Shown here one piece after another: positions 1 through 64,000 of a stretch of 64,000 nt of DNA (positions are counted from its first letter, which is position 1; each line of letters begins with the position of its first letter). This DNA comes from Acidobacteriaceae bacterium (GTDB lineage: Bacteria > Acidobacteriota > Terriglobia > Terriglobales > Acidobacteriaceae). Position numbers and translations under genes: made by a program. The stretch is from the NCBI GenBank assembly GCA_025350325.1, contig JANXYB010000062.1, forward strand, positions 1-64,000, given 5' to 3'. A model generated the notes under the pieces. The model was not told where the DNA came from. It saw only the letters and a program-made list of their open reading frames with translations, and searched no databases.

Positions 1-783
1 CACTGTCCAGCCGTGGCTGCATCCCTCGTAGACTTCAACCACAGCTTTGAGATGCGCTGTTGCAAAGGCCTCTTTAAGTGTAGTTTTTGCGGCAGGGTCG
101 CGCTTGTCGTCGTTGTCAGCGACCGCGCAAAGAACTTCGGCCTTCATCCTGGGAACAAGCAGGTGCGGACTGTCGGGCTTATCGGTCACAAGGCCTCCGC
201 CATGGAAGGTGGCGGCGGCACCGATGCGGTCAGGGGCGATCGCCGCCGTGCGAAAAGTCAGCGGGCCGCCCATGCAGTAGCCTTGTACGCCCATCTTCTT
301 TTTCTTGTCCGTTTGTGGCTGCGCGTTGAGGAAGTCGATATACGACTTCGCGTCGCTGATATTGGCATCGGCGGTCAGAGCTGCCGCCATCGGCATTACC
401 TTGGCCCGGTCCTCTGGCTTGCTGAAATCAAACGAGCCATCCACCACCGGCGCCTTGGCGTTCCGATAGAACGGATTCGGGACCAAGACGACATAGCCCT
501 CGGCGGCGAGCCTTTGGCCCATCTCGCGAAACACAGGCCGGAGGCCAAGGATGTCGGTCCACACCAGCACGGCCGGCCAGCTTCCCTTGCCCTCGGGATA
601 GAAGAGGGCGGAGTCAGAGGCACCATTCGCCATGGGCACATTGACGTCTTTCTGGACGACCTTCGCCGCTGCCGACGCGATGGTTGAGTGCAGCGCAACA
701 GTTGCTGCTGCCCCAAGCCCGAAGGCTCGACGCGAGACGGTCGGATCGTAAGTCAGACCTTGGTGTATGAAGTCATCGCACAT
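1..783 (-). CDS. Tat-exported dienelactone hydrolase family protein (3' end cut by window edge)
   Basis: This is an alpha/beta hydrolase of the dienelactone hydrolase family; the true substrate is unknown. The frame is open from the ATG at 783 to the window edge (261 codons), so the C-terminus is missing. Visible residues fit the Cys-Asp-His triad of the family: Cys170 in GYCMGG, Asp223/225 in VADNDD and His257 in CSHGW. Residues 17-38 (SRRAFGLGAAATVAL) look like a twin-arginine signal, so export as a folded protein is likely. GGAGG lies about 8 bases upstream of the ATG. It follows two other minus-strand genes for exported proteins (ThuA-like, TolB-like), after a 113-base gap. Confidence 0.85.
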   Translation of the reverse strand, partial: MCDDFIHQGLTYDPTVSRRAFGLGAAATVALHSTIASAAAKVVQKDVNVPMANGASDSALFYPEGKGSWPAVLVWTDILGLRPVFREMGQRLAAEGYVVLVPNPFYRNAKAPVVDGSFDFSKPEDRAKVMPMAAALTADANISDAKSYIDFLNAQPQTDKKKKMGVQGYCMGGPLTFRTAAIAPDRIGAAATFHGGGLVTDKPDSPHLLVPRMKAEVLCAVADNDDKRDPAAKTTLKEAFATAHLKAVVEVYEGCSHGWTV

Positions 784-896
784 AGGATCAAGCCTCCTTG
801 TTTTCTGTCCTGGGAAAGTATGGGGGACGGGGCGCGCGTTTGTCGATGAAATCGCTGTGCAGTAACTTGCGCCGGGCACGAATCAATTGTTTTACA

Positions 897-1871
897 CTAC
901 CGCTTCGTCGGGGGACCGTGCTCAACGACCACCGGTGATGCGCCGCTCAAAAACCCTGGATCCATCGATGCAATATCGACGCGATACGAAACACTAGCCA
1001 CGCCGGGAAAATGCGCCGGCACCTTTTGCGTCACTTTCCCAGTGGCCGCCCACTCGGTCCCGCGTTGAAAGATTGTTATGAATCCCACACAACTCTGTGC
1101 CGCTACATCATGCCCGAGAGTGGTATGAAAGATGCGGCCTTTGCCGTAACTCAATACCATGAGCATCGGCTCGTCGCGACCAGTCCCTTTGTTTTGCAAG
1201 TCGGAATGCGCCGTCGCCAGCACCGTCATGTTCTTGCCCGGGCCGCGCAGGGTGCCGTAGAGCTCATCTGCCGCGTGCATCCACACCGGCGGAAGGCCTT
1301 TCAGGATTGGATGCTCAGGCTCGCGCGTAATGACCTGAAATGGAAGGCGGGTGCCGTGCGCTCCGGCGGGGCCCGGCGTCACGTCCGAAATCACATGCCC
1401 ATCTTTGAAATACCAGAGCGGCCCCGCCTTTTCGTTGCGATTCCTCCAGCCGCCTATCCCGATCATCCGGTTATATTCAGGCCAATTGGGAAACGCATTA
1501 TCCGCCGCATGCACAATAACCAGGCCGCCGCCGCCGTGCACATATTGTTCAAATGGTTTGCGCAGGCTCTCGGGCCAATCGGCCGCGTCGTAATTTGAAA
1601 CGATAACTTGGAAGTGGCTGAAATCCGGATTAAATCCGCTGAAATCTGCGCCGCTCGGCGGTGCCGTCACCACGGTCACTTCAAAGAGCCCTGTCTCCTC
1701 GAGTTCTTTGCGCAGCACCGGCGTCGTCAGCTTCCAGTTATGCCACACGCCGCCGCTCTCTCCGTCGAGCAGCAGCACGCGAATGGTCCCGGTCCGAACC
1801 GCCTGCGCCGTCACGCAGTGGGGCACCAGTAAAGCCGCTAGCACGATGACCGCTAGTCTGAAAATCTTCAT
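897..1871 (-). CDS. Secreted ThuA-like (trehalose-utilisation/GATase-like fold) domain protein
   Basis: The product matches the ThuA-like fold, related to class-I glutamine amidotransferases but without a known amidotransferase reaction. In soil bacteria these proteins often sit with sugar-catabolism genes; no substrate can be assigned here. Family-like segments include VIVSNYDAADWPE, GGGLVIVHAADNAFPNW and YGKGRIFHTTLGHD. I chose the ATG at 1871 (324 residues) over the one at 1886 because GGAG lies about 8 bases before it and the protein then begins with a clean signal peptide (MKIFRLAVIVLAALL...TAQA). It starts about 25 bases after the TolB-like gene stops, so the two are probably co-transcribed. 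Confidence 0.8.
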   Translation of the reverse strand: MKIFRLAVIVLAALLVPHCVTAQAVRTGTIRVLLLDGESGGVWHNWKLTTPVLRKELEETGLFEVTVVTAPPSGADFSGFNPDFSHFQVIVSNYDAADWPESLRKPFEQYVHGGGGLVIVHAADNAFPNWPEYNRMIGIGGWRNRNEKAGPLWYFKDGHVISDVTPGPAGAHGTRLPFQVITREPEHPILKGLPPVWMHAADELYGTLRGPGKNMTVLATAHSDLQNKGTGRDEPMLMVLSYGKGRIFHTTLGHDVAAQSCVGFITIFQRGTEWAATGKVTQKVPAHFPGVASVSYRVDIASMDPGFLSGASPVVVEHGPPTKR

Positions 1872-1895
1872 CGCTGTTCGCTCCATCTGTCGCGA

Positions 1896-3449
1896 TTACT
1901 CGCTCGACCCCGTGTCTTCCGCAGGAAGCATCTGGTAACTCACAAACACAAAGTGCCTTCCGTCGGGCGCCCAGCATGTCACGTTGTCGCTTCCCGCGCC
2001 TCCGACGATATCGACGAGAGTGCGCGTCTTGCCGGTGCTCACATCGACAATCCGCAGCGAGACGTCTTTGTTGGCAGGATGGCCCGTCGTTGCCTTGTCG
2101 TAACTGACAATCACGATCGACTGACCATCAGGCGATGGATGCGGCGTCCAATTATTCAAGTCGTCTTTCGTAACTTGCTCGGGCGCACTGCCATCCGCGC
2201 GCATGCGCCAGATCTGCATCAGCCCGCCGGCACGGTCGGAGTTAAAGTAGATCCATTTTCCGTCGGCAGAATAATCCGGATCGTCACTCATTCCCGTGCC
2301 GGTGGTCAGCGCCGTCTCTGCGCCACCCTCAGGTGAAATGGCATAGATATTTCCCGCGCCGTGGTTGGGACGCGTGAATGCAATCGTCTTCCCGTCAGGC
2401 GACCAGCTATGGAAATACGATGCCGGATTCTCAGTGACCAATCGCGGTGTGCCCCCACTCGCCGGCACAATATACACGCGCGTCTCAGGTTTCTCGGGTG
2501 TGCTGCAACTGATCGCCAGCCACTTGCCGTCAGGCGAGAAACCGTGACTGCCGGTACACTTGGTCGCCGCGCCAATGTCAATCGGCGCAGGCGTTCCGCC
2601 ATCCGCGGAAATGCTCCACAAACGACCGTCCTGATTGAATATCAGCGTCTTGCCGTCTCTCGACCAGTTGGGCGCTTCCATGCGTCCAGGCACGGTCCGT
2701 ACCATGGTTGCGCGACGAAAATCATTTTCTATTCCGATGGTTTGGAGAGTGCTGTACGACACCTGTTGTGACGTGGATGCCAAAGCTGTCAGCGGTTTGA
2801 GTTCGACATGAGCGAATGTCGCGGTCTCTTCGACATCCTTGTTATGAGAACACACGCCAATGCCTGCATAAAAGGCTCCATCGAAATGCAACCGAATGGT
2901 TGCGCCAGTTTGATGTAACGGTTCGCCTGACCGACTGAGGAACATCGTGATCGTATCGCCGCGCTTCTCGAGTCGCACCCGCCGCGGCGCTTCCATATTC
3001 AGTTCGATGTCTTGCGTTGTCTCGCCTTTCGTGCGCCGATATTGCAGGGCCATCATTCCCGATCCATGTTGTGCGGCGTCTGCATACATCCCATCTGCAT
3101 CCAGACTCTGTCGAAACATGAGCACAGCTTTGCGATGGGGATTGGGATCATCTTTGGTTATTGGAAATGTGATGTCGGCAGTGAGCGACACATCGCCCGA
3201 TACCTTCTTCCATACGAAATGGAATCCATCGACAGTCGACCAGATATTCGCGCCCGCCGCGGTAACGCTGTAGACGCCCTTCACGGCGTCAAACGCACCC
3301 TTGCCCGGCGGCATAACACTGCCAACGTCTGATTGCCCTTCAAAAATTCCCACCGATTTGGCGACTCCCTGAGCAAAGAGTTCGTTTGCGCAAAGGGACA
3401 GAAGCAAGGTGGAAACGGAAAGCATAACGATGCGGCCAACAATCTTCAT
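1896..3449 (-). CDS. Secreted TolB/PD40 beta-propeller protein with N-terminal DUF1349-like domain
   Basis: This is an exported protein of about 517 residues. After a signal peptide (about residues 1-27), residues 40-220 resemble a concanavalin-like DUF1349 domain. Residues 245-515 carry WD40-like PD40 repeats of the TolB type, with recurrent blades such as WSRDGKTLIF, FSPDGKWLAI, WSPDGKTIAF and YSADGKWIYF. Such propellers usually bind proteins or sugars; no catalytic residues are evident. An upstream in-frame TTG at 3455 is possible, but the ATG at 3449 gives a natural signal peptide. It lies 42 bases after parB on the same strand and just before the ThuA-like gene. Its role next to parAB is probably only positional. 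Confidence 0.8.
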   Translation of the reverse strand: MKIVGRIVMLSVSTLLLSLCANELFAQGVAKSVGIFEGQSDVGSVMPPGKGAFDAVKGVYSVTAAGANIWSTVDGFHFVWKKVSGDVSLTADITFPITKDDPNPHRKAVLMFRQSLDADGMYADAAQHGSGMMALQYRRTKGETTQDIELNMEAPRRVRLEKRGDTITMFLSRSGEPLHQTGATIRLHFDGAFYAGIGVCSHNKDVEETATFAHVELKPLTALASTSQQVSYSTLQTIGIENDFRRATMVRTVPGRMEAPNWSRDGKTLIFNQDGRLWSISADGGTPAPIDIGAATKCTGSHGFSPDGKWLAISCSTPEKPETRVYIVPASGGTPRLVTENPASYFHSWSPDGKTIAFTRPNHGAGNIYAISPEGGAETALTTGTGMSDDPDYSADGKWIYFNSDRAGGLMQIWRMRADGSAPEQVTKDDLNNWTPHPSPDGQSIVIVSYDKATTGHPANKDVSLRIVDVSTGKTRTLVDIVGGAGSDNVTCWAPDGRHFVFVSYQMLPAEDTGSSE

Positions 3450-3491
3450 GGACAAAGCGAAGCCCTCATGCCAACAAGGCGCCTGGCCAAA

Positions 3492-4403
3492 TCAAGCTCC
3501 GGCCAGTTGCTCGAGGAGCGCGTCAAAATCCGCCAGGTCAGCGTACTCGATAATAACTTTCCCGCGCCCCTTCCGGTCTTCAATGTGCACTTTAAGCCCA
3601 AGAGCACGTTGCAGGCGCTCTTCGACCTCGCGAACATTCGGATCGACGAGTTCTTCTGCCTTGGGCTCATTCATTTTCTTGATCGGGTTTAAAAGGCTTT
3701 GAACATACGTTTCTGTTTGGCGAACAGAAAGCGAAAGCGCCATCACTCGCTGCGCTGCTTTTTCAATGTCAACCTGCTGGCTCAACCCTAATAGAACCTT
3801 CGCGTGGCCGAAACTGAGCTCGCCGGCTTCAACGCGGGCCTGGACGCTCGCCGGTAAACGTAACAATCTTAGGAAGTTAGATACGGTTGCGCGATCTTTG
3901 CCGGTTCGCGTCGCCATCTGTTCCTGAGTCATGTGAAAGTCCCGCGCAAGACGCTCAAATGCCTTGGCCTGCTCAATCGGGTTCAGATCCGCTCGTTGCA
4001 GGTTTTCGACGATGGTGATTTCCATAGCCTGCTCGTCGGAAACTTGACGCAGGTTGGCGGGGATCGTGTTCTTTCCGGCAAGCTGCGAAGCACGCCACCG
4101 ACGCTCCCCGGCGATCAACTGGTAGCGCCCATTGGCGAGAGGTCTGACCAGGATCGCCTGCACAACACCGTTGGCGGTTATCGACGTGGCTAGTTCCTGT
4201 AGCTGCTCGGGGTTCATGTTCGAGCGGGTCTGAAATGGATTGGGGTCGATTTGATCCACGGGAATCTCGCGCGGCTTCCCAGCTTCGTTCTCACTCGACT
4301 GGGTTGCCGGCGAAGGGGTAAGGACGGAGTGGGATCGAGGCAGCAGAGAATCCAGGCCTTTGCCTAGGGCGCGCCGCTTGGTATCGAGAGTGGCTGATGT
4401 CAT
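3492..4403 (-). CDS. parB: Chromosome-partitioning protein ParB (Spo0J family)
   Basis: ParB is the CTP-dependent DNA clamp that loads at parS sites and spreads along the origin region, working with ParA and condensin in chromosome segregation. The 303-residue protein has the N-terminal ParB/Srx domain (IPVDQIDPNPFQTR at about 47-60), the CTP-binding GERRWRA motif at 99-105, ENLQRADLNPIEQA at about 133-146, a helix-turn-helix near 155-180 and a C-terminal dimerisation region. AAGGA lies about 8 bases before the ATG. It follows parA by 67 bases. Two perfect parS palindromes lie about 0.35 kb upstream of parA, completing a chromosomal parABS locus. Confidence 0.97.
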   Translation of the reverse strand: MTSATLDTKRRALGKGLDSLLPRSHSVLTPSPATQSSENEAGKPREIPVDQIDPNPFQTRSNMNPEQLQELATSITANGVVQAILVRPLANGRYQLIAGERRWRASQLAGKNTIPANLRQVSDEQAMEITIVENLQRADLNPIEQAKAFERLARDFHMTQEQMATRTGKDRATVSNFLRLLRLPASVQARVEAGELSFGHAKVLLGLSQQVDIEKAAQRVMALSLSVRQTETYVQSLLNPIKKMNEPKAEELVDPNVREVEERLQRALGLKVHIEDRKGRGKVIIEYADLADFDALLEQLAGA

Positions 4404-4470
4404 AATACGAATCCTTTTCCCGGCGCATGCCGAGATTGCCTAAGGCCAATTGGCTTGGGCTACAGTTCTG

Positions 4471-5316
4471 TTAGGAATAGGGCCAGAAGCGCACTTCCGG
4501 CTTGGGTCGCGCGGCGGCGGTCTTTTTTCGCTCAAGGCTGCGGGGGCTTTCGATCTTGTTGCGCGCCAGGAATTCACCTGCCAGTTCAAAGTAAGCTTCT
4601 GTGCCGCGGGAGCGCGCGTCGTACAACGCCACCGGCTTCCCGTGACTTGGAGCCTCGGCAAGCCGAATATTGCGCGGAATGATGGTGACAAACAACCGTT
4701 CCTTGAAATACTCCTTCAAGGAATCCCGCACTTGCTGGGCAAGATTGGTGCGGTCGTCATACATTGTCAGCAGCACACCCTCTATGTCCACCGTGTGGTC
4801 AAATGCATTTCGAACGCGTTCCAGCGTAGATACCAACTCGGAGACTCCCTCCAAGGCGAAATATTCAGCCTGCATGGGAACAATAAGCGATTGAGCTGCG
4901 ACTAATACGTTTAGTGTGAGCAGGTCGAGCGCGGGCGGGCAGTCCAACACAATCAGGTCGTAGGCGGCTTGGATGGGAGCCAGCGCGGCACGCAGGCGCG
5001 TCGCACGGTCTTCCGAGGGCGCCAATTCGATGTTTGCCCCGGTGAGATTCTTTGATCCGGGCATCAACCACAGATTTTCGACGCCTGTCGGCAAAATTAC
5101 CTGCTCAGCTGAAGCATCGCCAACCAGCACGTCATAGATGGAGTGACGGTCATCGTCCCTGGCTACTCCGAGACCGGATGAGGCATTTGCCTGGGGATCG
5201 CAATCAACCAACAGGACCTTTAAACCTTCCAGCGCCAAGCATGCTGCAAGGTTGATTGCAGTGGTGGTCTTTCCCACACCACCTTTTTGATTCACGATGC
5301 CGAGTATCTTTCCCAT
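4471..5316 (-). CDS. parA: Chromosome-partitioning ATPase ParA (Soj family)
   Basis: ParA is a deviant-Walker ATPase that binds DNA non-specifically as an ATP dimer and drives movement of ParB-parS complexes. The 281-residue protein starts [10 protein letters not shown] and has the deviant Walker A KGGVGKTT at residues 11-18, with the signature Lys11, then [13 protein letters not shown] (Walker A') and LIVLDCPP (Walker B). It lacks the N-terminal DNA-binding extension of plasmid type Ia ParA, as expected for a chromosomal Soj. No clear Shine-Dalgarno site is visible. The order rsmG - parS - parA - parB is a classic origin-proximal layout. Confidence 0.96.
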
Positions 5317-5655
5317 GAAGGGTTAAGGTTAAAGGAGGGGGCGAGCGCGTGCATTTCTAGAAGTTGTGGAGAACCGGACAAAATTGTGGAAAGCGCCTCC
5401 GGGTGTGTAGGTTTCAAGGCAGCCCAAACGATTGAAAACATTAATCTTGAGGCTAAATGATTTCGAAGCACAATTGTTTGCTCGAAACAAAGCAACCCAG
5501 TGGAAAACTTCGCGAAATGGGATCCTCTTAGCGGGCATTCTGTAGGCAAGTTTCGCATAGAATGTTGGATGGTCGTGGCCTTGGTAATTTGTCTATCTCT
5601 CCATGTAAGGGTTCGCCCCCCCAGTCGGATTTGGGTGTGCGATCGGCAGAAAGCC

Positions 5656-5679
5656 AAACTGTTCCACGTGGAACAGTTT
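5656..5679. promoter_or_regulatory. parS site 1 (24-bp perfect palindrome)
   Basis: The core TGTTCCACGTGGAACA at 5660-5675 fits the universal bacterial parS consensus around the CACGTG centre. Perfect symmetry extends four more bases on each side. It lies between rsmG and parA, where ParB is expected to load. Confidence 0.9.
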
Positions 5680-5738
5680 CTAAAAGGGTGGGGATTACGA
5701 TCCTGTTTGGTTTCCGGGAGAGCCAAGTAGCGTCCCAA

Positions 5739-5756
5739 TTGTTCCACGTGGAACAA
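5739..5756. promoter_or_regulatory. parS site 2 (18-bp perfect palindrome)
   Basis: This has the same TGTTCCACGTGGAACA core (5740-5755) with one extra symmetric base pair. Its centre is exactly 80 bp from that of parS site 1, roughly eight helical turns, so both sites face the same side of the DNA. Confidence 0.9.
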
Positions 5757-5790
5757 ACTAGCCCGCTTCGTTCACGCCATCCACCAGGAA

Positions 5791-6438
5791 CTACGCCCTA
5801 CGCCGTGCGATTAAAACCACGCGCTGTTCACTGAGTGGGAGCGGTATCGTAACGTTCCAGGTGAATTCTGATCCGATACTTGAGCGAATCGCACTTTCCT
5901 CTGCCGTCGTTGTCAGCGGAACCAACCACCCGCCGGGCCGCACCAGCATAGCAGCTAGCTTAACTGCGGAACTCATGTGATCGACCGCTCGGATCGTAAC
6001 GCAATCAAACGTGTCGGCCAACGTCTCAACTCGCGCATCGTGCACCCGCACAGAGAGGTCGAGAACGCGTGCCGCCTCTTTTAAAAAAGCTGCCTTCCGC
6101 ATGTGCGCCTCGGAGAGAGTTACTTTTATTTCGGGGCGGCATAGGGCGATGGGTATGCCAGGGAAGCCAGCACCAGAGCCGTAATCAAGCAGGGTCGCAA
6201 TCCCTGCCGGCAGCGCTGCCGCACAAGCGATCGATTCGACGAAATGGCGAGACAAAATCGCCTCTCCACTCCTCACAGAAGTCAAATTAATTTTGCTATT
6301 CCAGCGCATCAACAGCGAAAGATAGGCGTTAAATTTGGAAACGAGATCGCTACCCAAAGCGGGCAGGCCAGCAGCAACGATCAAGTGTACGAGCTTTGAT
6401 TGAGCGCGCAGTTCATGAGTGTGCAGGTCTTCAGTCAT
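5791..6438 (-). CDS. rsmG: 16S rRNA (guanine527-N7)-methyltransferase RsmG (GidB)
   Basis: RsmG methylates N7 of G527 in 16S rRNA using S-adenosylmethionine. The protein of 215 residues has the family hallmarks NLTSVR, the SAM-binding LLDYGSGAGFPGIPIAL, and TIRAVDHM near the active site. The start at 6438 overlaps the stop of the upstream amidotransferase-like gene as ATGA, which implies translational coupling; a longer in-frame start at 6477 is less likely. The gene precedes the parS sites and parAB, as in many bacterial genomes. Confidence 0.93.
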   Translation of the reverse strand: MTEDLHTHELRAQSKLVHLIVAAGLPALGSDLVSKFNAYLSLLMRWNSKINLTSVRSGEAILSRHFVESIACAAALPAGIATLLDYGSGAGFPGIPIALCRPEIKVTLSEAHMRKAAFLKEAARVLDLSVRVHDARVETLADTFDCVTIRAVDHMSSAVKLAAMLVRPGGWLVPLTTTAEESAIRSSIGSEFTWNVTIPLPLSEQRVVLIARRRA

Positions 6439-7196
6439 CCTTTCGAGACGGATGCTGCCACCCGCCGCGGCTCCCAAGCCGTAGCTGCAGACACAAACGC
6501 ACTAAAGATAGCTCGTGAAAGGGAACTGATCGCAAATGTGCGTTCCGGGTGCCATTGCACCCCCAATACAAAATGATCAGTTGAATCCAGCTCGACGGCC
6601 TCGATCACTCCGTCCACGATAGAGGTTGCACTGATCAACAGGTTGTCACCGACCCGCCCAACGGCTTGATGATGGCTCGAATTCACTTTTGGTTCTGCGC
6701 CCTCATCAATGGGCATGATCCTTTGCAGTTTTGATCCAGCGGCAATGTGCAGAGCGTGCGCTGCGACAACATCCCGCCCGGGGCGGTGGTTCACGGCCTT
6801 GCCTACCTCAGTTTCGATGTCTTGAATCAGCGAGCCATTCAACCAGACGTTCAGAGTTTGGGCTCCGTGACATATCCCCAGAACCGGCTTGTGAAGATTG
6901 AAAGCATCCTGCAGAAGCAGTTCGTCGACCGCGGTGCGACCTGGATCGGCCGGACCACATTCGGCAATGCGTTCTTGGTTAAACCTTTGTGGGTCAACAT
7001 CATAGCCGCTACCGGGCAACAGAATGCCTTGGACGCCAGCGAGCAGCTTAGCGACGCGGTCCTGCCTCTCGTGGAGAGGAATAACAGTGGCGCTTGCCCC
7101 GGCAGCGTGCAGGGCCGCCACATATTGCGGCAGCGAGCGCTGGTTGTAGGCGGTGTCGCTGGAGGTGGGCTCGGGAATTGCGATGCGAATGCTCAT
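6435..7196 (-). CDS. Gamma-glutamyl-gamma-aminobutyrate hydrolase-like class-I glutamine amidotransferase (peptidase C26)
   Basis: The 253-residue cytosolic protein belongs to the peptidase C26 group (PuuD-like), which hydrolyses gamma-glutamyl bonds; the exact substrate here is not known. The nucleophile elbow LGICHGAQ carries the catalytic Cys, and VQWHPE carries the catalytic His-Glu pair. LLPGSGYDVDP and NSSHHQAV are typical family segments. Its stop codon overlaps the rsmG start by four bases, so the two genes are probably translated together. Confidence 0.85.
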   Translation of the reverse strand: MSIRIAIPEPTSSDTAYNQRSLPQYVAALHAAGASATVIPLHERQDRVAKLLAGVQGILLPGSGYDVDPQRFNQERIAECGPADPGRTAVDELLLQDAFNLHKPVLGICHGAQTLNVWLNGSLIQDIETEVGKAVNHRPGRDVVAAHALHIAAGSKLQRIMPIDEGAEPKVNSSHHQAVGRVGDNLLISATSIVDGVIEAVELDSTDHFVLGVQWHPERTFAISSLSRAIFSAFVSAATAWEPRRVAASVSKG

Positions 7197-7276
7197 TCGG
7201 AGAATATTGTAAGCCTAACTACCAAGACGGGTACGAGAGATCAAAATAATCCTTTAAGTAATTCATACTATTGCAT

Positions 7277-8041
7277 TTAACTTGTGACGAGACTATTTTT
7301 GTTAGATTTTTTGAGTTCACAAACAGCTGCCTTGAGCTTGTGTGTGAGCTCCTCAGTCTGACGCGCCGTCATGCCGGTGGTCTGGATTGGCTGCCCTGCC
7401 GTCAAGATGAGGGTACCGGGGTAGAAGTGGTGAGTGTGGATAGGCAGCAGATCGTACACGCCGCTAAGCGCTATAGGTACAAGCGGCACCTGCGCGCGAA
7501 TTGCCAGGTAGGCCGCGCCTGCTAGAAACGTTTGCAGTTCCCCATCTGGTGTACGACCGCCCTCAGGAAAGACAAAAAGAGGCATTCCTGCACGTAAAGC
7601 CTTGACCCCTACGCCCAGGCTCGAAATGGTAGCTCGTGGGTTATCGGTATCGATCGGAATTTGGCCAGAACGAGCTAAGTACCATCCGATGAACGCCATA
7701 CGCCAAAGATTTTTCTTGGCCAAGATCCGAAACTGGAATGGCAGCGCGGCGAAGATTACCGGTGTGTCCATGTACGAAGTGTGGTTGGCCGCATACACAG
7801 CGACCGGGAACTTATTGAGATTTTCTTTGTCGTGAATCACAAGCGAGCAGCCGGAACACCACACGAGTGCCCGCGCCCAGGCCCGGGCAATGCGATGCTG
7901 CACCAGGCCCCGCTTGTCAAAAACGGAAACCAACAGTGCAAGCGATCCGCATACCGCCGTTACAATCGCTCCTGCAGGAATCTGGATGAGGTTGCTACGC
8001 CACCGGTACAAGCGTGGCAGGGGATCGGGCGGACGACTCAT
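7277..8041 (-). CDS. plsC: 1-acyl-sn-glycerol-3-phosphate acyltransferase (PlsC family)
   Basis: PlsC enzymes transfer an acyl chain to lysophosphatidic acid to form phosphatidic acid in membrane lipid synthesis. The 254-residue protein has a hydrophobic N-terminus (about 20-40) and the acyltransferase motifs NHTSYMD (HX4D catalytic pair), KKNLWRMAFIGWYLARSG, FPEGGRT and VPLVPIAL. The start overlaps the folC stop by four bases (ATGA), so it is coupled to folC. Acylation of another lysolipid cannot be excluded. Confidence 0.9.
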   Translation of the reverse strand: MSRPPDPLPRLYRWRSNLIQIPAGAIVTAVCGSLALLVSVFDKRGLVQHRIARAWARALVWCSGCSLVIHDKENLNKFPVAVYAANHTSYMDTPVIFAALPFQFRILAKKNLWRMAFIGWYLARSGQIPIDTDNPRATISSLGVGVKALRAGMPLFVFPEGGRTPDGELQTFLAGAAYLAIRAQVPLVPIALSGVYDLLPIHTHHFYPGTLILTAGQPIQTTGMTARQTEELTHKLKAAVCELKKSNKNSLVTS

Positions 8042-9402
8042 GGAAGTTGGCCTCGCTCATCCAATCCCGGTTTCGGTGTGCGATCGACTTCCGCCAGAAG
8101 CAGGGTGCGCGTTTCGCCTACCAGGTATACGGATCCAGAAACGACAACGATGCCGCCAGCATTTTGGCGCCGCGCCAATTCAATCGCTGCCGACACCGAC
8201 TCAGCAGCCGTTGCAGGGACTTCCAAGGAGGCGGCAGCCTTGAGCAGATCACTCACTGCAATGGCGCGGGCGCTGTGGATCGGAGCAAAAATTACGTTCT
8301 TGAAGAGGGGGAAAAGAATCTGCGCCATCTCCGTGAGCGGCTTGTCACGCAAGCAGCTGAATACCAAGGTGCTCATCGGCGCATCGCCAAGCGCGTCGCG
8401 CAACCCTGCCCGGAGCGCCCATGCGCCCGCCGGATTGTGAGCCACGTCGAGGATCCACTCCGCACCGCCGATCGATAGCCGCTCTAGTCGCGCGGGCCAA
8501 CGAGTGTCGCGAATGCCCGCCGCAATTGACGCAGCGGTAAGGGGAAGATTGTGGTTTTCTCTAAGCTCAACGGCCGCTGCTATTGCCAACGCAACATTGC
8601 GTCGCTGGTGCGCGCCGCGCAAAGGAGAATCAACCACGATAGCTCTATCAAAGACTTCGACAGAATACTGCGCGTCTGAACCAACACTCATTGATGGCAT
8701 GTAGGGCACCGCGCTCACCGCGCGCACGTCGAGAGCAGCGGCCACTTCGCCCAGCACGCGATTGGCATCGGCATGCTGCGGAAGCGTGATCAGGGTGCCA
8801 TCCAGCCTCAGAATGCCGGCTTTTTCACGTGTGATCTCCGCAATGGTAGAGCCCAGCCACTCAGTATGATCGAGCGAAATATCGGTAACCACTGAGAGCA
8901 CCGGGTCAACGATGTTGGTGGCGTCGAGACGGCCGCCCATACCCACTTCAAGCACCGCGATAGCCACCTGCGCATCACTGAAATGTTGAAACGCCATCGC
9001 GGTGACTGTTTCAAAAAAGCTGGGCATTTGCTCTAACTTGTCATCGCGCACCAGTTGCTGCGCCGCATCCTGCGTGCGGAAGTACAGCGTCGCAAACGCA
9101 TCGTCTTCAATCTCGTCGTCGTTGACCCGTATGCGCTCATTGGGCCGGGCCAGGTGGGGCGAGGTGTAGAGACCGGTGCGGAGGCCTGAGGCAACCAGAA
9201 TCGATGCGAGCGTGGCCGCGGTCGAGCCTTTGCCGTTGGTACCGGCAATCAGCACTGCGCCGAAGCGATGCTGAGGATTGCCGAGCGCCGCCAACAGAAT
9301 GCCTATCTCGTGAAGCGAGAACTTGCGCCGCGCCTGCCCGGGCTTCGTGAAAAGTTCCGGCGCCATGGCGCTGAGTTGTTCGATGGCTTCCTGATAAGAC
9401 AT
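8038..9402 (-). CDS. folC: Bifunctional folylpolyglutamate synthase/dihydrofolate synthase
   Basis: FolC adds glutamate to dihydropteroate and to reduced folates. The 454-residue protein is of normal length. It shows the Mur-ligase-type P-loop AGTNGKGSTAATLASIL, YTSPHLARPNERIRVN, the metal/substrate segment EVGMGGRLDATN, TDISLDHTEWLG and the C-terminal domain with WILDVAHNPAGAWAL. It is the first gene of a tight pair with plsC, which overlaps its stop codon. Confidence 0.95.
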   Translation of the reverse strand: MSYQEAIEQLSAMAPELFTKPGQARRKFSLHEIGILLAALGNPQHRFGAVLIAGTNGKGSTAATLASILVASGLRTGLYTSPHLARPNERIRVNDDEIEDDAFATLYFRTQDAAQQLVRDDKLEQMPSFFETVTAMAFQHFSDAQVAIAVLEVGMGGRLDATNIVDPVLSVVTDISLDHTEWLGSTIAEITREKAGILRLDGTLITLPQHADANRVLGEVAAALDVRAVSAVPYMPSMSVGSDAQYSVEVFDRAIVVDSPLRGAHQRRNVALAIAAAVELRENHNLPLTAASIAAGIRDTRWPARLERLSIGGAEWILDVAHNPAGAWALRAGLRDALGDAPMSTLVFSCLRDKPLTEMAQILFPLFKNVIFAPIHSARAIAVSDLLKAAASLEVPATAAESVSAAIELARRQNAGGIVVVSGSVYLVGETRTLLLAEVDRTPKPGLDERGQLP

Positions 9403-9587
9403 GAGCAGGATCAGTATAGAAGAGCAGACATCGCCGGCTGCGCTCGTGTGAAATCCGCAGCATCCCTGCGATATATGCGGCTTAAGACTGAAAAAGCCAT
9501 CTACCGTTGTGTTTGTTCAGGCCAATAGCGTGATGAAATTTGCTACGGGATTTTATCGCTCGATCTACCGAAACCTGCAGATGGTGG

Positions 9588-10400
9588 TCATTGACGCAAC
9601 AATAACTGCAGCGCCTGGCGCGCGTTCTGCAGGCAGATGCGGGCCTGGTCTTCCGTGAGCAAATTCTGGTGCACAGCCTTCTTACCCGCGTCGTTTACCT
9701 GGTTGGCTACGCGCGTAAAGTCTGCGTTAAGCCCCAACATCTGCATGTTCTTGTTGACCTCGTGCAGTAAGTTGCCCAGGGTGGCGCCATTGCGATAGCG
9801 TGAAAGCACGTGGCTACCAAGTTGAGCAGGCAGTTTCTCCTTCAGAGCCTCCTCCAGGACTGAGCGGCACATCACCGCGCAGGCGGTATAGAGGCCGAAG
9901 AAGTAGCAGCGCGTCGCCTCGTCAAGGTAGCGGTCGGCATCCTCTGAACTTGCGGCGTTGACTACACACTCGCGCAGGTGCGTGGCACGCAGAACGGCCG
10001 GCTCGACCAACTCTAACAATTCAATGGCAAATGCGGCCCGCAGCAGATCGTTCTGTTGCCCATCGAGGGCGCGCTGAATGTCCTTCCATGCCGGCGTCGC
10101 CGTGTCGTCCCCTGCTCGTTGTATGCGGGTGAGCGACGTCAAACGCTGCCGAGCGTGCTGAATGAAGCCCTGCCGCATTTCGACGGCCAACATGCGCCAA
10201 CTCGCGACGAATGCCTGCGGAGCTTGTTGATAGCGATTCCACAGCTCGTCATACACGACCGCTGGAAGCGCCTCCCTCAGTTGCGCAAAACGGCCGGTGC
10301 GTGCCAACTCCGCAATCGCCTGGCAGAAGTCGGGTCCCGGCGCACTCTCTGCCGACATCTGCACGAGTTGATTTTCAAGACTCGCGATATCGATGGCCAT
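9588..10400 (-). CDS. Hypothetical protein with C-terminal DUF4145-like helical domain
   Basis: This 270-residue protein has no signal peptide or membrane segment and appears all-helical. The C-terminal half (about 160-265) resembles DUF4145, seen in EATRCYFFGLYTACAVMCRSVLEEAL and GKKAVHQNLLTEDQARI. This domain occurs alone or fused to nucleases and defence proteins, and has no settled function. The N-terminal half is not recognised. It stands alone between folC and the long region upstream of dnaN. I infer nothing further about its role. Confidence 0.6.
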   Translation of the reverse strand: MAIDIASLENQLVQMSAESAPGPDFCQAIAELARTGRFAQLREALPAVVYDELWNRYQQAPQAFVASWRMLAVEMRQGFIQHARQRLTSLTRIQRAGDDTATPAWKDIQRALDGQQNDLLRAAFAIELLELVEPAVLRATHLRECVVNAASSEDADRYLDEATRCYFFGLYTACAVMCRSVLEEALKEKLPAQLGSHVLSRYRNGATLGNLLHEVNKNMQMLGLNADFTRVANQVNDAGKKAVHQNLLTEDQARICLQNARQALQLLLRQ

Positions 10401-11325
10401 GGCGCGCTCCTCCCCTTCAAGTTTAAGAGCACCTTGAGGTTCTGATCATGGGCAGGGCACAACGTTTGTCGCCCGGGTTCTGGAATGGGAATCAGGAGGT
10501 TGTCCAGCCCTGGATGAGGGATGGAAGGGGTGAGGCTCTAGATCCGATCGAATTAATTTTCAAGAGGACCGGAAGCGGATTAGGCAGTCGCTTTCTAAGC
10601 GAAAGTCGACTGCGATGCCACAAAACTGAGTCTTGATATAGCCACGGGGGGCGCGTCTTATATTCGGTACGACTTAGCCGATTTGTGGAAGTCTAGGTCG
10701 CTCTAAACTATTGCTCTGAAACGGCCAGGACTGGCACTCCACATAAACGTCATGGTTCCCACAGGGCTCTTTGCTCCCCTTGTGGGAATGGTGGGAATAT
10801 GGGTCATATTGTTTAGAGCCATAGCCGGTTTTCCAGTTCCCCTGAATTGCACCGCCACGATTTAGAAAACTTTCACCCTGTTTAAGCCCAGCCATCTAGA
10901 CGACTTCGCCACAATATCCACTTTTCCGGCCAGACTACGGGTACTACTGGTTGTTTTTAAATTTATATAGCCTATTTATCAATACCCCGTCGCACGGACC
11001 AGATATGACTGCAAAAGTATGTTCTTGCCGAGGTGCTCTCATTCTCAGACTAGCCCGCAGAAACCTGGCGTCCGGAATTTGAGTTTCAAGCTCGCCGGAG
11101 TAGAAGCCGCAGAATCCAGAGAACCAGCCTTGTTTTCCACGAACGCAATTGAGTGAAGATGAATACAATCAAGAACGACAACCGACAGGCGTTCCAGCGA
11201 GCCCGTCTGTTGATGTAGAGTGTGGCCAGCGCTTTTTTGGATTGTGAAGGCGCGCCGGGGATGAAGGGGTAAGGATGCCAATCGTGGAAACAGAAGTCGA
11301 GAAGCCGGCCGTACAGGGGGTAACG
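10401..11325. other. Long non-coding region upstream of dnaN, with a strong hairpin
   Basis: No convincing gene is seen in these 925 bases. A near-perfect inverted repeat lies at 10756-10788 (TTCCCACAGGG against CCCTTGTGGGAA, 11 paired positions with one bulge). AT-rich DNA occurs around 10955-10985. Minus-strand open frames at 10674-10895 and 10944-11168 have no recognisable similarity and no clear ribosome site. I found no good DnaA-box cluster. Confidence 0.4.
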
Positions 11326-12447
11326 ATGGAGATTACCGTAAGCCGCCAGGAACTGGTGAAGGAACTCACTGCCACGCAGAGCGTTGTGGAACGCAAAACC
11401 ACCATCCCTATCCTCTCGAATTTTTTGATTGAAGCGGAGGGCGACAGGCTCAATATCACCGCCACCGACCTCGACCAGGCCATTCGCACCAGCGCCGCGG
11501 TCAAGGTCAAAAAGCCAGGTTCCTGCACCATCCCTGCACGCAAGCTTTACGACTACATCAAGCTGCTGCCCGAGGGCGACATCTCGATCAAGCTTCTCGA
11601 TAACCACTGGGTGCAGATTCGTTCGGGCCGTTCTAACACGAAGATGGTGGGTATGGCGAGGGCTAACTACCCGCAGGTACCCGAGTTTCCCGCAGTGGCG
11701 TCGTGCAGCATTCCGGCGGTGGCTCTTAAAACTTTGATCGCGCGCACCATCTTTGCAATTTCAAACGAGGAGTCGCGCTACACGCTTAACGGCGCCCTCC
11801 TGGTGCTTAAGGCGGAGTCGCTTGCCATGGTCGCGACCGACGGGCATCGCCTGTCATTTGTCGAGAAGCCAGGCGAGGCTATCGACGGTATCAGCGGCGA
11901 AAAGCGCGTGCTGATTCCGCGCAAGGCGCTGCAAGAGTTACAGCAGTTGCTGGCCAATACCGATGCCGAAAAAGTGGAGTTTGCCGACGATGAGCACACG
12001 CTGTTCTTCCGCATAGGCCATCGCACCTTGAGCACCCGTCGCCTGTCTGGCCAGTTCCCCAACTATGAGGCGGTCATGCCGCGCGACAACACCAAGTTCG
12101 CCGTGGTGCGGTCAAGCGAGCTGTCAGCGGCCATCCAGCGCGTTGCGCAGTTCGCCGACGAGCGGTCTGGCGCGATTCGGCTGCGCCTCGAGAGCAATGA
12201 GCTTAAGATCAGCTCGCAATCGACCGAGTCCGGCGAGAGCGAAGACACCATCGACACGCCTTATGCAGGCGACCCGATCATGGTGGGGTTCAACTCGACG
12301 TACATCATCGATTTCCTCAAGGCTTTAGGAAACGAGGGTGAGGTGCGGCTCGAATTCAAGGACTCGCAGTCGGCGGGCCAGATGCGCCCCGAAGACCCAG
12401 ACGCCGAGTACCGCTCCCGCTACGTCCTCATGCCTATGCGTATCTGA
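11326..12447 (+). CDS. dnaN: DNA polymerase III subunit beta (sliding clamp)
   Basis: DnaN is the ring-shaped processivity clamp that tethers DNA polymerase III and repair enzymes to DNA. The 373-residue product begins MEITVSRQELVKELT and spans the three clamp folds. It ends YRSRYVLMPMRI, and the C-terminal LMPM-type end is typical of clamps. I chose the ATG at 11326, not an in-frame upstream start at 11275, because AGGGGG lies 6-12 bases before it and family members start here. A perfect 10-bp hairpin follows the stop. dnaA and recF are not adjacent, so the classical dnaA-dnaN-recF order is broken. Confidence 0.97.
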   Translation: MEITVSRQELVKELTATQSVVERKTTIPILSNFLIEAEGDRLNITATDLDQAIRTSAAVKVKKPGSCTIPARKLYDYIKLLPEGDISIKLLDNHWVQIRSGRSNTKMVGMARANYPQVPEFPAVASCSIPAVALKTLIARTIFAISNEESRYTLNGALLVLKAESLAMVATDGHRLSFVEKPGEAIDGISGEKRVLIPRKALQELQQLLANTDAEKVEFADDEHTLFFRIGHRTLSTRRLSGQFPNYEAVMPRDNTKFAVVRSSELSAAIQRVAQFADERSGAIRLRLESNELKISSQSTESGESEDTIDTPYAGDPIMVGFNSTYIIDFLKALGNEGEVRLEFKDSQSAGQMRPEDPDAEYRSRYVLMPMRI

Positions 12448-12475
12448 CGGAGGCAAACCGCCGCAGTGAAGAGAG

Positions 12476-12501
12476 AGGCCCGGCAACAATGCCGGGCCTT
12501 C
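12476..12501 (+). terminator. Terminator-like hairpin after dnaN
   Basis: A perfect 10-bp stem (AGGCCCGGCA / TGCCGGGCCT) with loop ACAA lies 29 bases after the dnaN stop. The T-tract is short, so termination may be imperfect. Confidence 0.6.
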
Positions 12502-12704
12502 GTGTCTGGCCGAGAGTACCGACCTCGTGACTGTCGGATCGACCTTGACCGCAAGATGCGTACTTTGCTTTGAAAGTGTGTCTGCAATTGGCGCTACATG
12601 CCCCTCCAACCACTCATCAGACGCAGCCACACGGAGGGGTTGGCAAGTGCAGTATGACAATTTATTTCAACAACTTACGACAATATATTTCAAATAGAAT
12701 TTGC

Positions 12705-12734
12705 TTGAATCTGCGTTTTGATATCAGGTACTAT
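12705..12734 (+). promoter_or_regulatory. Putative sigma-70-type promoter for the G1 peptidase gene
   Basis: TTGAAT (12705-12710) and TACTAT (12729-12734) are separated by 18 bases in an AT-rich stretch, about 130 bases before the start codon at 12865. The rest of the 12,502-12,864 gap holds nothing recognisable. Confidence 0.35.
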
Positions 12735-12864
12735 TCCGGCACGTTAGTTCCCCGCCGGCAAGCATGAACGACAAACCCATCCCAAAGATTCCCAACCCTG
12801 TCCGACATGAGGCAAACCCGCCCGCCGGCCTTCAACCAGGCAGAGCACCAGCACAGGAGAGGTC

Positions 12865-13869
12865 ATGCATAACTCTATTTCCCAGACACTCGCAGTTGCC
12901 GCAACCCTCATGATTGGCAGCGTGACAGTCCACGCCCAAGACTTCCAAACCAAAGTTAACCTGCCCAACATCGTGGGCGCCACCACATACAACAGCGTTC
13001 CTGACGGCTTCGATCCGGTCGCCGCGACCGCATCAGAGTTGCAGGATTTTGGTTATCCGCGCCGGCCCGAGCAAAGCGATACCAAGGCTTATTCCCGCTG
13101 GCTGCAGGCGGTCTCGACAACCCGCATCACGCCGGAGCTCGTCAAGACCGATCGTTTTCATCGCCCCAATCAACGCACCGGCACGTCCCAAACCGTCAAC
13201 AACACCGCCCACAGCACCTCGGGCAATTGGAGTGGATGGTCGCTCATCGGCGGATCGCCCGTATTCGATGAAGTAGTGGGGTTATGGATCGTCCCTAGCG
13301 TCAACAACCAGTTCTCAAAGATCAACGGCTACATGTCGGAGTGGGTCGGCATCGATGGCAATTGCACGTGCAATGACCTTATTCAGGACGGAACAGAGCA
13401 GCAATGGACGAATGGTAAGGCCACCTACTATGCGTGGATCGAGTTCATCCCTGAGTCAGAAGTGATCATTCCGAACTTCCCCGTTGCGCCGGGAGATGTG
13501 ATCTACGCCTACTCCGCCGTCGGAGTAAAGAATGGCGTCATCACCGGTTTCTATTACATGGCGAACTACAACACCAGGAAGTCGGTGTCGGCATCGCTGA
13601 GCATTCCTCCCAAGACGAAGTTCTCCGGGCTTTCCGCTGAGTGGATCGTGGAGCGGACAGAAGTGGGCGGCTCATTCACCAACCCGCTGCCGGATTACGC
13701 CTACACGTACATGGATGATGCCTACGCCTACCGGAGTGGATCGACGCATGCCATCAACTACAGCGCAGGACCCAACGAGAATATCGTTATGACACAGGGA
13801 AGCACATCGCTATCAAAGTCCTTTGCGCAGGACGCGAATTCCATCTGGTTCCAGTGGCTTGCCTATTGA
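12865..13869 (+). CDS. Secreted glutamic endopeptidase (peptidase family G1, eqolisin)
   Basis: Family G1 peptidases use a Gln-Glu dyad and work at acid pH; they were first studied in fungi, and bacterial members are known. The 334-residue protein has a signal peptide (about 1-24), a probable propeptide (about 25-117) and a mature beta-sandwich domain starting TSGNWSGWSL. The key motifs are present: SEWVGIDGNC, Gln174 in DLIQDGTEQQW (catalytic Gln) and Glu259 in SAEWIVER (catalytic Glu), with ATYYAWIEFIPE between them. AGGAGAGG lies just before the ATG. The gene is monocistronic, with a putative promoter and a perfect 12-bp terminator hairpin. The likely role is acid proteolysis outside the cell. 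Confidence 0.85.
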   Translation: MHNSISQTLAVAATLMIGSVTVHAQDFQTKVNLPNIVGATTYNSVPDGFDPVAATASELQDFGYPRRPEQSDTKAYSRWLQAVSTTRITPELVKTDRFHRPNQRTGTSQTVNNTAHSTSGNWSGWSLIGGSPVFDEVVGLWIVPSVNNQFSKINGYMSEWVGIDGNCTCNDLIQDGTEQQWTNGKATYYAWIEFIPESEVIIPNFPVAPGDVIYAYSAVGVKNGVITGFYYMANYNTRKSVSASLSIPPKTKFSGLSAEWIVERTEVGGSFTNPLPDYAYTYMDDAYAYRSGSTHAINYSAGPNENIVMTQGSTSLSKSFAQDANSIWFQWLAY

Positions 13870-13919
13870 GCACAACAAGCCTGGCGTCTCGGTTGGCCAA
13901 TCCCAATAAGGAAAATGAT

Positions 13920-13951
13920 GACAGCCCGGCAGCGATGCCGGGCTGTCGTGT
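13920..13951 (+). terminator. Terminator-like hairpin after G1 peptidase gene
   Basis: A perfect 12-bp stem (GACAGCCCGGCA / TGCCGGGCTGTC) with loop GCGA is followed by GTGTTT. The core GCCCGGCA..TGCCGGGC is shared with the hairpin after dnaN. Confidence 0.6.
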
Positions 13952-14133
13952 TTGCGCACTGCTTTGAATATTCTTCCCCAACAAGATTGTGCTTTTCCTA
14001 TTACGGGTCAAGGTGTGCGAGGAAGCCCTAGATCGCCGAAGCACTAGAACGCATCAGACAACATTGGACGCGGTCGTATATTCAAACGACCATCCCTGAT
14101 GGCTATCGCACGTTGGGGAGCGGAAGGACTGAG

Positions 14134-14661
14134 ATGGCTAAGAGACAACACGAGGGAGTGGATCTGAGCGAAAGCTCGGTCTATGGCCACGACGAAAACA
14201 ACGAGGCACCCGCGGCAGGAAATGACGTCGCGACAGAGTCTCTGCTGGAAAGGCTCGAAAACATCACCGGCGGCGCTGGCGAGGATCCTGCCTTGTATGA
14301 GGGCGAACTCGCGCAGGAAGTCGACTCACTCGACGCTAGCACAGAAGAAGAAGTCGATGCACTCAAGGTGAATCTGTTGCAGGATGACTCGATGCCTGAT
14401 AACGAAGACGGATCAGGCCGAGTGGTCGACGATGTAGCCGAGGAACGGATTGCGGAATATACCGAGGTGGGTCCAATGCAACCCAGCATGGGTGCCCGAG
14501 CTTTGGACCCCGGCCGGGATGACACCAGTGCCCAGCTTCGCAGACATCACACGAATACAGAAGTAGCCCGCTCAGAAGATGTCCTCGAAGGCAATATCGA
14601 GGATGAACCTCGCGACGAGATGGTGTCAGACCGGAAGGCCGATGCGGGTCCTGGTGCCTAA
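14134..14661 (+). CDS. Hypothetical very acidic protein
   Basis: I do not recognise this 175-residue protein. The ATG at 14134 follows GGAAGG by about 8 bases; an upstream in-frame TTG at 14113 is less likely. The product is rich in Asp and Glu throughout, low in hydrophobic residues, has no signal or membrane segment and no cysteine, and is probably largely disordered. Stretches such as SLLERLENIT and EEEVDALKVNLL could form short amphipathic helices. It stands alone between the G1 peptidase gene and a convergent glycosidase gene. A stress-related or nucleic-acid-mimic role would be speculation. Confidence 0.55.
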   Translation: MAKRQHEGVDLSESSVYGHDENNEAPAAGNDVATESLLERLENITGGAGEDPALYEGELAQEVDSLDASTEEEVDALKVNLLQDDSMPDNEDGSGRVVDDVAEERIAEYTEVGPMQPSMGARALDPGRDDTSAQLRRHHTNTEVARSEDVLEGNIEDEPRDEMVSDRKADAGPGA

Positions 14662-14688
14662 GGCAACGCGCGTCCATTCACACGCTGG

Positions 14689-17373
14689 CTACCAAGTCAG
14701 CGTAACGGTGATCGTCTTCCAGCCTTCACCCGGCGGGAAGTCGAAGGTCAACAGCAGAGCCTTACATGCGTACGGGTCGGCATCGCATTCCCGGTGTGAA
14801 ATGGTTGCGTATTGCCGCTCCTCGGCAGCGGAAGCGGCTGGGCTGGTAGATACCTTGGGGTCGATTCGACCATGGCGAATCAACGTTACCAATCCCTCGC
14901 TGCCCGCCGGACCCTCGGCAGCGATCACGAGATTGTGCTGTGAATAATTCGAACTGAGAATGCGAAACCGGCTCGTTCTTGCACCGGGAAGCGGCGGCTT
15001 ATTGAGAAGGGAAACGGATTCGGTCGCGCTTGCGGCATACGGCCCGGCCGTCTCGTCAACTTCAATTGCGGGGAGGGGAACACGAAGCCCTGTTCGCGCA
15101 GCGATGTGAACCTTTTTGGCGTCTTTCTTGTCGAGGGGGCCAGCCGTCGCGCCGGGTAGATCGCTGCGGAGATGCCACGCGCCGGCATTGGTCTGAGATA
15201 AGTAAATTTCTAACTGATCATTGTTACGAGCGAAAGAGAGCGCCGCTGTTTCCCCGGCTAGCGACAGGTTCATCACTGTGGCAGTGTCCCAGCTCGCTGG
15301 CAGATGCGGGTTCACAGTGATGGTCTTTGTTTGCGCGTCGATGTCGATGCCGAAGAGACCGCGCAAGGTCGGCGTGACGACCATTGCTGAAGACCATAGC
15401 TGGTGACTGGTGCTACGTCCAAAGGGGACAAAAAAATCTCCCGACAATAGCTCAGTATGTGACCCAAGATCTTGCGCGCGGGTGAGGTTGGCGTTCTCCA
15501 TCAGCATCTGATAGCCGGCCAGTGGTTGCCCACCGCGATACTCGGCGAGCGCCGCCCATCCAGTGAAGAGCGGCCACACTGAGCCTTGGTGGTAGCTCGT
15601 GCCGTCGTAGTATTTTTCATCATTTGAAACATCGCGCAGGCCCCAATCGGTGTTGAGTGTGTGCGTGGCGAATTGCTTTAAGCAACCATTAGGTTGCGCG
15701 ATATATTGTTCTCCTGCTGCAACGCTGCTCCACCATGCAAGCGACGGATAAACCGTGCTGGTGCGGTCAAGCGAGCCATCGGCATTGCGGCTGAATGCAT
15801 AGCACAATTTCTGTTGGTCGTAAAACTGGCTCTCGATAGTTTTGCCAATGGCAGCGGCGCGCTGACGCGATCCCTCTGCTTTTTTTCCATCGTTGAGCAG
15901 ATCTTCAACCTGCGCCATCGCGCGCGACGCCTGCTCATCGAGCAGGGCGAGATAAATTTCCTGGTGTGGCAATCCTGTTGGCCAGCTCTCAACCCAGCCC
16001 GTCCCCTGCGTGTTTTCGTAGATTCCATTGCCGCCCTTATCGGGGCCGGGCGCGTGGCTAGTCTCAAACGTCCATGCTTTCTCAATAGCATCGCGATGGG
16101 TCGTCAGGAATTGAACGTCGCCACTTGATTTAACGTAATCAGCCACAGCGAGCAGGAAGAGCGGCGTCGCGTCAGCCGCGGCATACATGTATGGGAACGA
16201 CTTCCAATCTAGCGCCGCCGCGGTCTGCGAATACTCATGCATGATCTTGCCGTCGTTGCGCTGGCGGTTGATGAGGAACTCCAGCTCGGACTTGGAAAGC
16301 GCGAAATCCCCAAAACCGTTCACAGCGTAAAGGGTGTAGAGGGCATCGCGGCCAAAGAACCAGCCAAACCCCGGTCGCGCCGAATCCCCCGACGCATAGT
16401 AGCCGGCGACCAATGCAGTTTCATCCGTAGGGAGTGCCTTGGTCTTCAACTGCTCAATCGAGATAACCGCCCACTGGAACGCCTCATTGAGAGCCTTATC
16501 GGGTGTCTCGATAGAGGTGGCCTTGGCCAGCAGCGTTTTGTAGCTTTCGGCGTGCGCCCGGTAGTCGCTGGCGACGGTGCCGTTGAGCTTGATCAGGGTC
16601 GCGGCCAGTGCGCCGTTGGTTGCCGCCTCCTGCTTGGTCGCAACCGCCATCAACAGCGGAAACAGCCGTCCGTGATCGCGAATCGGATCAATATGCAGCT
16701 TCAATTCAACCGGGTGCACTTGCGGACGTTCCTGATAAGGCGCGAGGACGCCCGGCTGCGCACCGGGAATCGTGACTGCACCTGCGAAATCGCCGTAATC
16801 GGTGTGGAGCACGTAAAATCCGCCGCGTGGATCCCACTCGACCCCAGGCACGCCTTCATTACGCTGCGGCCACATCCAGTCGAGGTTGGGCGTAAAGCGA
16901 AAGGTGAAGTTGGTAGGGCGCACGCAGTCGAATTCGAATAGCACCACCGGCCCTGTCCCCGGAGGCGCGTCGTTGGGAGAGAACATGATCTGGCGTACGG
17001 TAAATCCGATATGGCTGTAAGTGAGGATGGTGCGATCGGGGCGCACTTCGATTTCCGCCGCCTCGCGATTTACGTCGATGGGGACGGTATAGCCTTCAAT
17101 CTCCGCCTCGATTGAGAAGTGCGACAGGAGCTTGACCGGCAACACCCAAGATTCAAAACTTCCGTCCTGCTGGCCCGCCAGCACGCCGCGCTCTCCGGCT
17201 ACGGTAAAGGGCTTACCCGGATCGGCGTAAGCGCGGAGCACGGGGCCACTGTTGTCGAAAGCGATTGGCGGGAGTGAATTGAATGTCGGCTGCGGAGTTT
17301 GACCCTGGATTGCCACGGCTGCCAGAAGCAACGCGCCCATGGCGACGCGCTGGCGAAGATGAGATTCGAACAT
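14689..17373 (-). CDS. Secreted six-hairpin glycosidase, amylo-alpha-1,6-glucosidase (GDE)-like
   Basis: This large exported protein (about 894 residues from the ATG at 17373; an in-frame start at 17397 is possible) carries a signal peptide (MFESHLRQRVAMGALLLAA...). An N-terminal beta-sandwich spans about 30-300. An (alpha/alpha)6-barrel region spans about 300-720, with FGWFFGRDALYTLYAVNGFGD, RNDGKIMHEYSQ, GWVESWPTGLPHQEIYLALL and YYDGTSYHQGSVWPLFTGW. This layout is like amylo-1,6-glucosidases and related trimming glycosidases. FGRDALYTLYA and HQGSVWPLFTGW are the most diagnostic segments. The substrate is unknown; an extracellular alpha-glucan or plant polysaccharide is plausible. No polysaccharide-use cluster is next to it; accD lies upstream on the same strand. 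Confidence 0.75.
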   Translation of the reverse strand: MFESHLRQRVAMGALLLAAVAIQGQTPQPTFNSLPPIAFDNSGPVLRAYADPGKPFTVAGERGVLAGQQDGSFESWVLPVKLLSHFSIEAEIEGYTVPIDVNREAAEIEVRPDRTILTYSHIGFTVRQIMFSPNDAPPGTGPVVLFEFDCVRPTNFTFRFTPNLDWMWPQRNEGVPGVEWDPRGGFYVLHTDYGDFAGAVTIPGAQPGVLAPYQERPQVHPVELKLHIDPIRDHGRLFPLLMAVATKQEAATNGALAATLIKLNGTVASDYRAHAESYKTLLAKATSIETPDKALNEAFQWAVISIEQLKTKALPTDETALVAGYYASGDSARPGFGWFFGRDALYTLYAVNGFGDFALSKSELEFLINRQRNDGKIMHEYSQTAAALDWKSFPYMYAAADATPLFLLAVADYVKSSGDVQFLTTHRDAIEKAWTFETSHAPGPDKGGNGIYENTQGTGWVESWPTGLPHQEIYLALLDEQASRAMAQVEDLLNDGKKAEGSRQRAAAIGKTIESQFYDQQKLCYAFSRNADGSLDRTSTVYPSLAWWSSVAAGEQYIAQPNGCLKQFATHTLNTDWGLRDVSNDEKYYDGTSYHQGSVWPLFTGWAALAEYRGGQPLAGYQMLMENANLTRAQDLGSHTELLSGDFFVPFGRSTSHQLWSSAMVVTPTLRGLFGIDIDAQTKTITVNPHLPASWDTATVMNLSLAGETAALSFARNNDQLEIYLSQTNAGAWHLRSDLPGATAGPLDKKDAKKVHIAARTGLRVPLPAIEVDETAGPYAASATESVSLLNKPPLPGARTSRFRILSSNYSQHNLVIAAEGPAGSEGLVTLIRHGRIDPKVSTSPAASAAEERQYATISHRECDADPYACKALLLTFDFPPGEGWKTITVTLTW

Positions 17374-17482
17374 GCGAACACCCTTTGAGAACTCCACGGA
17401 AGTTACGCGAAGGACCGAACACAGTCTACTTCGTGACAGGGTCTATCTCAGGGATGGTGATTGAATCAGCGAATCCGCAACG

Positions 17483-18394
17483 TCATTGCGAATTACCGCC
17501 TGCTTCGCTGGCGGTCTGCATAACGGGTTCGGCGCGAAGAAAGTCTAAAGCCCTCACCAGGTAGTCCTTCAAATCGCGCCGGTGCACCACCGCATCGAGA
17601 AAACCCTTTTCCAGCAGGAACTCAGAGCGCTGAAATCCGTCGGGCAATTTTTGGCGAATCGTCTGCTCGATAACGCGGGGCCCGGCAAAACCAATCAGAG
17701 CGCCAGGCTCCGCTATATTCAGATCGCCGAGCATGGCAAAGCTGGCGGTGACGCCACCCGTGGTGGGGTCGGTTAAGACGCAAATGTAAGGGACCTTAGC
17801 GTCATCCAATTGGCCCAGGGCGGTGGAGATCTTGGCCATCTGCATCAAGCTCACCACACCCTCCATCATGCGGGCGCCACCTGACGCGGCCACGACGATG
17901 AGGGGCTTGCGGTCCAGGCGCGCATGATCGACGGCGCGGGCGATGGTTTCGCCCACAACCGCGCCCATCGATCCACCGATGAACCCGTATTCCATGGCGC
18001 TCACCACCACGGCATGGGGACCCATTTGGCCGACCGCATTCAAAATTGCGTCGTCGAGCCCAGTATCCTGCTGGGCCTTGCGCAAACGCTGCTTGTAAGG
18101 CTTGATGTCGGTAAAGTTTAGTGGATCGGTCGAACGCAAGCCACCATCGACGAGTTCGTAACCGGGATCTAGCAGCAGGTCGAGGCGCTGCCTGGCTCCA
18201 AATTTGAAGTGATGCTGGCACTTGGGGCAAACATTAAGATTCGCCTCAAGGTCCGCCTTCCAGATGGCCGTGCGGCAACCGAGGCACTTGATCCACAATC
18301 CTTCGGTACGGACCCTTTTTTCGTCAGAATCCCCGTTGCCGTCGGGTCCGGAAGCAGATTCGTATTCGCCGTTCTCACGCTTGAACCAGGACAT
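17483..18394 (-). CDS. accD: Acetyl-CoA carboxylase carboxyltransferase subunit beta
   Basis: AccD pairs with AccA to transfer the carboxyl group from biotin to acetyl-CoA, the committed step of fatty-acid synthesis. The 303-residue protein has the N-terminal four-Cys zinc ribbon (WIKCLGC ... LNVCPKCQHH, about 35-61). The crotonase-fold domain follows, with YGFIGGSMGAVVGE, VAASGGARMMEG and TDPTTGGVTASFAMLGD. The C-terminus is slightly extended past the usual end. accA is not adjacent. Confidence 0.96.
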   Translation of the reverse strand: MSWFKRENGEYESASGPDGNGDSDEKRVRTEGLWIKCLGCRTAIWKADLEANLNVCPKCQHHFKFGARQRLDLLLDPGYELVDGGLRSTDPLNFTDIKPYKQRLRKAQQDTGLDDAILNAVGQMGPHAVVVSAMEYGFIGGSMGAVVGETIARAVDHARLDRKPLIVVAASGGARMMEGVVSLMQMAKISTALGQLDDAKVPYICVLTDPTTGGVTASFAMLGDLNIAEPGALIGFAGPRVIEQTIRQKLPDGFQRSEFLLEKGFLDAVVHRRDLKDYLVRALDFLRAEPVMQTASEAGGNSQ

Positions 18395-18580
18395 ATGTCT
18401 TCAGCAATTGTAAATGCCCGATGACAGGGCCCTGACAGGGATCTTTTGTGGCCGAAAGCCTTACTCGACTCTTAGCCGGGACGCGGACAAGTCGATCGTC
18501 AACTGTCGTAGCGAATGAGGTGAATATTCATCGTCTCAACGAGTCCGAGCGTCTCTGATCATCGCGTGCTTGCCGAATAC

Positions 18581-20191
18581 CTATCGGCCGAGAGAAAAGA
18601 TCACGCTGATCGTCGTCTCAACTTCGATGGGCTGCCCATCGAGCATGTATGGCCTGTAGCGCCAGGTCTTCACCGAGTCCATGGCGGCGCCAGTGAGCAA
18701 CTTGGGGCCACTAACCACGCGTACCCCTTCAATGGATCCAGTTTTGGAGATGCTCGCCTTTAATACGACCGTGCCACTCACGCGGGTGTCTTTAGCGATG
18801 GCCGGATAATTGGTTGGCGACCGGTGCAGCAGCATGCCCTCGGCTACCCCGGCCGAGATGCGGGCCACGGTGCCCACAACCTTAGGCCTGCTGTTTCCGT
18901 TGCCGATAAAGTTGCTGGGCAGACCGCCGCCAGAATCCATCGCGCCGGCTGTGAAAGCGGCGGGCGCTGCTTCTGACGATCCACCCTTTTTCACATCTCT
19001 TGAGATCCTGCCGGGTGCCATAAACTGCGGATCCAGTACCGCGCTTTTAACTTCCGGAGTTGCCGCATGGGCAGCATCGGCTTTGATTACCGGTGTATCA
19101 GGCGATGGCTTTGCTGCGGGCTGTGCAGGTTTTCCTGTCTTGACATCGTTGGATGCACTCACAATCTGCGGCGCTGCTGTCTGCGCTGGGGTAGCGGTGG
19201 GTGAGGCGGCACGCTGCTTGAACGGATTGACGAAGATGAGCACCAGGACAAGCACGACCGCCACCGCGCCTGCCCCGATCAGAATCAAATTCTTTCGATT
19301 GCTGGGCGGTACGTCGCGATCATCAACCACCTTGATGTTGCGGAACAGCGCAAGCAACTCAGCGTCTGTTTCTATTCCTCCGGTTGCAACCGGAGCTTTT
19401 ACCGGCACAGCACTGGCCACAACACTTTCCGGGCTGGTCTTGGTAGTCAGGTCTGGCTTGAACGACGGTCGCGGACTTGGTTCGACGACTTTGCCTGCGA
19501 TTGCAGGCCGCGGCGCGGGTGCCTTGGTGGGCTCCGGTTGATTAGTCCTGCCAGCGAAGTTATCGGATTTGCGCACGTCTACTGCTGCCGGCGCTGGTGT
19601 GGCGCGATCTCTTACATAGGCGGAGTTGTTATAGATGCGCTTCTCGTCCGGTTCCTGGCTCTCAACCCTGACCCGCTGCGGTACCGCTGGTCGTGCGGGA
19701 GGCACTTCCCTGGTTACCGCGGGGCGCGTTTGAATTGGAACTACAGCTGGCGGAGCAGACGGTATCGCCGGCGGTGGGGCGACTGGAGCAGGGGCGAGCG
19801 TAACCTCGGGTACAGCCGCTTCGACCGGTACCGGCAAGAAATCACGCGCTCCCGCCCGCATCGCGCTCATCACGAGACTGGGATCGTTTCTGACCGAGTA
19901 GACCATTACGGTTGTATTGCCGAGAGCTGCGATCTTCTCCACGATCAAAAGGGCATAGCTTTCGTCGCTATCTAGATCGATCATTACGACGTCGAAATTT
20001 TGCGACATCATGCGCGACACATCGCTTAACTTGGCGGGATAGTCGGCGAATTCCCGAACGACTCTGTCCTGGGACGCGTGAAGCGCCTTGGCCATGATGG
20101 TTCGGCTCGAATCGTTGGGGCCGATCAACGCGATTGACATACGAGCGATGCTGGCTAGTGGGGAATCGGAGCCTTGAACAGTGGTCGACAT
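18581..20191 (-). CDS. Fusion protein: CpaE-like pseudo-receiver, proline-rich linker, single membrane helix, TonB C-terminal domain
   Basis: This unusual 536-residue protein has three parts. Residues 17-125 look like a receiver domain of the type at the N-terminus of pilus-assembly CpaE, with Asp72 in DVVMIDLD at the phosphoacceptor position. The usual C-terminal Lys is replaced (GARDFLPVPV instead of a KP motif), so phosphorylation is doubtful. A Pro/Ala-rich linker (126-270) follows, then a membrane helix at 301-321 (LILIGAGAVAVVLVLVLIF) and another long linker. A TonB C-terminal domain fills about 450-536 (NYPAIAKDTRVSGTVVLK, VVSGPKLLTGAAMDSVKTWRYRPY). The orientation predicted is cytosolic receiver and periplasmic TonB. 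No exbBD is adjacent, but two TonB-dependent receptors lie about 2 kb away. It could energise receptors or act in envelope assembly. Confidence 0.75.
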   Translation of the reverse strand: MSTTVQGSDSPLASIARMSIALIGPNDSSRTIMAKALHASQDRVVREFADYPAKLSDVSRMMSQNFDVVMIDLDSDESYALLIVEKIAALGNTTVMVYSVRNDPSLVMSAMRAGARDFLPVPVEAAVPEVTLAPAPVAPPPAIPSAPPAVVPIQTRPAVTREVPPARPAVPQRVRVESQEPDEKRIYNNSAYVRDRATPAPAAVDVRKSDNFAGRTNQPEPTKAPAPRPAIAGKVVEPSPRPSFKPDLTTKTSPESVVASAVPVKAPVATGGIETDAELLALFRNIKVVDDRDVPPSNRKNLILIGAGAVAVVLVLVLIFVNPFKQRAASPTATPAQTAAPQIVSASNDVKTGKPAQPAAKPSPDTPVIKADAAHAATPEVKSAVLDPQFMAPGRISRDVKKGGSSEAAPAAFTAGAMDSGGGLPSNFIGNGNSRPKVVGTVARISAGVAEGMLLHRSPTNYPAIAKDTRVSGTVVLKASISKTGSIEGVRVVSGPKLLTGAAMDSVKTWRYRPYMLDGQPIEVETTISVIFSLGR

Positions 20192-20964
20192 TTCAGATCT
20201 CTGCCTCGTTAGGACCTTGCAATTTGCGAGTAAATCAAATGATCAACTCGCCGCTACCCACCATAGGTCCAATTCTCCTGGTGAATTTCGGTTTAATGGA
20301 ACAACCCTGTCGGCCGCGAGGCTGCGGGGAGCCGATCAAGGCATGATCACTTGCAAAGATCGGAAATCAAGAAGGTTAGCCTGCCTGAGATCTTTTGAAT
20401 TAAAACGTCTCTGGTCAAGCGCTAAGACCGGGATCCGCCGCATCCCAAGCTTCGAGCTCGGCGAGGGCAACAATTCGGTATATTTCCGGTACCTGTAGGC
20501 GAATGGTACAGCCGTTGAACCCCATAAGGAACCTTTAGCGCGTCCCAATACGTGCCTTTAGTCACGAGTGCTGGGCAAAAGCAGAGCTTTTGAGGGCATT
20601 TTGACTTGGTATGCGTAGGGGATGGGGCAAAAGGGCCCTCATTTGAGGGAATTTTCCTATCGGAACAGGTTCAACTCCTAGCCGTCAGCATCAATCCATG
20701 TTCGTCACGGATCTGGCAGAGCTCTGGGGTCTGGGCGATGGCGTCAGACGACAGACCGAGGCAGACGCAATTCAGGGTACCGTTGGCCTGATCGATAGGA
20801 TTGAACTGTTCTGTGTGAATGGTGAGAGCAATTGGCAGGATGCAATTAACAAAGAAAGCGCGTACATACGTCACACAATCGTCTGCTGATGACCAGGGAA
20901 CGAAGGAGCGAAGAATCTTGCAGAATAAACCGCGGAAAGCGGGAACGCCTAGGCGCGGATGGGG
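20192..20964. other. Intergenic region without recognisable genes
   Basis: These 773 bases lie between the fusion-protein gene (transcribed away) and the 3' end of cobO. Short open frames occur on both strands but none has recognisable similarity. Two small hairpins are visible: CAAAAGC/GCTTTTG at about 20576-20592 and CCCTC/GAGGG at about 20636-20649, the latter followed by AATTTT. Confidence 0.3.
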
Positions 20965-21501
20965 TCAGTACTCGATACCGCGTTGGGCGAGGATACCTTT
21001 CTGATAGGCGTGCTTTACCTCGCGCATCTCGGTGACGGTGTCGGCTAGCTCAATGAGCGAGGGGTGCGCGTTGCGACCGGTCAAGATGACGTGGACCATC
21101 TCGGGACGTTCGCGCAGGGTCTCAGCCACTTGCGCTGGGTCAAGCATTCCATAACCGATGGCGTAATTGATCTCGTCGAGCACCACCATGTCCCACTCAC
21201 CCGAGAGGATGGCTGCCCGGGCCTCGGCCCAAGCCGTTTCGACCATTCGGATATCCTCGGGGTCGGTTTCAGCGCCGCCAACTTTCACGAAGCCACGGCC
21301 CATCTGCTTGAGCACGAAGTGATTACCGAAGGCCTTTACTGCGTCAAGTTCTCCGTAATGCCACGAGCCCTTGAGAAATTGCAGCATGAGCACGTTCATT
21401 CCGTTGCCCACGGCGCGCAGGGCGGTGCCCATGGCCGCTGTCGTTTTCCCTTTACCGGGACCGGTGTTGATCAGAATCAATCCCTTGCGCGAATCGGTCA
21501 T
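20965..21501 (-). CDS. cobO: Cob(I)yrinic acid a,c-diamide adenosyltransferase (CobO/BtuR family)
   Basis: The enzyme transfers the 5'-deoxyadenosyl group from ATP to cob(I)alamin or its precursors, giving the coenzyme form of B12. The 178-residue protein is of family length. It has the P-loop NTGPGKGKTTAAMGTALRA, the characteristic LQFLKGSWHYGE, the acidic VVLDEINYAIGYG and the conserved VILTGRNAHPSLIELAD. No other cobalamin genes and no cobalamin riboswitch are visible upstream, so a salvage role is plausible. It lies 100 bases after rlmH on the same strand. Confidence 0.93.
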   Translation of the reverse strand: MTDSRKGLILINTGPGKGKTTAAMGTALRAVGNGMNVLMLQFLKGSWHYGELDAVKAFGNHFVLKQMGRGFVKVGGAETDPEDIRMVETAWAEARAAILSGEWDMVVLDEINYAIGYGMLDPAQVAETLRERPEMVHVILTGRNAHPSLIELADTVTEMREVKHAYQKGILAQRGIEY

Positions 21502-21601
21502 GGTCCTTTGATGCTCCAGATTTGACTTTATTTATCAGATAGCAGAAGTGCCGCCGGGGTCTTAAGCTTGGCCCCTCCCCTCATCGGTCCGACCCCAATT
21601 T

Positions 21602-22051
21602 TCAGTGTCCGGTGTGGTACGGGTGGCCAGTCAGGATTGTAAATGCTCGATAGATCTGTTCTGCCATCACCAGCCGAGCGACAGAGTGGGCCAAAGTCAT
21701 ATTCCCTAACGACAGCAGCAGTTGTGCCCGGCTGCGAGCCTTTTGAGACCATCCGCTTGCCGGTCCCATGGCGAAAACAATGTGTTGTGCGCCATTATCG
21801 CGGTGCTGACCCAGCCACGCCGCGAAGGATTCCGAAGTCATTTGCCGGCCACGGCTATCGAGCAGGACTGCGATCATCGGGACGCGTCCTTGTTGCCGGT
21901 CAAGCCACTCGAGCAGCGCATCTTCGCTGCGAAATGCCTCAACAGAACACTTGGCATGCGGGGAGCACCTATCTATATACATGCTCGCTTGCGCGTCGAG
22001 CGCGTCCTTTGAACTGGGGCGAGCACCGACGTGGGCGAGTGTTAATTGCAT
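21602..22051 (-). CDS. rlmH: 23S rRNA (pseudouridine1915-N3)-methyltransferase RlmH
   Basis: RlmH is a SPOUT-class methyltransferase that modifies pseudouridine 1915 in helix 69 of 23S rRNA. The 149-residue protein has the family N-terminus (MQLTLAHVGAR), VLLDSRGRQMTSESFAAWL, a glycine-containing SAM-binding segment (FAMGPASGW) and the diagnostic C-terminal knot (EQIYRAFTILTGHPYHTGH). The usual GG(A/P)xG segment reads MGPASGW, a mild departure from the common IGGxxG. rlmH often sits with rsfS and nadD, but these are about 8 kb away here. Confidence 0.9.
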   Translation of the reverse strand: MQLTLAHVGARPSSKDALDAQASMYIDRCSPHAKCSVEAFRSEDALLEWLDRQQGRVPMIAVLLDSRGRQMTSESFAAWLGQHRDNGAQHIVFAMGPASGWSQKARSRAQLLLSLGNMTLAHSVARLVMAEQIYRAFTILTGHPYHTGH

Positions 22052-22459
22052 TCACGCAAAGATATCTCATCGGTAATGGTTTGGTCAGGATGTAATCATT
22101 CGAGATATGTCACAACGCACAATTGCCTACGGATTCTCATATAATCCACTAAAGCTTTGAATTGCTAATCGAGTAAAGTGTATTGTTATCAATAATATAC
22201 AAAAAATCGGAAATAAATAAACTTTGGCACCATACGTGCAGCTACGTCGGGTAAGTAACCCAATGCAATAATCGAATGATCTTCACTTCTGCTCTCCGCC
22301 GGGGTGTACATCGTTCTTTATCTCTTTGGTATAGCTTTCAATATTAACTGCGCATCGAGTCTATTTCTCCCCGACTGGACCGAGACGCCGAGCACGATAA
22401 GTGGATCTCGAGCTTTTACTAACAAGCTTGCAGGGTCCCGTCGATGGGGAGGATTTTCA
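22052..22459. other. AT-rich leader region of receptor gene 1
   Basis: This 408-base region is clearly richer in A and T than its surroundings around 22130-22225. It includes the blocks shared with the leader of receptor gene 2 (see 22186-22239). An in-frame start at 22304 exists, but it would add 52 residues before the signal peptide and is judged non-coding. Confidence 0.5.
22186..22239 (+). promoter_or_regulatory. Upstream element shared by both TonB-receptor genes (copy 1)
   Basis: TTATCAATAATATA (22186-22199) followed 24 bases later by TTGGCACCATACGTGC (22224-22239) recurs with small changes upstream of the second receptor gene. The element starts 274 bases from the start codon here. 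It may be a promoter or regulator site in a long leader. Confidence 0.45.
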
Positions 22460-25400
22460 ATGCGATTGTCCCGGTTCCATAATGCCGCTCTAGCGCTTAG
22501 TCTTTTGTTGGCCGCAGGGTTTGTGGCCACCACGCTGGCTCCTTTTGCGCACGCCCAGTCCAACATCTCCGGCGACATTGTCGGTACGGTGATCGACAAA
22601 AATGGATCCGTGTTGCCGAGAGCGCAGGTCACGGTGACAAGCGTCGAAAAAGGGTCGGTCAAAACAGTGTTATCTGATCGCGTCGGCGACTATCGCGTTC
22701 CCCTCCTACCCCCGGGCAGGTATAAAGTTTCGATTACCGCCGCAGGTTTTGAAACGACTTCAGTGGAGACCTCAGTCACTGCCGGCACCATCACTCCGTT
22801 GACCGTCGTTCTTACAATCGGTCAGGCGTCCACCACCGTCGAAGTGAACAGCGGTGAGATCCAGGTGTTGCACACGGATGACGCCCAGCTCTCGACGAGC
22901 TTCGACCTGCAGCAACTGCAAAATATGCCGAACCCCGGCGGCGATTTGACCTTCGTCGCTCAAACTACACCCGGCGCGGTGATGAACACGCAAGGCGGCT
23001 ACGGCAACTTTTCGACGAACGGTTTGCCGGGTACTTCCAATACGTTCACAATGAACGGCGGCTACGAGGGCGATCCGTACTTGAACCTGAATAACTCCGG
23101 CGCCACGAATTTGCTGCTTGGCGGCAATGATGTAGAGACCGTCACGGTAACCACGAACAGCTTCGATGCGGCGTTTGGTGGATTGGGCGGCGCGCAGGTC
23201 AACCAGATTTCGCGCTCCGGTGGAAACGCCTGGCACGGCAACTTGGATTATTTGTGGAACGGTCGCGTCATGAACGCGAACAGCTGGTTTAACAAGTTCC
23301 GGGGCAATTCGCCGCGCAACTTCGATAACGCCAATCAATGGGCTGCCGCGGTTGGCGGACCGCTCAGAAAAGACAAAATTTTCGGATTTATCGATACCGA
23401 AGGGCTTCGCGTTATCATCCCAATTATCGGAGCCGTATATGCACCGAGCCCGGCCTACCAGGCCGCCATCCTAGGCGCGCCGGCCATCGATCCCGCCATC
23501 GACGCAACCAACCCCAATGGGCTCATCCCTTACGGCAACCTTGCCTACAACGGACAATCTTCACAGGCCCCGATGTACCAGCAGATCTTCGGCTATTACA
23601 ACAAGGCCAAGAACTTCTCTTCCGGCGCCGTTGATCCGAACGATCCTGACACCTATATCTTCAATGGCCAGGCGACGAACTTCGCGCGCGAGTGGCTGGT
23701 AAACAGCCGCCTGGACTTCAACCTCAGCTCCTCCGATCATCTCTATATTCACTCCAAGGTTGACCACGGAACCCAGCCGACCCAGACCAGCTTCCTCGAT
23801 CCACTGTTCGACGCGCAAAGCCCTCAGCCTTCCTATGAAGGTCAGATGAGCGAGACGCACACATTCTCGCCGGTACTCACAAATCAGTTCCTCTTCTCCG
23901 CCAGCTATTCTCGTGCCATCTTCACCAACACCAATGGCGCACAGATTGGAACTTCCAAAGTTCCGTTCGTCCTCTCTCCGGCAGGCTATTCGACAAGCTG
24001 CGTGCAACAGGACCCCAATGATCCATCAAGTGCATGTATCCGCTCCTTTGATTGGGATCTGGCAGGAAGTACCTCCAACTGGGTCGGCGGCTCGGATTAC
24101 GCTTTCCCGCAAGGCCGCAACGTAACCGGCTATCAATTCGCCGATGATCTTAGTTGGGTGCGGGGCAAGCACAATTGGAAGTTTGGCTACACCTTCCGGC
24201 GCGACGATGTCACGGACTACACCCCGAGCATCCGAACCATTCAGAACGGCGGCGGCGAGAATTTTATTCTCGATCAGAGCAACTTTGCTGCCGGATATTC
24301 CGATGAGTGGGCTGAGCGTTTCCCGCGCAGCCTGTCTGACCCCATCGCTCTTTATGTCGAGGGTTTTTATGCCCAAGATCAATGGAAGGCAACACCGACC
24401 CTTACCATGACATTAGGGCTCCGCGTGGAGCACAATTCCAACCCTCTGTGCCGCACCAATTGCATCAGCAATTTTGCTGAAGACTTCAATCTGCTTCCGA
24501 CTGCCCGTTCAACACCCTACAACCAGCTGATGTCGTCCGGAATGTCGAAAGGCTTCTTTAAGCAGCAGGAAGTTGCCTATGAGCCCCGCTTTGGTTTCTC
24601 GTACGTCCCCGGGGGCCCCGGTTCCAAGACCACCATCCGTGGCGGCTTCGGTATGTTTGCCGATTCCTTCCCGGCACAAATTATGGGAGACTTGGTCACC
24701 AACCTGCCGAACGTAGATCGTTTCACAGTCCTCGGAACCGCGTTCGGAACAACAATCACTACGGATCCATCGCTTTCAGACAGCGGACATGCCATTGCAG
24801 TGACCTCAAACAACGCACTGCAAAGTCTCTTCGCGCAGGGAGCCTGCTACCGGGATTGCGGTACGAGCCTCAGCCTGTACAACGTGACCGGCGGAGTGTT
24901 TAGTCGGCCAACCATCACCTCAGTTGCACACTCGATCAAACTGGCAACCTATGAGGAGTGGAGCTTGGCCATCGAGCACCAGGTTGCCAAGAATACAGCG
25001 ATCGCAGTGACCTACGTCGGCAATCGCAGCTACCATCAGCCGACGCAGCGCATGCCCAACGCCTACGATCCGAGCGGAAGCAATGCATCCCTGCCTCTGG
25101 TACGCCCCAACGGTGCTTTTGGCTCGGTCACTGAGTTCTATAGCGGCTCAATCTCTAACTTCAACGGCCTGCAAGCTACCGGGACGAGCCGGCTTAGCTG
25201 GTTGACAATGCAGTTTAACTACGCCTACGGACATGCCCTGGACACCAGCTCTAACGGCGGCTTCAACGCATTCGGCATAAACGGGATTGGCCAGATCAAT
25301 CCTCATGATTTGCGCCAGAACTACGGAAATGCCGATTACGACACGCGGCACTACATCAGTTCCAACTATTCCATCCACGTGCCTCACTTCGGCGGGCCAA

Positions 25401-25906
25401 AAGTGTTAACCGCTGGCTGGGAACTTGCCGGCACTATTTTCCATAACACCGGCTATCCCTTCTCCGTTACAGATGCAACGGGTAATGTCGTCTACGGAGT
25501 AACTCCGCTGGCGCAGCAAATTGACAACAACTTCAACCACAAGTGCGGGGGAAGTCAGCACGCCACGACTCCGTGCGATTTTGCCGCCCATTTCCAGAAT
25601 TCAACCGATTACGGCCAGCAGCGGCGTAATCAGCTTTGGGGCCCGAGCTACACCGACTTTGATGCGGACCTCGCAAAAAGCTTCAAGATGCCCAAACTGG
25701 AATCGGCGAAGCTCAAGGTTGCAGCGCAGTTCTTCAATGCCTTCAATCACCCTAACTTCCAATTACCGCTCGCCGATGTCAACCTTGGTCCTTCTAATGG
25801 AACCATCAATGCCGCAGCCAGTACCCCGACTTCAGTTCTGGGTGCGTTCCTGGGCGGCGATGCTTCTCCTCGGTTAATTCAACTCAAGGCAAGCATTGTT
25901 TTCTAG
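22460..25906 (+). CDS. Oar-like TonB-dependent outer-membrane receptor, copy 1
   Basis: This is a TonB-dependent receptor of the Oar-like group common in Acidobacteriota, thought to import oligosaccharides or other large ligands; the ligand is unknown. The 1,148-residue protein starts at the ATG at 22460, with GGGGAGGA 7 bases upstream, and has a signal peptide ending AHAQ. A carboxypeptidase-regulatory-like beta-sandwich spans about 35-120 (SGDIVGTVIDKNGSVLPRAQV, LLPPGRYKVSITAAGFE). The plug domain covers about 130-260 (NGGYEGDPYLNLNNSGATNLLL), then a large beta-barrel ends IQLKASIVF with the terminal Phe usual for outer-membrane proteins. It carries extra cysteines in an extracellular loop (STSCVQQDPNDPSSACIRS) absent from copy 2. 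A strong terminator follows. Confidence 0.88.
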   Translation: MRLSRFHNAALALSLLLAAGFVATTLAPFAHAQSNISGDIVGTVIDKNGSVLPRAQVTVTSVEKGSVKTVLSDRVGDYRVPLLPPGRYKVSITAAGFETTSVETSVTAGTITPLTVVLTIGQASTTVEVNSGEIQVLHTDDAQLSTSFDLQQLQNMPNPGGDLTFVAQTTPGAVMNTQGGYGNFSTNGLPGTSNTFTMNGGYEGDPYLNLNNSGATNLLLGGNDVETVTVTTNSFDAAFGGLGGAQVNQISRSGGNAWHGNLDYLWNGRVMNANSWFNKFRGNSPRNFDNANQWAAAVGGPLRKDKIFGFIDTEGLRVIIPIIGAVYAPSPAYQAAILGAPAIDPAIDATNPNGLIPYGNLAYNGQSSQAPMYQQIFGYYNKAKNFSSGAVDPNDPDTYIFNGQATNFAREWLVNSRLDFNLSSSDHLYIHSKVDHGTQPTQTSFLDPLFDAQSPQPSYEGQMSETHTFSPVLTNQFLFSASYSRAIFTNTNGAQIGTSKVPFVLSPAGYSTSCVQQDPNDPSSACIRSFDWDLAGSTSNWVGGSDYAFPQGRNVTGYQFADDLSWVRGKHNWKFGYTFRRDDVTDYTPSIRTIQNGGGENFILDQSNFAAGYSDEWAERFPRSLSDPIALYVEGFYAQDQWKATPTLTMTLGLRVEHNSNPLCRTNCISNFAEDFNLLPTARSTPYNQLMSSGMSKGFFKQQEVAYEPRFGFSYVPGGPGSKTTIRGGFGMFADSFPAQIMGDLVTNLPNVDRFTVLGTAFGTTITTDPSLSDSGHAIAVTSNNALQSLFAQGACYRDCGTSLSLYNVTGGVFSRPTITSVAHSIKLATYEEWSLAIEHQVAKNTAIAVTYVGNRSYHQPTQRMPNAYDPSGSNASLPLVRPNGAFGSVTEFYSGSISNFNGLQATGTSRLSWLTMQFNYAYGHALDTSSNGGFNAFGINGIGQINPHDLRQNYGNADYDTRHYISSNYSIHVPHFGGPKVLTAGWELAGTIFHNTGYPFSVTDATGNVVYGVTPLAQQIDNNFNHKCGGSQHATTPCDFAAHFQNSTDYGQQRRNQLWGPSYTDFDADLAKSFKMPKLESAKLKVAAQFFNAFNHPNFQLPLADVNLGPSNGTINAAASTPTSVLGAFLGGDASPRLIQLKASIVF

Positions 25907-25919
25907 GCTGCCGTATACC

Positions 25920-25948
25920 AAAGGGGCGCCCCAACGGGCGCCCCTTTT
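25920..25948 (+). terminator. Rho-independent terminator after receptor gene 1
   Basis: A 9-bp GC stem (GGGGCGCCC / GGGCGCCCC), loop CAAC, extended by A-T pairs and ending in TTTT, lies 17 bases past the stop. Confidence 0.85.
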
Positions 25949-26406
25949 GACGTGGCCGGCAAAATTATGCTTCGGACACGCTTCTTCGCTTCATCTTCAA
26001 CATTGTGATCCACGCCACCCCTTCAGCCAGTTGACCCCGCCACCGTTTAAGTAACCATTTATGGAAGGTAAGGCCGTCGGTCTCCAGATTTTAATAGGTT
26101 AGGCTTCGGCATCGACGATCACATCTATTAGCTTAATTATTTATTTATCAACAATATAGCGAAATATGTTATTGCAAAATTCCGATTGGCCACCATCGTG
26201 CATAAACACCTCTTGATTGTCGTCCCTTACCTTTCCTGGACTCGCTATCCCGCTCAGCCGGTCCAAGGGACAAAAATAGATTTTAGCGACATAGTTTTGG
26301 TCTATGCGGCACTCGTTTCCCCAGTTTGCGACTGGCCGCAGATGCGCATCACAAGGATTTCGAAATTTTCACTACTTCGAATCCAAATTGATTTTGGAGG
26401 AACTCA
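25949..26406. other. Leader region of receptor gene 2
   Basis: No gene is seen in this gap between the terminator of receptor 1 and the start of receptor 2. It contains AT-rich DNA at about 26130-26180 and the second copy of the shared upstream blocks. Further partial matches to leader 1 include sequence ending CGACTGG before each gene. Confidence 0.5.
26145..26201 (+). promoter_or_regulatory. Upstream element shared by both TonB-receptor genes (copy 2)
   Basis: TTATCAACAATATA (26145-26158) and TTGGCCACCATCGTGC (26186-26201) match the copy upstream of receptor gene 1. The element starts 262 bases before the start codon, against 274 in copy 1. Confidence 0.45.
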
Positions 26407-29400
26407 ATGAGATTTGCTCGGTTGCAGAACGCGGCCCTGACTCTTGGTCTTCTGGCAGTTAGCGGTCTATTGGCTACCACCACGGCTCCATCTGCCTTTG
26501 CCCAATCCAACATTTCTGGCGACATTACCGGAGTAGTGACAGACGCATCCGGCGCCTCTCTTCCCAACGCTCAGGTCACGGTTACCAGTCAGGACAAGGG
26601 CGTAGTTAACAACATCATGTCTGATCGATCAGGCAACTTCCGTGTGCCGCTGCTGCCTCCCGGCAGGTACAAGGTCGCGGTCACGGCCGCAGGTTTTGAC
26701 ACCACCACAGTTGACGCGACGGTTTCGGCAGGCACCATCAGCCCCGTCAACATCAAGTTGACTGTAGGTCAGGCGTCCACAACGATCGAGGTCAGCGCCG
26801 GCGCCGGTCAGCTACTTCACGTTGATGATGCGCAGATTTCAACGACATTCGATTTGCAGCAGATTCAAAACCTGCCGAACCCTGGAAACGATCTGACATT
26901 CGTGGCGCAGACGGCTCCCGGCGCGGTGATGAATACGCAGGGTGGCTACGGCAACTTTTCGACCAACGGTCTGCCCGCCACTTCGAACACCTTCACCGTC
27001 AACGGCGGATATGAAGGCGATCCTTATCTCAACTTGAATAACTCGGGCGCCACCAACCTATTGCTTGGCAACAATGACGTCGAGCAGGTCACGGTAACGA
27101 CGAACAGCTATGATGCTGCTTTCGGTGGACTCGGCGGAGCACAGGTCAACGAAATTTCCCGTTCAGGCGGAAACAAGTATCACGGCAACCTCGTGTACTG
27201 GTGGAATGGCCGTGCACTGAATGCGAACAGTTTCTTCAACAAGCAGTCCGGATCGCCGCGCAACTTCGACAACGTCAACCAGTGGGCAGCAGCCATCGGC
27301 GGCCCATTGAAGAGAGATAAGATTTTCGGCTTCATCGACACAGAAGGCATCCGCGTCGTTATTCCGGTAAGCGGAACAGCGTTCGGTCCCAGTCCCAACT
27401 ACCAAGCCGCAATTTTGGCAGGTGCAGGCGCCGCTGATCCGATCTATGCCCCCTACGGAAACCTGGCGGACAACGGCAACTCGGCTGAAGCCCCCCTGTA
27501 TCAGAACATCTTCAACTATTACAACGGCGCCAAGAACTGGACCTCGGGTGCACCTGACCCGTTGGATCCCCAGACTTGGAAATGGAACGGACAGACGACC
27601 AACTTCGGCCGCGAATGGCTCATTAATGACCGGCTTGACTTCAACTTGTCGTCTAACGACCACCTCTATATTCACTCGAAATCGGACCACGGCGTGCAGC
27701 CCACGCAGACGAGCTTCCTCAACCCGATATTCGACGCCGAGAGTCCTCAGCCGTCCTACGAAGGTCAGTTGAGCGAAACACACACGTTCAGTTCACACCT
27801 CACCAATCAATTTCTCTTCGGAGCCAGCTATTACCGCGCGATCTTCACCAACACCAGTGCAACGACCTTGGCCAAGTCGATTCCTTTCGTTTTGATCCCC
27901 GAGGGCACTGCTTCGGGCGGTGAGTGGGATGCGCAGTTGAACTCTTCCTCATGGGTTGGCGGCGCCGATTTCGTCTTCCCCCAGGGTCGAAATGTCACTG
28001 GCTACCAATTCAACGACGACCTCAGCTGGAACAAGGGGCGCCACAACATCAAGCTCGGCTTTACCATGCGGCGCGACGACATCACCGATTACACCGCGAG
28101 TGAGCACAACATCAGCCTCGCCGGTGGCGAGAACATCATTCTCGATCAGGGCGATTTTGCCGCAGGGTTCACTGACGAGTGGGTCGAGCGTTTTCCCAAG
28201 CGCCTTTCCGAGCCAGTCGCCCTCTATGTCATGGGCGCCTATGTGCAGGATCAGTGGAAGCCAGTTCCAAATCTGACCATCACCGCCGGGTTGCGCCTTG
28301 AGCACAACTCTAACCCCATCTGCGTAACCAATTGCATCTCAAACTTCTCGCAGGACTTCAATAATCTGTCGACCTCCGCAGCAACTCCTTATAACCAACT
28401 GATCACTTCCGGTCGCAAGCGCGCCTTCTTTAAGCAACAGAATGTTGCTTACGAGCCTCGTTTCGGATTTGCTTTCCTCCCGGGCGGGGCTGACTCGAAG
28501 ACGACCGTCCGCGGCGGCTTCGGCATGTTCGCCGATTACTTCCCGGCGCAAATCATGGGCGACCTGCTCGCCAACTTGCCCAACGTCGATCGCTTCGCCG
28601 TTCTCGGTGCGGCGTTCGGAAATCCGGTTCCTCTTGATTCGACCCTGCCCGGCAGCGGACACGATATTGCGGTCCAATCGAACAACGCGCTGCAAAGCCT
28701 CTTCTCTCAAGGCGCATGCTACAGGGGTTGCGGCCCGAACTTGAGCCTCCGCACGGTAACCGGCGGCGTCTTTAGCCGCCCCACCATTACATCTGTTGCG
28801 CATAAGGTTTTCTTGCCCACCTACGAAGAGTGGAGCATGGCCATCGAGCATCAGGTCATGAGGAACACCGTGGTCTCGGCGACCTACGTTGGAAATCATA
28901 CCTATCACCAGCCGATTTCCCGCCTGCCCAACGCATTCGACACCCAAACCGACCCGACACAGCCTGGATCTAACGCGAGTCTGCCTACCTCACGCCCGAA
29001 TGCGGCGCTCGGTCAGGTCACTGAATACTACAGCGGGTCGAGCTCCAACTACAATGGCGTCATCGGCACTGTCACCAGCCACATTAACTGGATGTCCCTC
29101 CAATTCAACTATGCCTACGGGCACGCTCTCGACGAGAGTTCTAACGGCGGATTTAACGCGTTCGGCGTGAACGGAAACGGCCAGACCAACCCCTACAATC
29201 TACGCGAGGACTATGGAAATGCGGACTACGATACGCGCCACTACATCAGCGCCAACTACTCGGTCACCATTCCTCACTTTGGTGGTCCCCGTATGCTCGT
29301 CGACAACTGGGATATCGCCGGTACCGTTTTCCACAATTCGGGCTACCCGTTTTCAGTAGGCGATAACACCGGCGCCGTCACTTTTGGAAACGCCCCTCGG

Positions 29401-29796
29401 GCCCGGCAGATCGACAACAACTTCAACCACCATTGCGGCGGGGCTTCGCATACGCTGAACCCTTGCGATTTCGCCTCGCACTTTGCCAACTCCACTGACT
29501 TCGGCCAACAGCGCCGCAACCAGCTCTATGGGCCGAACTATACAGACCTTGATCTAGACATCGCCAAGGGCTTCAAGGTTCCGCACTCGGAAACCGCCAA
29601 ACTGAAAATCGGGGTTCAGTTCTTCAACGTGATGAACCATCCTAACTTCCAGATTCCCCTGGCCGACGTGAACGATGGTGGCGCGAATGGACTCATTACC
29701 ACGACGGCGAACACGCCCACCTCGATTTTGGGTGCGTTTCTTGGTGGCGATGCATCTCCCCGCTTGGTTCAGTTGAAGGGTACCTTTACCTTCTAA
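26407..29796 (+). CDS. Oar-like TonB-dependent outer-membrane receptor, copy 2
   Basis: This is a tandem paralogue of the preceding gene, collinear over its whole length and identical at most positions by eye. The 1,129-residue protein starts MRFARLQNAALTLGLL after TTGGAGGA, with a signal peptide ending AFAQ. The domain order is the same: regulatory beta-sandwich (about 32-115), plug (about 125-255) and barrel ending LVQLKGTFTF. Differences cluster in predicted extracellular loops: the Cys-containing loop of copy 1 is missing, and there is a small insertion (DTQTDPTQPGSNAS). The pattern suggests duplication followed by ligand divergence. A perfect 16-bp terminator stem follows. Confidence 0.88.
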   Translation: MRFARLQNAALTLGLLAVSGLLATTTAPSAFAQSNISGDITGVVTDASGASLPNAQVTVTSQDKGVVNNIMSDRSGNFRVPLLPPGRYKVAVTAAGFDTTTVDATVSAGTISPVNIKLTVGQASTTIEVSAGAGQLLHVDDAQISTTFDLQQIQNLPNPGNDLTFVAQTAPGAVMNTQGGYGNFSTNGLPATSNTFTVNGGYEGDPYLNLNNSGATNLLLGNNDVEQVTVTTNSYDAAFGGLGGAQVNEISRSGGNKYHGNLVYWWNGRALNANSFFNKQSGSPRNFDNVNQWAAAIGGPLKRDKIFGFIDTEGIRVVIPVSGTAFGPSPNYQAAILAGAGAADPIYAPYGNLADNGNSAEAPLYQNIFNYYNGAKNWTSGAPDPLDPQTWKWNGQTTNFGREWLINDRLDFNLSSNDHLYIHSKSDHGVQPTQTSFLNPIFDAESPQPSYEGQLSETHTFSSHLTNQFLFGASYYRAIFTNTSATTLAKSIPFVLIPEGTASGGEWDAQLNSSSWVGGADFVFPQGRNVTGYQFNDDLSWNKGRHNIKLGFTMRRDDITDYTASEHNISLAGGENIILDQGDFAAGFTDEWVERFPKRLSEPVALYVMGAYVQDQWKPVPNLTITAGLRLEHNSNPICVTNCISNFSQDFNNLSTSAATPYNQLITSGRKRAFFKQQNVAYEPRFGFAFLPGGADSKTTVRGGFGMFADYFPAQIMGDLLANLPNVDRFAVLGAAFGNPVPLDSTLPGSGHDIAVQSNNALQSLFSQGACYRGCGPNLSLRTVTGGVFSRPTITSVAHKVFLPTYEEWSMAIEHQVMRNTVVSATYVGNHTYHQPISRLPNAFDTQTDPTQPGSNASLPTSRPNAALGQVTEYYSGSSSNYNGVIGTVTSHINWMSLQFNYAYGHALDESSNGGFNAFGVNGNGQTNPYNLREDYGNADYDTRHYISANYSVTIPHFGGPRMLVDNWDIAGTVFHNSGYPFSVGDNTGAVTFGNAPRARQIDNNFNHHCGGASHTLNPCDFASHFANSTDFGQQRRNQLYGPNYTDLDLDIAKGFKVPHSETAKLKIGVQFFNVMNHPNFQIPLADVNDGGANGLITTTANTPTSILGAFLGGDASPRLVQLKGTFTF

Positions 29797-29810
29797 CTCA
29801 AACCACGTAC

Positions 29811-29849
29811 ACACCAAGGGCGCCCCGCGAGGGGCGCCCTTGGTGTTTC
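29811..29849 (+). terminator. Rho-independent terminator after receptor gene 2
   Basis: A perfect 16-bp stem (ACACCAAGGGCGCCCC and its complement) with loop GCGA is followed by TTT, 14 bases after the stop. Because rsfS ends just beyond on the other strand, it may serve both directions. Confidence 0.85.
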
Positions 29850-29891
29850 AGATCTGCTTGACCGCTTAGTACAACCCTATAGCTCGGAGGG

Positions 29892-30446
29892 CTAACTATT
29901 GGTCGTATTCCTTTTGGCTGCGCTCTTCTTCGGAGATGGCGCCTTAGGGGCAGCCGAATTCTTGACTGTCGGCTTCTTCGCTGTAACCTTCGCAGCTTTC
30001 TTGGGCTTCGCAGCGGCCTTCTTGTCGCGGGCGGCACGGGTCTTGGCGGCCAGCGCGGTAGTGAGTTCGGCATCGAATTCCGACGGGGTGATGGGGCGAG
30101 CCGATTTGCGCAGTCTTTCAATGTCGTAGAAGGCGCGGCGCTCCGACAGAAATATGTGCACTACGAAATCGACATAATCGAGCAGAATCCAATCGCCCTT
30201 ACGGCGACCTTCAACCGAATTGGGAAAGACGCCAAAATCCTTTTTGAGTCGATGCTCGATCTCGTCGGCGATGGCCATTGCCTGGCGGTCGTTAGTAGCT
30301 GAGGTGATCAAGAAAAAGTCGGACAGCCCGGAGTCGATCGGATCGAGCTCAAGAATGCGGGTATCTTCACCTTTTTTGTCCTCGCAGGCTGAAACAGCGG
30401 CCTGAACGAGGATGCGGGTTTGTTCGTGTGCCAGGGTGGTCGTCAT
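29892..30446 (-). CDS. rsfS: Ribosome silencing factor RsfS (Iojap) with Lys/Ala-rich tail
   Basis: RsfS binds ribosomal protein L14 and blocks subunit joining when nutrients are low. From the ATG at 30446 the protein has 184 residues. The Iojap domain covers about 8-115 (DTRILELDPIDSGLSDFFLITSA split over 29-50, VEGRRKGDWILLDYVDFVVHIF, RAFYDIERL). A tail of about 50 residues (132-184) is made almost only of Lys, Ala, Pro and Arg, like histone H1 tails, and makes the protein longer than usual. An in-frame TTG at 30551 overlapping nadD is a possible alternative start. The order nadD-rsfS is conserved in many bacteria. Confidence 0.9.
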   Translation of the reverse strand: MTTTLAHEQTRILVQAAVSACEDKKGEDTRILELDPIDSGLSDFFLITSATNDRQAMAIADEIEHRLKKDFGVFPNSVEGRRKGDWILLDYVDFVVHIFLSERRAFYDIERLRKSARPITPSEFDAELTTALAAKTRAARDKKAAAKPKKAAKVTAKKPTVKNSAAPKAPSPKKSAAKRNTTNS

Positions 30447-30547
30447 TCGGTGAAATATGTCTCCAGCCTCATCGTAGCCCGTCGATACGACAGGGGCAAG
30501 CGGCGCAACGCTGCACAGCGTACTTGAGTCCAGCCCTGAGTTCGCTC

Positions 30548-31294
30548 TCAACGATACAAGTCGTGCGCGGCAATGTAATCGAGCACAGGTTCGGGCAGCA
30601 AATCGTTCCGTCCCGTGGGTCCTCCCCGGGCCGCACGCACCTGGGCGCGCACTTCAGAAGCGCTGATGTCCACAGCCAGGCCGGGCAGAAGATAAAGCTG
30701 CATCGTTTCTCCCGTCGGTCCACGCAGCTGAAACGTCTTTACCTCAACCCTGGATGCACCCGTCTCATCCTTGTTTGGCTCAATGGAAATGCCAGCCGGC
30801 AGTACAGATGCCAAGTCGCCCAGTTCTTGCCCCGGTCGTGAGGTGACAATTAAACGAGCAGAGAAAGGAATCTCAACTCCGCGATGCCATCGCCGCAGTC
30901 CCAGGAACGAGTCGGCACCCATCAGGCAAAACAGTTCGTCCTGCGGTGCCAATTCTTCTTGCAGGCGATGGAGGGTGTCGATGGTGTAATTCGGTATGGA
31001 TGCTGGCGCAGTTCCGGGCTCGTTGGAGAGGTCAACCGCAGGCGCGTCAACGAGGGAAATCTTGAATCCCGGCTCATCCTGAATAGCGAGCTCCGTCATC
31101 GCGAGCCGGTCCTCGAAGCTGGCGGTCGAGCCAAGCGGCTTTAAAGGCTGTGCTCCGACGGGTGCGAAGAGAACAGTATCCAGGGACAAAGCTACGCGGG
31201 CAGCCTTCGCCACTGCCAAATGTCCGCAGTGGGGGGGATCAAAACTGCCGCCGAAGAATGCGATGCGCGCGCCAGCCCCTTTTCCGGTCATCAT
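30548..31294 (-). CDS. nadD: Nicotinate-nucleotide adenylyltransferase
   Basis: NadD joins ATP and nicotinate mononucleotide to form deamido-NAD in NAD synthesis. The protein of 248 residues carries the nucleotidyltransferase signature FFGGSFDPPHCGHLAVA near the N-terminus, CLMGADSFLGLRRWHRG in the middle and the C-terminal ISASEVRAQVRAARGG, with YIAAHDLY at the end; this corresponds to the ISSTxIR motif. I chose the ATG at 31294 because the family signature then lies close to the N-terminus; an ATG at 31339 would add 15 residues. It is upstream of rsfS on the same strand. Confidence 0.93.
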   Translation of the reverse strand: MMTGKGAGARIAFFGGSFDPPHCGHLAVAKAARVALSLDTVLFAPVGAQPLKPLGSTASFEDRLAMTELAIQDEPGFKISLVDAPAVDLSNEPGTAPASIPNYTIDTLHRLQEELAPQDELFCLMGADSFLGLRRWHRGVEIPFSARLIVTSRPGQELGDLASVLPAGISIEPNKDETGASRVEVKTFQLRGPTGETMQLYLLPGLAVDISASEVRAQVRAARGGPTGRNDLLPEPVLDYIAAHDLYR

Positions 31295-31531
31295 GGACTC
31301 TATGGTAAAGCCCTGACTCGGCCTGAAGATGCGACTCATGATGGCTATGGTCGTGATGAGTGGTGTGAAGGTTCAGCTCTCCTGCTTTTGGTGCATCGAG
31401 GCCGACGATGAATCGCGTAGCTTCAAGAAACTTGTCAGCTTCACCCATCATCTCTCCTGACTTTGGGTACGCTCGTGCCAGGCTCGTCGGTCCACGCACG
31501 CGGTTCCCGCTGCTAAACTTGAATCAATCTC

Positions 31532-32815
31532 ATGTTCAAGGAAAAGTACGCGCGCTGGATGTACGGGTGGGAAACACGGCTGACGACACGCGACGAGAAT
31601 CGCGTGGTGCGGCCACTCGAATGGGGATTCGATTGGATCGCTCCGTTCCTCGAGAGCCACGGATTTGGCGCTGCCGTTCCCGACGCGAAAAGCCAGCTTG
31701 ACGATGCCGTCGCCGAAGCGGCCATGGTGCGCATCAATCAGATTCTCATCGACCGCAGCGACATTTTCTTCGGCTATGAGCGTCCCACCGACTTCAGGCT
31801 TGAATCGCGGCATCCGGAACTGTTTCCCACCAATGTGCGACCCGAGACTTTGGCCAAGGATGCTGAGATCAAGCGCCGTGCGGTCGAGGGAAAGACTTCG
31901 CCGGCACAGTTTCTGCGATTCACATCGCCGGAGCGCACGCCGTTTCCCGAAAATGATTTAGTCAATGCGCGCTGGTATCCAGCACCTGAACACAAAGACC
32001 CTTCGCGACCTCGACAGGCAATCGTGGTGATGCCGCAGTGGAACGCCGATGCATTCAGCCACAATTCGCTGTGCAGGATTTTCAATCGCATGGGAATTTC
32101 TGCCCTGCGCCTGTCGAAGCCCTATCACGATATCCGTCGCCCGGTGGAGTTGGAGCGTTCTGACTTTGCTGTCAGCGCAAACATCGGGCGCACCCTCTCA
32201 GCGTGTCGCCAGGCGGTGGTCGATGTTCGGTGCTGCATTGACTGGCTCGAAGATCAAGGCTACGAGCAGTTCGGCGTGCTTGGCACCAGCCTCGGGTCTT
32301 GTTATGGATTTCTGGCCAGCGCTCATGATTCGCGCCTGCGCGTGAATGCGTTCAATCATGCTTCGACATCTTTTGGAGACGTCGTGTGGGCAGGGCAAAG
32401 CACGCGGCATATCAAACAGGCTCTCGCCGAGGCGGGCCTCACGCAAGAACGGGTTCGCGATTTGTGGGCAGCCGCCAGCCCCTGCAGATTTTACGACAAG
32501 ATCATCAGCGATGAAGCTGGCGGTAGAGACAAAAAAGTACTGTTGGTCTACGCCGACTACGACCTGACCTTCCCGCTCGAGTATTCGCTGCAAGTGGTCG
32601 ATGCTTTCCGTCGCGTTGGGTTGAACTTTGAGCAGCGCGTGCTACCTTGCGGTCACTACACGACCGGTGAGACGCCTTTTCAATACATCGACGGATGGTA
32701 CATGGGGTCGTTTGTCTATCGCGCGTTCAAGCAACTGCGCAAAGAAAAGGCAGCAGCGGCGCATGTGCCGTCGGTGTCTGTCGCCAAGGCAGAAGAAGAT
32801 CCAGTCTCGCGCTAA
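31532..32815 (+). CDS. Alpha/beta hydrolase family protein (function unknown)
   Basis: The 427-residue protein has an alpha/beta-hydrolase core in its C-terminal two thirds. The nucleophile elbow is GVLGTSLGSCYGF, the acid is probably in LLVYADYDLTFP, and the His is in LPCGHYTTGE, so a complete triad is visible. The N-terminal part (1-130) is family-specific and contains WGFDWIAPFLESHG. It resembles the abhydrolase-18/DUF2048-like group, with no established substrate. There is no signal peptide. It converges on the M23 peptidase gene with a four-base stop-codon overlap (CTAA). Confidence 0.7.
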   Translation: MFKEKYARWMYGWETRLTTRDENRVVRPLEWGFDWIAPFLESHGFGAAVPDAKSQLDDAVAEAAMVRINQILIDRSDIFFGYERPTDFRLESRHPELFPTNVRPETLAKDAEIKRRAVEGKTSPAQFLRFTSPERTPFPENDLVNARWYPAPEHKDPSRPRQAIVVMPQWNADAFSHNSLCRIFNRMGISALRLSKPYHDIRRPVELERSDFAVSANIGRTLSACRQAVVDVRCCIDWLEDQGYEQFGVLGTSLGSCYGFLASAHDSRLRVNAFNHASTSFGDVVWAGQSTRHIKQALAEAGLTQERVRDLWAAASPCRFYDKIISDEAGGRDKKVLLVYADYDLTFPLEYSLQVVDAFRRVGLNFEQRVLPCGHYTTGETPFQYIDGWYMGSFVYRAFKQLRKEKAAAAHVPSVSVAKAEEDPVSR

Positions 32816-33711
32816 CGAACTGTGCCCAGATTCATCCGCAACAACTTCGTTGGGTCTAGATAGGCATTCTGGTAGCGCACCGCCCAATGCAGGTGCGGCC
32901 CCGTGACGCGTCCTGTTGCGCCGCTCAAACCGAGTATCTGGCCGGCGGTTACATGCTGGCCCTCGTGGACATCAATGCGGCTGAAGTGCATCGACAGCGT
33001 GTACAAGCCCAGGCCGTGGTCGAGAATGACGCAGTTCCCTTCGTAATAAAGCGGCCTCGCCAGCACGACAATTCCAGCGTTGCCGGCATGCACGCGCGTC
33101 CCGTTGGCAGCGCGAAAATCCGTGCCTTTGTGGATGCTCGCGAGCTTCCCGTTGAACATGCGGCGCGTACCGAAGCTGTCGGTAGGCGCGGCGTGAACGG
33201 GCGAGCGAAAACTGCCGTGCCATAACGGCTCCGATGCGCTGGTTGCAAAAACTCTTGTCTTGAACGTAACGTCGGCTGCGATCTGCTTTGCCTCTTCAGG
33301 CCCGGGCTCTACAAATTTGGGCTGCACAGTGAGCGCGCCGGTGCGGTAATGTGCTGGATGAATCTCGATGGGGCGCGAGAGATCGCGTGCGTTTCCATCT
33401 TTTGTCTCGATGTGAATTTGCAGCGTGCTCGGGCCTGCCGCTTGTTCAACATCGACACCGGCAAGTGCGAACCATGATTGGCCATCGCGACTGGGGAAAA
33501 ACTGGATCTTGCTTCCCAGCCAATCGCCTGTAACATTGCCGGCCTTCGGCGCAGAGACACGGATCAGTTCCGGCGAACCGGACGCAACCATAGGAGGAGT
33601 GATGCTGATGGCGTTGGGGGCTGCGTGGGGTTGGGCGAAAAGCACAGCGATGAATGAATAGCAGAAAATCGCTGCGGTAAGAAGGCGAGAGCCGGTCATG
33701 GGTTTCAGCAT
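32812..33711 (-). CDS. Secreted M23 family metallopeptidase (LytM-like)
   Basis: M23 peptidases cleave peptidoglycan cross-links using zinc. The 299-residue protein has a signal peptide (about 1-27), an N-terminal beta-sandwich (about 30-170) and a C-terminal LytM domain (about 185-290). Zinc ligands are visible in HKGTDFRA (HxxxD) and PHLHWAV (HxH), with LDHGLGLYTLSMHFSRI between them. All metal residues appear intact, so it is probably an active endopeptidase and not an EnvC-like activator. It is monocistronic. Confidence 0.88.
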   Translation of the reverse strand: MLKPMTGSRLLTAAIFCYSFIAVLFAQPHAAPNAISITPPMVASGSPELIRVSAPKAGNVTGDWLGSKIQFFPSRDGQSWFALAGVDVEQAAGPSTLQIHIETKDGNARDLSRPIEIHPAHYRTGALTVQPKFVEPGPEEAKQIAADVTFKTRVFATSASEPLWHGSFRSPVHAAPTDSFGTRRMFNGKLASIHKGTDFRAANGTRVHAGNAGIVVLARPLYYEGNCVILDHGLGLYTLSMHFSRIDVHEGQHVTAGQILGLSGATGRVTGPHLHWAVRYQNAYLDPTKLLRMNLGTVR

Positions 33712-34092
33712 AACCGGCCTGGCAAGCGACAGGGATGCGAGGTAGACGGGCGGGAGGGCGCTTCCCAGTCCACATCGAGGTACCCCCTCCCCCCCCCTAT
33801 ATCTGGATGAAACTCATTTGTTTCGTTCAGTTTAAGGGCAGAGGCCGGCGCTAAAAATCTGATTCGATTAGACTTGGCCGCAGAAATTTGATTCTAAAGG
33901 GGTTAGTGGTCCATCTGGCGGCGTGTTACCCGCTACGCCTGGAGATTGCCGTGATTGGTCTCAGGTAACATTCACCTTATGATTGTGCCTAAGGCAATGG
34001 TAATGATCTGCAAGTACGGTGAGGCTCGCGATAGTCAAGGTCGTCGCGTCGAGTTGGTATCGCTTCAGGCGGCTCGACATAGGAGTATACAA
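33712..34092. other. Divergent intergenic region with a long C tract
   Basis: The 381 bases between the M23 gene and the DUF1223 gene hold no recognisable gene. A run of 15 pyrimidines, C except for one T, occurs at 33784-33798. An in-frame start at 33955 exists but precedes the real start of the DUF1223 gene. Confidence 0.35.
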
Positions 34093-34896
34093 ATGAATTT
34101 TTCCAGGTACAAAGCGATGTGGCTTACGAAGTCCGTTCTGCTTCTAGTGACGACGACGTTCAGTGCGACAGCGTGGTTGTGCGCCCAAACCTCTGTACCT
34201 TTGCACGCTAAGGAACGGGTGCCAGTGCTAGTTGAGTTGTTCACCAGCGAAGGCTGCTCCGATTGTCCGCCTGCCGATACGCTCCTGGCGCGACTCGATG
34301 CGACCCAGTTTGTGCGCGGTGCAGAGGCCATCGTCCTCAGCGAACATGTGACTTACTGGAATTACTTGGGCTGGCGCGATCCTTTCTCGTTTGCCGCGAT
34401 GGACCAGAGGCAAAAGCAATACGTTGGGCAGTTTAGGCTCGAAGGTTCGTACACTCCGCAGATGGTGGTCGATGGAGCAGAGCAGACGGTTGGCAGCGAT
34501 GCCGCAGCTGTAAGCACAGCAGTTGCCCACGCGGCTGCGACGGTGAAGAGAGATCTTGCTATACAAAATGCTCATTGGCTCAACGGTGCACTGCAGTTTT
34601 CAGTACGCGGCGCCAGCGACCCCGAGGCATCGCTGGTTGCGGCAGTGGCACAAGATGTGTCTCGATCTACAGTGCGGCGAGGAGAAAATGCGGGAAAAAC
34701 CTTGCATCATACCGCTGTGGTGCGCGCCATTCGAGACTACGCTGGGACTGAAGTAGATGGTCGTGCATTGCGGCTTGACCTACCTGATACGCCCCACGAC
34801 GATCAGCTTGCCGGACCTTTTCGTCTCATCGTGTTTCTCACAGATCACAAGACGCGCCGGGTGCTCGCCGTGGCCGAACAGACGCTGACCCGGTAG
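34093..34896 (+). CDS. DUF1223 domain-containing exported thioredoxin-like protein
   Basis: The 267-residue protein belongs to DUF1223, a thioredoxin-like family of unknown function. The hallmark VELFTSEGCSDCPPADTLL is present with a CxxC pair at Cys55/Cys58, plus HVTYWNYLGWRDPFS and GSYTPQMVVDG. I chose the ATG at 34093 because TAGGAG lies about 8 bases upstream and the product then begins with a signal peptide (ending about LCAQ, residue 32). It is monocistronic between the M23 gene and glyA. A periplasmic redox role is inferred only from the fold. Confidence 0.85.
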   Translation: MNFSRYKAMWLTKSVLLLVTTTFSATAWLCAQTSVPLHAKERVPVLVELFTSEGCSDCPPADTLLARLDATQFVRGAEAIVLSEHVTYWNYLGWRDPFSFAAMDQRQKQYVGQFRLEGSYTPQMVVDGAEQTVGSDAAAVSTAVAHAAATVKRDLAIQNAHWLNGALQFSVRGASDPEASLVAAVAQDVSRSTVRRGENAGKTLHHTAVVRAIRDYAGTEVDGRALRLDLPDTPHDDQLAGPFRLIVFLTDHKTRRVLAVAEQTLTR

Positions 34897-35007
34897 CATT
34901 GGCCCATTGCTATCGCGTCAAAACGTCTTTCCTCTATAAACCTTCTACAACTCCCAACGCGGGACTTTCATCGTCCTCGACCGCTTCAAATGCCATAGAA
35001 TTCTTGT

Positions 35008-36288
35008 ATGACTGACCGTATGGCTCTCTCCCTTGCCCAGGCCGACCCTGCCGTAGCTGAAGCACTTGACCACGAAACCCTTCGTCAACATGAAGGGCTA
35101 GAGATGATCGCCAGCGAGAATTTTGTGTCGGAAGCAGTGCTGGAAGCGGCCGGCTCGATTTTCACGAACAAATATGCCGAGGGTTATCCCGGCAGGCGCT
35201 ATTACGGCGGCTGCGAGTTCAGCGATGTGGTCGAGAACCTGGCCCGTGATCGCGCCAAGCAGATTTTCGGCTCCGAGCATGCCAACGTGCAGCCTCACTC
35301 CGGTTCGCAGGCGAATGCCTCGGCCTTTATGGCGGTCTTGCAGGCTGGCGACACCATCCTGGGCCTCGACCTGGCACACGGTGGGCACCTTACGCACGGT
35401 CACAAGTTGAGCTTTAGCGGCAAGCTTTACCGGCCAACGTTTTATCACGTCGACCGCAAAACGGAGCTGATCGACTATGACGAGCTTGAGGCCATTGCGG
35501 ACCGCGAGAAACCCAAGGTGATCATCGGCGGCGCCAGCGCCTATCCGCGGCTATGGGATTTTGCGCGCATGCGGCAGATTGCCGATAAGGTTGGCGCGGT
35601 CTACATCTTCGATATGGCGCATATTGCCGGACTGGTGGCAGGTGGGGCCCATCCGTCGCCCGTTCCGCATGCACACATCACCACCACGACCACCCACAAG
35701 ACGCTGCGCGGACCGCGTTCGGGCCTGATTCTTTGCGGCGAGGGCCTCGCTAAAGAGATCGACAAGGCAGTGTTTCCGGGCCAGCAGGGTGGTCCGCTTG
35801 TTCACATCATTGCGGCTAAGGCAGTGGCTTTCGGTGAGGTTTTGCGACCGGAGTTCAAGACCTATGCGGCACAGATCGTGGCCAACGCCAAAGTGCTGGG
35901 GACGAGTTTGCAGGAAGCTGGCTATCGCCTTGTTTCCGGTGGCACCGACAATCACCTCTTGCTAGTGGATGTGTTTGAAAAGGGCATCCTGGGCTCAGAG
36001 GCCGAGCTGGCGCTGGGTAAGGCGGGCATAACCGTGAACAAGAATGCGATTCCCTACGACACCAATCCGCCGCTCAAGCCCTCCGGCATTCGCATCGGTA
36101 CGCCCGCGCTCACGACGCGCGGCATGAGGGAAACGGAGATGCGGCTGATCGCTCAGTGGATTGGCAAGGCACTGGAGCAGCGTAACGATGACGTCGCGCT
36201 AGAACGCATTCGCCAAGAAGTGGCGGAGCTGGCAAACAGGTTTCCGTTGTATGCGTGGCTTCGCGCGCCTGTCGCAGTCAGCGCGTGA
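35008..36288 (+). CDS. glyA: Serine hydroxymethyltransferase
   Basis: GlyA interconverts serine and glycine with tetrahydrofolate, supplying one-carbon units. The 426-residue PLP enzyme is of normal length, with [42 protein letters not shown] and the PLP-lysine motif [14 protein letters not shown] (Lys at about residue 231). No glycine or folate riboswitch is visible in the 111-base gap upstream. It is followed by an unrelated secreted protein gene. Confidence 0.97.
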
Positions 36289-36425
36289 GGCATGTAGAGG
36301 CGTCGCTTTATGGCGGGTCGCGACTTGCCCAAATGTGCAGTGTTGGATGTAGTGTAAGGCATGACTTTGCGAGGAACCGTGCGGCGTATCCAAACTGCAA
36401 GCTCGCAAAGCCCATGGAGGTATTC

Positions 36426-37013
36426 ATGCGCGCAGCACAGTTTGCTTTGACGGCTTTGCTAGTTGTCTCTGCTCTGGCGTTCGCTCAACGTCCAGAACAT
36501 GAAAGTCGTCCCGCGCCGGCCCCGCCTCCCTCGCGTGGGCCGAGTGAATATCACGGCACACCGCATGCAACCCCGCAACGCAATCAGGGCGACATGACCA
36601 GAGGCGTGCAGCAGCGCGATCGCGGCGATCAAGGCGCTCAGCACCGCGATTACCGCGATCAACCCGGCCACCCCAATGCCCCCCACGTCGACCGGGGCAA
36701 TCGGTGGGTGGGCCACGACACGGGCCGCGGCGATCAGAACTACCATATAGAGCAGCCATGGGCCCATGGGCGCTTCACTGGTGGCTTCGGGCCATCGCAT
36801 CGGTGGCGCATCGGTGGAGGCGGCCCTGATCGTTTCTGGTTCAACAATTGGTATTGGAGTGTCGCGCCCTTTGACATGGACTACGTCGGGGACTGGGACT
36901 GGAGCGGCGATGACGTCGTTATTTATCCCGATCCGGATCACGACGGTTGGTACCTCGCTTACGACACGCGCATAGGAACCTATGTGCACGTGATGTATAT
37001 GGGTCCGCAATAA
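36426..37013 (+). CDS. Secreted Gly/His/Arg/Asp-rich hypothetical protein
   Basis: I do not recognise the family. From the ATG at 36426 (GGAGG 5 bases upstream) the 195-residue product has a signal peptide ending ALAFAQ. A low-complexity, charged His/Arg/Asp/Gln/Gly region (about 25-115) contains repeats of the type [20 protein letters not shown]-terminal aromatic region follows ([22 protein letters not shown], then [26 protein letters not shown]). Similar low-complexity exported proteins ending in Tyr/Trp-rich domains are common in soil bacteria. Metal or surface binding is only a guess. A terminator follows. Confidence 0.65.
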
Positions 37014-37041
37014 CCTTTCGACCGGACGTGATTCATTCTTG

Positions 37042-37069
37042 AGGGCAGGCCATTTCGGCTTGCCCTTTT
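37042..37069 (+). terminator. Rho-independent terminator
   Basis: AGGGCAGGCC / GGCTTGCCCT form a 10-bp stem with one wobble pair and a loop of five bases, ending in TTTT, 28 bases after the preceding stop. Confidence 0.8.
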
Positions 37070-37228
37070 GCTTGTCCGAACTTGTACGCAATTGAAGCAT
37101 CCGATCGCAGCGAAATATACAGCACCCGATGCGAAACGATAAGATAGCCAGTCCACGCCTTTCGGGTGCTTGCTTGCGATCAAGCAATGTGCGACTGGGT
37201 GGAATACTTCATGCCAGAGGAATCACAC

Positions 37229-39127
37229 ATGTGTCTCTCCATCGTTCGCTCGTTCCCAATCACTTCCCTGCTATTTATTCCGGTCACTCGGGGGCTTGCG
37301 AGCATTCTGCTTCTATGTACATCGATTCCTCTTTTGGCGGCTGCCGTTGCATACGGGCAGAATGCACCAATCGTTTTAACCAGTGCTGACCGGCGTCTTG
37401 CGACCTCGCTCAACGGCGAGTGGAGTTCGATTGTCGATCCCTATTTCTCTGGACTGTTCAGTTTTCATCACGAAGAAAAAAAGAATGGATGGTTTCTGAA
37501 TCAGAAGGCAAAGCCCGGAGACCCATTTCCGATCGAGTATGACTATGCTAAGGCACCGAAGCTCAAAGTGCCGGGTGACTGGAACACGCAACGGGAGTCG
37601 CTACTCTACTACGAAGGTCCTATCTGGTATGAGCGTGACTTTGCCTTTCAGCCAAAAGAGCACTCGCATGTCTTTCTGCATGTAGGCGCAGCTAACTATC
37701 ACTCATGGTTCTGGATCAACGGTAAGAAGATTTGCGAACACGATGGTGGATTCACTTCCTTTAACTGTGAAGTAACATCCGCCATTCATGCGGGTAGCAA
37801 CTTTATTGTTGCAGCAGTCGATAACACGCGCCGCGAAGACAACGTTCCCACCCTTGAAACCGATTGGTGGAACTATGGCGGTTTGACGCGCGAGATATCG
37901 CTGATCGAAGTGCCGGAAGCTTTTATCGACCAATTCGATCTCCACCTGGGCAAGGCCGAAGGGAAAGATGAAAACCACTTGGTAATCGAAGGTTGGGTTC
38001 ACGTAATCGGTGGCAAGGCCGGCGAGAATACCGAAGTTCAGATTCCCGAGTTAGGCGCGAAGACCAGCGCCGCGATAGGCGCGGATGGTCGTGCTGCATT
38101 TCACTTCAACGTGAATAGCTTGCAGCGCTGGTCGCCTGAATCGCCGAAGCTTTATAAAGTGGCTTTACGCCTGGGGATGGACTCCATTGAGGAACTGATG
38201 GGTTTTCGTACCGTGGAAGCCCGCGGCACGCAGATTCTACTCAACGGAAAGCCCATCTTTTTGCGCGGCATTTCGATCCACGCAGAAGCGCCTTATCGTA
38301 CTGGTCGCGCCTACTCACACAAGGATGCCGAGACACTGCTTGGCTGGGCCAAAGAGCTTGGATGTAACTTCGTTCGCCTCGCACATTACCCGCATGATGA
38401 GACCATGCTGCGCGCAGCGGATCGCATGGGTTTGCTGGTATGGTCGGAAAACCCGGTATATTGGGCGCTGCAATTCGATAACCCTAAAGTGTTGGCCAAG
38501 GCCGAGCAGCAGTTAGACGAAGAGATAGGAACATCGCGCAATCATGCGGCTATCATCCTCTGGTCGATGGCCAACGAAACGCCGAACACTCCGGCTCGCA
38601 CTCAATTCATAACTACTCTGGCCGAGCGCGCGCGGGCGTTGGACCCTTCGCGTCTGATTACCGCTGCACTGCTGGTGCGCGCGGATGGACACACCAAGAT
38701 CGTGGACGACCAGTTAGGCAAGGCGCTCGATGTTATCGGCGTCAATGAATACATCGGCTGGTATGAGCAGCATCCTGAAACAGCGGATGTAACGGATTGG
38801 CGTATCGAATACCAGAAGCCGCTCATTGTGAGCGAGTTTGGCGGGGATGCAAAGTTCGGCCTGCATGGCGGTGAAAATGATCGCTGGACCGAGGAGTACC
38901 AAGCAAATATTTTCCGCCATCAGTTACCCATGCTCAACCGCATCCCGCAACTTAGGGGCGTGAGTCCGTGGATACTTATGGATTTCCGTTCACCCAACAG
39001 GCCATTAGTCGGAGTGCAGGACGAGTTCAATCGCAAAGGCCTGATCTCTGACCAAGGCCAGAAGAAACAAGCGTTCTTCATTTTGCAGAAGGCATACAAA
39101 GAGGGTACCGTGGGTAAAGCGGAATAA
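37229..39127 (+). CDS. Glycoside hydrolase family 2 protein (beta-glucuronidase/beta-galactosidase-like), exported
   Basis: The protein of about 632 residues has the GH2 architecture: sugar-binding sandwich (GDWNTQRESLLYYEGPIWYER, split over a short gap), an immunoglobulin-like middle domain and a TIM barrel. WSMANETPN carries the acid/base Glu and LIVSEFGGDA the nucleophile Glu; GISIHAEAPYRTGRAYSHKD and NFVRLAHYPHDE are typical of beta-glucuronidase-type members. The start is uncertain: the ATG at 37229 follows AGAGGAA, while starts at 37211 or 37166 would lengthen a hydrophobic N-terminus that looks like a signal peptide. The substrate is not assigned. It is monocistronic. Confidence 0.85.
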   Translation: MCLSIVRSFPITSLLFIPVTRGLASILLLCTSIPLLAAAVAYGQNAPIVLTSADRRLATSLNGEWSSIVDPYFSGLFSFHHEEKKNGWFLNQKAKPGDPFPIEYDYAKAPKLKVPGDWNTQRESLLYYEGPIWYERDFAFQPKEHSHVFLHVGAANYHSWFWINGKKICEHDGGFTSFNCEVTSAIHAGSNFIVAAVDNTRREDNVPTLETDWWNYGGLTREISLIEVPEAFIDQFDLHLGKAEGKDENHLVIEGWVHVIGGKAGENTEVQIPELGAKTSAAIGADGRAAFHFNVNSLQRWSPESPKLYKVALRLGMDSIEELMGFRTVEARGTQILLNGKPIFLRGISIHAEAPYRTGRAYSHKDAETLLGWAKELGCNFVRLAHYPHDETMLRAADRMGLLVWSENPVYWALQFDNPKVLAKAEQQLDEEIGTSRNHAAIILWSMANETPNTPARTQFITTLAERARALDPSRLITAALLVRADGHTKIVDDQLGKALDVIGVNEYIGWYEQHPETADVTDWRIEYQKPLIVSEFGGDAKFGLHGGENDRWTEEYQANIFRHQLPMLNRIPQLRGVSPWILMDFRSPNRPLVGVQDEFNRKGLISDQGQKKQAFFILQKAYKEGTVGKAE

Positions 39128-39197
39128 ATCCATCAGTGAAGCGCGGCATAAGTCGACCCAGTTAGGAATCAGCGCTGACTTGAGGTATCCTCTGCTT

Positions 39198-39428
39198 ATG
39201 ACGATTGATTCCATTCTCGCCCAGATTGATGCTGAAATTACAAGACTGACAGAGGTCCGCAACTTGCTCGCAGGTACAGGCAAAGTTGGCCCTGCAGTTA
39301 TCGAACGCAAGACAAGAAAGATTGCAGTCAAGACGCACAAGAAGCGTGTGTTGAGTGCTGAGGCACGCAAGCGCATAGCCGATGCGCAGCGCAAACGCTG
39401 GGCAGCGCAAAAAGCTAAAGCTAAATAA
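39198..39428 (+). CDS. Small basic protein with a KRIADAQRKRWAAQK-type tail
   Basis: From the ATG at 39198 this is a 76-residue protein. Residues 1-25 form a likely short coiled coil (MTIDSILAQIDAEITRLTEV). The rest is very basic, ending with LSAEARKRIADAQRKRWAAQ and a Lys/Ala tail. Short proteins with this A/R/K tail recur in several soil bacteria and are suggestive of nucleic-acid binding, but no function is established. The gene is alone between the GH2 gene and a convergent gene. Confidence 0.6.
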   Translation: MTIDSILAQIDAEITRLTEVRNLLAGTGKVGPAVIERKTRKIAVKTHKKRVLSAEARKRIADAQRKRWAAQKAKAK

Positions 39429-39452
39429 TTTCTATTTCTTAAAAGAGCACGT

Positions 39453-39472
39453 CACGGTCGCTACCGACCGTG
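39453..39472. terminator. Possible bidirectional terminator hairpin between convergent genes
   Basis: A perfect 8-bp stem CACGGTCG / CGACCGTG with loop CTAC lies between the small basic gene and the minus-strand genes. Neither side has an immediate T-tract; TCTTTT follows about 9 bases later in the minus direction. Confidence 0.35.
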
Positions 39473-39492
39473 CCTGCAACTAAGAGAACAAT

Positions 39493-39696
39493 TTATTGCT
39501 TGTCCGATGGTTGCACAGGATCATCGCGGCGAAATTGTGCAAGCGCTGATGATGCGTTATCAGTCCTCTGCGATTGGCCACGATTGCCGTCTCTTGTCGA
39601 CTGGCTACGCACATTTTGCATCTGATTCTGAAAGCGAAAAAAAGAGGATCCACCGCTGACTCGCTGTGGATCACCAAGTCTCAACAGCCAAGACAT
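39493..39696 (-). CDS. Possible small downstream ORF (uncertain)
   Basis: A 67-residue frame starts 26 bases inside the end of the upstream regulator-like gene, with AGGG about 8 bases before its ATG. The product is rich in Ser, Gln, Arg and Asp (RDGNRGQSQRTDNASSA) and ends QPSDKQ. It has no recognisable similarity, so it may be spurious. Confidence 0.2.
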   Translation of the reverse strand: MSWLLRLGDPQRVSGGSSFFRFQNQMQNVRSQSTRDGNRGQSQRTDNASSALAQFRRDDPVQPSDKQ

Positions 39697-40960
39697 TCGG
39701 CGGCCCTGAATGGCCTTCTATAACTTGTGTTTCGATCACGGCTTCCATGCTTTTCTTTTCCCAATTGGCCGGCGCTTTGGCTAACAGTGAATCTAGATAC
39801 ACCGGGTTATAAAGCACCTCTCCGGCAGCCTCGGTTCCTTCTTCCGAAATTCCCGCTGCAATGATTACGGGCTGGCCGGTGGTGCTGTCATAAATGCGCG
39901 CGACGATCGCGTAATCGCGGGACAGTTTCTGGTAAGGAAGATCCCATGCAGTGGCCCATGTCGTTTTCTTGTTACTCTTGCGATCCACGATCAGCGCGAC
40001 TCCATCCTTCGACTCGAAGCCGAAACGTAGTTTCTGGGTCACGCGAAGTGTCCATATATTGTCGAACGCACCGATGAGGACGATAGGGCCTTCGCGGAGT
40101 TGCGCGAAACTGGCTTCAGAGGCAGGCACCACGCGGAACGTCTTGTGTCGAGCTTCGAGTGCCGCGGCCGTCCTTGTCAGCGTAATTACATCGGCAAGTG
40201 CCAGGTTCCCCGATAAATGCAGCCGCACGTAAAGCTGTTGCGGCGGTGCGGGGCGACCGACCGGCGCGTCGAGGGAGTTGATTGAGTCCATGTCGATGTT
40301 CTTCGCCGGCTCCCCAAGGCAAAAGGTCGCTGGATTTGCGCTGGCGGTAAACGGCTCCCAGAAACGATCAATACTGGTGGGCGGCTGTACCGCAGGGGCG
40401 GGTCGATAATGTGAGCCGATCACCACACCGGCTAGGCACATGCCCAGGGCGAGAGCGGGGATCCAGAGCAATTTCCATCGATGCGGCTTCGTTTGTTGGG
40501 CAAGCGGCGCCCCGGCATTCGGTGGCAGTTCCGATTGATCCACTTCCGGTTCCGGCAACACAACATTCGGTTCGGGGGCACGTTCGGGCGCGTGAAAGAC
40601 CGGAAGATATGAGCCGATCGGAAGCTCGATTATTATCTCGCCGTCATGGGTGGGATCGTAATAGTAAAGGCTCAGGCGCTTGCGCACTTCGCCAGCGGTG
40701 ATGCGGACTACGGGATCAGCATTGGCGTCGTAGCTCGTGCAGCGTCCAAAAACTTCCACTCCAATGCTGCGCTCTTTCAACTCAGCGCCGTTGCCCAGCA
40801 GGGTTTGTTCGACGACGTAAGCCAGCAAGGCGGGATACCGCTTGCTGTTTGCGAACAAGGGATGGATAAGAAGTCGAGCTAGTTGGGCGCGGACCGCAAC
40901 CCCATCGAAGGCGAGTGGCGATTGCTCCATCTCTTGTAGGGACTTCGGCGCCACCGCCAT
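39671..40960 (-). CDS. Regulator-like membrane protein with N-terminal domain common in Acidobacteriota
   Basis: The 429-residue protein begins (about 20-125) with a domain often seen in Acidobacteriota and related groups: RYPALLAYVVEQTLLG, LKERSIGVEVFGR, YDANADPVVRITAGEVRKRL, LYYYDPTHDGEIIIELPIGSY. It looks like a winged-helix or transcription-regulator-like module. A proline-rich linker, one membrane helix (about 165-185, LLWIPALALGMCLAGVVIG) and a C-terminal domain follow. In that domain segments such as VVPASEASFAQLREGPIVLIGAFDN recur in relatives. AAGGAG lies 5 bases before the ATG. A membrane-bound one-component sensor is plausible but unproven. Confidence 0.65.
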   Translation of the reverse strand: MAVAPKSLQEMEQSPLAFDGVAVRAQLARLLIHPLFANSKRYPALLAYVVEQTLLGNGAELKERSIGVEVFGRCTSYDANADPVVRITAGEVRKRLSLYYYDPTHDGEIIIELPIGSYLPVFHAPERAPEPNVVLPEPEVDQSELPPNAGAPLAQQTKPHRWKLLWIPALALGMCLAGVVIGSHYRPAPAVQPPTSIDRFWEPFTASANPATFCLGEPAKNIDMDSINSLDAPVGRPAPPQQLYVRLHLSGNLALADVITLTRTAAALEARHKTFRVVPASEASFAQLREGPIVLIGAFDNIWTLRVTQKLRFGFESKDGVALIVDRKSNKKTTWATAWDLPYQKLSRDYAIVARIYDSTTGQPVIIAAGISEEGTEAAGEVLYNPVYLDSLLAKAPANWEKKSMEAVIETQVIEGHSGPPNVLAVETW

Positions 40961-41299
40961 CGTAACTCCTTGATTGGCTCTAAATCCCTAAAGGGGCAAA
41001 TCGCTCGCGCGAGTCACTGGAGCGCTGGCTGCACTGGCCAAGGCACCCGCAACTTCCTCATCGCTTATGCAGTGAAAGAAACGTGGGGCGAAGAGCTAAA
41101 CCAATCAAAGATCGATGCTCGCCCATTAGCAGCTTGGGTACAAATCTCCGCGCCTGACGGGTTCGACTCCCCGCATTGCGTATCATACGTCCCATTTATT
41201 CTATTGTCCATATCAGAAAAGCCTCATTGGAATCAACAACTAGGCCTTAAAACACTGGTCGCTACCCGATGGAACCTATTGTTAAAATCCGTTGCAGCA

Positions 41300-41305
41300 T
41301 ATATT
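41300..41305 (+). promoter_or_regulatory. Putative -10 box of the candidate small RNA
   Basis: TATATT matches five of six bases of the sigma-70 -10 consensus and would start transcription near 41312, just before the first hairpin. A weak -35 (TTGTTA) lies 15 bases upstream, which is short spacing. Confidence 0.3.
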
Positions 41306-41311
41306 CGCAAT

Positions 41312-41439
41312 CGGTCCAGAAAACGTATCCGGTGGGTTTCGACCCCAGGGCCGTTTTCTTGTGATTGCGGCTCCTCGCCCCTTCGGTTTACCAGACCTGG
41401 ATCGCATTCAGGCAGGACTAACCGGGGGGCGCTTTTTTT
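41312..41439 (+). ncRNA. Candidate structured small RNA (about 128 nt)
   Basis: The 5' part holds AGAAAACG (41318-41325) pairing with CGTTTTCT (41352-41359). Between them is a GGGT-TTCG-ACCC tetraloop hairpin (41334-41345). The 3' part is a strong intrinsic terminator. Putative start site, upstream structure and terminator all lie within about 130 bases on a strand where no flanking gene is transcribed. The 5' end is inferred from one -10-like box. Known Acidobacteria-specific RNA motifs (for example Acido-1) are candidates, but I cannot test membership. Confidence 0.45.
41376..41439 (+). terminator. Strong plus-strand intrinsic terminator without a known gene
   Basis: CGCCCC.TCGGTT (41376-41388) pairs with AACCGGGGGGCG (41420-41431) over 12 positions with one bulge and one wobble. 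The loop carries an inner CCTG/CAGG hairpin. Seven T residues follow at 41433-41439. Confidence 0.7.
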
Positions 41440-41597
41440 GTCCGTACTGCCGACTACACAGTAGCGAGAAGAGACGCCCTCATCAGGCCTAAGCTGGCAG
41501 AGGGCTGCACATCGCCGCTTTGAGGGCGCCTTAGGCCAATCGCACCGGTCCCCCCTCGACAAGCACGCAGCAAATCAACAGACGCGGTGCAGCTTGT

Positions 41598-44276
41598 TCA
41601 GTTGGAGCGAAGCGCCGTCATGGGATTAATGCGCGAGGCGCGATAGGCAGGAATGTAACCTGAGATCGCAGCAACCAGCAACAATCCCAGGGCCATTGCG
41701 ACGAACGTTTCCAGGTCCCATGGCGCGGTGGCGAACAACTGCGAAGCGATCATCCTCGACACAAACAGCGAAGCCGCTGCACCCAGCGCGACGCCGATGA
41801 TTGCCAGTCGCAAGGTGCCGGCAAGCACCTGCCGCTGCACCTGGCCCATACCGGCGCCAAGGGCCATGCGAATCCCGATCTCCTGCGTCTGACGTGTCAC
41901 CGAGTAAGAGATCACGCCATAGATTCCGAGTGCAGCGAGTATCAGACCAAGCGTGGCAAACGACGCCACCAGCATCATAAAAAAACGTCTTGGTGAATTC
42001 GCATGCTCGACGAGCATTTGAATCGGACGAAATTCCGCAGCGGGCTGCTTTGGATTGATTGCGCGCAAGGTGCGCATCACGCTGTTAGACAGAACGGCAG
42101 GGGGTAGATTGGTTCGCAGCACAAGTTGCGCGCCGCTCGAGGCCTGCTGTGCAGCAGAGTAGTAGATCTGCCACCCGGCCTGGCCCTCAACACTCTCTTC
42201 GTGTACGTCATCCGCAACGCCGATGATGCGAAGGTCTTGGCCGCCGCTAGTGATCGTCTGACCAATTGCTCCATTGGGCCACCCGGCCAAGCTCGAGATA
42301 AACCGAGCATAGGATTGATTAATGATTACAACGTTTTCACTTTTAGGACCGTCATCCCACGTAAAGTCGCGCCCGACAACCCTGGTTCCCATTGCGCGAA
42401 GATACCCCCGTGTGACCACATAAACGAGCGGCCCCGCAGGCGCCTTCTCGGGCGGCTTGACGCCCTTGGGGTACGGGGTTCCCCAGGCACGATTCTGGCC
42501 CAGAGGCAGATAGTCCGTAATGCCCGCAGCATCGACCCCCGGGATTGCACTCACCCGCGAAAGCACTTGCTGGAAGATGGCAGTGCGCTTGAGCGCGCCG
42601 GCCAACGGCGTGGGGGCTGAGTCGTCGTAATCCATCTTGACGGCGGCCGCCCGGTCAGGCTGGAAGCCGAGATCCACCTCGAGCACTTTGAGGAAGCTGC
42701 GTAGCAGCAGCCCCGCGCCTACCAGCAGCACGCATGCCAATGCGACTTCGGTAACTACGAGAACAGCGCGCACCCGCTCATGCTTGCGTCCGTGGCCTGA
42801 TCCGGGGCCAGAGTCCTTGAGCGCCTCCTGCACGTTATTGCCGGCCATGCGCAATCCAGGCACGAGGCCAAAGAAGACGGCTGCGAACACCGCGATAAGC
42901 ACAGTCCAACCCAGTGCCGCGCCATCAATCCGCAACGTATCGAGCAGCGGAAGAGCGATCGAGCCCTGGTGTGCGAGCCATGTGATCAACGCAAATGCCA
43001 ATCCCAGGCCTACCAATGCGCCGGCTCCGGAGAGCATCAGGCTTTCGGTGAGCAGCTGGCGGACGATGCGCATGCGGCTGGCGCCGAGAGCGCCGCGCAT
43101 GGCGAATTCTTTTGAGCGGGCGGCGGCCCGTGCCAGCAGCAGATTCGACAGATTTACGCATGCGATGAGCAGAATAGCGCCGACGGCGGACCACAGCAGC
43201 ACCAGCGAGCGATTCAATTTTCCGCTGATATAGGTTTTGAGCGGGACGGGCACGACGGCATCTTTGTACTGTCCACACGATTGCGGCTGTTTGTTGTTCC
43301 AACACATGTGCGGCGCGGCCGCCTGCGCGTCTGCTTGTGCTTGAGCAAGCGAGACGCCGGCCTTGAGGCGTCCGATGAAGGTGATGATGTTTCCCCAATC
43401 GCGCGGCGGCCCATAAAGATCGAGTGGGGTGATGGCGTCGACCTTGGTTCCCGGCGCGAATACGGCACCGAAATCGAAACTGGCCGGGAGCACGCCTATC
43501 ACGGTGGTCTGTTTTCCATTCATGTCGAATGCTTTGCCAACGATGTTGGGGTCAGCGGCGAATTGCCGCTTCCACCACGGATTGGTGAGCAGGACTACGG
43601 GAGGCGCGCCGTCCCGCGCGTCGTCCGCAGTAAAGGTGCGACCCATGGCCGCATGCACGCCGAGCACTTGGAAGAAGTTGGCGATCACGTCAATGCTGGT
43701 GGCTGGGATGGGCACCCCGCCGCGATTCAAACTCAGGTTGTCGGCGCTCGAGAATGCGAAATACCCCGTTACATCCTGGTACGAACGGCTGTACATGCGG
43801 AACTCATCGTATGCATCTGCCGAGTACGTCGCGCATGACATGCCGCACTTGGTCGGCGGAGGTGCGATCCAGACCAATTGCTCCGCGCGTGCAAAAGGCA
43901 GCGGACGCAGCAGCAGCGTGTTCACAACGCTGAAGACGGAGACATTGGCGCCGATGGCAAGCGCCAGAATCAACACAGCGACGATGGTGAATCCGGGGTC
44001 GCGGCCCAGCGTGCGCAGCGCGTACTTTAAATCCAGCAGCAATATGTCGAGTTTCATAAGTCCTCGCGCCTCGCGGTGTTGATCTTTCGCTTGCTCCATC
44101 CCGCCGAGGCTTACCAGCGCCACGCGCCGTGCTTCAACGGCAGACAGTCCGCGTGCCATGTTGTCTTCAATGGCGAGTTCGAGATGGGCGGCCAACTCAG
44201 CCTCGAGATCCGCATCGTGCGAAGGCTTGCTCGCAAAGGCGCGCAGCCGTTTGAGCAACCTCCTGATCTCGCTCAT
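41598..44276 (-). CDS. ADOP-family (acidobacterial duplicated orphan permease) ABC transporter permease
   Basis: This 892-residue membrane protein has the ADOP layout. A cytoplasmic N-terminal domain (about 1-90, LEAELAAHLELAIEDNMARGLS) is followed by two MacB-like halves. The first has a membrane helix (FTIVAVLILALAIGANVSVFS), a MacB periplasmic core domain and an FtsX domain (VGAILLIACVNLSNLLLARAA). The second repeats this, ending in another FtsX segment (ALGIYGVISYSVTRQTQEIGIRMALG). No ATPase gene is adjacent, as the family name implies. Its start overlaps the PadR stop by four bases (ATGA). By analogy with MacB it may handle envelope export or mechanotransmission. Confidence 0.93.
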   Translation of the reverse strand: MSEIRRLLKRLRAFASKPSHDADLEAELAAHLELAIEDNMARGLSAVEARRVALVSLGGMEQAKDQHREARGLMKLDILLLDLKYALRTLGRDPGFTIVAVLILALAIGANVSVFSVVNTLLLRPLPFARAEQLVWIAPPPTKCGMSCATYSADAYDEFRMYSRSYQDVTGYFAFSSADNLSLNRGGVPIPATSIDVIANFFQVLGVHAAMGRTFTADDARDGAPPVVLLTNPWWKRQFAADPNIVGKAFDMNGKQTTVIGVLPASFDFGAVFAPGTKVDAITPLDLYGPPRDWGNIITFIGRLKAGVSLAQAQADAQAAAPHMCWNNKQPQSCGQYKDAVVPVPLKTYISGKLNRSLVLLWSAVGAILLIACVNLSNLLLARAAARSKEFAMRGALGASRMRIVRQLLTESLMLSGAGALVGLGLAFALITWLAHQGSIALPLLDTLRIDGAALGWTVLIAVFAAVFFGLVPGLRMAGNNVQEALKDSGPGSGHGRKHERVRAVLVVTEVALACVLLVGAGLLLRSFLKVLEVDLGFQPDRAAAVKMDYDDSAPTPLAGALKRTAIFQQVLSRVSAIPGVDAAGITDYLPLGQNRAWGTPYPKGVKPPEKAPAGPLVYVVTRGYLRAMGTRVVGRDFTWDDGPKSENVVIINQSYARFISSLAGWPNGAIGQTITSGGQDLRIIGVADDVHEESVEGQAGWQIYYSAAQQASSGAQLVLRTNLPPAVLSNSVMRTLRAINPKQPAAEFRPIQMLVEHANSPRRFFMMLVASFATLGLILAALGIYGVISYSVTRQTQEIGIRMALGAGMGQVQRQVLAGTLRLAIIGVALGAAASLFVSRMIASQLFATAPWDLETFVAMALGLLLVAAISGYIPAYRASRINPMTALRSN

Positions 44277-44626
44277 GCCCCACCCGTTTCGGTGTCTTTG
44301 CCCATATCAAACAGCCGATCCATCACGCCGGTGAGTCGCTCCCAGTAGCGTGTATCGGCAGCGAGTTGGCGCTTTCCGGCGGCTGTGATGGTATAGAACT
44401 TCGCTTTGCGGTTGTTGTCCGAAGTGCCCCAACTTGACGCAATCCAGCCGCGCTGCTCAAGTCGCACCAAGGCAGCATATATCGTGCCCTGATTAAGCAT
44501 GACTTCGTTGCCGCTGACCTGTTCAATACGCCGGGCAATGCCGTAACCGTGCAAGGGCCCCATTGAGGCCAAGGTCTGCAACACCATCAGGTCGAGCGTG
44601 CCCTGCAAAAGGTCCAGCTTAGCCAA
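44273..44626 (-). CDS. PadR family transcriptional regulator (ADOP-associated)
   Basis: PadR proteins are winged-helix repressors. From the TTG at 44626 the 117-residue product starts LAKLDLLQGTLDLMVLQTL (first residue read as Met), with an AGGAG site 8 bases upstream. An in-frame GTG at 44635 overlaps that site and is less likely. Helix-turn-helix motifs include LHGYGIARRIEQVSG and LNQGTIYAALVRLEQRGWI, with wing residues SSWGTSDNNRKAKFYTIT. The stop overlaps the ADOP start, so it probably controls that operon. Confidence 0.93.
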   Translation of the reverse strand: MAKLDLLQGTLDLMVLQTLASMGPLHGYGIARRIEQVSGNEVMLNQGTIYAALVRLEQRGWIASSWGTSDNNRKAKFYTITAAGKRQLAADTRYWERLTGVMDRLFDMGKDTETGGA

Positions 44627-45076
44627 AGGTCGCACTCCTGTGGTATGACCACATTAGAATGACACAGATCCATATGGCATTGAGAGAGGAATTTTTCCTT
44701 CGGAGAGGCTTTGGGGATGTAACCGCCACAAAACTGCTGACAACCCCCAATCTTCAATGAGAAGCTTCTGCTCGACACCAATTAAGTTCTAAACTGCAAG
44801 CAGTTGCGTTATATCGAACCAATAGCCGAGCGAATCAGCATTACTTGCCGATAGGATTACTGCGAAAAGAAGGTTTGTACTTCGCATCAATTCACAGTCG
44901 GAATGGGCACGCAAAAGGTAGCGTCGACAGTCTCGGATCTAATGCAGTCAATATTCACCGGATCTCGGTTGACTATGCTTCCTTCCTGGCAATGACAATA
45001 GCGAACGCATATCAGGCTAAAGAAGGTCGCGTGCCTGCGAGCGACGATTTGTGACCGAAAACTGGAGGCTAATCTT
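44627..45076. other. Divergent intergenic region
   Basis: This 450-base gap lies between padR and the histidine kinase gene. It should hold both promoters, but none is clear. A plus-strand frame at 44845-45054 with a TTG start lacks recognisable similarity and is not called. Confidence 0.3.
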
Positions 45077-46213
45077 ATGTCCCCTGCCCTTATGCCACAC
45101 GCTATCTGCTGGAGACAGGATCAACGTCTCATATGGACCATGGTGATCAGTAATGCGATCACCTTTCTCAGCTATTCCACTATCTGCTTCACTCTGATCT
45201 ATCTGGTGCGCAAGACACGCCAAGCCGTTTCTCGAGATTGGGCGTTGTTTTTAGTTGGCTTCGCGTTGTTCATCATCGCTTGCGGTTCGACCCACCTGAT
45301 GAAAGTAATGACCACTTGGATACCGATTTTCTGGGTCGATGCCTGGACCAATATCGTCACCGCAATTCTTTCGGGATACGTCGCAATCCAGCTTATCCGC
45401 CGTGCACCGGAGCTAGGATTTGGCATCAATGACTACGCCGCACGGCTGGCAAACTCCCAGATCGAAAAGGCGCGCATGGAGGAAAGCCTTTTGTCGGCCA
45501 GAAAGCTGGAAGAATGGAATCAGATGTCGGCCGTGGTGACGCATGAGATCAACAACCCGCTGGCCGCAATTCAGAATTTGTTGTACCTGATTTCGGAATC
45601 TCCGGAAATTTCGCCCGCAGTGGCCGCTATGGCACAGCAGTCGACTGAAGAAGTTCGTCGCATCGCGACGCTCACCCGCTCGAACCTCGACTTTTTCCGC
45701 CAAGACCGAGATCCAGGTCAAGTCGATCTTCTCGCGTCGGCAGAGTCGGTGCGATTCCTTCTCAATCCCCTCATACGCCAACGCGGCGTTGAGTATTTAG
45801 TCCAGAGTGCAGGCGATTGCAAAGTCACTGCGTTCGCGATGGAAACGCGGCAGGTGCTGCTCAATCTGGTCCGCAACGCGTGTGAAGCGACAACCCATCG
45901 CGGCGGCCAGGTGCGCGTCACGATGCAAGGTGGACCTGCTTCAGTCAACATCCAAGTGGCAGACGAGGGAGCCGGAGTTTCCCCGTCGATCATTTCAAAT
46001 TTGTTTCAGTTTGGTGTCAGCAGCAAGGGCGACCAAGGAAATGGGATGGGCCTGTGGGCCGTCAAGAAGATCATCTCGCGCCATGGAGGGACGATCGAGG
46101 TCGAATCAAAACTTGGCGGCGGGACCCGCTTCACAATTGTTTGGCCTCGCCAATTTCCACCAAGCGTAGTACTCCCAGAGAATGTAGTTGCGATAGCCGC
46201 CGGCTCAGCTTAA
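45077..46213 (+). CDS. Orphan sensor histidine kinase with ethylene-receptor (ETR1)-like membrane domain
   Basis: The 378-residue protein has three membrane helices (about 20-44, 54-76 and 85-108). They align with the ethylene-binding domain of plant ETR1 and cyanobacterial Etr1: ISNAITFLSYSTI and FALFIIACGSTHL correspond to ISDFFIALAYFSI and FGAFIVLCGATHL. Cys69 and His73 match the copper ligands Cys65/His69, and Tyr33 matches Tyr32; Asp25 is replaced by Asn26. A HisKA domain has His156 in VVTHEINNPLAAIQNLLYL. The HATPase domain has NLVRNACEA, DEGAGVS and GNGMGLWAVKKI. No GAF domain or neighbouring response regulator is present. The start follows CTGGAGG by 8 bases. Its 3' end overlaps the convergent SDR gene by four bases. 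Confidence 0.85.
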   Translation: MSPALMPHAICWRQDQRLIWTMVISNAITFLSYSTICFTLIYLVRKTRQAVSRDWALFLVGFALFIIACGSTHLMKVMTTWIPIFWVDAWTNIVTAILSGYVAIQLIRRAPELGFGINDYAARLANSQIEKARMEESLLSARKLEEWNQMSAVVTHEINNPLAAIQNLLYLISESPEISPAVAAMAQQSTEEVRRIATLTRSNLDFFRQDRDPGQVDLLASAESVRFLLNPLIRQRGVEYLVQSAGDCKVTAFAMETRQVLLNLVRNACEATTHRGGQVRVTMQGGPASVNIQVADEGAGVSPSIISNLFQFGVSSKGDQGNGMGLWAVKKIISRHGGTIEVESKLGGGTRFTIVWPRQFPPSVVLPENVVAIAAGSA

Positions 46214-46995
46214 GTGAGCGCGCGATCGAGGTGGACATAGCCACCGTCGACGATGAGATGCTGCCCGGTGGTATGCGCGGAATGCGTGGGCGAGAGCAGG
46301 AAAACTGCCGCAGATGCGATCTCAGACGACAGCGTCATCCTGCGCCCCAGCGGAATCTTGCTGGTGATGGACTTGAGCCGCTCTTCAGCGTCGCCCAACG
46401 TATCCAGCCAGCGGCGATAAAGAGGTGTCATCACCTCTGCCGGCAAGACCGCATTCACGCGAATGTTGAAGGGCAACAATTCGGCTGCCCATTCGCGCGT
46501 AAGGGCAAGCTGTGCGCCTTTTGAGGCCGCATACCCCGACGTCCCGCCCTGGCCGGTCAGCGCGACCTTAGAACTAATGTTCACGATTGAGCCCTGCGTG
46601 CGCTTGAGCGAAGGCAGCGCGTAATGCGCAAGGGCGTAGTAGTGGATGAGATTCTTATTGAGGCTCTCGATGAATCGCTCAACGCTGCCTGATTCAAGGC
46701 CGACGCCGTCGTTGACGCCGGCATTGTTGACCAGCCCATAGATGTCTCCGTGCGCAGATTCTATCTCGGCGATTGCGGACCGGCAGCGGTCAGTGTCTTC
46801 AAGATGGGCTTCGACCAACTCGCAGCGAAGATTGGCTAGGCGCATCTCCGTCATGAATTGCTTAACATTTTCAGATGGCCTGCCCACTACTATCACGCGA
46901 GCGCCTTCTGCGAGGCAGGCGCGCGTGATGCCGGCGCCGATGCCCGCGCCTCCCCCGGTCACGACAATGAGTTTGTTATTAAGGTCTAAGTCCAT
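46210..46995 (-). CDS. Short-chain dehydrogenase/reductase (SDR)
   Basis: The 261-residue classical SDR has the NAD(P)-binding motif VVTGGGAGIGAGI near residues 11-23, the NNAG motif (LVNNAGVNDGVG) and the catalytic Ser-Tyr-Lys set in VNISSKVALTGQGGTSGYAASKGA. The C-terminus HLIVDGGYVHLDR is typical. A basic residue is present in the VVGRPSE segment, but cofactor preference is not certain. Substrate is unknown; relatives act on sugars or alcohols. It converges with the histidine kinase gene (stops overlap as TTAA) and precedes no other gene closely. Confidence 0.85.
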   Translation of the reverse strand: MDLDLNNKLIVVTGGGAGIGAGITRACLAEGARVIVVGRPSENVKQFMTEMRLANLRCELVEAHLEDTDRCRSAIAEIESAHGDIYGLVNNAGVNDGVGLESGSVERFIESLNKNLIHYYALAHYALPSLKRTQGSIVNISSKVALTGQGGTSGYAASKGAQLALTREWAAELLPFNIRVNAVLPAEVMTPLYRRWLDTLGDAEERLKSITSKIPLGRRMTLSSEIASAAVFLLSPTHSAHTTGQHLIVDGGYVHLDRALT

Positions 46996-47083
46996 GAGGA
47001 AATCATTGTCTCAGATTCTGCGCCCGGGGGCCGTGCTACGGACGCCAAACACTCGACAAGCTTGTGCTGGCGATCGTCGAACT

Positions 47084-48526
47084 TCACAGCCCGGCCATGA
47101 CCAGCATGCGCGGTTCGGTCATTTCCTCGATGGCGGAGCGAATCCCTTCGCGGCCCAGGCCAGAGTCTTTCACTCCACCGTAAGGCATCGGATCCAAACG
47201 CCAGTTGGGCGTGTCGCCTACGATCAGTGCACCTACTTCGAGTTCGCGATACGCAGTGAGAATGCGGCCAGCGTCGCGCGTCAGCAGACCGGCCTGCAAT
47301 CCGTAGCGCGAGTGGTTTACGTCAGCCAGCGCCTGCTCAAAATCTACATAGGGCTCGACCAGCACCACGGGGCCAAAGACCTCTTCGTCGCGAAGCTTCA
47401 TGCCCGGCTTAGTCCCGGTGAGAATCGCAGGGGTGATCATCGAACCCTGGCGCTCGCCGCCGGCGATAAGTCGTGCACCGCCCGCGACCGCTTCCTTGAT
47501 CCACCCTTCGACGCGCTCTGCCTCAGTAACACGGATCAGGGGGCCTACTTCCGTCGATTCATCGGAGGGATCACCTGGCGTCAACTTGGCCGCGCACTCT
47601 ACGAGTTTCCAGAGGTAGGTTTGAAAGATGATTTTGTCAACAAAGACGCGCTGCAGGCTGATGCATGATTGGCCGGCATAGGCAAACGCTGCATGCGCGG
47701 TACGAGCGGCGGCGTCATCGAGTTCACGCCAGTCGGAATGAATGATCAGGGCGGCGTTGCCCCCCAGTTCCAGCAACACTCGCTTGCGGCCGGAGTGAGC
47801 CTTTAGCTCCCAGCCCACATTGGCTGAGCCGGTGAAGCTGATCAACTTAATGCGGTCTTCTTTTTCCGCAAGCCATTTGGTGTCGGCATTGCTCAGCGGC
47901 AATACCGCCAGCGCTTCATCAGGCCAGCCTGCCTTGAGAATCACTTCACCCAGCGCCAGCGCGGTGAAAGGCGTCTGCGGAGCAGGCTTCAGAATGACGG
48001 GGCACCCGGCCGCGATGGCAGGTGCAAGTTTGTGCGCGACGAGATTGAGTGGGAAGTTGAAGGGCGTGATCGCAAGCACCGGGCCAACTGGAAAGCGCTG
48101 CACCAGCCCCCAACGCCCTTCGTTGCCCTCAGCCAGGTCAAGAGGGATCGACTCACCGCCCAGCCGCGCAGCCTCTTCAGCGGCGGTCTTGAACGTCAGT
48201 ACAGCGCGGTCTACCTCGATGCGCGCCAGGCGGATGGGCTTTCCCGCCTCGGCCACGATCAGTTGGGCGAATCGTTCCTTTTGTTCGATCAGAGCAGCGG
48301 CAACGTCTTCGAGAATCTCACGTCGCTTCCATCGCGGCAGAGCGCGGGTGCGGCGCATGCTGGCCACCGCGTGATTCACCGCCTGGCGCGCGTCGCCACG
48401 GGTTGCGACCGTGACGCGACCCACCAGTCCCTGGTCCCACGGCGAGTGCACTTCCAGCGTTTCGCCTTCACTCCACTCTTTGCCGCACATCAAGAACCCT
48501 GTTTGGGTACCCGGCCGCATCTTCAT
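47084..48526 (-). CDS. NAD(P)-dependent aldehyde dehydrogenase
   Basis: From the ATG at 48526 (TGGAG 8 bases upstream) this is a 480-residue aldehyde dehydrogenase. Catalytic residues are in place: Asn in ITPFNFPLN, Glu in LLELGGNAALI and the nucleophile Cys in YAGQSCISLQR. The cofactor motif FTGSANVG and the C-terminal PYGGVKDSGLGREG are also present. It resembles the lactaldehyde/non-phosphorylating glyceraldehyde-3-phosphate group, but the substrate is not fixed. A longer in-frame start at 48628 would add 34 atypical residues. The SDR gene lies 88 bases downstream, with its start at 46995 on the same strand. Confidence 0.9.
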   Translation of the reverse strand: MKMRPGTQTGFLMCGKEWSEGETLEVHSPWDQGLVGRVTVATRGDARQAVNHAVASMRRTRALPRWKRREILEDVAAALIEQKERFAQLIVAEAGKPIRLARIEVDRAVLTFKTAAEEAARLGGESIPLDLAEGNEGRWGLVQRFPVGPVLAITPFNFPLNLVAHKLAPAIAAGCPVILKPAPQTPFTALALGEVILKAGWPDEALAVLPLSNADTKWLAEKEDRIKLISFTGSANVGWELKAHSGRKRVLLELGGNAALIIHSDWRELDDAAARTAHAAFAYAGQSCISLQRVFVDKIIFQTYLWKLVECAAKLTPGDPSDESTEVGPLIRVTEAERVEGWIKEAVAGGARLIAGGERQGSMITPAILTGTKPGMKLRDEEVFGPVVLVEPYVDFEQALADVNHSRYGLQAGLLTRDAGRILTAYRELEVGALIVGDTPNWRLDPMPYGGVKDSGLGREGIRSAIEEMTEPRMLVMAGL

Positions 48527-48648
48527 TTTTTCTCCAGTTTGGTGGCTGGTATCGATGGTACAGGTGCGAGACAGTTGCGGAGTTCTCATGGTGAATGGAT
48601 CGCACTTGGGTGGGGCTGGCAGTTTCAACGCGGTAAACTGATTTCGTT

Positions 48649-49359
48649 ATGATCCAAAAAGCCAGAGGTCGCAAGCTTCGATTCGATACCGTTGAGGCCG
48701 TTGGGCACTTAAAGGCAAAAGACGCCAAGCTCGGCGCGCTGATCGATCGTGCCGGCGCATTCACGTTGCGGCTTTCACCTGCGCCTTCGCCATTTGAGTC
48801 GCTGCTCGAATCGATCCTCTATCAGCAGTTGCACGGGAAAGCGGCAGCAACCATTCATCGACGCCTACGCGAATATTTTGGCGGCGACGATCCTAAGCCC
48901 CAGTTGCTGCTTGACACGCCCGATGAGCCACTGCGCGCGGCAGGAGTTTCAGGAAATAAAATCAAGGCGCTCCGCGACCTGGCCGCGAAGACTCTGGATG
49001 GGACGGTGCCCAGCCACGCCGTGATCGGCAAAATGTCCGATGCTGAAATCGTCGAGCGCCTCACCGAAGTGCGCGGTATCGGCCCGTGGACGGTGGAGAT
49101 GCTGCTCATCTTTCGCATGGGCCGGCCCGATGTGTTGCCAATGACCGACTACGGGGTCCGCAAGGGTTACGCATTGACGTTTCAGCGGCTGCCCAAGGCG
49201 CGTGCCATCGAGGCATCCGACTTGCCTAAGCCAGATGTGGTGTTCAAACGCGGCCTGCGCTGGGCTCCCTTTCGTTCCGTGGCGAGCTGGTATCTGTGGC
49301 GGGCCTGCGACTTAGCCAAGCCTGCGGCGACGCCCGCCGGGCGGTCCAGCCTACAATAG
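48649..49359 (+). CDS. DNA-3-methyladenine glycosylase II-like (AlkA/HhH-GPD superfamily)
   Basis: These glycosylases remove alkylated bases in base-excision repair. The 236-residue protein has the helix-hairpin-helix LTEVRGIGPWTVEMLLIF (about 138-155) and the catalytic Asp167 in LPMTDYGVRKG. LLESILYQQLHGKAA is typical of the AlkA/MAG fold. There is no Ada or N-terminal AlkA extension, and no Fe-S cluster cysteines. It starts just after the divergent aldehyde dehydrogenase gene. Confidence 0.88.
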   Translation: MIQKARGRKLRFDTVEAVGHLKAKDAKLGALIDRAGAFTLRLSPAPSPFESLLESILYQQLHGKAAATIHRRLREYFGGDDPKPQLLLDTPDEPLRAAGVSGNKIKALRDLAAKTLDGTVPSHAVIGKMSDAEIVERLTEVRGIGPWTVEMLLIFRMGRPDVLPMTDYGVRKGYALTFQRLPKARAIEASDLPKPDVVFKRGLRWAPFRSVASWYLWRACDLAKPAATPAGRSSLQ

Positions 49360-49392
49360 TCAAACAAAGGCTCCGTGCCGATAGAGAAATTC

Positions 49393-51888
49393 ATGGCCCC
49401 AAGTAAACGTTTTATTTGTATTCACGGTCACTTTTACCAGCCGCCGCGTGAGAACCCGTGGCTTGAGACGGTTGAGACCCAAGACAGCGCCGCGCCCTAC
49501 CACGACTGGAATGAGCGCGTCAGCGCGGAGTGCTACGCCACAAACGGTGCGGCCCGCATCGTGAATAACAAAAATCAGATCATGCGCATCGTGAATAACT
49601 ATGCCCGCATGAGCTTCAACTTCGGCCCCACCCTGCTGAGTTGGCTCAAGGAGAATGCGGTCCGCACGTATCACATGATTCTGGAAGGCGAAGACCGCAG
49701 CCGAAAGAATTTCAACGGTCACAGTTCCGCGATGGCGCAAGTCTATAACCACATCATCATGCCGCTGGCCAATCGGCGCGATCGCATCACGCAGATCTGC
49801 TGGGGGATTGCGGACTATCAGAGCCACTACGGAGAAGCGCCCGAGGGCATGTGGCTCGCCGAGACTGCCGTCGACACAGACACACTGGAACTGCTCGCGC
49901 AGCACGGCATCAAATTCACCATCCTTGCGCCCAGCCAATGTAAGCGTATTCGGCCTATCGGCGACGCGGCTGTCGGCAGTGAGATGGGCTGGACAGAGAC
50001 GCGCGATGCATCTGTCGATACCAGCCGCCCCTATTTGGTGCGCTTCGAATCGGGCGTTTCGATAGCCGTATTTTTTTATGATGGGCCGACGTCGCGCGCC
50101 ATTGCTTTTGAAGGACTGCTGAACTCCGGCGACGCCTACGTTGCGCGGCTCAAGGGCGGCCTCAAAAACACCTCTGAAGTGCAACTGGTAAGCGTGGCGA
50201 CGGACGGCGAATCGTACGGCCATCATCATAAACATGGTGAGATGGCGCTAGCGTACGGCCTGAGGCTCCTCGAAAGAGACGAGACGATCGAAGTCACCAA
50301 CTATGCCAGCTTTCTCGCGCAGTTTCCCACTCAGTACGAGTGCGAGATCGTCGATGATACATCGTGGAGTTGCGCGCACGGGGTGGAACGCTGGCGATCC
50401 AATTGCGGTTGCAACAGCGGTAAGCCGGGATGGAATCAGATGTGGCGCGGACCGCTGCGCGACGGCCTTGACGAGCTGCGAGACGCCATCGCGCCGTTGA
50501 CGGCACAGGCTGGCGGCAAGCTCTTCACCGACGTGTGGGCCGCGCGCGACGGATATATCGATGTGATCCTGGAACGCGATGTGAGCTCGCTTGATCGCTT
50601 TTTCACCGAATATCAGAACCACAAGCTCGACGCAAACGAGCGTGTGCGGGCTCTGCAGTTGATGGAGATGCAGCGCCACGCGCAGTTGATGTACACCAGT
50701 TGCGGTTGGTTTTTCGACGATATCTCGGGCATTGAGACGGTGCAGATCATCGCCTATGCGGCGCGCGTTTTGCAATTAGCGCAAGAGCTTTTTGGTGAGC
50801 GGGCAGCGGCACTCGAGCCTGCCTTCGTGGCGCAACTTGCCCAAGCGCGTTCCAATGACCCCGCTGCGGGCGATGGCGCGCGGATCTACAAAGCGAAGAT
50901 TGGCGCGATGAAGCTGAGCCTTGAACAAGTGGCAGCACACTACGCCATCAGCAGCGTGTTTTCCTCATTCGCGGAAGAGACAGATTTGTTCTGCTACCGC
51001 GTCGGCCGCACCTCCTACGAAGTCTACACATCGGGTCGGGGACGGCTTGCGCTCGGTCGCGCACACATCGCCAGCATCATTACAGACCAGGAGCAGAGCT
51101 TCAGCTTTGCCGTGCTGCACTTCGGCGATCAAAACATTACCGCAGCCGTAAAAGCCTACGCGGAGAGCGATGCAGAAGAATTCGATGCTTTCACCGCCGA
51201 GACGTCCGATCATGTGCAGCGCGCCGACTTTCCTCAAGTGATTCGTCAGCTTGATCGCTACTACGGGCACGTGGATTATTCGCTTACTTCGCTGTTCCGC
51301 GATGAGCAGCGGCGCATTGTTCAGCTCATCCTCAATTCAACTCTGTGGGACATCGAAAATTCGCTCAGAACCATTTACGAAGATCACGCGAGTCTGTTGC
51401 ATTACCTGGCGCAAGCAGGTTTGCCTAAGCCGGCCGCGCTTACATTGGCCGCAGGATTCGCGATCAATGCGGGTGTGCGGCGCGCTCTGGAGGCCGATCC
51501 GATTGACCAGGCGACGCTACGTTCATTTTTGCAATTGGCCAAGGCCGACAAGGTGGCGCTCGAGACAACGACGCTCTCCTTCATCGCAGATCAGCGCATG
51601 AGGCGCGCGATGTTGGAACTGCAAATGTCGGCAGGCTCGCTCGAAATGCTGGATCGGTCGTTGAGTTTAGCGCAAATGCTGATCGAGTTGCCGTTTGATT
51701 TGAACCTTTGGCAGGCGCAAAATATCTGGTACGAGATTTTCTGTACGGCGAGTCATGCGCTCACCGCGCAGATCGCAGACGACCGACCGCGCTGGAACAA
51801 AGGGTTCAATAGCTTAGGCGCATGCCTGTCGATCGATTGCGTGGCCATCACTGCGCAGGATTCGATGGCTGCCAGCGCGGCAGATTAG
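49393..51888 (+). CDS. Glycoside hydrolase family 57-like protein with DUF3536
   Basis: The protein of about 831 residues is the GH57-DUF3536 type, an intracellular protein of unproven function. The GH57 barrel (about 5-330) includes RFICIHGHFYQPPRENPWLE, GMWLAETAVDTDT with the expected nucleophile Glu, and ATDGESYGHHHKHGEMA. The DUF3536 region (about 330-820) begins near CAHGVERWRSNCGCNSG. I chose the ATG at 49393; an upstream GTG at 49375 is possible. Related GH57 enzymes act on alpha-glucans (amylase, branching), which makes glycogen or trehalose metabolism plausible. It is monocistronic after the AlkA-like gene. Confidence 0.85.
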   Translation: MAPSKRFICIHGHFYQPPRENPWLETVETQDSAAPYHDWNERVSAECYATNGAARIVNNKNQIMRIVNNYARMSFNFGPTLLSWLKENAVRTYHMILEGEDRSRKNFNGHSSAMAQVYNHIIMPLANRRDRITQICWGIADYQSHYGEAPEGMWLAETAVDTDTLELLAQHGIKFTILAPSQCKRIRPIGDAAVGSEMGWTETRDASVDTSRPYLVRFESGVSIAVFFYDGPTSRAIAFEGLLNSGDAYVARLKGGLKNTSEVQLVSVATDGESYGHHHKHGEMALAYGLRLLERDETIEVTNYASFLAQFPTQYECEIVDDTSWSCAHGVERWRSNCGCNSGKPGWNQMWRGPLRDGLDELRDAIAPLTAQAGGKLFTDVWAARDGYIDVILERDVSSLDRFFTEYQNHKLDANERVRALQLMEMQRHAQLMYTSCGWFFDDISGIETVQIIAYAARVLQLAQELFGERAAALEPAFVAQLAQARSNDPAAGDGARIYKAKIGAMKLSLEQVAAHYAISSVFSSFAEETDLFCYRVGRTSYEVYTSGRGRLALGRAHIASIITDQEQSFSFAVLHFGDQNITAAVKAYAESDAEEFDAFTAETSDHVQRADFPQVIRQLDRYYGHVDYSLTSLFRDEQRRIVQLILNSTLWDIENSLRTIYEDHASLLHYLAQAGLPKPAALTLAAGFAINAGVRRALEADPIDQATLRSFLQLAKADKVALETTTLSFIADQRMRRAMLELQMSAGSLEMLDRSLSLAQMLIELPFDLNLWQAQNIWYEIFCTASHALTAQIADDRPRWNKGFNSLGACLSIDCVAITAQDSMAASAAD

Positions 51889-51977
51889 CGTTTCGCCAGC
51901 TTTTGAGAGAAGGCCGCCCACTCAATCTCTGCCAGCCGTTGACTTACCCTCGTTGCAAGATCACTTGACTATCGCGG

Positions 51978-53852
51978 CTAGCTCTTCTGTGCGATGCGGA
52001 GATGCAATTCCCGCAGCTGCTGGTCGGTGACCGTCGTGGGCGCCTCGGCCATAAGGTCGATTGCCTTCGCAGTTTTGGGAAAGGCAATCACTTCGCGCAG
52101 GCTCGGTGCGCCGGCAAGCAGCATCACGATGCGATCAAGTCCGAGCGCAATGCCCCCGTGCGGAGGAGTGCCGTATTCCAGCGCATCCAAAAAGAAGCCG
52201 AAACGAGCGCGTGCCTCTTCATCGCTGATGCCGAGCGATTGAAAGATCTGCTGCTGCACATCCTTGCGATGAATACGAATGGAGCCTGAGCCGAGTTCGA
52301 GTCCATTCATCGCGAGGTCATAGCAATTGGCGCGCACTGAAGCCGGATCGGTAAGCAGGTTGACCATATCTGCTTCCTTGGGTGAGGTGAAGGGATGATG
52401 CGCAGGCATCCACTTCGCACTCGTTAGATCGTATTCAAACATCGGGAAGTCGACGATCCAGATCGGATTGAAAGCTCGTGTGCCGTCGACCAACTTGCCA
52501 CTTTGTGGGTCCGCATCCGCGACGATCTTCTCGGTAGCGTGGAAGGCGCCGTGCTTCTCTGCATACTTCTTGGCCAGTTCGGTGCGGAAATTGCCCGCCG
52601 CGGAATAGACGTTGATTTCGCGCTCGCTCAGGCGGCCCTCAAACTTGGTGTCGCTCGCCTTTACGGGGTGCGCCGGATCGCCGGCAACCACGATGACAAA
52701 ATCGGCGTCGGTCGCGCCTGTCAGTTCCCTCACTTTTGCGGCGGTCTCAGGAAAGCTCTTGGCGAGCCGTTTGAAATCATCAATGAACTTGGCGCCCTTT
52801 TTCTGGTCGAAGATGGGGTGATTGTCTTCACGTTCCTTGCGGCTCAACTCGCCAACGTTGGGAATGCGCAAAGCGACCACAGGCAGAGCGGGGTCGATCT
52901 GCAGCGTGGTCAGAGCAGCATCAGGAAAGGCGGACCGCACATCGGTAAGCCCCGGCAGGCGCAGGTCAGGCTTGTCGGAGCCGAACTGCCGCATCGAGTC
53001 GTCATAGGTGATGCGCGGAAACGGAGTGGCGAGGGTCACGCCCGCCGCCGCAAACCCAGCCGCCAAAAATTGCTCGACTACGGCAAACACCGTTTCCTGG
53101 CGCGGAAAACTCATCTCCAGATCGACTTGCGTGAATTCAAGCTGGCGATCGGCACGTAGGTCTTCATCGCGAAAGCAGCGCGCAATCTGGAAGTAGCGGT
53201 CGAAGCCCGAAATCATCAGAATCTGCTTAAAGATTTGCGGCGATTGCGGCAGAGCGTAAAATTCGCCGGGATGCACGCGGCTCGGCACCAGAAAATCGCG
53301 CGCCCCCTCGGGCGTGGACTTGGTGAGAATAGGCGTTTCAATCTCAAGGAATCCCTGCTTAGACAAGCTCTCGCGAATAGCCAGCGTGATCTCATGGCGC
53401 AGCCTGAAATGGTGCTGCATCTCGGGGCGACGCAGATCGATGTAACGATACTTCAGCCGGGTCTCTTCGTTCTGAATCGCCTCTTCAGAGGGTGAGAAGG
53501 GGGCGAGCCGCGCGTCATTGAGCACCAGCAGCTGGGTGGCTTCGATCTCGATTTCACCGGTGGGCATTTTAGGATTGATGGCGTCGGCGTCACGCAAACT
53601 CACCGTGCCGATAGCGGCAACGACGTATTCGGGGCGAACTTGTTCGCCTTTGAGATGGCCGTCGGGCGTCAACTCTTTGTCGAGCACGATCTGCGCGATG
53701 CCGGTGCGGTCGCGCAAGTCGAGGAAAATCAGATTGCCGTGGTCGCGACGGCGATTCACCCAGCCCATCACCACGACCTGTTTGCCGGCGTTTGCTGCGC
53801 GCAATTCGCCGCAGAGGTGGGTACGTTCTAAATTGCCTAAAAAATCGAGCAC
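51978..53852 (-). CDS. aspS: Aspartyl-tRNA synthetase (bacterial type)
   Basis: AspS charges tRNA-Asp, and in many bacteria lacking AsnRS also tRNA-Asn. The 624-residue protein is the long bacterial type with an OB-fold anticodon domain (1-110), the class-II core, and the GAD insertion (about 290-420). Core motifs include YRYIDLRRPEMQHHFRLRHEI, FLEIETPILTKSTPEGARDFLVPSR, PQSPQIFKQ, CFRDEDLRADRQLEFTQVD and GLDRIVMLLAG. The start is GTG at 53852, with AGGAC upstream. It lies 12 bases after hisS, in a conserved hisS-aspS pair. Confidence 0.97.
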   Translation of the reverse strand: MLDFLGNLERTHLCGELRAANAGKQVVVMGWVNRRRDHGNLIFLDLRDRTGIAQIVLDKELTPDGHLKGEQVRPEYVVAAIGTVSLRDADAINPKMPTGEIEIEATQLLVLNDARLAPFSPSEEAIQNEETRLKYRYIDLRRPEMQHHFRLRHEITLAIRESLSKQGFLEIETPILTKSTPEGARDFLVPSRVHPGEFYALPQSPQIFKQILMISGFDRYFQIARCFRDEDLRADRQLEFTQVDLEMSFPRQETVFAVVEQFLAAGFAAAGVTLATPFPRITYDDSMRQFGSDKPDLRLPGLTDVRSAFPDAALTTLQIDPALPVVALRIPNVGELSRKEREDNHPIFDQKKGAKFIDDFKRLAKSFPETAAKVRELTGATDADFVIVVAGDPAHPVKASDTKFEGRLSEREINVYSAAGNFRTELAKKYAEKHGAFHATEKIVADADPQSGKLVDGTRAFNPIWIVDFPMFEYDLTSAKWMPAHHPFTSPKEADMVNLLTDPASVRANCYDLAMNGLELGSGSIRIHRKDVQQQIFQSLGISDEEARARFGFFLDALEYGTPPHGGIALGLDRIVMLLAGAPSLREVIAFPKTAKAIDLMAEAPTTVTDQQLRELHLRIAQKS

Positions 53853-53864
53853 TAAACCTGTCCT

Positions 53865-55157
53865 TTATTCGCTTGCAGGAGTGGATAGATAAGTCGCTAG
53901 TTCCGCGCGATTGACTTTTGATTGCAGGCCTGTAGCAAAGGTCTTCACTGTCAGAATACCGGATTGAAGCTCGTCTTCGCCGAGGATGACCATGCGCCGA
54001 GCGGTCTTGTCGGCCGACTCAAACGACTTCTTGAGACGAAAGCTGCCGTCTCCCAAATCGATACTGAGGCCGGCGCGGCGCAATTCACGTGCCAGGGCAA
54101 GAGCGGCAGGGTTGAGATTTTCACCGAGTGGGGCGATGTACGCGTCCACTTTCTGTTGGGCAGCAGCTTCGAGGGCTTGCAGCGTCAGCACCAGGCGATC
54201 TTCGCCCATCGCGAAACCGATGCCGGGCGCTTTGGGTCCGCCGATGGCCTCGCTCAGTCCGTCGTAGCGGCCCCCGCCAAGCAGTGCATTTTGCGCGCCC
54301 AGGCCGCCGTGGGTGAATTCAAATGTGGTGCGGGTGTAGTAGTCCAACCCGCGCACCAGGCGGTAATTGCGGGTGTAAGGCACCTGCGCCGCATCGAGTG
54401 CGGCGAGCACGGCGGCAAAGTGTGCCTTCGATGCTTCGTCAAGCGAATCCACGATCTTGGGCAGAGTTTCGATGATGGGCTGGTCTTCAGGAACCTTGCA
54501 GTCAAGCACGCGCAACGGGTTGGTCACGGCGCGACGCTGGCAGTCGGGGCACATACCAGGGGCGACCGAGACGAGGGCGGTACGAAGTACCTCGTTGTAG
54601 CGGGCGCGGTCCGCCGCCGAGCCAACGGAATTGATTTCGAGAGTCCAACCGGAAATGCCGAGCTCGTCGAGCAGAGTCGCCAGCATCTCAAGCACTTCGG
54701 CATCGCGAATGGGCGACTCGCTGCCTGCGGGGGGCGGCCCGATGACCTCAGCGCCGATCTGGGAAAACTGGCGGTAGCGTCCCTTTTGGGGCCGCTCGCG
54801 ACGAAACTGCGGACCGATGTAATACACCTTCTGCAGCTGGCCCGTCTCGCCCAGCTTGTGTTCGATATAGGCGCGGACCACGCCCGCGGTGTTCTCGGGG
54901 CGCAGAGTAAGCGAGACGGTCTTTTCGGACTGGGCGCGCGCGCGGTCTTCAAAGGTGTACATCTCTTTGGAAACAATGTCGGTTTCTTCGCCTACGCTGC
55001 GCGAGAAGAGGGCAGTGTCTTCAAAGATAGGGGTGCGAATTTCGCCGAAGTTATAACGCGCGAAGACGCGGCGGGCGGTAGCCTCGATGCGATTCCAAAG
55101 GGCGGTTTCCGGCGGCAGCAGGTCGCGCGTGCCGCGGACGGCTTTCAAATTGGACAT
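53865..55157 (-). CDS. hisS: Histidyl-tRNA synthetase
   Basis: HisS charges tRNA-His. The 430-residue class-II synthetase has RGTRDLLPPETALWNRIE near the start, motif 2 around FRRERPQKGRYRQFSQIG, the histidine-binding VRGLDYYTRTTFEF and GGGRYDGLSEAIGG. The C-terminal anticodon domain begins about residue 330 (DAYIAPLGE). It is the first gene of the hisS-aspS operon. No T-box or leader peptide is seen upstream. Confidence 0.96.
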   Translation of the reverse strand: MSNLKAVRGTRDLLPPETALWNRIEATARRVFARYNFGEIRTPIFEDTALFSRSVGEETDIVSKEMYTFEDRARAQSEKTVSLTLRPENTAGVVRAYIEHKLGETGQLQKVYYIGPQFRRERPQKGRYRQFSQIGAEVIGPPPAGSESPIRDAEVLEMLATLLDELGISGWTLEINSVGSAADRARYNEVLRTALVSVAPGMCPDCQRRAVTNPLRVLDCKVPEDQPIIETLPKIVDSLDEASKAHFAAVLAALDAAQVPYTRNYRLVRGLDYYTRTTFEFTHGGLGAQNALLGGGRYDGLSEAIGGPKAPGIGFAMGEDRLVLTLQALEAAAQQKVDAYIAPLGENLNPAALALARELRRAGLSIDLGDGSFRLKKSFESADKTARRMVILGEDELQSGILTVKTFATGLQSKVNRAELATYLSTPASE

Positions 55158-55480
55158 GACTCATCCAGTCTAAATGGCGCTTGGCGAAAGAGATCAGGCT
55201 AGAAGCAGGGACTTCGGGGACGCAGTTCGCATGGGCAAGCGGCCGTTTCAGCGCGAAAGAGCGCCGAGAACGAACTCTGCAGACCTTCACATACGCAGAT
55301 GGATCAAGGGATTTAGCGAGTTGTCACGTTCATTTAGACTTGGCAATGAATCTTTCTACAGGTTTCGCGGTCAAATAAGGGCGCGGGTCTAGAACTGCTA
55401 AGAGCGCGGGTCGAAACTGCTAAAAGCTGCGCAACCTACGTCCTGGCTTTCCAGGCATACCCTTTAAGCAAGGTGGTCTT
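55158..55480. other. Intergenic region with a short imperfect tandem repeat
   Basis: This 323-base gap between hisS and the divergent exported-protein gene contains two adjacent units of about 23-25 bases at about 55377-55425, each with GCGCGGGTC and AACTGCTA. Nothing else is recognised. Confidence 0.35.
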
Positions 55481-56440
55481 TTGTCTTCCAAGAAATTTTC
55501 GTTGAGTTCCAGTTTTGTGTTGGCTGCTGCGTTTCTCGGTACGGCAACTGTGGCGATCGCGCAGCAGGGCTACGATGTTGGCACCATTCGCACTGCCTTG
55601 CCAGACGCGCCTTTCCCAAGTTCACCGTTGCCAGCGACCAGACCTGGAGCAGCTTTTCGGATGGACGCTGAGAACGGTTTGAGTTCTCTGGCTGGCATTG
55701 AAGATACTGCTAATTTCTCTTCGCCGCCGCAATCTCAGCAACAGAAGCCGCCCGATGCGCAACCGCCGTCGCAGGATACGCTCAAGAAGCCGGAGCCGCA
55801 GAACCCCGTGCCGAGCGGGGAACCCCCGCAAACCAAGCGCATCCTTGGGCTCATTCCCAATTTTCGCTCGGTCAGTACAGACGTTAAATTGCCGCCGCAG
55901 ACGGTGAAAGAGAAGTTTCTGACCGCCACGGATGATTCATTCGATTATTCGTCCATTTTTATCCCGGCTGCGCTGGCGGCGTATTCGATGGGCGAGAACG
56001 CGACTCCCGAGTTTGGCCAGGGTGCGCTGGGGTACGGGCGCTACTTCTGGCATTCAGCGCTCGACCAGACAAGCGAAAATTTCATGGTGGGATTCTTCGT
56101 GCCGGTTCTGTTTCATCAGGACACGCGGTTTTACACGATGGGTCGCGGCGGCTTCGTTAAGCGAGCCGGGTATGCGGTGACGCGTTCCGTGATCACGCGT
56201 TCTGATTCAGGGAATCGGGTTTTCAACTTCAGCGAGGTGCTTGGGGCGGGCGCTTCGGCGGGCCTGTCAACGGCATATTATCCTTCGCGCGAGCGCAGTT
56301 TTGCGAACGTGGGCTCGCAGTGGGGATTGGATATCGGTGTCGATGCAGCGGCGATGTTTGCCAAGGAATTCTGGCCAGACATCAATCACTTCCTGTTTCG
56401 CGGGCCCAAGGCAGTGGGCGGTGCGCCACAGCACCGATAG
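55481..56440 (+). CDS. Exported hypothetical protein with ALPDAP motif and barrel-like C-terminus
   Basis: The 319-residue protein probably starts at TTG 55481 (AAGGTGG 5 bases upstream). It has a signal peptide ending AIAQQ (about 29), then ALPDAP at residues 39-44. A Pro/Gln-rich region (about 80-120) is followed by a C-terminal region (about 150-310) of short amphipathic and glycine-rich segments (FGQGALGYGRYFWHSALDQTSENF, FKRAGYAVTRSVITRSDSGN). The latter are suggestive of an outer-membrane or membrane-associated fold. Similar proteins are frequent in Acidobacteriota but lack a known function. The neighbouring PAP2 protein carries the same ALPDAP motif. Confidence 0.6.
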   Translation: MSSKKFSLSSSFVLAAAFLGTATVAIAQQGYDVGTIRTALPDAPFPSSPLPATRPGAAFRMDAENGLSSLAGIEDTANFSSPPQSQQQKPPDAQPPSQDTLKKPEPQNPVPSGEPPQTKRILGLIPNFRSVSTDVKLPPQTVKEKFLTATDDSFDYSSIFIPAALAAYSMGENATPEFGQGALGYGRYFWHSALDQTSENFMVGFFVPVLFHQDTRFYTMGRGGFVKRAGYAVTRSVITRSDSGNRVFNFSEVLGAGASAGLSTAYYPSRERSFANVGSQWGLDIGVDAAAMFAKEFWPDINHFLFRGPKAVGGAPQHR

Positions 56441-56545
56441 CGGCGCGAGCGGCTTTAGACCCGAGCCAGCCATCACGGCTTCTATAGGGCACGTGGCTTT
56501 TGAAACGGCTTGCATCCTCGTAATCGCAGCGGCATCCAAAGCGGC

Positions 56546-57571
56546 ATGGAATATCGACTGCTTGGGGGTTCGGGCCTCAAGGTTCCCGCATTGAGTTTTG
56601 GCGCTGCCACCTTTGGCGGTGGCAATGAATTTTTCAAGGCCTGGGGCGATACGGATGTTGCCGAGGCCAGTCGGCTGGTCGACGTTTGCCTTGAGGCAGG
56701 CGTGAATTTGTTCGATACCGCAAATATTTATTCAGACGGACGATCGGAGGAAGTGCTAGGCAAAGCGCTTGAGGGCAAGCGCGACCGGGTGCTTATTTCG
56801 ACCAAAGCTACATTTCGACTGGGCGAAGGGCCGAACAATATCGGGTCGTCCCGTTACGCCCTGCGGCGAGCACTTGAGGCAAGTCTGCGGCGGCTCGGCA
56901 CGGACTATGTAGACATCTACCATCTGCACGGCTTCGACGCGCTTACTCCCATTGAAGAAGTTCAAGACACGTTGAACACGTTTGTGCGGGAGGGCAAGGT
57001 GCGGTACATCGCTGCCTCAAATTTTTCGGGCTGGCACCTGATGAAGTCGCTGGCAGTGGCCGATCGCTACGGGTGGACACGCTTTGTGGCGCATCAGGTT
57101 TACTATTCGCTGATCGGGCGGGAATACGAGTGGGAATTGATGCCGCTCGGGCTTGATCAAAAGGTCGGTGCTCTGGTGTGGAGTCCGCTCGGATGGGGAC
57201 GGCTCACAGGCAAAGTCCGCCGCGGACAGCCATTACCTGAGGTGAGCCGTTTGCACAAGACTGCCGACGCCGGCCCACCGGTTGCCGACGAATTCCTCTA
57301 CAGCGTCGTGGACGCACTGGATGTCTGTGCGGCGGAAGTGGGCAAGACGGTGCCGCAGATTGCGCTGAATTGGCTGTTACAGAGGCCGACCGTTTCGTCT
57401 GTGATTATCGGGGCCCGCGACGAAGAGCAGCTGCGTCAAAATCTCGCTGCTGCGGAGTGGAATCTGACTCCCGAGCAGGTCGCGAAGCTGGATAAAGCCA
57501 GCGCCCAGACGCCCGTCTACCCCTACTGGCACCAGCGCCAGTTCGCTGAACGAAATCCGCTGCCGGTGTGA
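56546..57571 (+). CDS. Aldo/keto reductase
   Basis: The 341-residue NADPH-dependent reductase starts at the ATG at 56546; an in-frame start at 56510 is less likely. It has YRLLGGSGLKVPALSFGAATFGG at the N-terminus, the catalytic set Asp/Tyr in NLFDTANIYSDGRSEE, Lys in LISTKATF and His in YHLHGFD. The cofactor-binding end SVIIGARDEEQLRQNL is also intact. It resembles the AKR group related to YajO/YghZ. Substrate unknown. It lies about 105 bases after the ALPDAP protein gene and converges with the PAP2 gene. Confidence 0.9.
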   Translation: MEYRLLGGSGLKVPALSFGAATFGGGNEFFKAWGDTDVAEASRLVDVCLEAGVNLFDTANIYSDGRSEEVLGKALEGKRDRVLISTKATFRLGEGPNNIGSSRYALRRALEASLRRLGTDYVDIYHLHGFDALTPIEEVQDTLNTFVREGKVRYIAASNFSGWHLMKSLAVADRYGWTRFVAHQVYYSLIGREYEWELMPLGLDQKVGALVWSPLGWGRLTGKVRRGQPLPEVSRLHKTADAGPPVADEFLYSVVDALDVCAAEVGKTVPQIALNWLLQRPTVSSVIIGARDEEQLRQNLAAAEWNLTPEQVAKLDKASAQTPVYPYWHQRQFAERNPLPV

Positions 57572-57620
57572 GAGCAGGCGCGAACGGCCAGACACACGGA
57601 CCGACTGAGTAGGGCTAGGC

Positions 57621-58457
57621 CTATCGGCTGACTGGGTTATGCCAGCGGCGGTGATGATTCACTACGTAGTGACCCAACAGCCACCCGGCAGCGCTGCCCA
57701 CGATGATGTCCGAGGGAAAGTGTTGCTGGCCAAGCAGACGCGTGAAACTCACGCCGCTGGCTGCGGAGTATACGGCGATGCGGGTCCACGTGTGCGGGTA
57801 TTCGCTCGCGATCACCGAAGCGGTCGTCCAGGCCAGCACACTGTGCGAAGAGGGAAAGGAGGAGTCCCACCCCGCACTGCTTTGGAAGAACTTGCCGCGA
57901 TCTTTGTCCATCGTAGGCCGTTCGCGCCAGAATATGAGCTTCATCCCCTGCTCAACCGCGACTCCATCGAGCAGCGCCTCTGCGCCCAGGATGCCCGTCT
58001 CTTGCGCATGCTCGTCGTCGGTGAAGTGGCCCACGCCATACATCAGCACCGGCGTGGCGATGAATCCACCGATCAGCACGTTTGAAGCGTTGGTGTTGGG
58101 ATTGTTGAAGTCGGGATTGAGCGAAACCACGTCGTGAAGCGCCCTGCGGTCGGTGACGATGGCAGCGCCAGTTACCACCCCAAAGGGCACCAGCCACTTC
58201 AAATCGCGCTCGTGGATGTGCAAGGGGCTGGTCCAGATGCCCTCCTGGTCGTGCAGGATGTTTCGCGGCGTGTTACGGATCGTTACCGCATCTGATCCTT
58301 GCAGCTCGGCTTGCGGCGCTACTTGGGCATGGGGCGCGTCTGGTAGTGCGCTCTGATCGCTCTGCGCGTAGGCCCTTGAACTGACGGCAAGCATCAGCAG
58401 GCAGATTAGAATGCGAATCTGGCCGGTGCGGGGCGAATTACTTCTTAAATTTCTCAC
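57621..58457 (-). CDS. Exported PAP2-family phosphatase with ALPDAP motif
   Basis: PAP2 enzymes dephosphorylate lipid phosphates such as phosphatidate or undecaprenyl pyrophosphate. The 278-residue protein has a signal peptide (ending about YAQ, residue 32), then ALPDAP at residues 37-42. The three PAP2 motifs are all present: KLIFWRERP, SSFPSSHS and SFTRLLGQQHFPSD (Ser replaced by Thr before the Arg). Membrane segments include FGVVTGAAIV and IIVGSAAGWLLGHYV. It lies 66 bases downstream of the carbonic-anhydrase gene on the same strand. Confidence 0.85.
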   Translation of the reverse strand: MRNLRSNSPRTGQIRILICLLMLAVSSRAYAQSDQSALPDAPHAQVAPQAELQGSDAVTIRNTPRNILHDQEGIWTSPLHIHERDLKWLVPFGVVTGAAIVTDRRALHDVVSLNPDFNNPNTNASNVLIGGFIATPVLMYGVGHFTDDEHAQETGILGAEALLDGVAVEQGMKLIFWRERPTMDKDRGKFFQSSAGWDSSFPSSHSVLAWTTASVIASEYPHTWTRIAVYSAASGVSFTRLLGQQHFPSDIIVGSAAGWLLGHYVVNHHRRWHNPVSR

Positions 58458-58523
58458 AACACTCTATGATGCTTGAAGATGCGGCCCGATGCCGGAAATG
58501 AACGAAACGTCATATAAGAGTTA

Positions 58524-59042
58524 TTATTTGTCCGCTTCCGCCAGGTAAATCGCTGTGTAGTCCAGGTAGTTTTGAGCGTATTGCAGGATCAACGCGCGGT
58601 CGCCTTCACCAAGTGCGCGGCGAAGCTTGCCGGGCACTCCCGCCCAGAGCGTGCGAGGCGGCACCACAGTGTGCTCGGGCAGCACGGCGCCCGCAGCAAT
58701 GATTGACCCCTCCCCAATCCGGCAGTCATTCAAAATCGTGACCCCCATGCCCACAAGTACGGCGTCTTCAACCAGACAGCCGTGAACCGTGGCGTTATGG
58801 CCGATTGTGACCCAGTCGCCCACCGTCACGGCGTAAAGGTGGCGCTGGCCATGCAATACGGCACAATCCTGCACATTGGAGTTGGCTCCCACGCGGATCG
58901 AGTTCACGTCGCCGCGGAGCACAGCGTTCATCCAGACTGAGGAATGCTCGCCGAGTTCGACATCCCCCAGAACCTGCGCTGAGAGGTCTATGTAACAACT
59001 GGACGGGATCTTGGGGAGGTGGCCCTGGTAGCTACGAATCAT
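58524..59042 (-). CDS. Gamma-class carbonic anhydrase-like protein
   Basis: The 172-residue protein has the left-handed beta-helix of hexapeptide repeats (VELGEHSSVWMNAVLRGD, GANSNVQDCAVLHG, GDWVTIGHNATVHGC, GEGSIIAAGAVL). The zinc ligands are expected at His in VLHGQ, and at the two His in IGHNATVHG. These match gamma carbonic anhydrases of the YrdA/CaiE group, which may hydrate CO2 or have other roles. The C-terminal helix YAQNYLDYTAIYLAEADK closes the trimer. It is followed by the PAP2 gene. Confidence 0.9.
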   Translation of the reverse strand: MIRSYQGHLPKIPSSCYIDLSAQVLGDVELGEHSSVWMNAVLRGDVNSIRVGANSNVQDCAVLHGQRHLYAVTVGDWVTIGHNATVHGCLVEDAVLVGMGVTILNDCRIGEGSIIAAGAVLPEHTVVPPRTLWAGVPGKLRRALGEGDRALILQYAQNYLDYTAIYLAEADK

Positions 59043-59197
59043 ATTTTTCCTTCATCGAAGTTTAGAGCAAGCGCCCCTACGTCTTCGCGGGAAACAGACC
59101 TTTGGGACCAAAAGTGAGGCAAATGCAGGACATCGACGACGTTTTGTCCACCTGGGAGATAAAAACAAACACTTTTCGCTCGAATTGCGACCGAGGC

Positions 59198-59228
59198 TTG
59201 ACCGGGAGCTCAATGGTTCACGTATCAT
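59198..59228 (+). promoter_or_regulatory. Putative promoter of rpsU
   Basis: TTGACC (59198-59203) and TATCAT (59223-59228) with a 19-base spacer lie about 39 bases before the rpsU start. Close spacing fits a short leader. Confidence 0.4.
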
Positions 59229-59266
59229 GGGGGAAGCCTGATGGCAGGTTTGGAGGTGGAATTCTT

Positions 59267-59464
59267 TTGGCAGAGGTTCGCATACAAGAAGGCGAGCCGC
59301 TCGAGAATGCGCTGCGCCGGTTTAAGCGAAAGGTACAGCAGGAGGACATCATTAAAGAAGTAAAACGTCACTCCTACTACCTCAAACCCGGTGAAAAGCG
59401 TCGCGTGAAGGCAGCATTGGCACGCAAGCGGAATCGCAAGAAAGCTCGCAAAGAGCAGGACTAG
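59267..59464 (+). CDS. rpsU: 30S ribosomal protein S21
   Basis: S21 is a small basic protein of the 30S platform that helps initiation. The start is TTG at 59267, with GGAGGTGG 7 bases upstream. The 65-residue protein reads AEVRIQEGEPLENALRRFKR onward (first residue Met) and ends RKKARKEQD. A longer in-frame start at 59102 is rejected because family members start at this point. An intrinsic terminator follows 38 bases after the stop, so it appears monocistronic. Confidence 0.95.
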   Translation: MAEVRIQEGEPLENALRRFKRKVQQEDIIKEVKRHSYYLKPGEKRRVKAALARKRNRKKARKEQD

Positions 59465-59502
59465 TTTTCAATCAAACCGAATCGTGACACGCGCCGCCTG
59501 GC

Positions 59503-59529
59503 GCTGCTCGCAAAGCGAGTAGCTTCTTT
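59503..59529 (+). terminator. Intrinsic terminator after rpsU
   Basis: GCTGCTCGC / GCGAGTAGC form a 9-bp stem with one wobble pair and loop AAA, followed by TTCTTT. Confidence 0.7.
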
Positions 59530-59769
59530 GCAGATAGGCTTGGGCGGCCTGTCGCGATTTTAATTTCAACCCGCGGAGAGCAATCTACGGCGCGTTGAAA
59601 TTCAGTCTTACGGTACGCCGCGAGACGCTTAAGAAAAGTTTTCCGCCGTATTTTGAGGCGGTCCGGGCCCTTGTTACACCAAAGACGCGAAGACAGGGAA
59701 ACGGGACGGCACGTTGGTTGATCCTCATCGCCGATCGCTGCGTCTTTTCCTGTCCTTGGGAAAGCGGCC
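59530..59769. other. Leader of the zinc-ribbon gene; no other gene seen
   Basis: This stretch holds no supported gene. A minus-strand frame at 59472-59828 overlaps the zinc-ribbon gene and rpsU terminator and is not called. Confidence 0.35.
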
Positions 59770-60078
59770 ATGGAATTCGTCGACAGAATTTTGAAATGCA
59801 GTGACTGCGGCACGGAATTTGTGTTCACCGCGGGCGAGCAACTCTTCTTTTACGATAAACAATTCAAGAATGACCCGAAGCATTGCAAGCAATGCAAGGG
59901 GAAGCGCGCCAAAGGTGGACGGGTTCGAGCCGAAACGCGCACCACGTGCTCCGAGTGCAGTGCGGAAACCACGGTTCCGTTCAAGCCCACCCAAGGTCGA
60001 CCGGTATTGTGCCGCTCCTGCTTTCAGAAGCAACAAGGCAGTGCTCCGACCGTCGCAATAGTCGCTTCACAAAACTAA
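59770..60078 (+). CDS. Small double zinc-ribbon protein
   Basis: The 102-residue protein has eight cysteines in two four-Cys sets: Cys10/Cys13 (ILKCSDCG) with Cys39/Cys42 (HCKQCKG), and Cys60/Cys63 (TTCSECS) with Cys81/Cys84 (LCRSCF). The first set matches the zinc-ribbon family (zf-trcl type) found in many environmental bacteria; the second resembles CxxCxGC-type domains seen in cold-shock-associated small proteins. Two zinc ribbons suggest nucleic-acid or protein binding. No known function is assigned. It lies about 240 bases after the rpsU terminator. Confidence 0.8.
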   Translation: MEFVDRILKCSDCGTEFVFTAGEQLFFYDKQFKNDPKHCKQCKGKRAKGGRVRAETRTTCSECSAETTVPFKPTQGRPVLCRSCFQKQQGSAPTVAIVASQN

Positions 60079-60133
60079 TTGTAAGCAGATGCTTCGACAC
60101 AGCCGACAGCCATTCCCAGATCTGTGGCAATGA

Positions 60134-61411
60134 TCACGGCTTCTTTTTGAGCGCGCGATGGCCGATATCGCGTCGATAGTAGATGCCGTCAAAGTGGATC
60201 TGCGCGAGTGCCTGATAGGCGCGGCACAGTGCCTGCTCCAGCGTCTCGCCCACCGCGGTCACCCCTAATACGCGGCCTCCGCTGGTCACCACCTGGTTGC
60301 CTACGCGCGAGGTGCCAGAGTGAAACACCTGCACGCCCGGAACCTGGCAAGCCGCGCCCAGTCCGCTGATCGCAAAGCCCATGTTGTAGCTGCCCGGGTA
60401 TCCAGCTGAACTGGCGATCACGCACGCCGATGCGCCTTGACTCCAGCGCAGATTAGTATCTGCAAGCGTTCCATCGATGCATGCTTCAAGGGCGTCGACG
60501 ATGTCGCTTTCGAGCCGCAACAAGATGGCCTGCGTTTCCGGATCGCCAAAGCGCGCGTTGTATTCCAAAAGCTGCGGCCCTTTGGCGGTCATCATTAGTC
60601 CGCAATAGAGCACGCCGCTGAAAGGCGTCCCTTCCTCCGCCATGCCGCGCACGGTGGGTGCGGCGATGTGACGCAGAATCCACTCGGTCATGCTCGGCTC
60701 AAGCATGCCGCCGGTGGTATAGACGCCCATGCCGCCGGTGTTCGGTCCGAGGTCCCCCTCTCCCACGCGCTTGTGATCCTGCGCGGGCACCAGCGGCGCA
60801 ACATGCGTGCCGTCGGTTAGACAGAGAAAGCTGATCTCGTCGCCCTCGAGAAACTCCTCGATGATGACCTGCTGCTCTTTTGACCCGAGCAGCGATCCAG
60901 AAAACAAGCCCTGCGCCGCCTCAACGGCGGTGTGGCGCGAGGGGCAGATGATGACGCCTTTCCCGGCCGCCAGCCCGTCCGCCTTGACTACGATAGGCGC
61001 GGTGAAGTGATCGACCGCGGCTGCTAGGTCGTCGGCCGCGCTGCACACTGCGTAGTTGCCAGTGGGAATGTTGTGGCGCTTCATAAACTGCTTGGCGAAG
61101 CCTTTGCTCGATTCGAGCCGAGCGGCGGCGCGCGTGGGGCCGAAGACGCGAAAGCCGCGCGTCTGCAGCTCATCTACGATGCCGAGCGAAAGGGGTAGTT
61201 CCGGACCAACAATGGTGAGGCCGGGCCGCTCTGCCTCCACCAGTCGAATTATCCCGTTTAGGTCCTTCAAGTCCACAGGAAGGCAACGCGCGAGATGCGC
61301 CATGCCACCGTTGCCCGGTGCGCAAATGACTTCCGTGACGCGCGGACTGCGCTTGACCGCCCAGGCCAGCGCATGTTCGCGGCCCCCGGAACCCAGGATT
61401 AAAACTTTCAT
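60134..61411 (-). CDS. purD: Phosphoribosylamine-glycine ligase
   Basis: PurD (GARS) joins phosphoribosylamine and glycine with ATP in purine synthesis. From the ATG at 61411 the 425-residue protein starts MKVLILGSGGREHALAW. It has ERPGLTIVGPELPLSLGIVD, the ATP-grasp segment FTAPIVVKADGLAAGKGVI, LEYNARFGDPETQ and the C-terminal VLGVTAVGETLEQA. A nearby in-frame start at 61438 is not favoured. No other pur genes are adjacent. Confidence 0.96.
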   Translation of the reverse strand: MKVLILGSGGREHALAWAVKRSPRVTEVICAPGNGGMAHLARCLPVDLKDLNGIIRLVEAERPGLTIVGPELPLSLGIVDELQTRGFRVFGPTRAAARLESSKGFAKQFMKRHNIPTGNYAVCSAADDLAAAVDHFTAPIVVKADGLAAGKGVIICPSRHTAVEAAQGLFSGSLLGSKEQQVIIEEFLEGDEISFLCLTDGTHVAPLVPAQDHKRVGEGDLGPNTGGMGVYTTGGMLEPSMTEWILRHIAAPTVRGMAEEGTPFSGVLYCGLMMTAKGPQLLEYNARFGDPETQAILLRLESDIVDALEACIDGTLADTNLRWSQGASACVIASSAGYPGSYNMGFAISGLGAACQVPGVQVFHSGTSRVGNQVVTSGGRVLGVTAVGETLEQALCRAYQALAQIHFDGIYYRRDIGHRALKKKP

Positions 61412-61567
61412 GGTCGTGCCCCTTGCCGCTTCGGGCATGCCGAAGCCCCACGGCTATCGTCAGCAATGCAGGGGTGGGAAGTCAAACGGAGAGGAAACGC
61501 GCTGGGTTGGGAACCTATACTGCGTAGTTGCAGGCAGGCGACGCTTGCCCCCGTAGGGAGTGCCCCA

Positions 61568-61756
61568 ATGGTTGAAACCCGCATCAAGCCGTATCGCGAC
61601 CAAGTTGCCGCAGCAGAACGGCGCGACGAGCAGCGGCGGGCGACCATTCGCAACCAGGCGTTTGGAATGATCATTGTGGCAGCGGCGATTTTCGCCTGGT
61701 GGCTGTTCCACACCAATCCAAAATGGATCTTTCCGCCGGGGTGGTGGCGGCTATGA
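61568..61756 (+). CDS. Small single-helix membrane protein, translationally coupled to miaA
   Basis: A 62-residue protein from the ATG at 61568, with a charged N-terminus (ETRIKPYRDQVAAAERRDEQ), one membrane helix (about 34-51, AFGMIIVAAAIFAWWLF) and an aromatic tail (PKWIFPPGWWRL). Its stop overlaps the miaA start as ATGA (61753-61756). I do not recognise the family. A longer in-frame start at 61466 lacks support. Confidence 0.55.
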   Translation: MVETRIKPYRDQVAAAERRDEQRRATIRNQAFGMIIVAAAIFAWWLFHTNPKWIFPPGWWRL

Positions 61757-62730
61757 CGGCGGAAAGCGCCGGACAATCGAGCGCTGACCATGCCGGCGAC
61801 AAAGACCCGTTGGCAATCCTGCTGCTCGGTCCCACAGGCAGCGGCAAGACGGCCCTTTCACTGGCGCTGGGTGAACAATTCAACGGTGAAATTGTCAATT
61901 GCGATTCCGTTGCGGTGTATCGCGGAATGGACCTTGGCACCGCCAAACCGTCTCTCGCGGAGCGCGCCCGCCTGCCGCACTACCTGATCGACGTAGCCGA
62001 TCCAGACGAGGCGTTTACAGCCGGCGAATACAGCAGGCGCGCCCGCACCGCGCTCGTTGACATCGCGGCACGGGGCAAGCTGCCCATCGTGACTGGGGGC
62101 ACCGGCCTCTACCTGAGAGCCCTCACTGAGGGCTTGTTTGCCGGCCCTGTGCGGCAAGAAGATCTACGCACGCACCTTCGCCGCAGCCACGAGCGTCATG
62201 GCGAACTCTGGCTGCATCGGCTGCTCGCACGCCTCGATCCGGTATCGGCGGAGCGCATTCATGCTCACGACATTTCCAAGCTGATGCGCGCGGTTGAGAT
62301 TTGCGTGGCCGGGCGCAGGCCGCTGTCGCAGGTCCTGGCGACTCCGCACGGAGCTCGCGACCCGCTCACCGGCTTTCGCTTGTTGCGCATCGGTCTCAAT
62401 CCGCCGCGACAGGCGCTTTATGACCGGCTCAATCAGCGCTGTGCAGAAATGTTCGCGGCCGGGTTGGTCGAGGAGACGCGTCACCTGTTGGCCCGCTACG
62501 GCCGCGTCTGGGCGCTCGATTCGCTAGGCTACCGGCAGGCTATGAGTTTGCTCGATGGCTCCATAGGGTTAGAGGAGGCGGTGGCAGCCGCGCAGCAGGG
62601 CCATCGCAACTATGCCAAGCGCCAGTGGACGTGGTTTCGCCGCGAACCGGGCGTGCATTGGATTGCAGACTTCGGCGGCGCACCTGAAACCCTGCAGGCC
62701 GCTGCCGCGCTGGTTCGCGAGAATCTATAG
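61753..62730 (+). CDS. miaA: tRNA dimethylallyltransferase
   Basis: MiaA adds the isopentenyl group to A37 of tRNAs that read UNN codons. The 325-residue protein has the P-loop LLGPTGSGKTALSLAL at about 24-39, NCDSVAVYRGMDLGTAKPS, PHYLIDVADPDEAFTAGEYS, TGGTGLYLRALTEGL and the C-terminal DSLGYRQAM and YAKRQWTWFRRE. The chosen ATG at 61753 overlaps the stop of the small membrane protein. In-frame upstream starts (61699) would overlap that gene heavily. Confidence 0.95.
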   Translation: MTAESAGQSSADHAGDKDPLAILLLGPTGSGKTALSLALGEQFNGEIVNCDSVAVYRGMDLGTAKPSLAERARLPHYLIDVADPDEAFTAGEYSRRARTALVDIAARGKLPIVTGGTGLYLRALTEGLFAGPVRQEDLRTHLRRSHERHGELWLHRLLARLDPVSAERIHAHDISKLMRAVEICVAGRRPLSQVLATPHGARDPLTGFRLLRIGLNPPRQALYDRLNQRCAEMFAAGLVEETRHLLARYGRVWALDSLGYRQAMSLLDGSIGLEEAVAAAQQGHRNYAKRQWTWFRREPGVHWIADFGGAPETLQAAAALVRENL

Positions 62731-62810
62731 CGCGCATCCCTCATCCATTAAACTTAGACATTGGCATTGAAGCGCTCCCAACACCGAGGGCGCAGAGGGA
62801 CGGAGAATTC

Positions 62811-64000
62811 TTGGCAGACATAATTTATGACGTGGCGATCATTGGCAGCGGACCGGCGGGCTATACGGCGGCTATTCGAGGAGCGCAGCTTGGCCTCAAG
62901 GTCGCGCTCATTGAAAAGACGAATGTGCTGGGCGGAACTTGCCTCCATGTTGGCTGCATTCCCACCAAGGCGCTCTTGTTCAATGCAGAACTTTGGGACC
63001 ACCTTAAGCACGCCGAGGAGTACGGCATCGCGGGTGTGGATGGGCGTTCGCTCAATTGGGAGGCCGTGCAAAAGCGCAAGGACGCGATCGTCACCAAGCA
63101 CACCAAGGGCCTTGAGTTCCTGATGAAGAAGCACAAGATCACCGTCATCTCCGGCTACGGGCGGCTGACGGGCGGGGCCAAAGACGGCGTGCACACGATT
63201 GCGCTTGATAGCGCAGGCGCGGAAGGCACGCCCGGCGAAGTAAAGGCAAGAAACGTGATCCTCGCGACGGGGTCCGATGCCAAAACGATGTTGGGCCTTG
63301 CGCCCGATGATCGCATTCTGACCAACATTGAGATTCTCGCGATCAGCCAGGTTCCCAAGTCGCTGATCGTGATTGGTGCGGGAGCAGTAGGCGTGGAGTT
63401 CGCTTCAATATTTCGCAGCTTCGGAACCGAGATTACGATGGTCGAATTCTTGCCCCGTATCATGCCGCCCGAGGACGAGGACATCTCGAAGGAACTGGCG
63501 CGGCTCTACAAGAAGCGCGGAATCGATGTGAACACCAACGCGAAAGTCGAGAAGATTGAGAAGACCGAGACTGGCGTGAAGGTGACATGGACTGTGGCGA
63601 ATGGCAAGTCTGTGGAGAAGGAAGCCGAAAAGGTTCTGGTCGCCGTGGGTCGTTCTCCGCGCACTGAAAACGTCGGCATCGAGAAGACGAAGATCGAGCT
63701 AGATCGTGGATTTGTGAAGGTCGACGGCGCGCAGGAAACGGCAGAGCCCGGCATCTACGCGATCGGCGACATCGTTGCGGGACTCCCGCAACTAGCCCAC
63801 GTCGGTTCAATGAGCGGCATCGTCGCGGTGACTAAGATCGCCGGCAAGGCTTTCCGCTCCGTGCGCCGCGACCGCATTCCCGCAGCTACCTATTCCGAAC
63901 CGCAAATCGGCTCGGTCGGCCTGACGGAAGCGCAGGCGAAGGAAAAAGGCTACGACGTAAAGGTTGGCAAATTTCCCTTCGCAGGCAACTCCAAGGCGAC
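62811..64000 (+). CDS. lpdA: Dihydrolipoyl dehydrogenase (3' end cut by window edge)
   Basis: The E3 component of 2-oxo acid dehydrogenase complexes and the glycine cleavage system, it reoxidises dihydrolipoyl groups with FAD and NAD. The frame starts at TTG 62811 (GGAG 5 bases before) and is open to the window end, about 396 codons. It has the FAD motif AIIGSGPAGYTAAI, the redox-active CX4C pair Cys44/Cys49 in GGTCLHVGCIPTK (Asn commonly replaced by His), the NAD motif VIGAGAVGVEFASIF and EFLPRIMPPEDEDI. The second FAD segment GIYAIGDI and the start of the interface domain are present. It begins about 80 bases after miaA. Confidence 0.94.
   Translation, partial: MADIIYDVAIIGSGPAGYTAAIRGAQLGLKVALIEKTNVLGGTCLHVGCIPTKALLFNAELWDHLKHAEEYGIAGVDGRSLNWEAVQKRKDAIVTKHTKGLEFLMKKHKITVISGYGRLTGGAKDGVHTIALDSAGAEGTPGEVKARNVILATGSDAKTMLGLAPDDRILTNIEILAISQVPKSLIVIGAGAVGVEFASIFRSFGTEITMVEFLPRIMPPEDEDISKELARLYKKRGIDVNTNAKVEKIEKTETGVKVTWTVANGKSVEKEAEKVLVAVGRSPRTENVGIEKTKIELDRGFVKVDGAQETAEPGIYAIGDIVAGLPQLAHVGSMSGIVAVTKIAGKAFRSVRRDRIPAATYSEPQIGSVGLTEAQAKEKGYDVKVGKFPFAGNSKA

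Follow-up and report, generated by a model that had tools for sequence, protein, structure and literature searches.

The window, meaning the whole stretch of 64,000 nucleotides that was analyzed, contains a predicted small RNA of about 127 nt on the plus strand (41313 to 41439), which is supported by covariation and by homologues. Both ends are predictions; the 5′ end should lie at 41313 or within about 2 nt of it, and the 3′ end inside the U tract. Head-to-head with the RNA, on the minus strand, lies its upstream neighbor, a gene for a protein of 429 aa (39671 to 40960), and this arrangement was found in 30 of the 31 RNA loci. The nearest clear plus-strand gene upstream encodes a glycoside hydrolase of family 2 (37166 to 39127). 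It ends about 2.2 kb away, and thus the upstream region of more than 3 kb without a plus-strand gene, of which a preliminary description of this DNA had spoken, does not exist.

The RNA is composed of two hairpins and a short linker. The 5′ arm (CGGTCCAGAAAACG, 41312 to 41325, helix 1 of the fitted alignment) and the 3′ arm (CGTTTTCTTGTGATTG, 41352 to 41367, placed by alignment and covariation) of the outer stem P1 enclose a variable apical region (41326 to 41351), which has 26 nt in the window versus about 60 nt in most relatives. A C/U-rich linker (CGGCTCCT, 41368 to 41375) lies between both hairpins; it is anti-Shine-Dalgarno-like and a candidate seed. The intrinsic terminator follows at 41376 to 41439 and has a stem (41376–41388/41420–41431), an inner hairpin, and a U tract (41433 to 41439). 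Several of these elements had been noted in the preliminary description, and the strong terminator with its seven T, the TATATT sequence at 41300 to 41305, and the compact stem, in which AGAAAACG (41318 to 41325) and CGTTTTCT (41352 to 41359) flank GGGU-UUCG-ACCC, could all be located. The TTCG hairpin is likewise present in the window, but its place is the variable apical region, and relatives have not kept it.

Folding of the single sequence gave a limited signal. The region from 41290 to 41445 folded at −57.1 kcal/mol, versus −48.4 kcal/mol (sd 3.9) for shuffled sequences (z = −2.2), and three of 200 shuffles folded as well; the fold includes the compact stem and the TTCG hairpin. As the z-score was only −2.2, the case rests on comparison. 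A terminator scan of the window yielded 12 terminators versus 11.4 in shuffles and thus no excess, and the terminator of the RNA was missing from the list because its loop exceeds the 8-nt limit of the scan. The bare 129-nt RNA of the window takes a different minimum-energy fold, which lacks the P1 hairpin, and inclusion of the flanks restores the shape.

The distribution of the RNA was analyzed at several taxonomic levels. BLASTN with positions 41250 to 41450 against 60 genomes, 35 of them from other members of the genus (the Occallatibacter/Terracidiphilus lineage), revealed clear homologues (E ≤ 1e-7) in 12 other genus genomes, and in the closest homologues the conservation spans about 41165 to 41441. 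A covariance model (R1) was built from 13 sequences and detected the RNA in 28 of 80 genus genomes, the own genome included, with one strong copy each; no further copies were found in the own genome. In a sample of the family (300 genomes, 79 genera) R1 identified 12 carriers, nine of them genus members and three belonging to a second genus, g54, with scores of 40–44 bits. The order sample (150 genomes) contributed eight genus members and one 20-bit match, and the phylum sample (297 genomes) two genus members and one 20-bit match (G606). Two candidates, L061 (16.9 bits) and L062 (G182, 20 bits), were judged on the alignment not to be homologous. Two antisense matches to the terminator hairpin (25.8 and 24.3 bits) had entered alignment A2, which was excluded from all counts. 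The most diverged copy of the genus is that of G075 (57 bits). An exact 21-mer of the RNA occurred in 23 stretches of a public genome collection, all with Acidobacteria-type titles, including Occallatibacter savannae AB23, Acidobacteria bacterium AB60, and two Terracidiphilus metagenome-assembled genomes (MAGs). Terracidiphilus gabretensis has been transferred to Occallatibacter (PMC12935467).

The predicted shape is shared by nearly all copies. In 25 of the 28 genus copies and all three g54 copies, the minimum-energy fold begins with a long 5′ hairpin, from which a short linker leads to the terminator hairpin; the P1 hairpin was absent from the single-sequence fold in three genus copies (the window, L052, and L059). 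The outer stem is formed by the extreme 5′ end, CGGTCCAGAAAATG, which pairs with CATTTTCTTGTGATTG, and the conserved parts of the RNA are this stem, the linker, and the terminator. In the g54 copies other bases build the outer stem and the terminator is shorter; the position of the linker is unchanged.

Compensatory changes were quantified with two alignments. The unfitted MAFFT alignment A3 comprised 27 distinct genus copies (L047, identical to L046, was left out here and in A5). Both sides were changed in 14 of its 40 pairs, versus 8.8 (sd 1.7) in shuffles; 2 of 500 shuffles reached this number and none of 500 reached the covariation score. The number of further pair types was not above that of shuffles and was reached by 74 of 500. 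In alignment A5, to which g54 had been added, 15 of 33 pairs changed on both sides and 97.0% of the cells were paired (0 of 500 shuffles). Helix 1 (P1) contributed 14 pairs, with 99.0% of the cells paired and four pairs changed on both sides, and in helix 2, the terminator, 7 of 10 pairs had changed on both sides. A5 was fitted to the model, and therefore its covariation leans towards the structure, which is not true for the unfitted A3. At least five consecutive T follow the 3′ stem in all 27 rows of A3. The longest conserved run, 28 consecutive bases that are invariant in 13 sequences, lies inside the RNA; the divergent promoter is over 140 nt away. Judged from the aligned copies, the helices of the RNA are kept through compensatory changes, which were found in both outer stems, and the conservation in relatives that the preliminary description had asked for is thus present.

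No Rfam family matched the RNA. A cmscan search of the whole 64-kb window with 4227 Rfam families yielded no match at the gathering thresholds, and between 40900 and 41700 there was no match even at E ≤ 10 (6S, Acido-1, and Acido-Lenti-1 included). Therefore, the RNA does not match Acido-1 or Acido-Lenti-1, the two families for which a comparison had been proposed. Searches for tRNA and tmRNA genes found none, and a plasmid search gave no match. A small protein was also considered and rejected: in the 31 copies the longest open reading frame within the RNA has at most 38 codons and differs between relatives, and single-base insertions and deletions occur in conserved parts of the RNA. A description of this RNA was not found in a literature search of open-licence papers. 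In 31 genomes from two genera the sequence is conserved and the stems covary, which supports the proposed independent structured RNA of about 130 nt; its occurrence in two Acidobacteriota genera without an Rfam match agrees with the suggestion that it is specific for Acidobacteria or new. The locus almost certainly encodes a real, structured, stand-alone RNA, and an Acidobacteriota RNA family is thereby added that is absent from Rfam.

Two features go beyond the earlier reading of the single sequence, i.e., the fixed pairing with the divergent gene and a conserved promoter layout. Regions from the window and from 20 of the other 27 carriers were compared, and in 20 of these 21 a homologue of the divergent gene lies directly upstream. 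By coordinates, the gene adjoins the RNA in 27 of the 28 genus carriers and, with 59–65% identity, in all three g54 loci. The sole exception is G075, which has an RNA copy without the regulator and without the promoter elements. For the 52 genus genomes in which the RNA was not detected, the listed matches included a close orthologue (at least 60% identity) only in G064 and G076, and that of G076 is an 86-aa piece at a contig edge. The G064 locus contains a decayed remnant with an RNA-like 5′ end and without the 3′ half, and it has kept the palindrome and a degenerate box, described below, beside the regulator orthologue (65%). Apparently, the RNA decayed in G064 while the regulator stayed. 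The association of RNA and orthologue was strong in a Fisher test that ignores relatedness (p = 7e-18). Distant paralogues (57% identity and lower) are common in genus genomes, and the upstream regions of 19 regulator paralogues, three of which were short, did not contain the RNA (best score 8.2 bits with filters off). These data make it very probable that the RNA is functionally coupled to the divergent gene. Start codons in the comparisons of neighborhoods, of linker pairing, and of downstream genes were taken from a crude ORF caller.

Two observations on the protein family may be added here. One genus genome (G102) yielded 20 paralogue matches at E ≤ 1e-20. In G091 (L082/L118) the regulator orthologue contains one in-frame TGA near its start, for which a pseudogene, a later start, and an assembly error are possibilities.

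The intergenic region contains the same elements at nearly fixed spacing in 30 of the 31 loci. TATATT (41300 to 41305, plus strand) is the −10-like element of the predicted RNA promoter, and TAnnnT occurs at this place in 30 of 31 loci. Its first base precedes the GGTCC of stem P1 by 12–13 nt, and therefore the start of transcription is predicted at about the first base of the stem. With this element at a fixed distance and an intrinsic terminator of its own, the RNA has the signals of a separate transcription unit. A conserved box (TACCCGATGGAACCT, 41263 to 41277, plus strand) is located 22 nt before the −10 element, at about −49 to −35, and is a putative activator site. Across the loci, a TACCCGATnnAACCT-like box is found 21–23 nt before TAnnnT (L054 was counted as a carrier, with a 22-nt gap, from the alignment). 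A conserved −35 element of the RNA promoter was not seen in the aligned loci, and this together with the position of the box would fit an activator-dependent promoter. Among 12 genomes, exact matches to TACCCGATNNAACCT were present in 10, in each case only at the RNA locus; the box has one mismatch at the G009 locus and two at the G060 locus. Other matches with one mismatch numbered 25 in the 12 genomes, versus 21 for the reversed pattern.

On the opposite side, a sigma-70-type promoter is predicted for the regulator gene (41182 to 41210, minus strand), with TGGACA (41210–41205), a spacer of 17 nt, and TATGAT (41187–41182). Minus-strand TRGACA and TATNAT, separated by 17 nt (18 nt in one case), are present in 30 of 31 loci. 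In g54, the −10 element ends 15–21 nt before the start codon of the regulator, a position that supports its role as the promoter of the regulator gene. A palindrome (GCGTATCATACGT, 41178 to 41190, assigned to neither strand) covers this −10 element and is a putative operator; across the loci the palindromes are of the type CGTATNATACG, with the divergent −10 inside. Of 19 paralogues, 7 have related palindromes in the 300 nt before the gene, with 8 matches in total versus 0.57 expected by shuffling, and none occurred in 18.5 kb of sequence farther upstream, which suggests a family-wide operator.

The divergent gene encodes a protein that had no match in Pfam or NCBIfam, and no sequence in the PDB is related to it. 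No Pfam family matched more than one of 42 relatives. An AlphaFold2 model based on these 42 relatives (mean pLDDT 85.4) contains an N-terminal domain, a helix (residues 166–184), and a C-terminal alpha/beta domain. The helix lies between two folded parts, is hydrophobic by eye, and is predicted to span the membrane. The structure alignments A4 and A6 include paralogues (36–54% identity over the whole protein); they exclude L118, with the in-frame TGA, and some orthologues that are nearly identical. Modelled alone, the N-terminal domain reached a pLDDT of 94.2. Its top match in Foldseek was the DNA-binding domain of SaeR (E = 0.16). In a structure comparison, 18 of the best 21 rows were DNA-binding domains of the OmpR/PhoB family (Z 5.5–7.9), including GlnR, which we take to be a member of this family; the remaining three were ScpA/ScpB. 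The best row was PrrA (Z 7.9, rmsd 3.4, 84 residues), and a Z-score under 8 falls short of proof of the fold. With the whole protein as query, no Foldseek match reached E ≤ 0.001 (best BcsB, 2.1e-3). The rows are consistent with one another, and together with the order in which helices and hairpin follow each other this speaks for a winged helix; according to the model the N-terminal domain is a probable OmpR/PhoB-type winged helix. ToxR and CadC are membrane-bound one-component regulators, and the partner of the RNA is probably a regulator in their manner, in which a probable OmpR-type winged helix in the cytoplasm would be linked through one membrane helix to an outer domain. In contrast to ToxR and CadC, the window protein lacks a Pfam or NCBIfam match and a sequence relative in the PDB, and it has many paralogues in the genus. 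It thus represents a multi-paralogue family of putative membrane winged-helix proteins for which the protein libraries searched hold no model.

The linker was analyzed as the candidate site of base pairing. GGCTCCT is present in 27 of the 28 genus copies and is changed in G075, and the linker of g54 is one C shorter (GCGGCTCTCGCCCC). Its mean unpaired probability was at least 0.8 in 20 of 27 copies and below 0.8 in seven, and the RNA of the window had the lowest value (0.32). Sites complementary to the linker were not clearly enriched genome-wide (460 versus 434 for a reversed-pattern control among the matches listed for 12 genomes, RNA genes included). Pairing of the linker with the start regions of regulator genes had a mean of −21.6 kcal/mol, versus −18.4 kcal/mol for other genes (p = 0.003; 18 versus 70 genes of comparable Shine-Dalgarno strength, the regulator sequences being mutually related). 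The window's own pairing was ordinary, and 36% of 187 controls were as good. Many ribosome-binding sites of regulator genes contain AGGAGCC or GAGCC...AAGGAG, which are complementary to GGCUCCU; AGGAGCC is absent from the g54 regulator start regions. The Shine-Dalgarno sites of the regulator genes surpass those of the whole control set in strength, a confounder that was partly removed by matching. Hfq was encoded in all seven genomes tested.

The comparison yielded a conserved, covarying RNA with a terminator, a fixed linkage to one gene, and a fixed promoter layout. We infer that the RNA is transcribed, that its partner controls it, and that it acts by base pairing, and the targets and the signal are likewise inferred. 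The best explanation, which we consider likely, is a stand-alone small RNA with its own promoter and terminator that is controlled by the divergent membrane winged-helix regulator. The outer domain of the regulator would sense an envelope signal. Its OmpR-type domain would bind the TACCCGATnnAACCT box upstream of the −10-only promoter and activate the RNA, and it may bind the palindrome over its own −10 element and thereby limit its own expression; both steps are suggested by the conserved layout. Control of RNA transcription by the divergent regulator is, on this evidence from sequences, likely as well. In the RNA, a long hairpin would form besides the terminator hairpin, with helices that covariation supports, and the GCGGCUCCU linker is predicted to be exposed between both hairpins. 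Target mRNAs could then be bound by the linker at their ribosome-binding sites, probably with the help of Hfq, and action by base pairing is a rather likely mode. The mRNA of the regulator itself is possibly among the targets, as a feedback, which we regard as doubtful.

The evidence was also weighed for other readings of the locus. If the conserved block were the control region of the regulator gene, closed by an insulating terminator and devoid of a functional RNA, the palindrome on the −10 element of the regulator and a box between both promoters would be readily explained. However, the position of the longest invariant run, inside the RNA and far from the divergent promoter, and the covariation of the stems as RNA helices make this very unlikely. 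A cis-acting leader, i.e., an attenuator or riboswitch of a downstream plus-strand gene, often a glycoside hydrolase of family 3, would account for the plus-strand gene of cluster 5 that follows the RNA in 11 of 21 regions (10 of 21 in a stricter count, with called starts 29–196 nt past the RNA), and one representative of this cluster was identified as a family-3 glycoside hydrolase. Yet the next large gene is encoded on the minus strand in five of the 21 regions, the window included, and a minus-strand gene also lies downstream in both of the g54 loci inspected (of three), L157 (an aldehyde dehydrogenase according to Pfam) and L158 (a similar ORF by eye). Over the 21 regions, 15 downstream genes were on the plus strand, five on the minus strand, and one was lacking, and they belong to several families. 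The conserved co-directional downstream gene that was looked for in these regions was not found, the constant neighbor is the upstream divergent gene, and a leader is thus highly improbable.

Binding of a protein, e.g., sequestration of a regulator or of RNA polymerase, with the divergent gene as regulator or target, is a further possible function of a stand-alone RNA. The long stable hairpin, the strong conservation of the stem sequence as well as the linker, and the lack of a clear genome-wide enrichment of complementary sites are in agreement with it. An unpaired C/U-rich linker beside a U-tract terminator is the usual arrangement of base-pairing small RNAs, and the nearly invariant, mostly unpaired linker found here, the presence of Hfq, and the fact that neither 6S nor any further Rfam family was matched at E ≤ 10 argue against protein binding, which we consider unlikely. 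That the RNA is a feedback RNA, with the mRNA of the divergent regulator as its main or only target, could be concluded from the complementary motifs at many regulator ribosome-binding sites and from the mean pairing, which was stronger than in matched controls. However, the complementarity is missing from some loci, the value for the window is ordinary, AGGAGCC is lacking in the g54 start regions, and the strong Shine-Dalgarno sites of the regulator genes are a confounder that matching removed in part; this possibility is quite unlikely.

Returning to the small RNA under control of the membrane regulator, an exact box was present only at the RNA locus in the genomes searched, and therefore the RNA could be the main output of the regulator. 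We tentatively propose that regulator and RNA form a dedicated two-part signalling unit, with the RNA perhaps as the main regulator output. If so, an envelope signal would be carried directly into post-transcriptional control. Other members of the regulator family, which has many paralogues, may control additional circuits in this phylum.

The divergent pair of a regulator and a small RNA is a known arrangement. OxyR, GcvA, and SgrR control their small RNAs OxyS, GcvB, and SgrS, and the SgrR and GcvA arrangements are divergent like that of OxyR. We know of no sequence relation of the present locus to these three pairs. It resembles them in that a small RNA with its own promoter and intrinsic terminator lies head-to-head with a DNA-binding regulator, and oxyR-oxyS has been described as the classic case of a divergent regulator and non-coding RNA (PMC7967276). 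In contrast to these enterobacterial pairs, the regulator is here predicted to be membrane-anchored, with a probable OmpR-type domain, and the control is one that we infer. In Sinorhizobium meliloti, the neighboring regulator LsrB binds the AbcR1 promoter and is needed for AbcR1 expression (PMC8844928). The similar lengths of the small RNAs (121 and 114 nt) and a synteny that is kept across the clade are common features (PMC8844928), whereas LsrB is a LysR-type regulator and organism and genes are different. Small RNAs of the NfeR1 type likewise have a stretch that is able to pair with ribosome-binding sites (PMC8844928), but as described there they contain three identical anti-Shine-Dalgarno motifs, in contrast to the one linker found here, which is not strictly kept in g54. 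Acido-1 (RF01686) and Acido-Lenti-1 (RF01687) are, like the present RNA, candidate stand-alone structured RNAs of Acidobacteria (PMC2864571), and differ from it in that cmscan matched it to neither.

Acidobacteriota are abundant in soils. In a 2022 review, only four distinct annotated small RNAs are given for this phylum (PMC9029176). The locus supplies a small RNA together with its likely regulator, promoter elements, and a fold. As the RNA is present in named strains, e.g., Occallatibacter savannae AB23, the model is directly testable.

Some neighboring genes deserve mention. A small basic ORF of 82 aa without a Pfam match is present upstream (39180 to 39428, plus strand), and visual inspection of the G075 locus (L059/L079) showed a similar coding sequence that ends immediately before the RNA copy, which is displaced and diverged there. 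Downstream of the RNA, an ADOP-family duplicated permease is encoded together with an acidobacterial PadR-type regulator (41598 to 44276 and 44273 to 44635, minus strand), and the window is the only one of the 21 regions in which the RNA is followed by this permease as the next large gene. Farther downstream, a histidine kinase gene is found at 45077 to 46213 (plus strand). A member of its cluster is the next gene after the RNA in two of the 21 regions (L065 and L067), and the cluster mate in L067 matches ETR1_N, the N-terminal domain of ethylene receptors.
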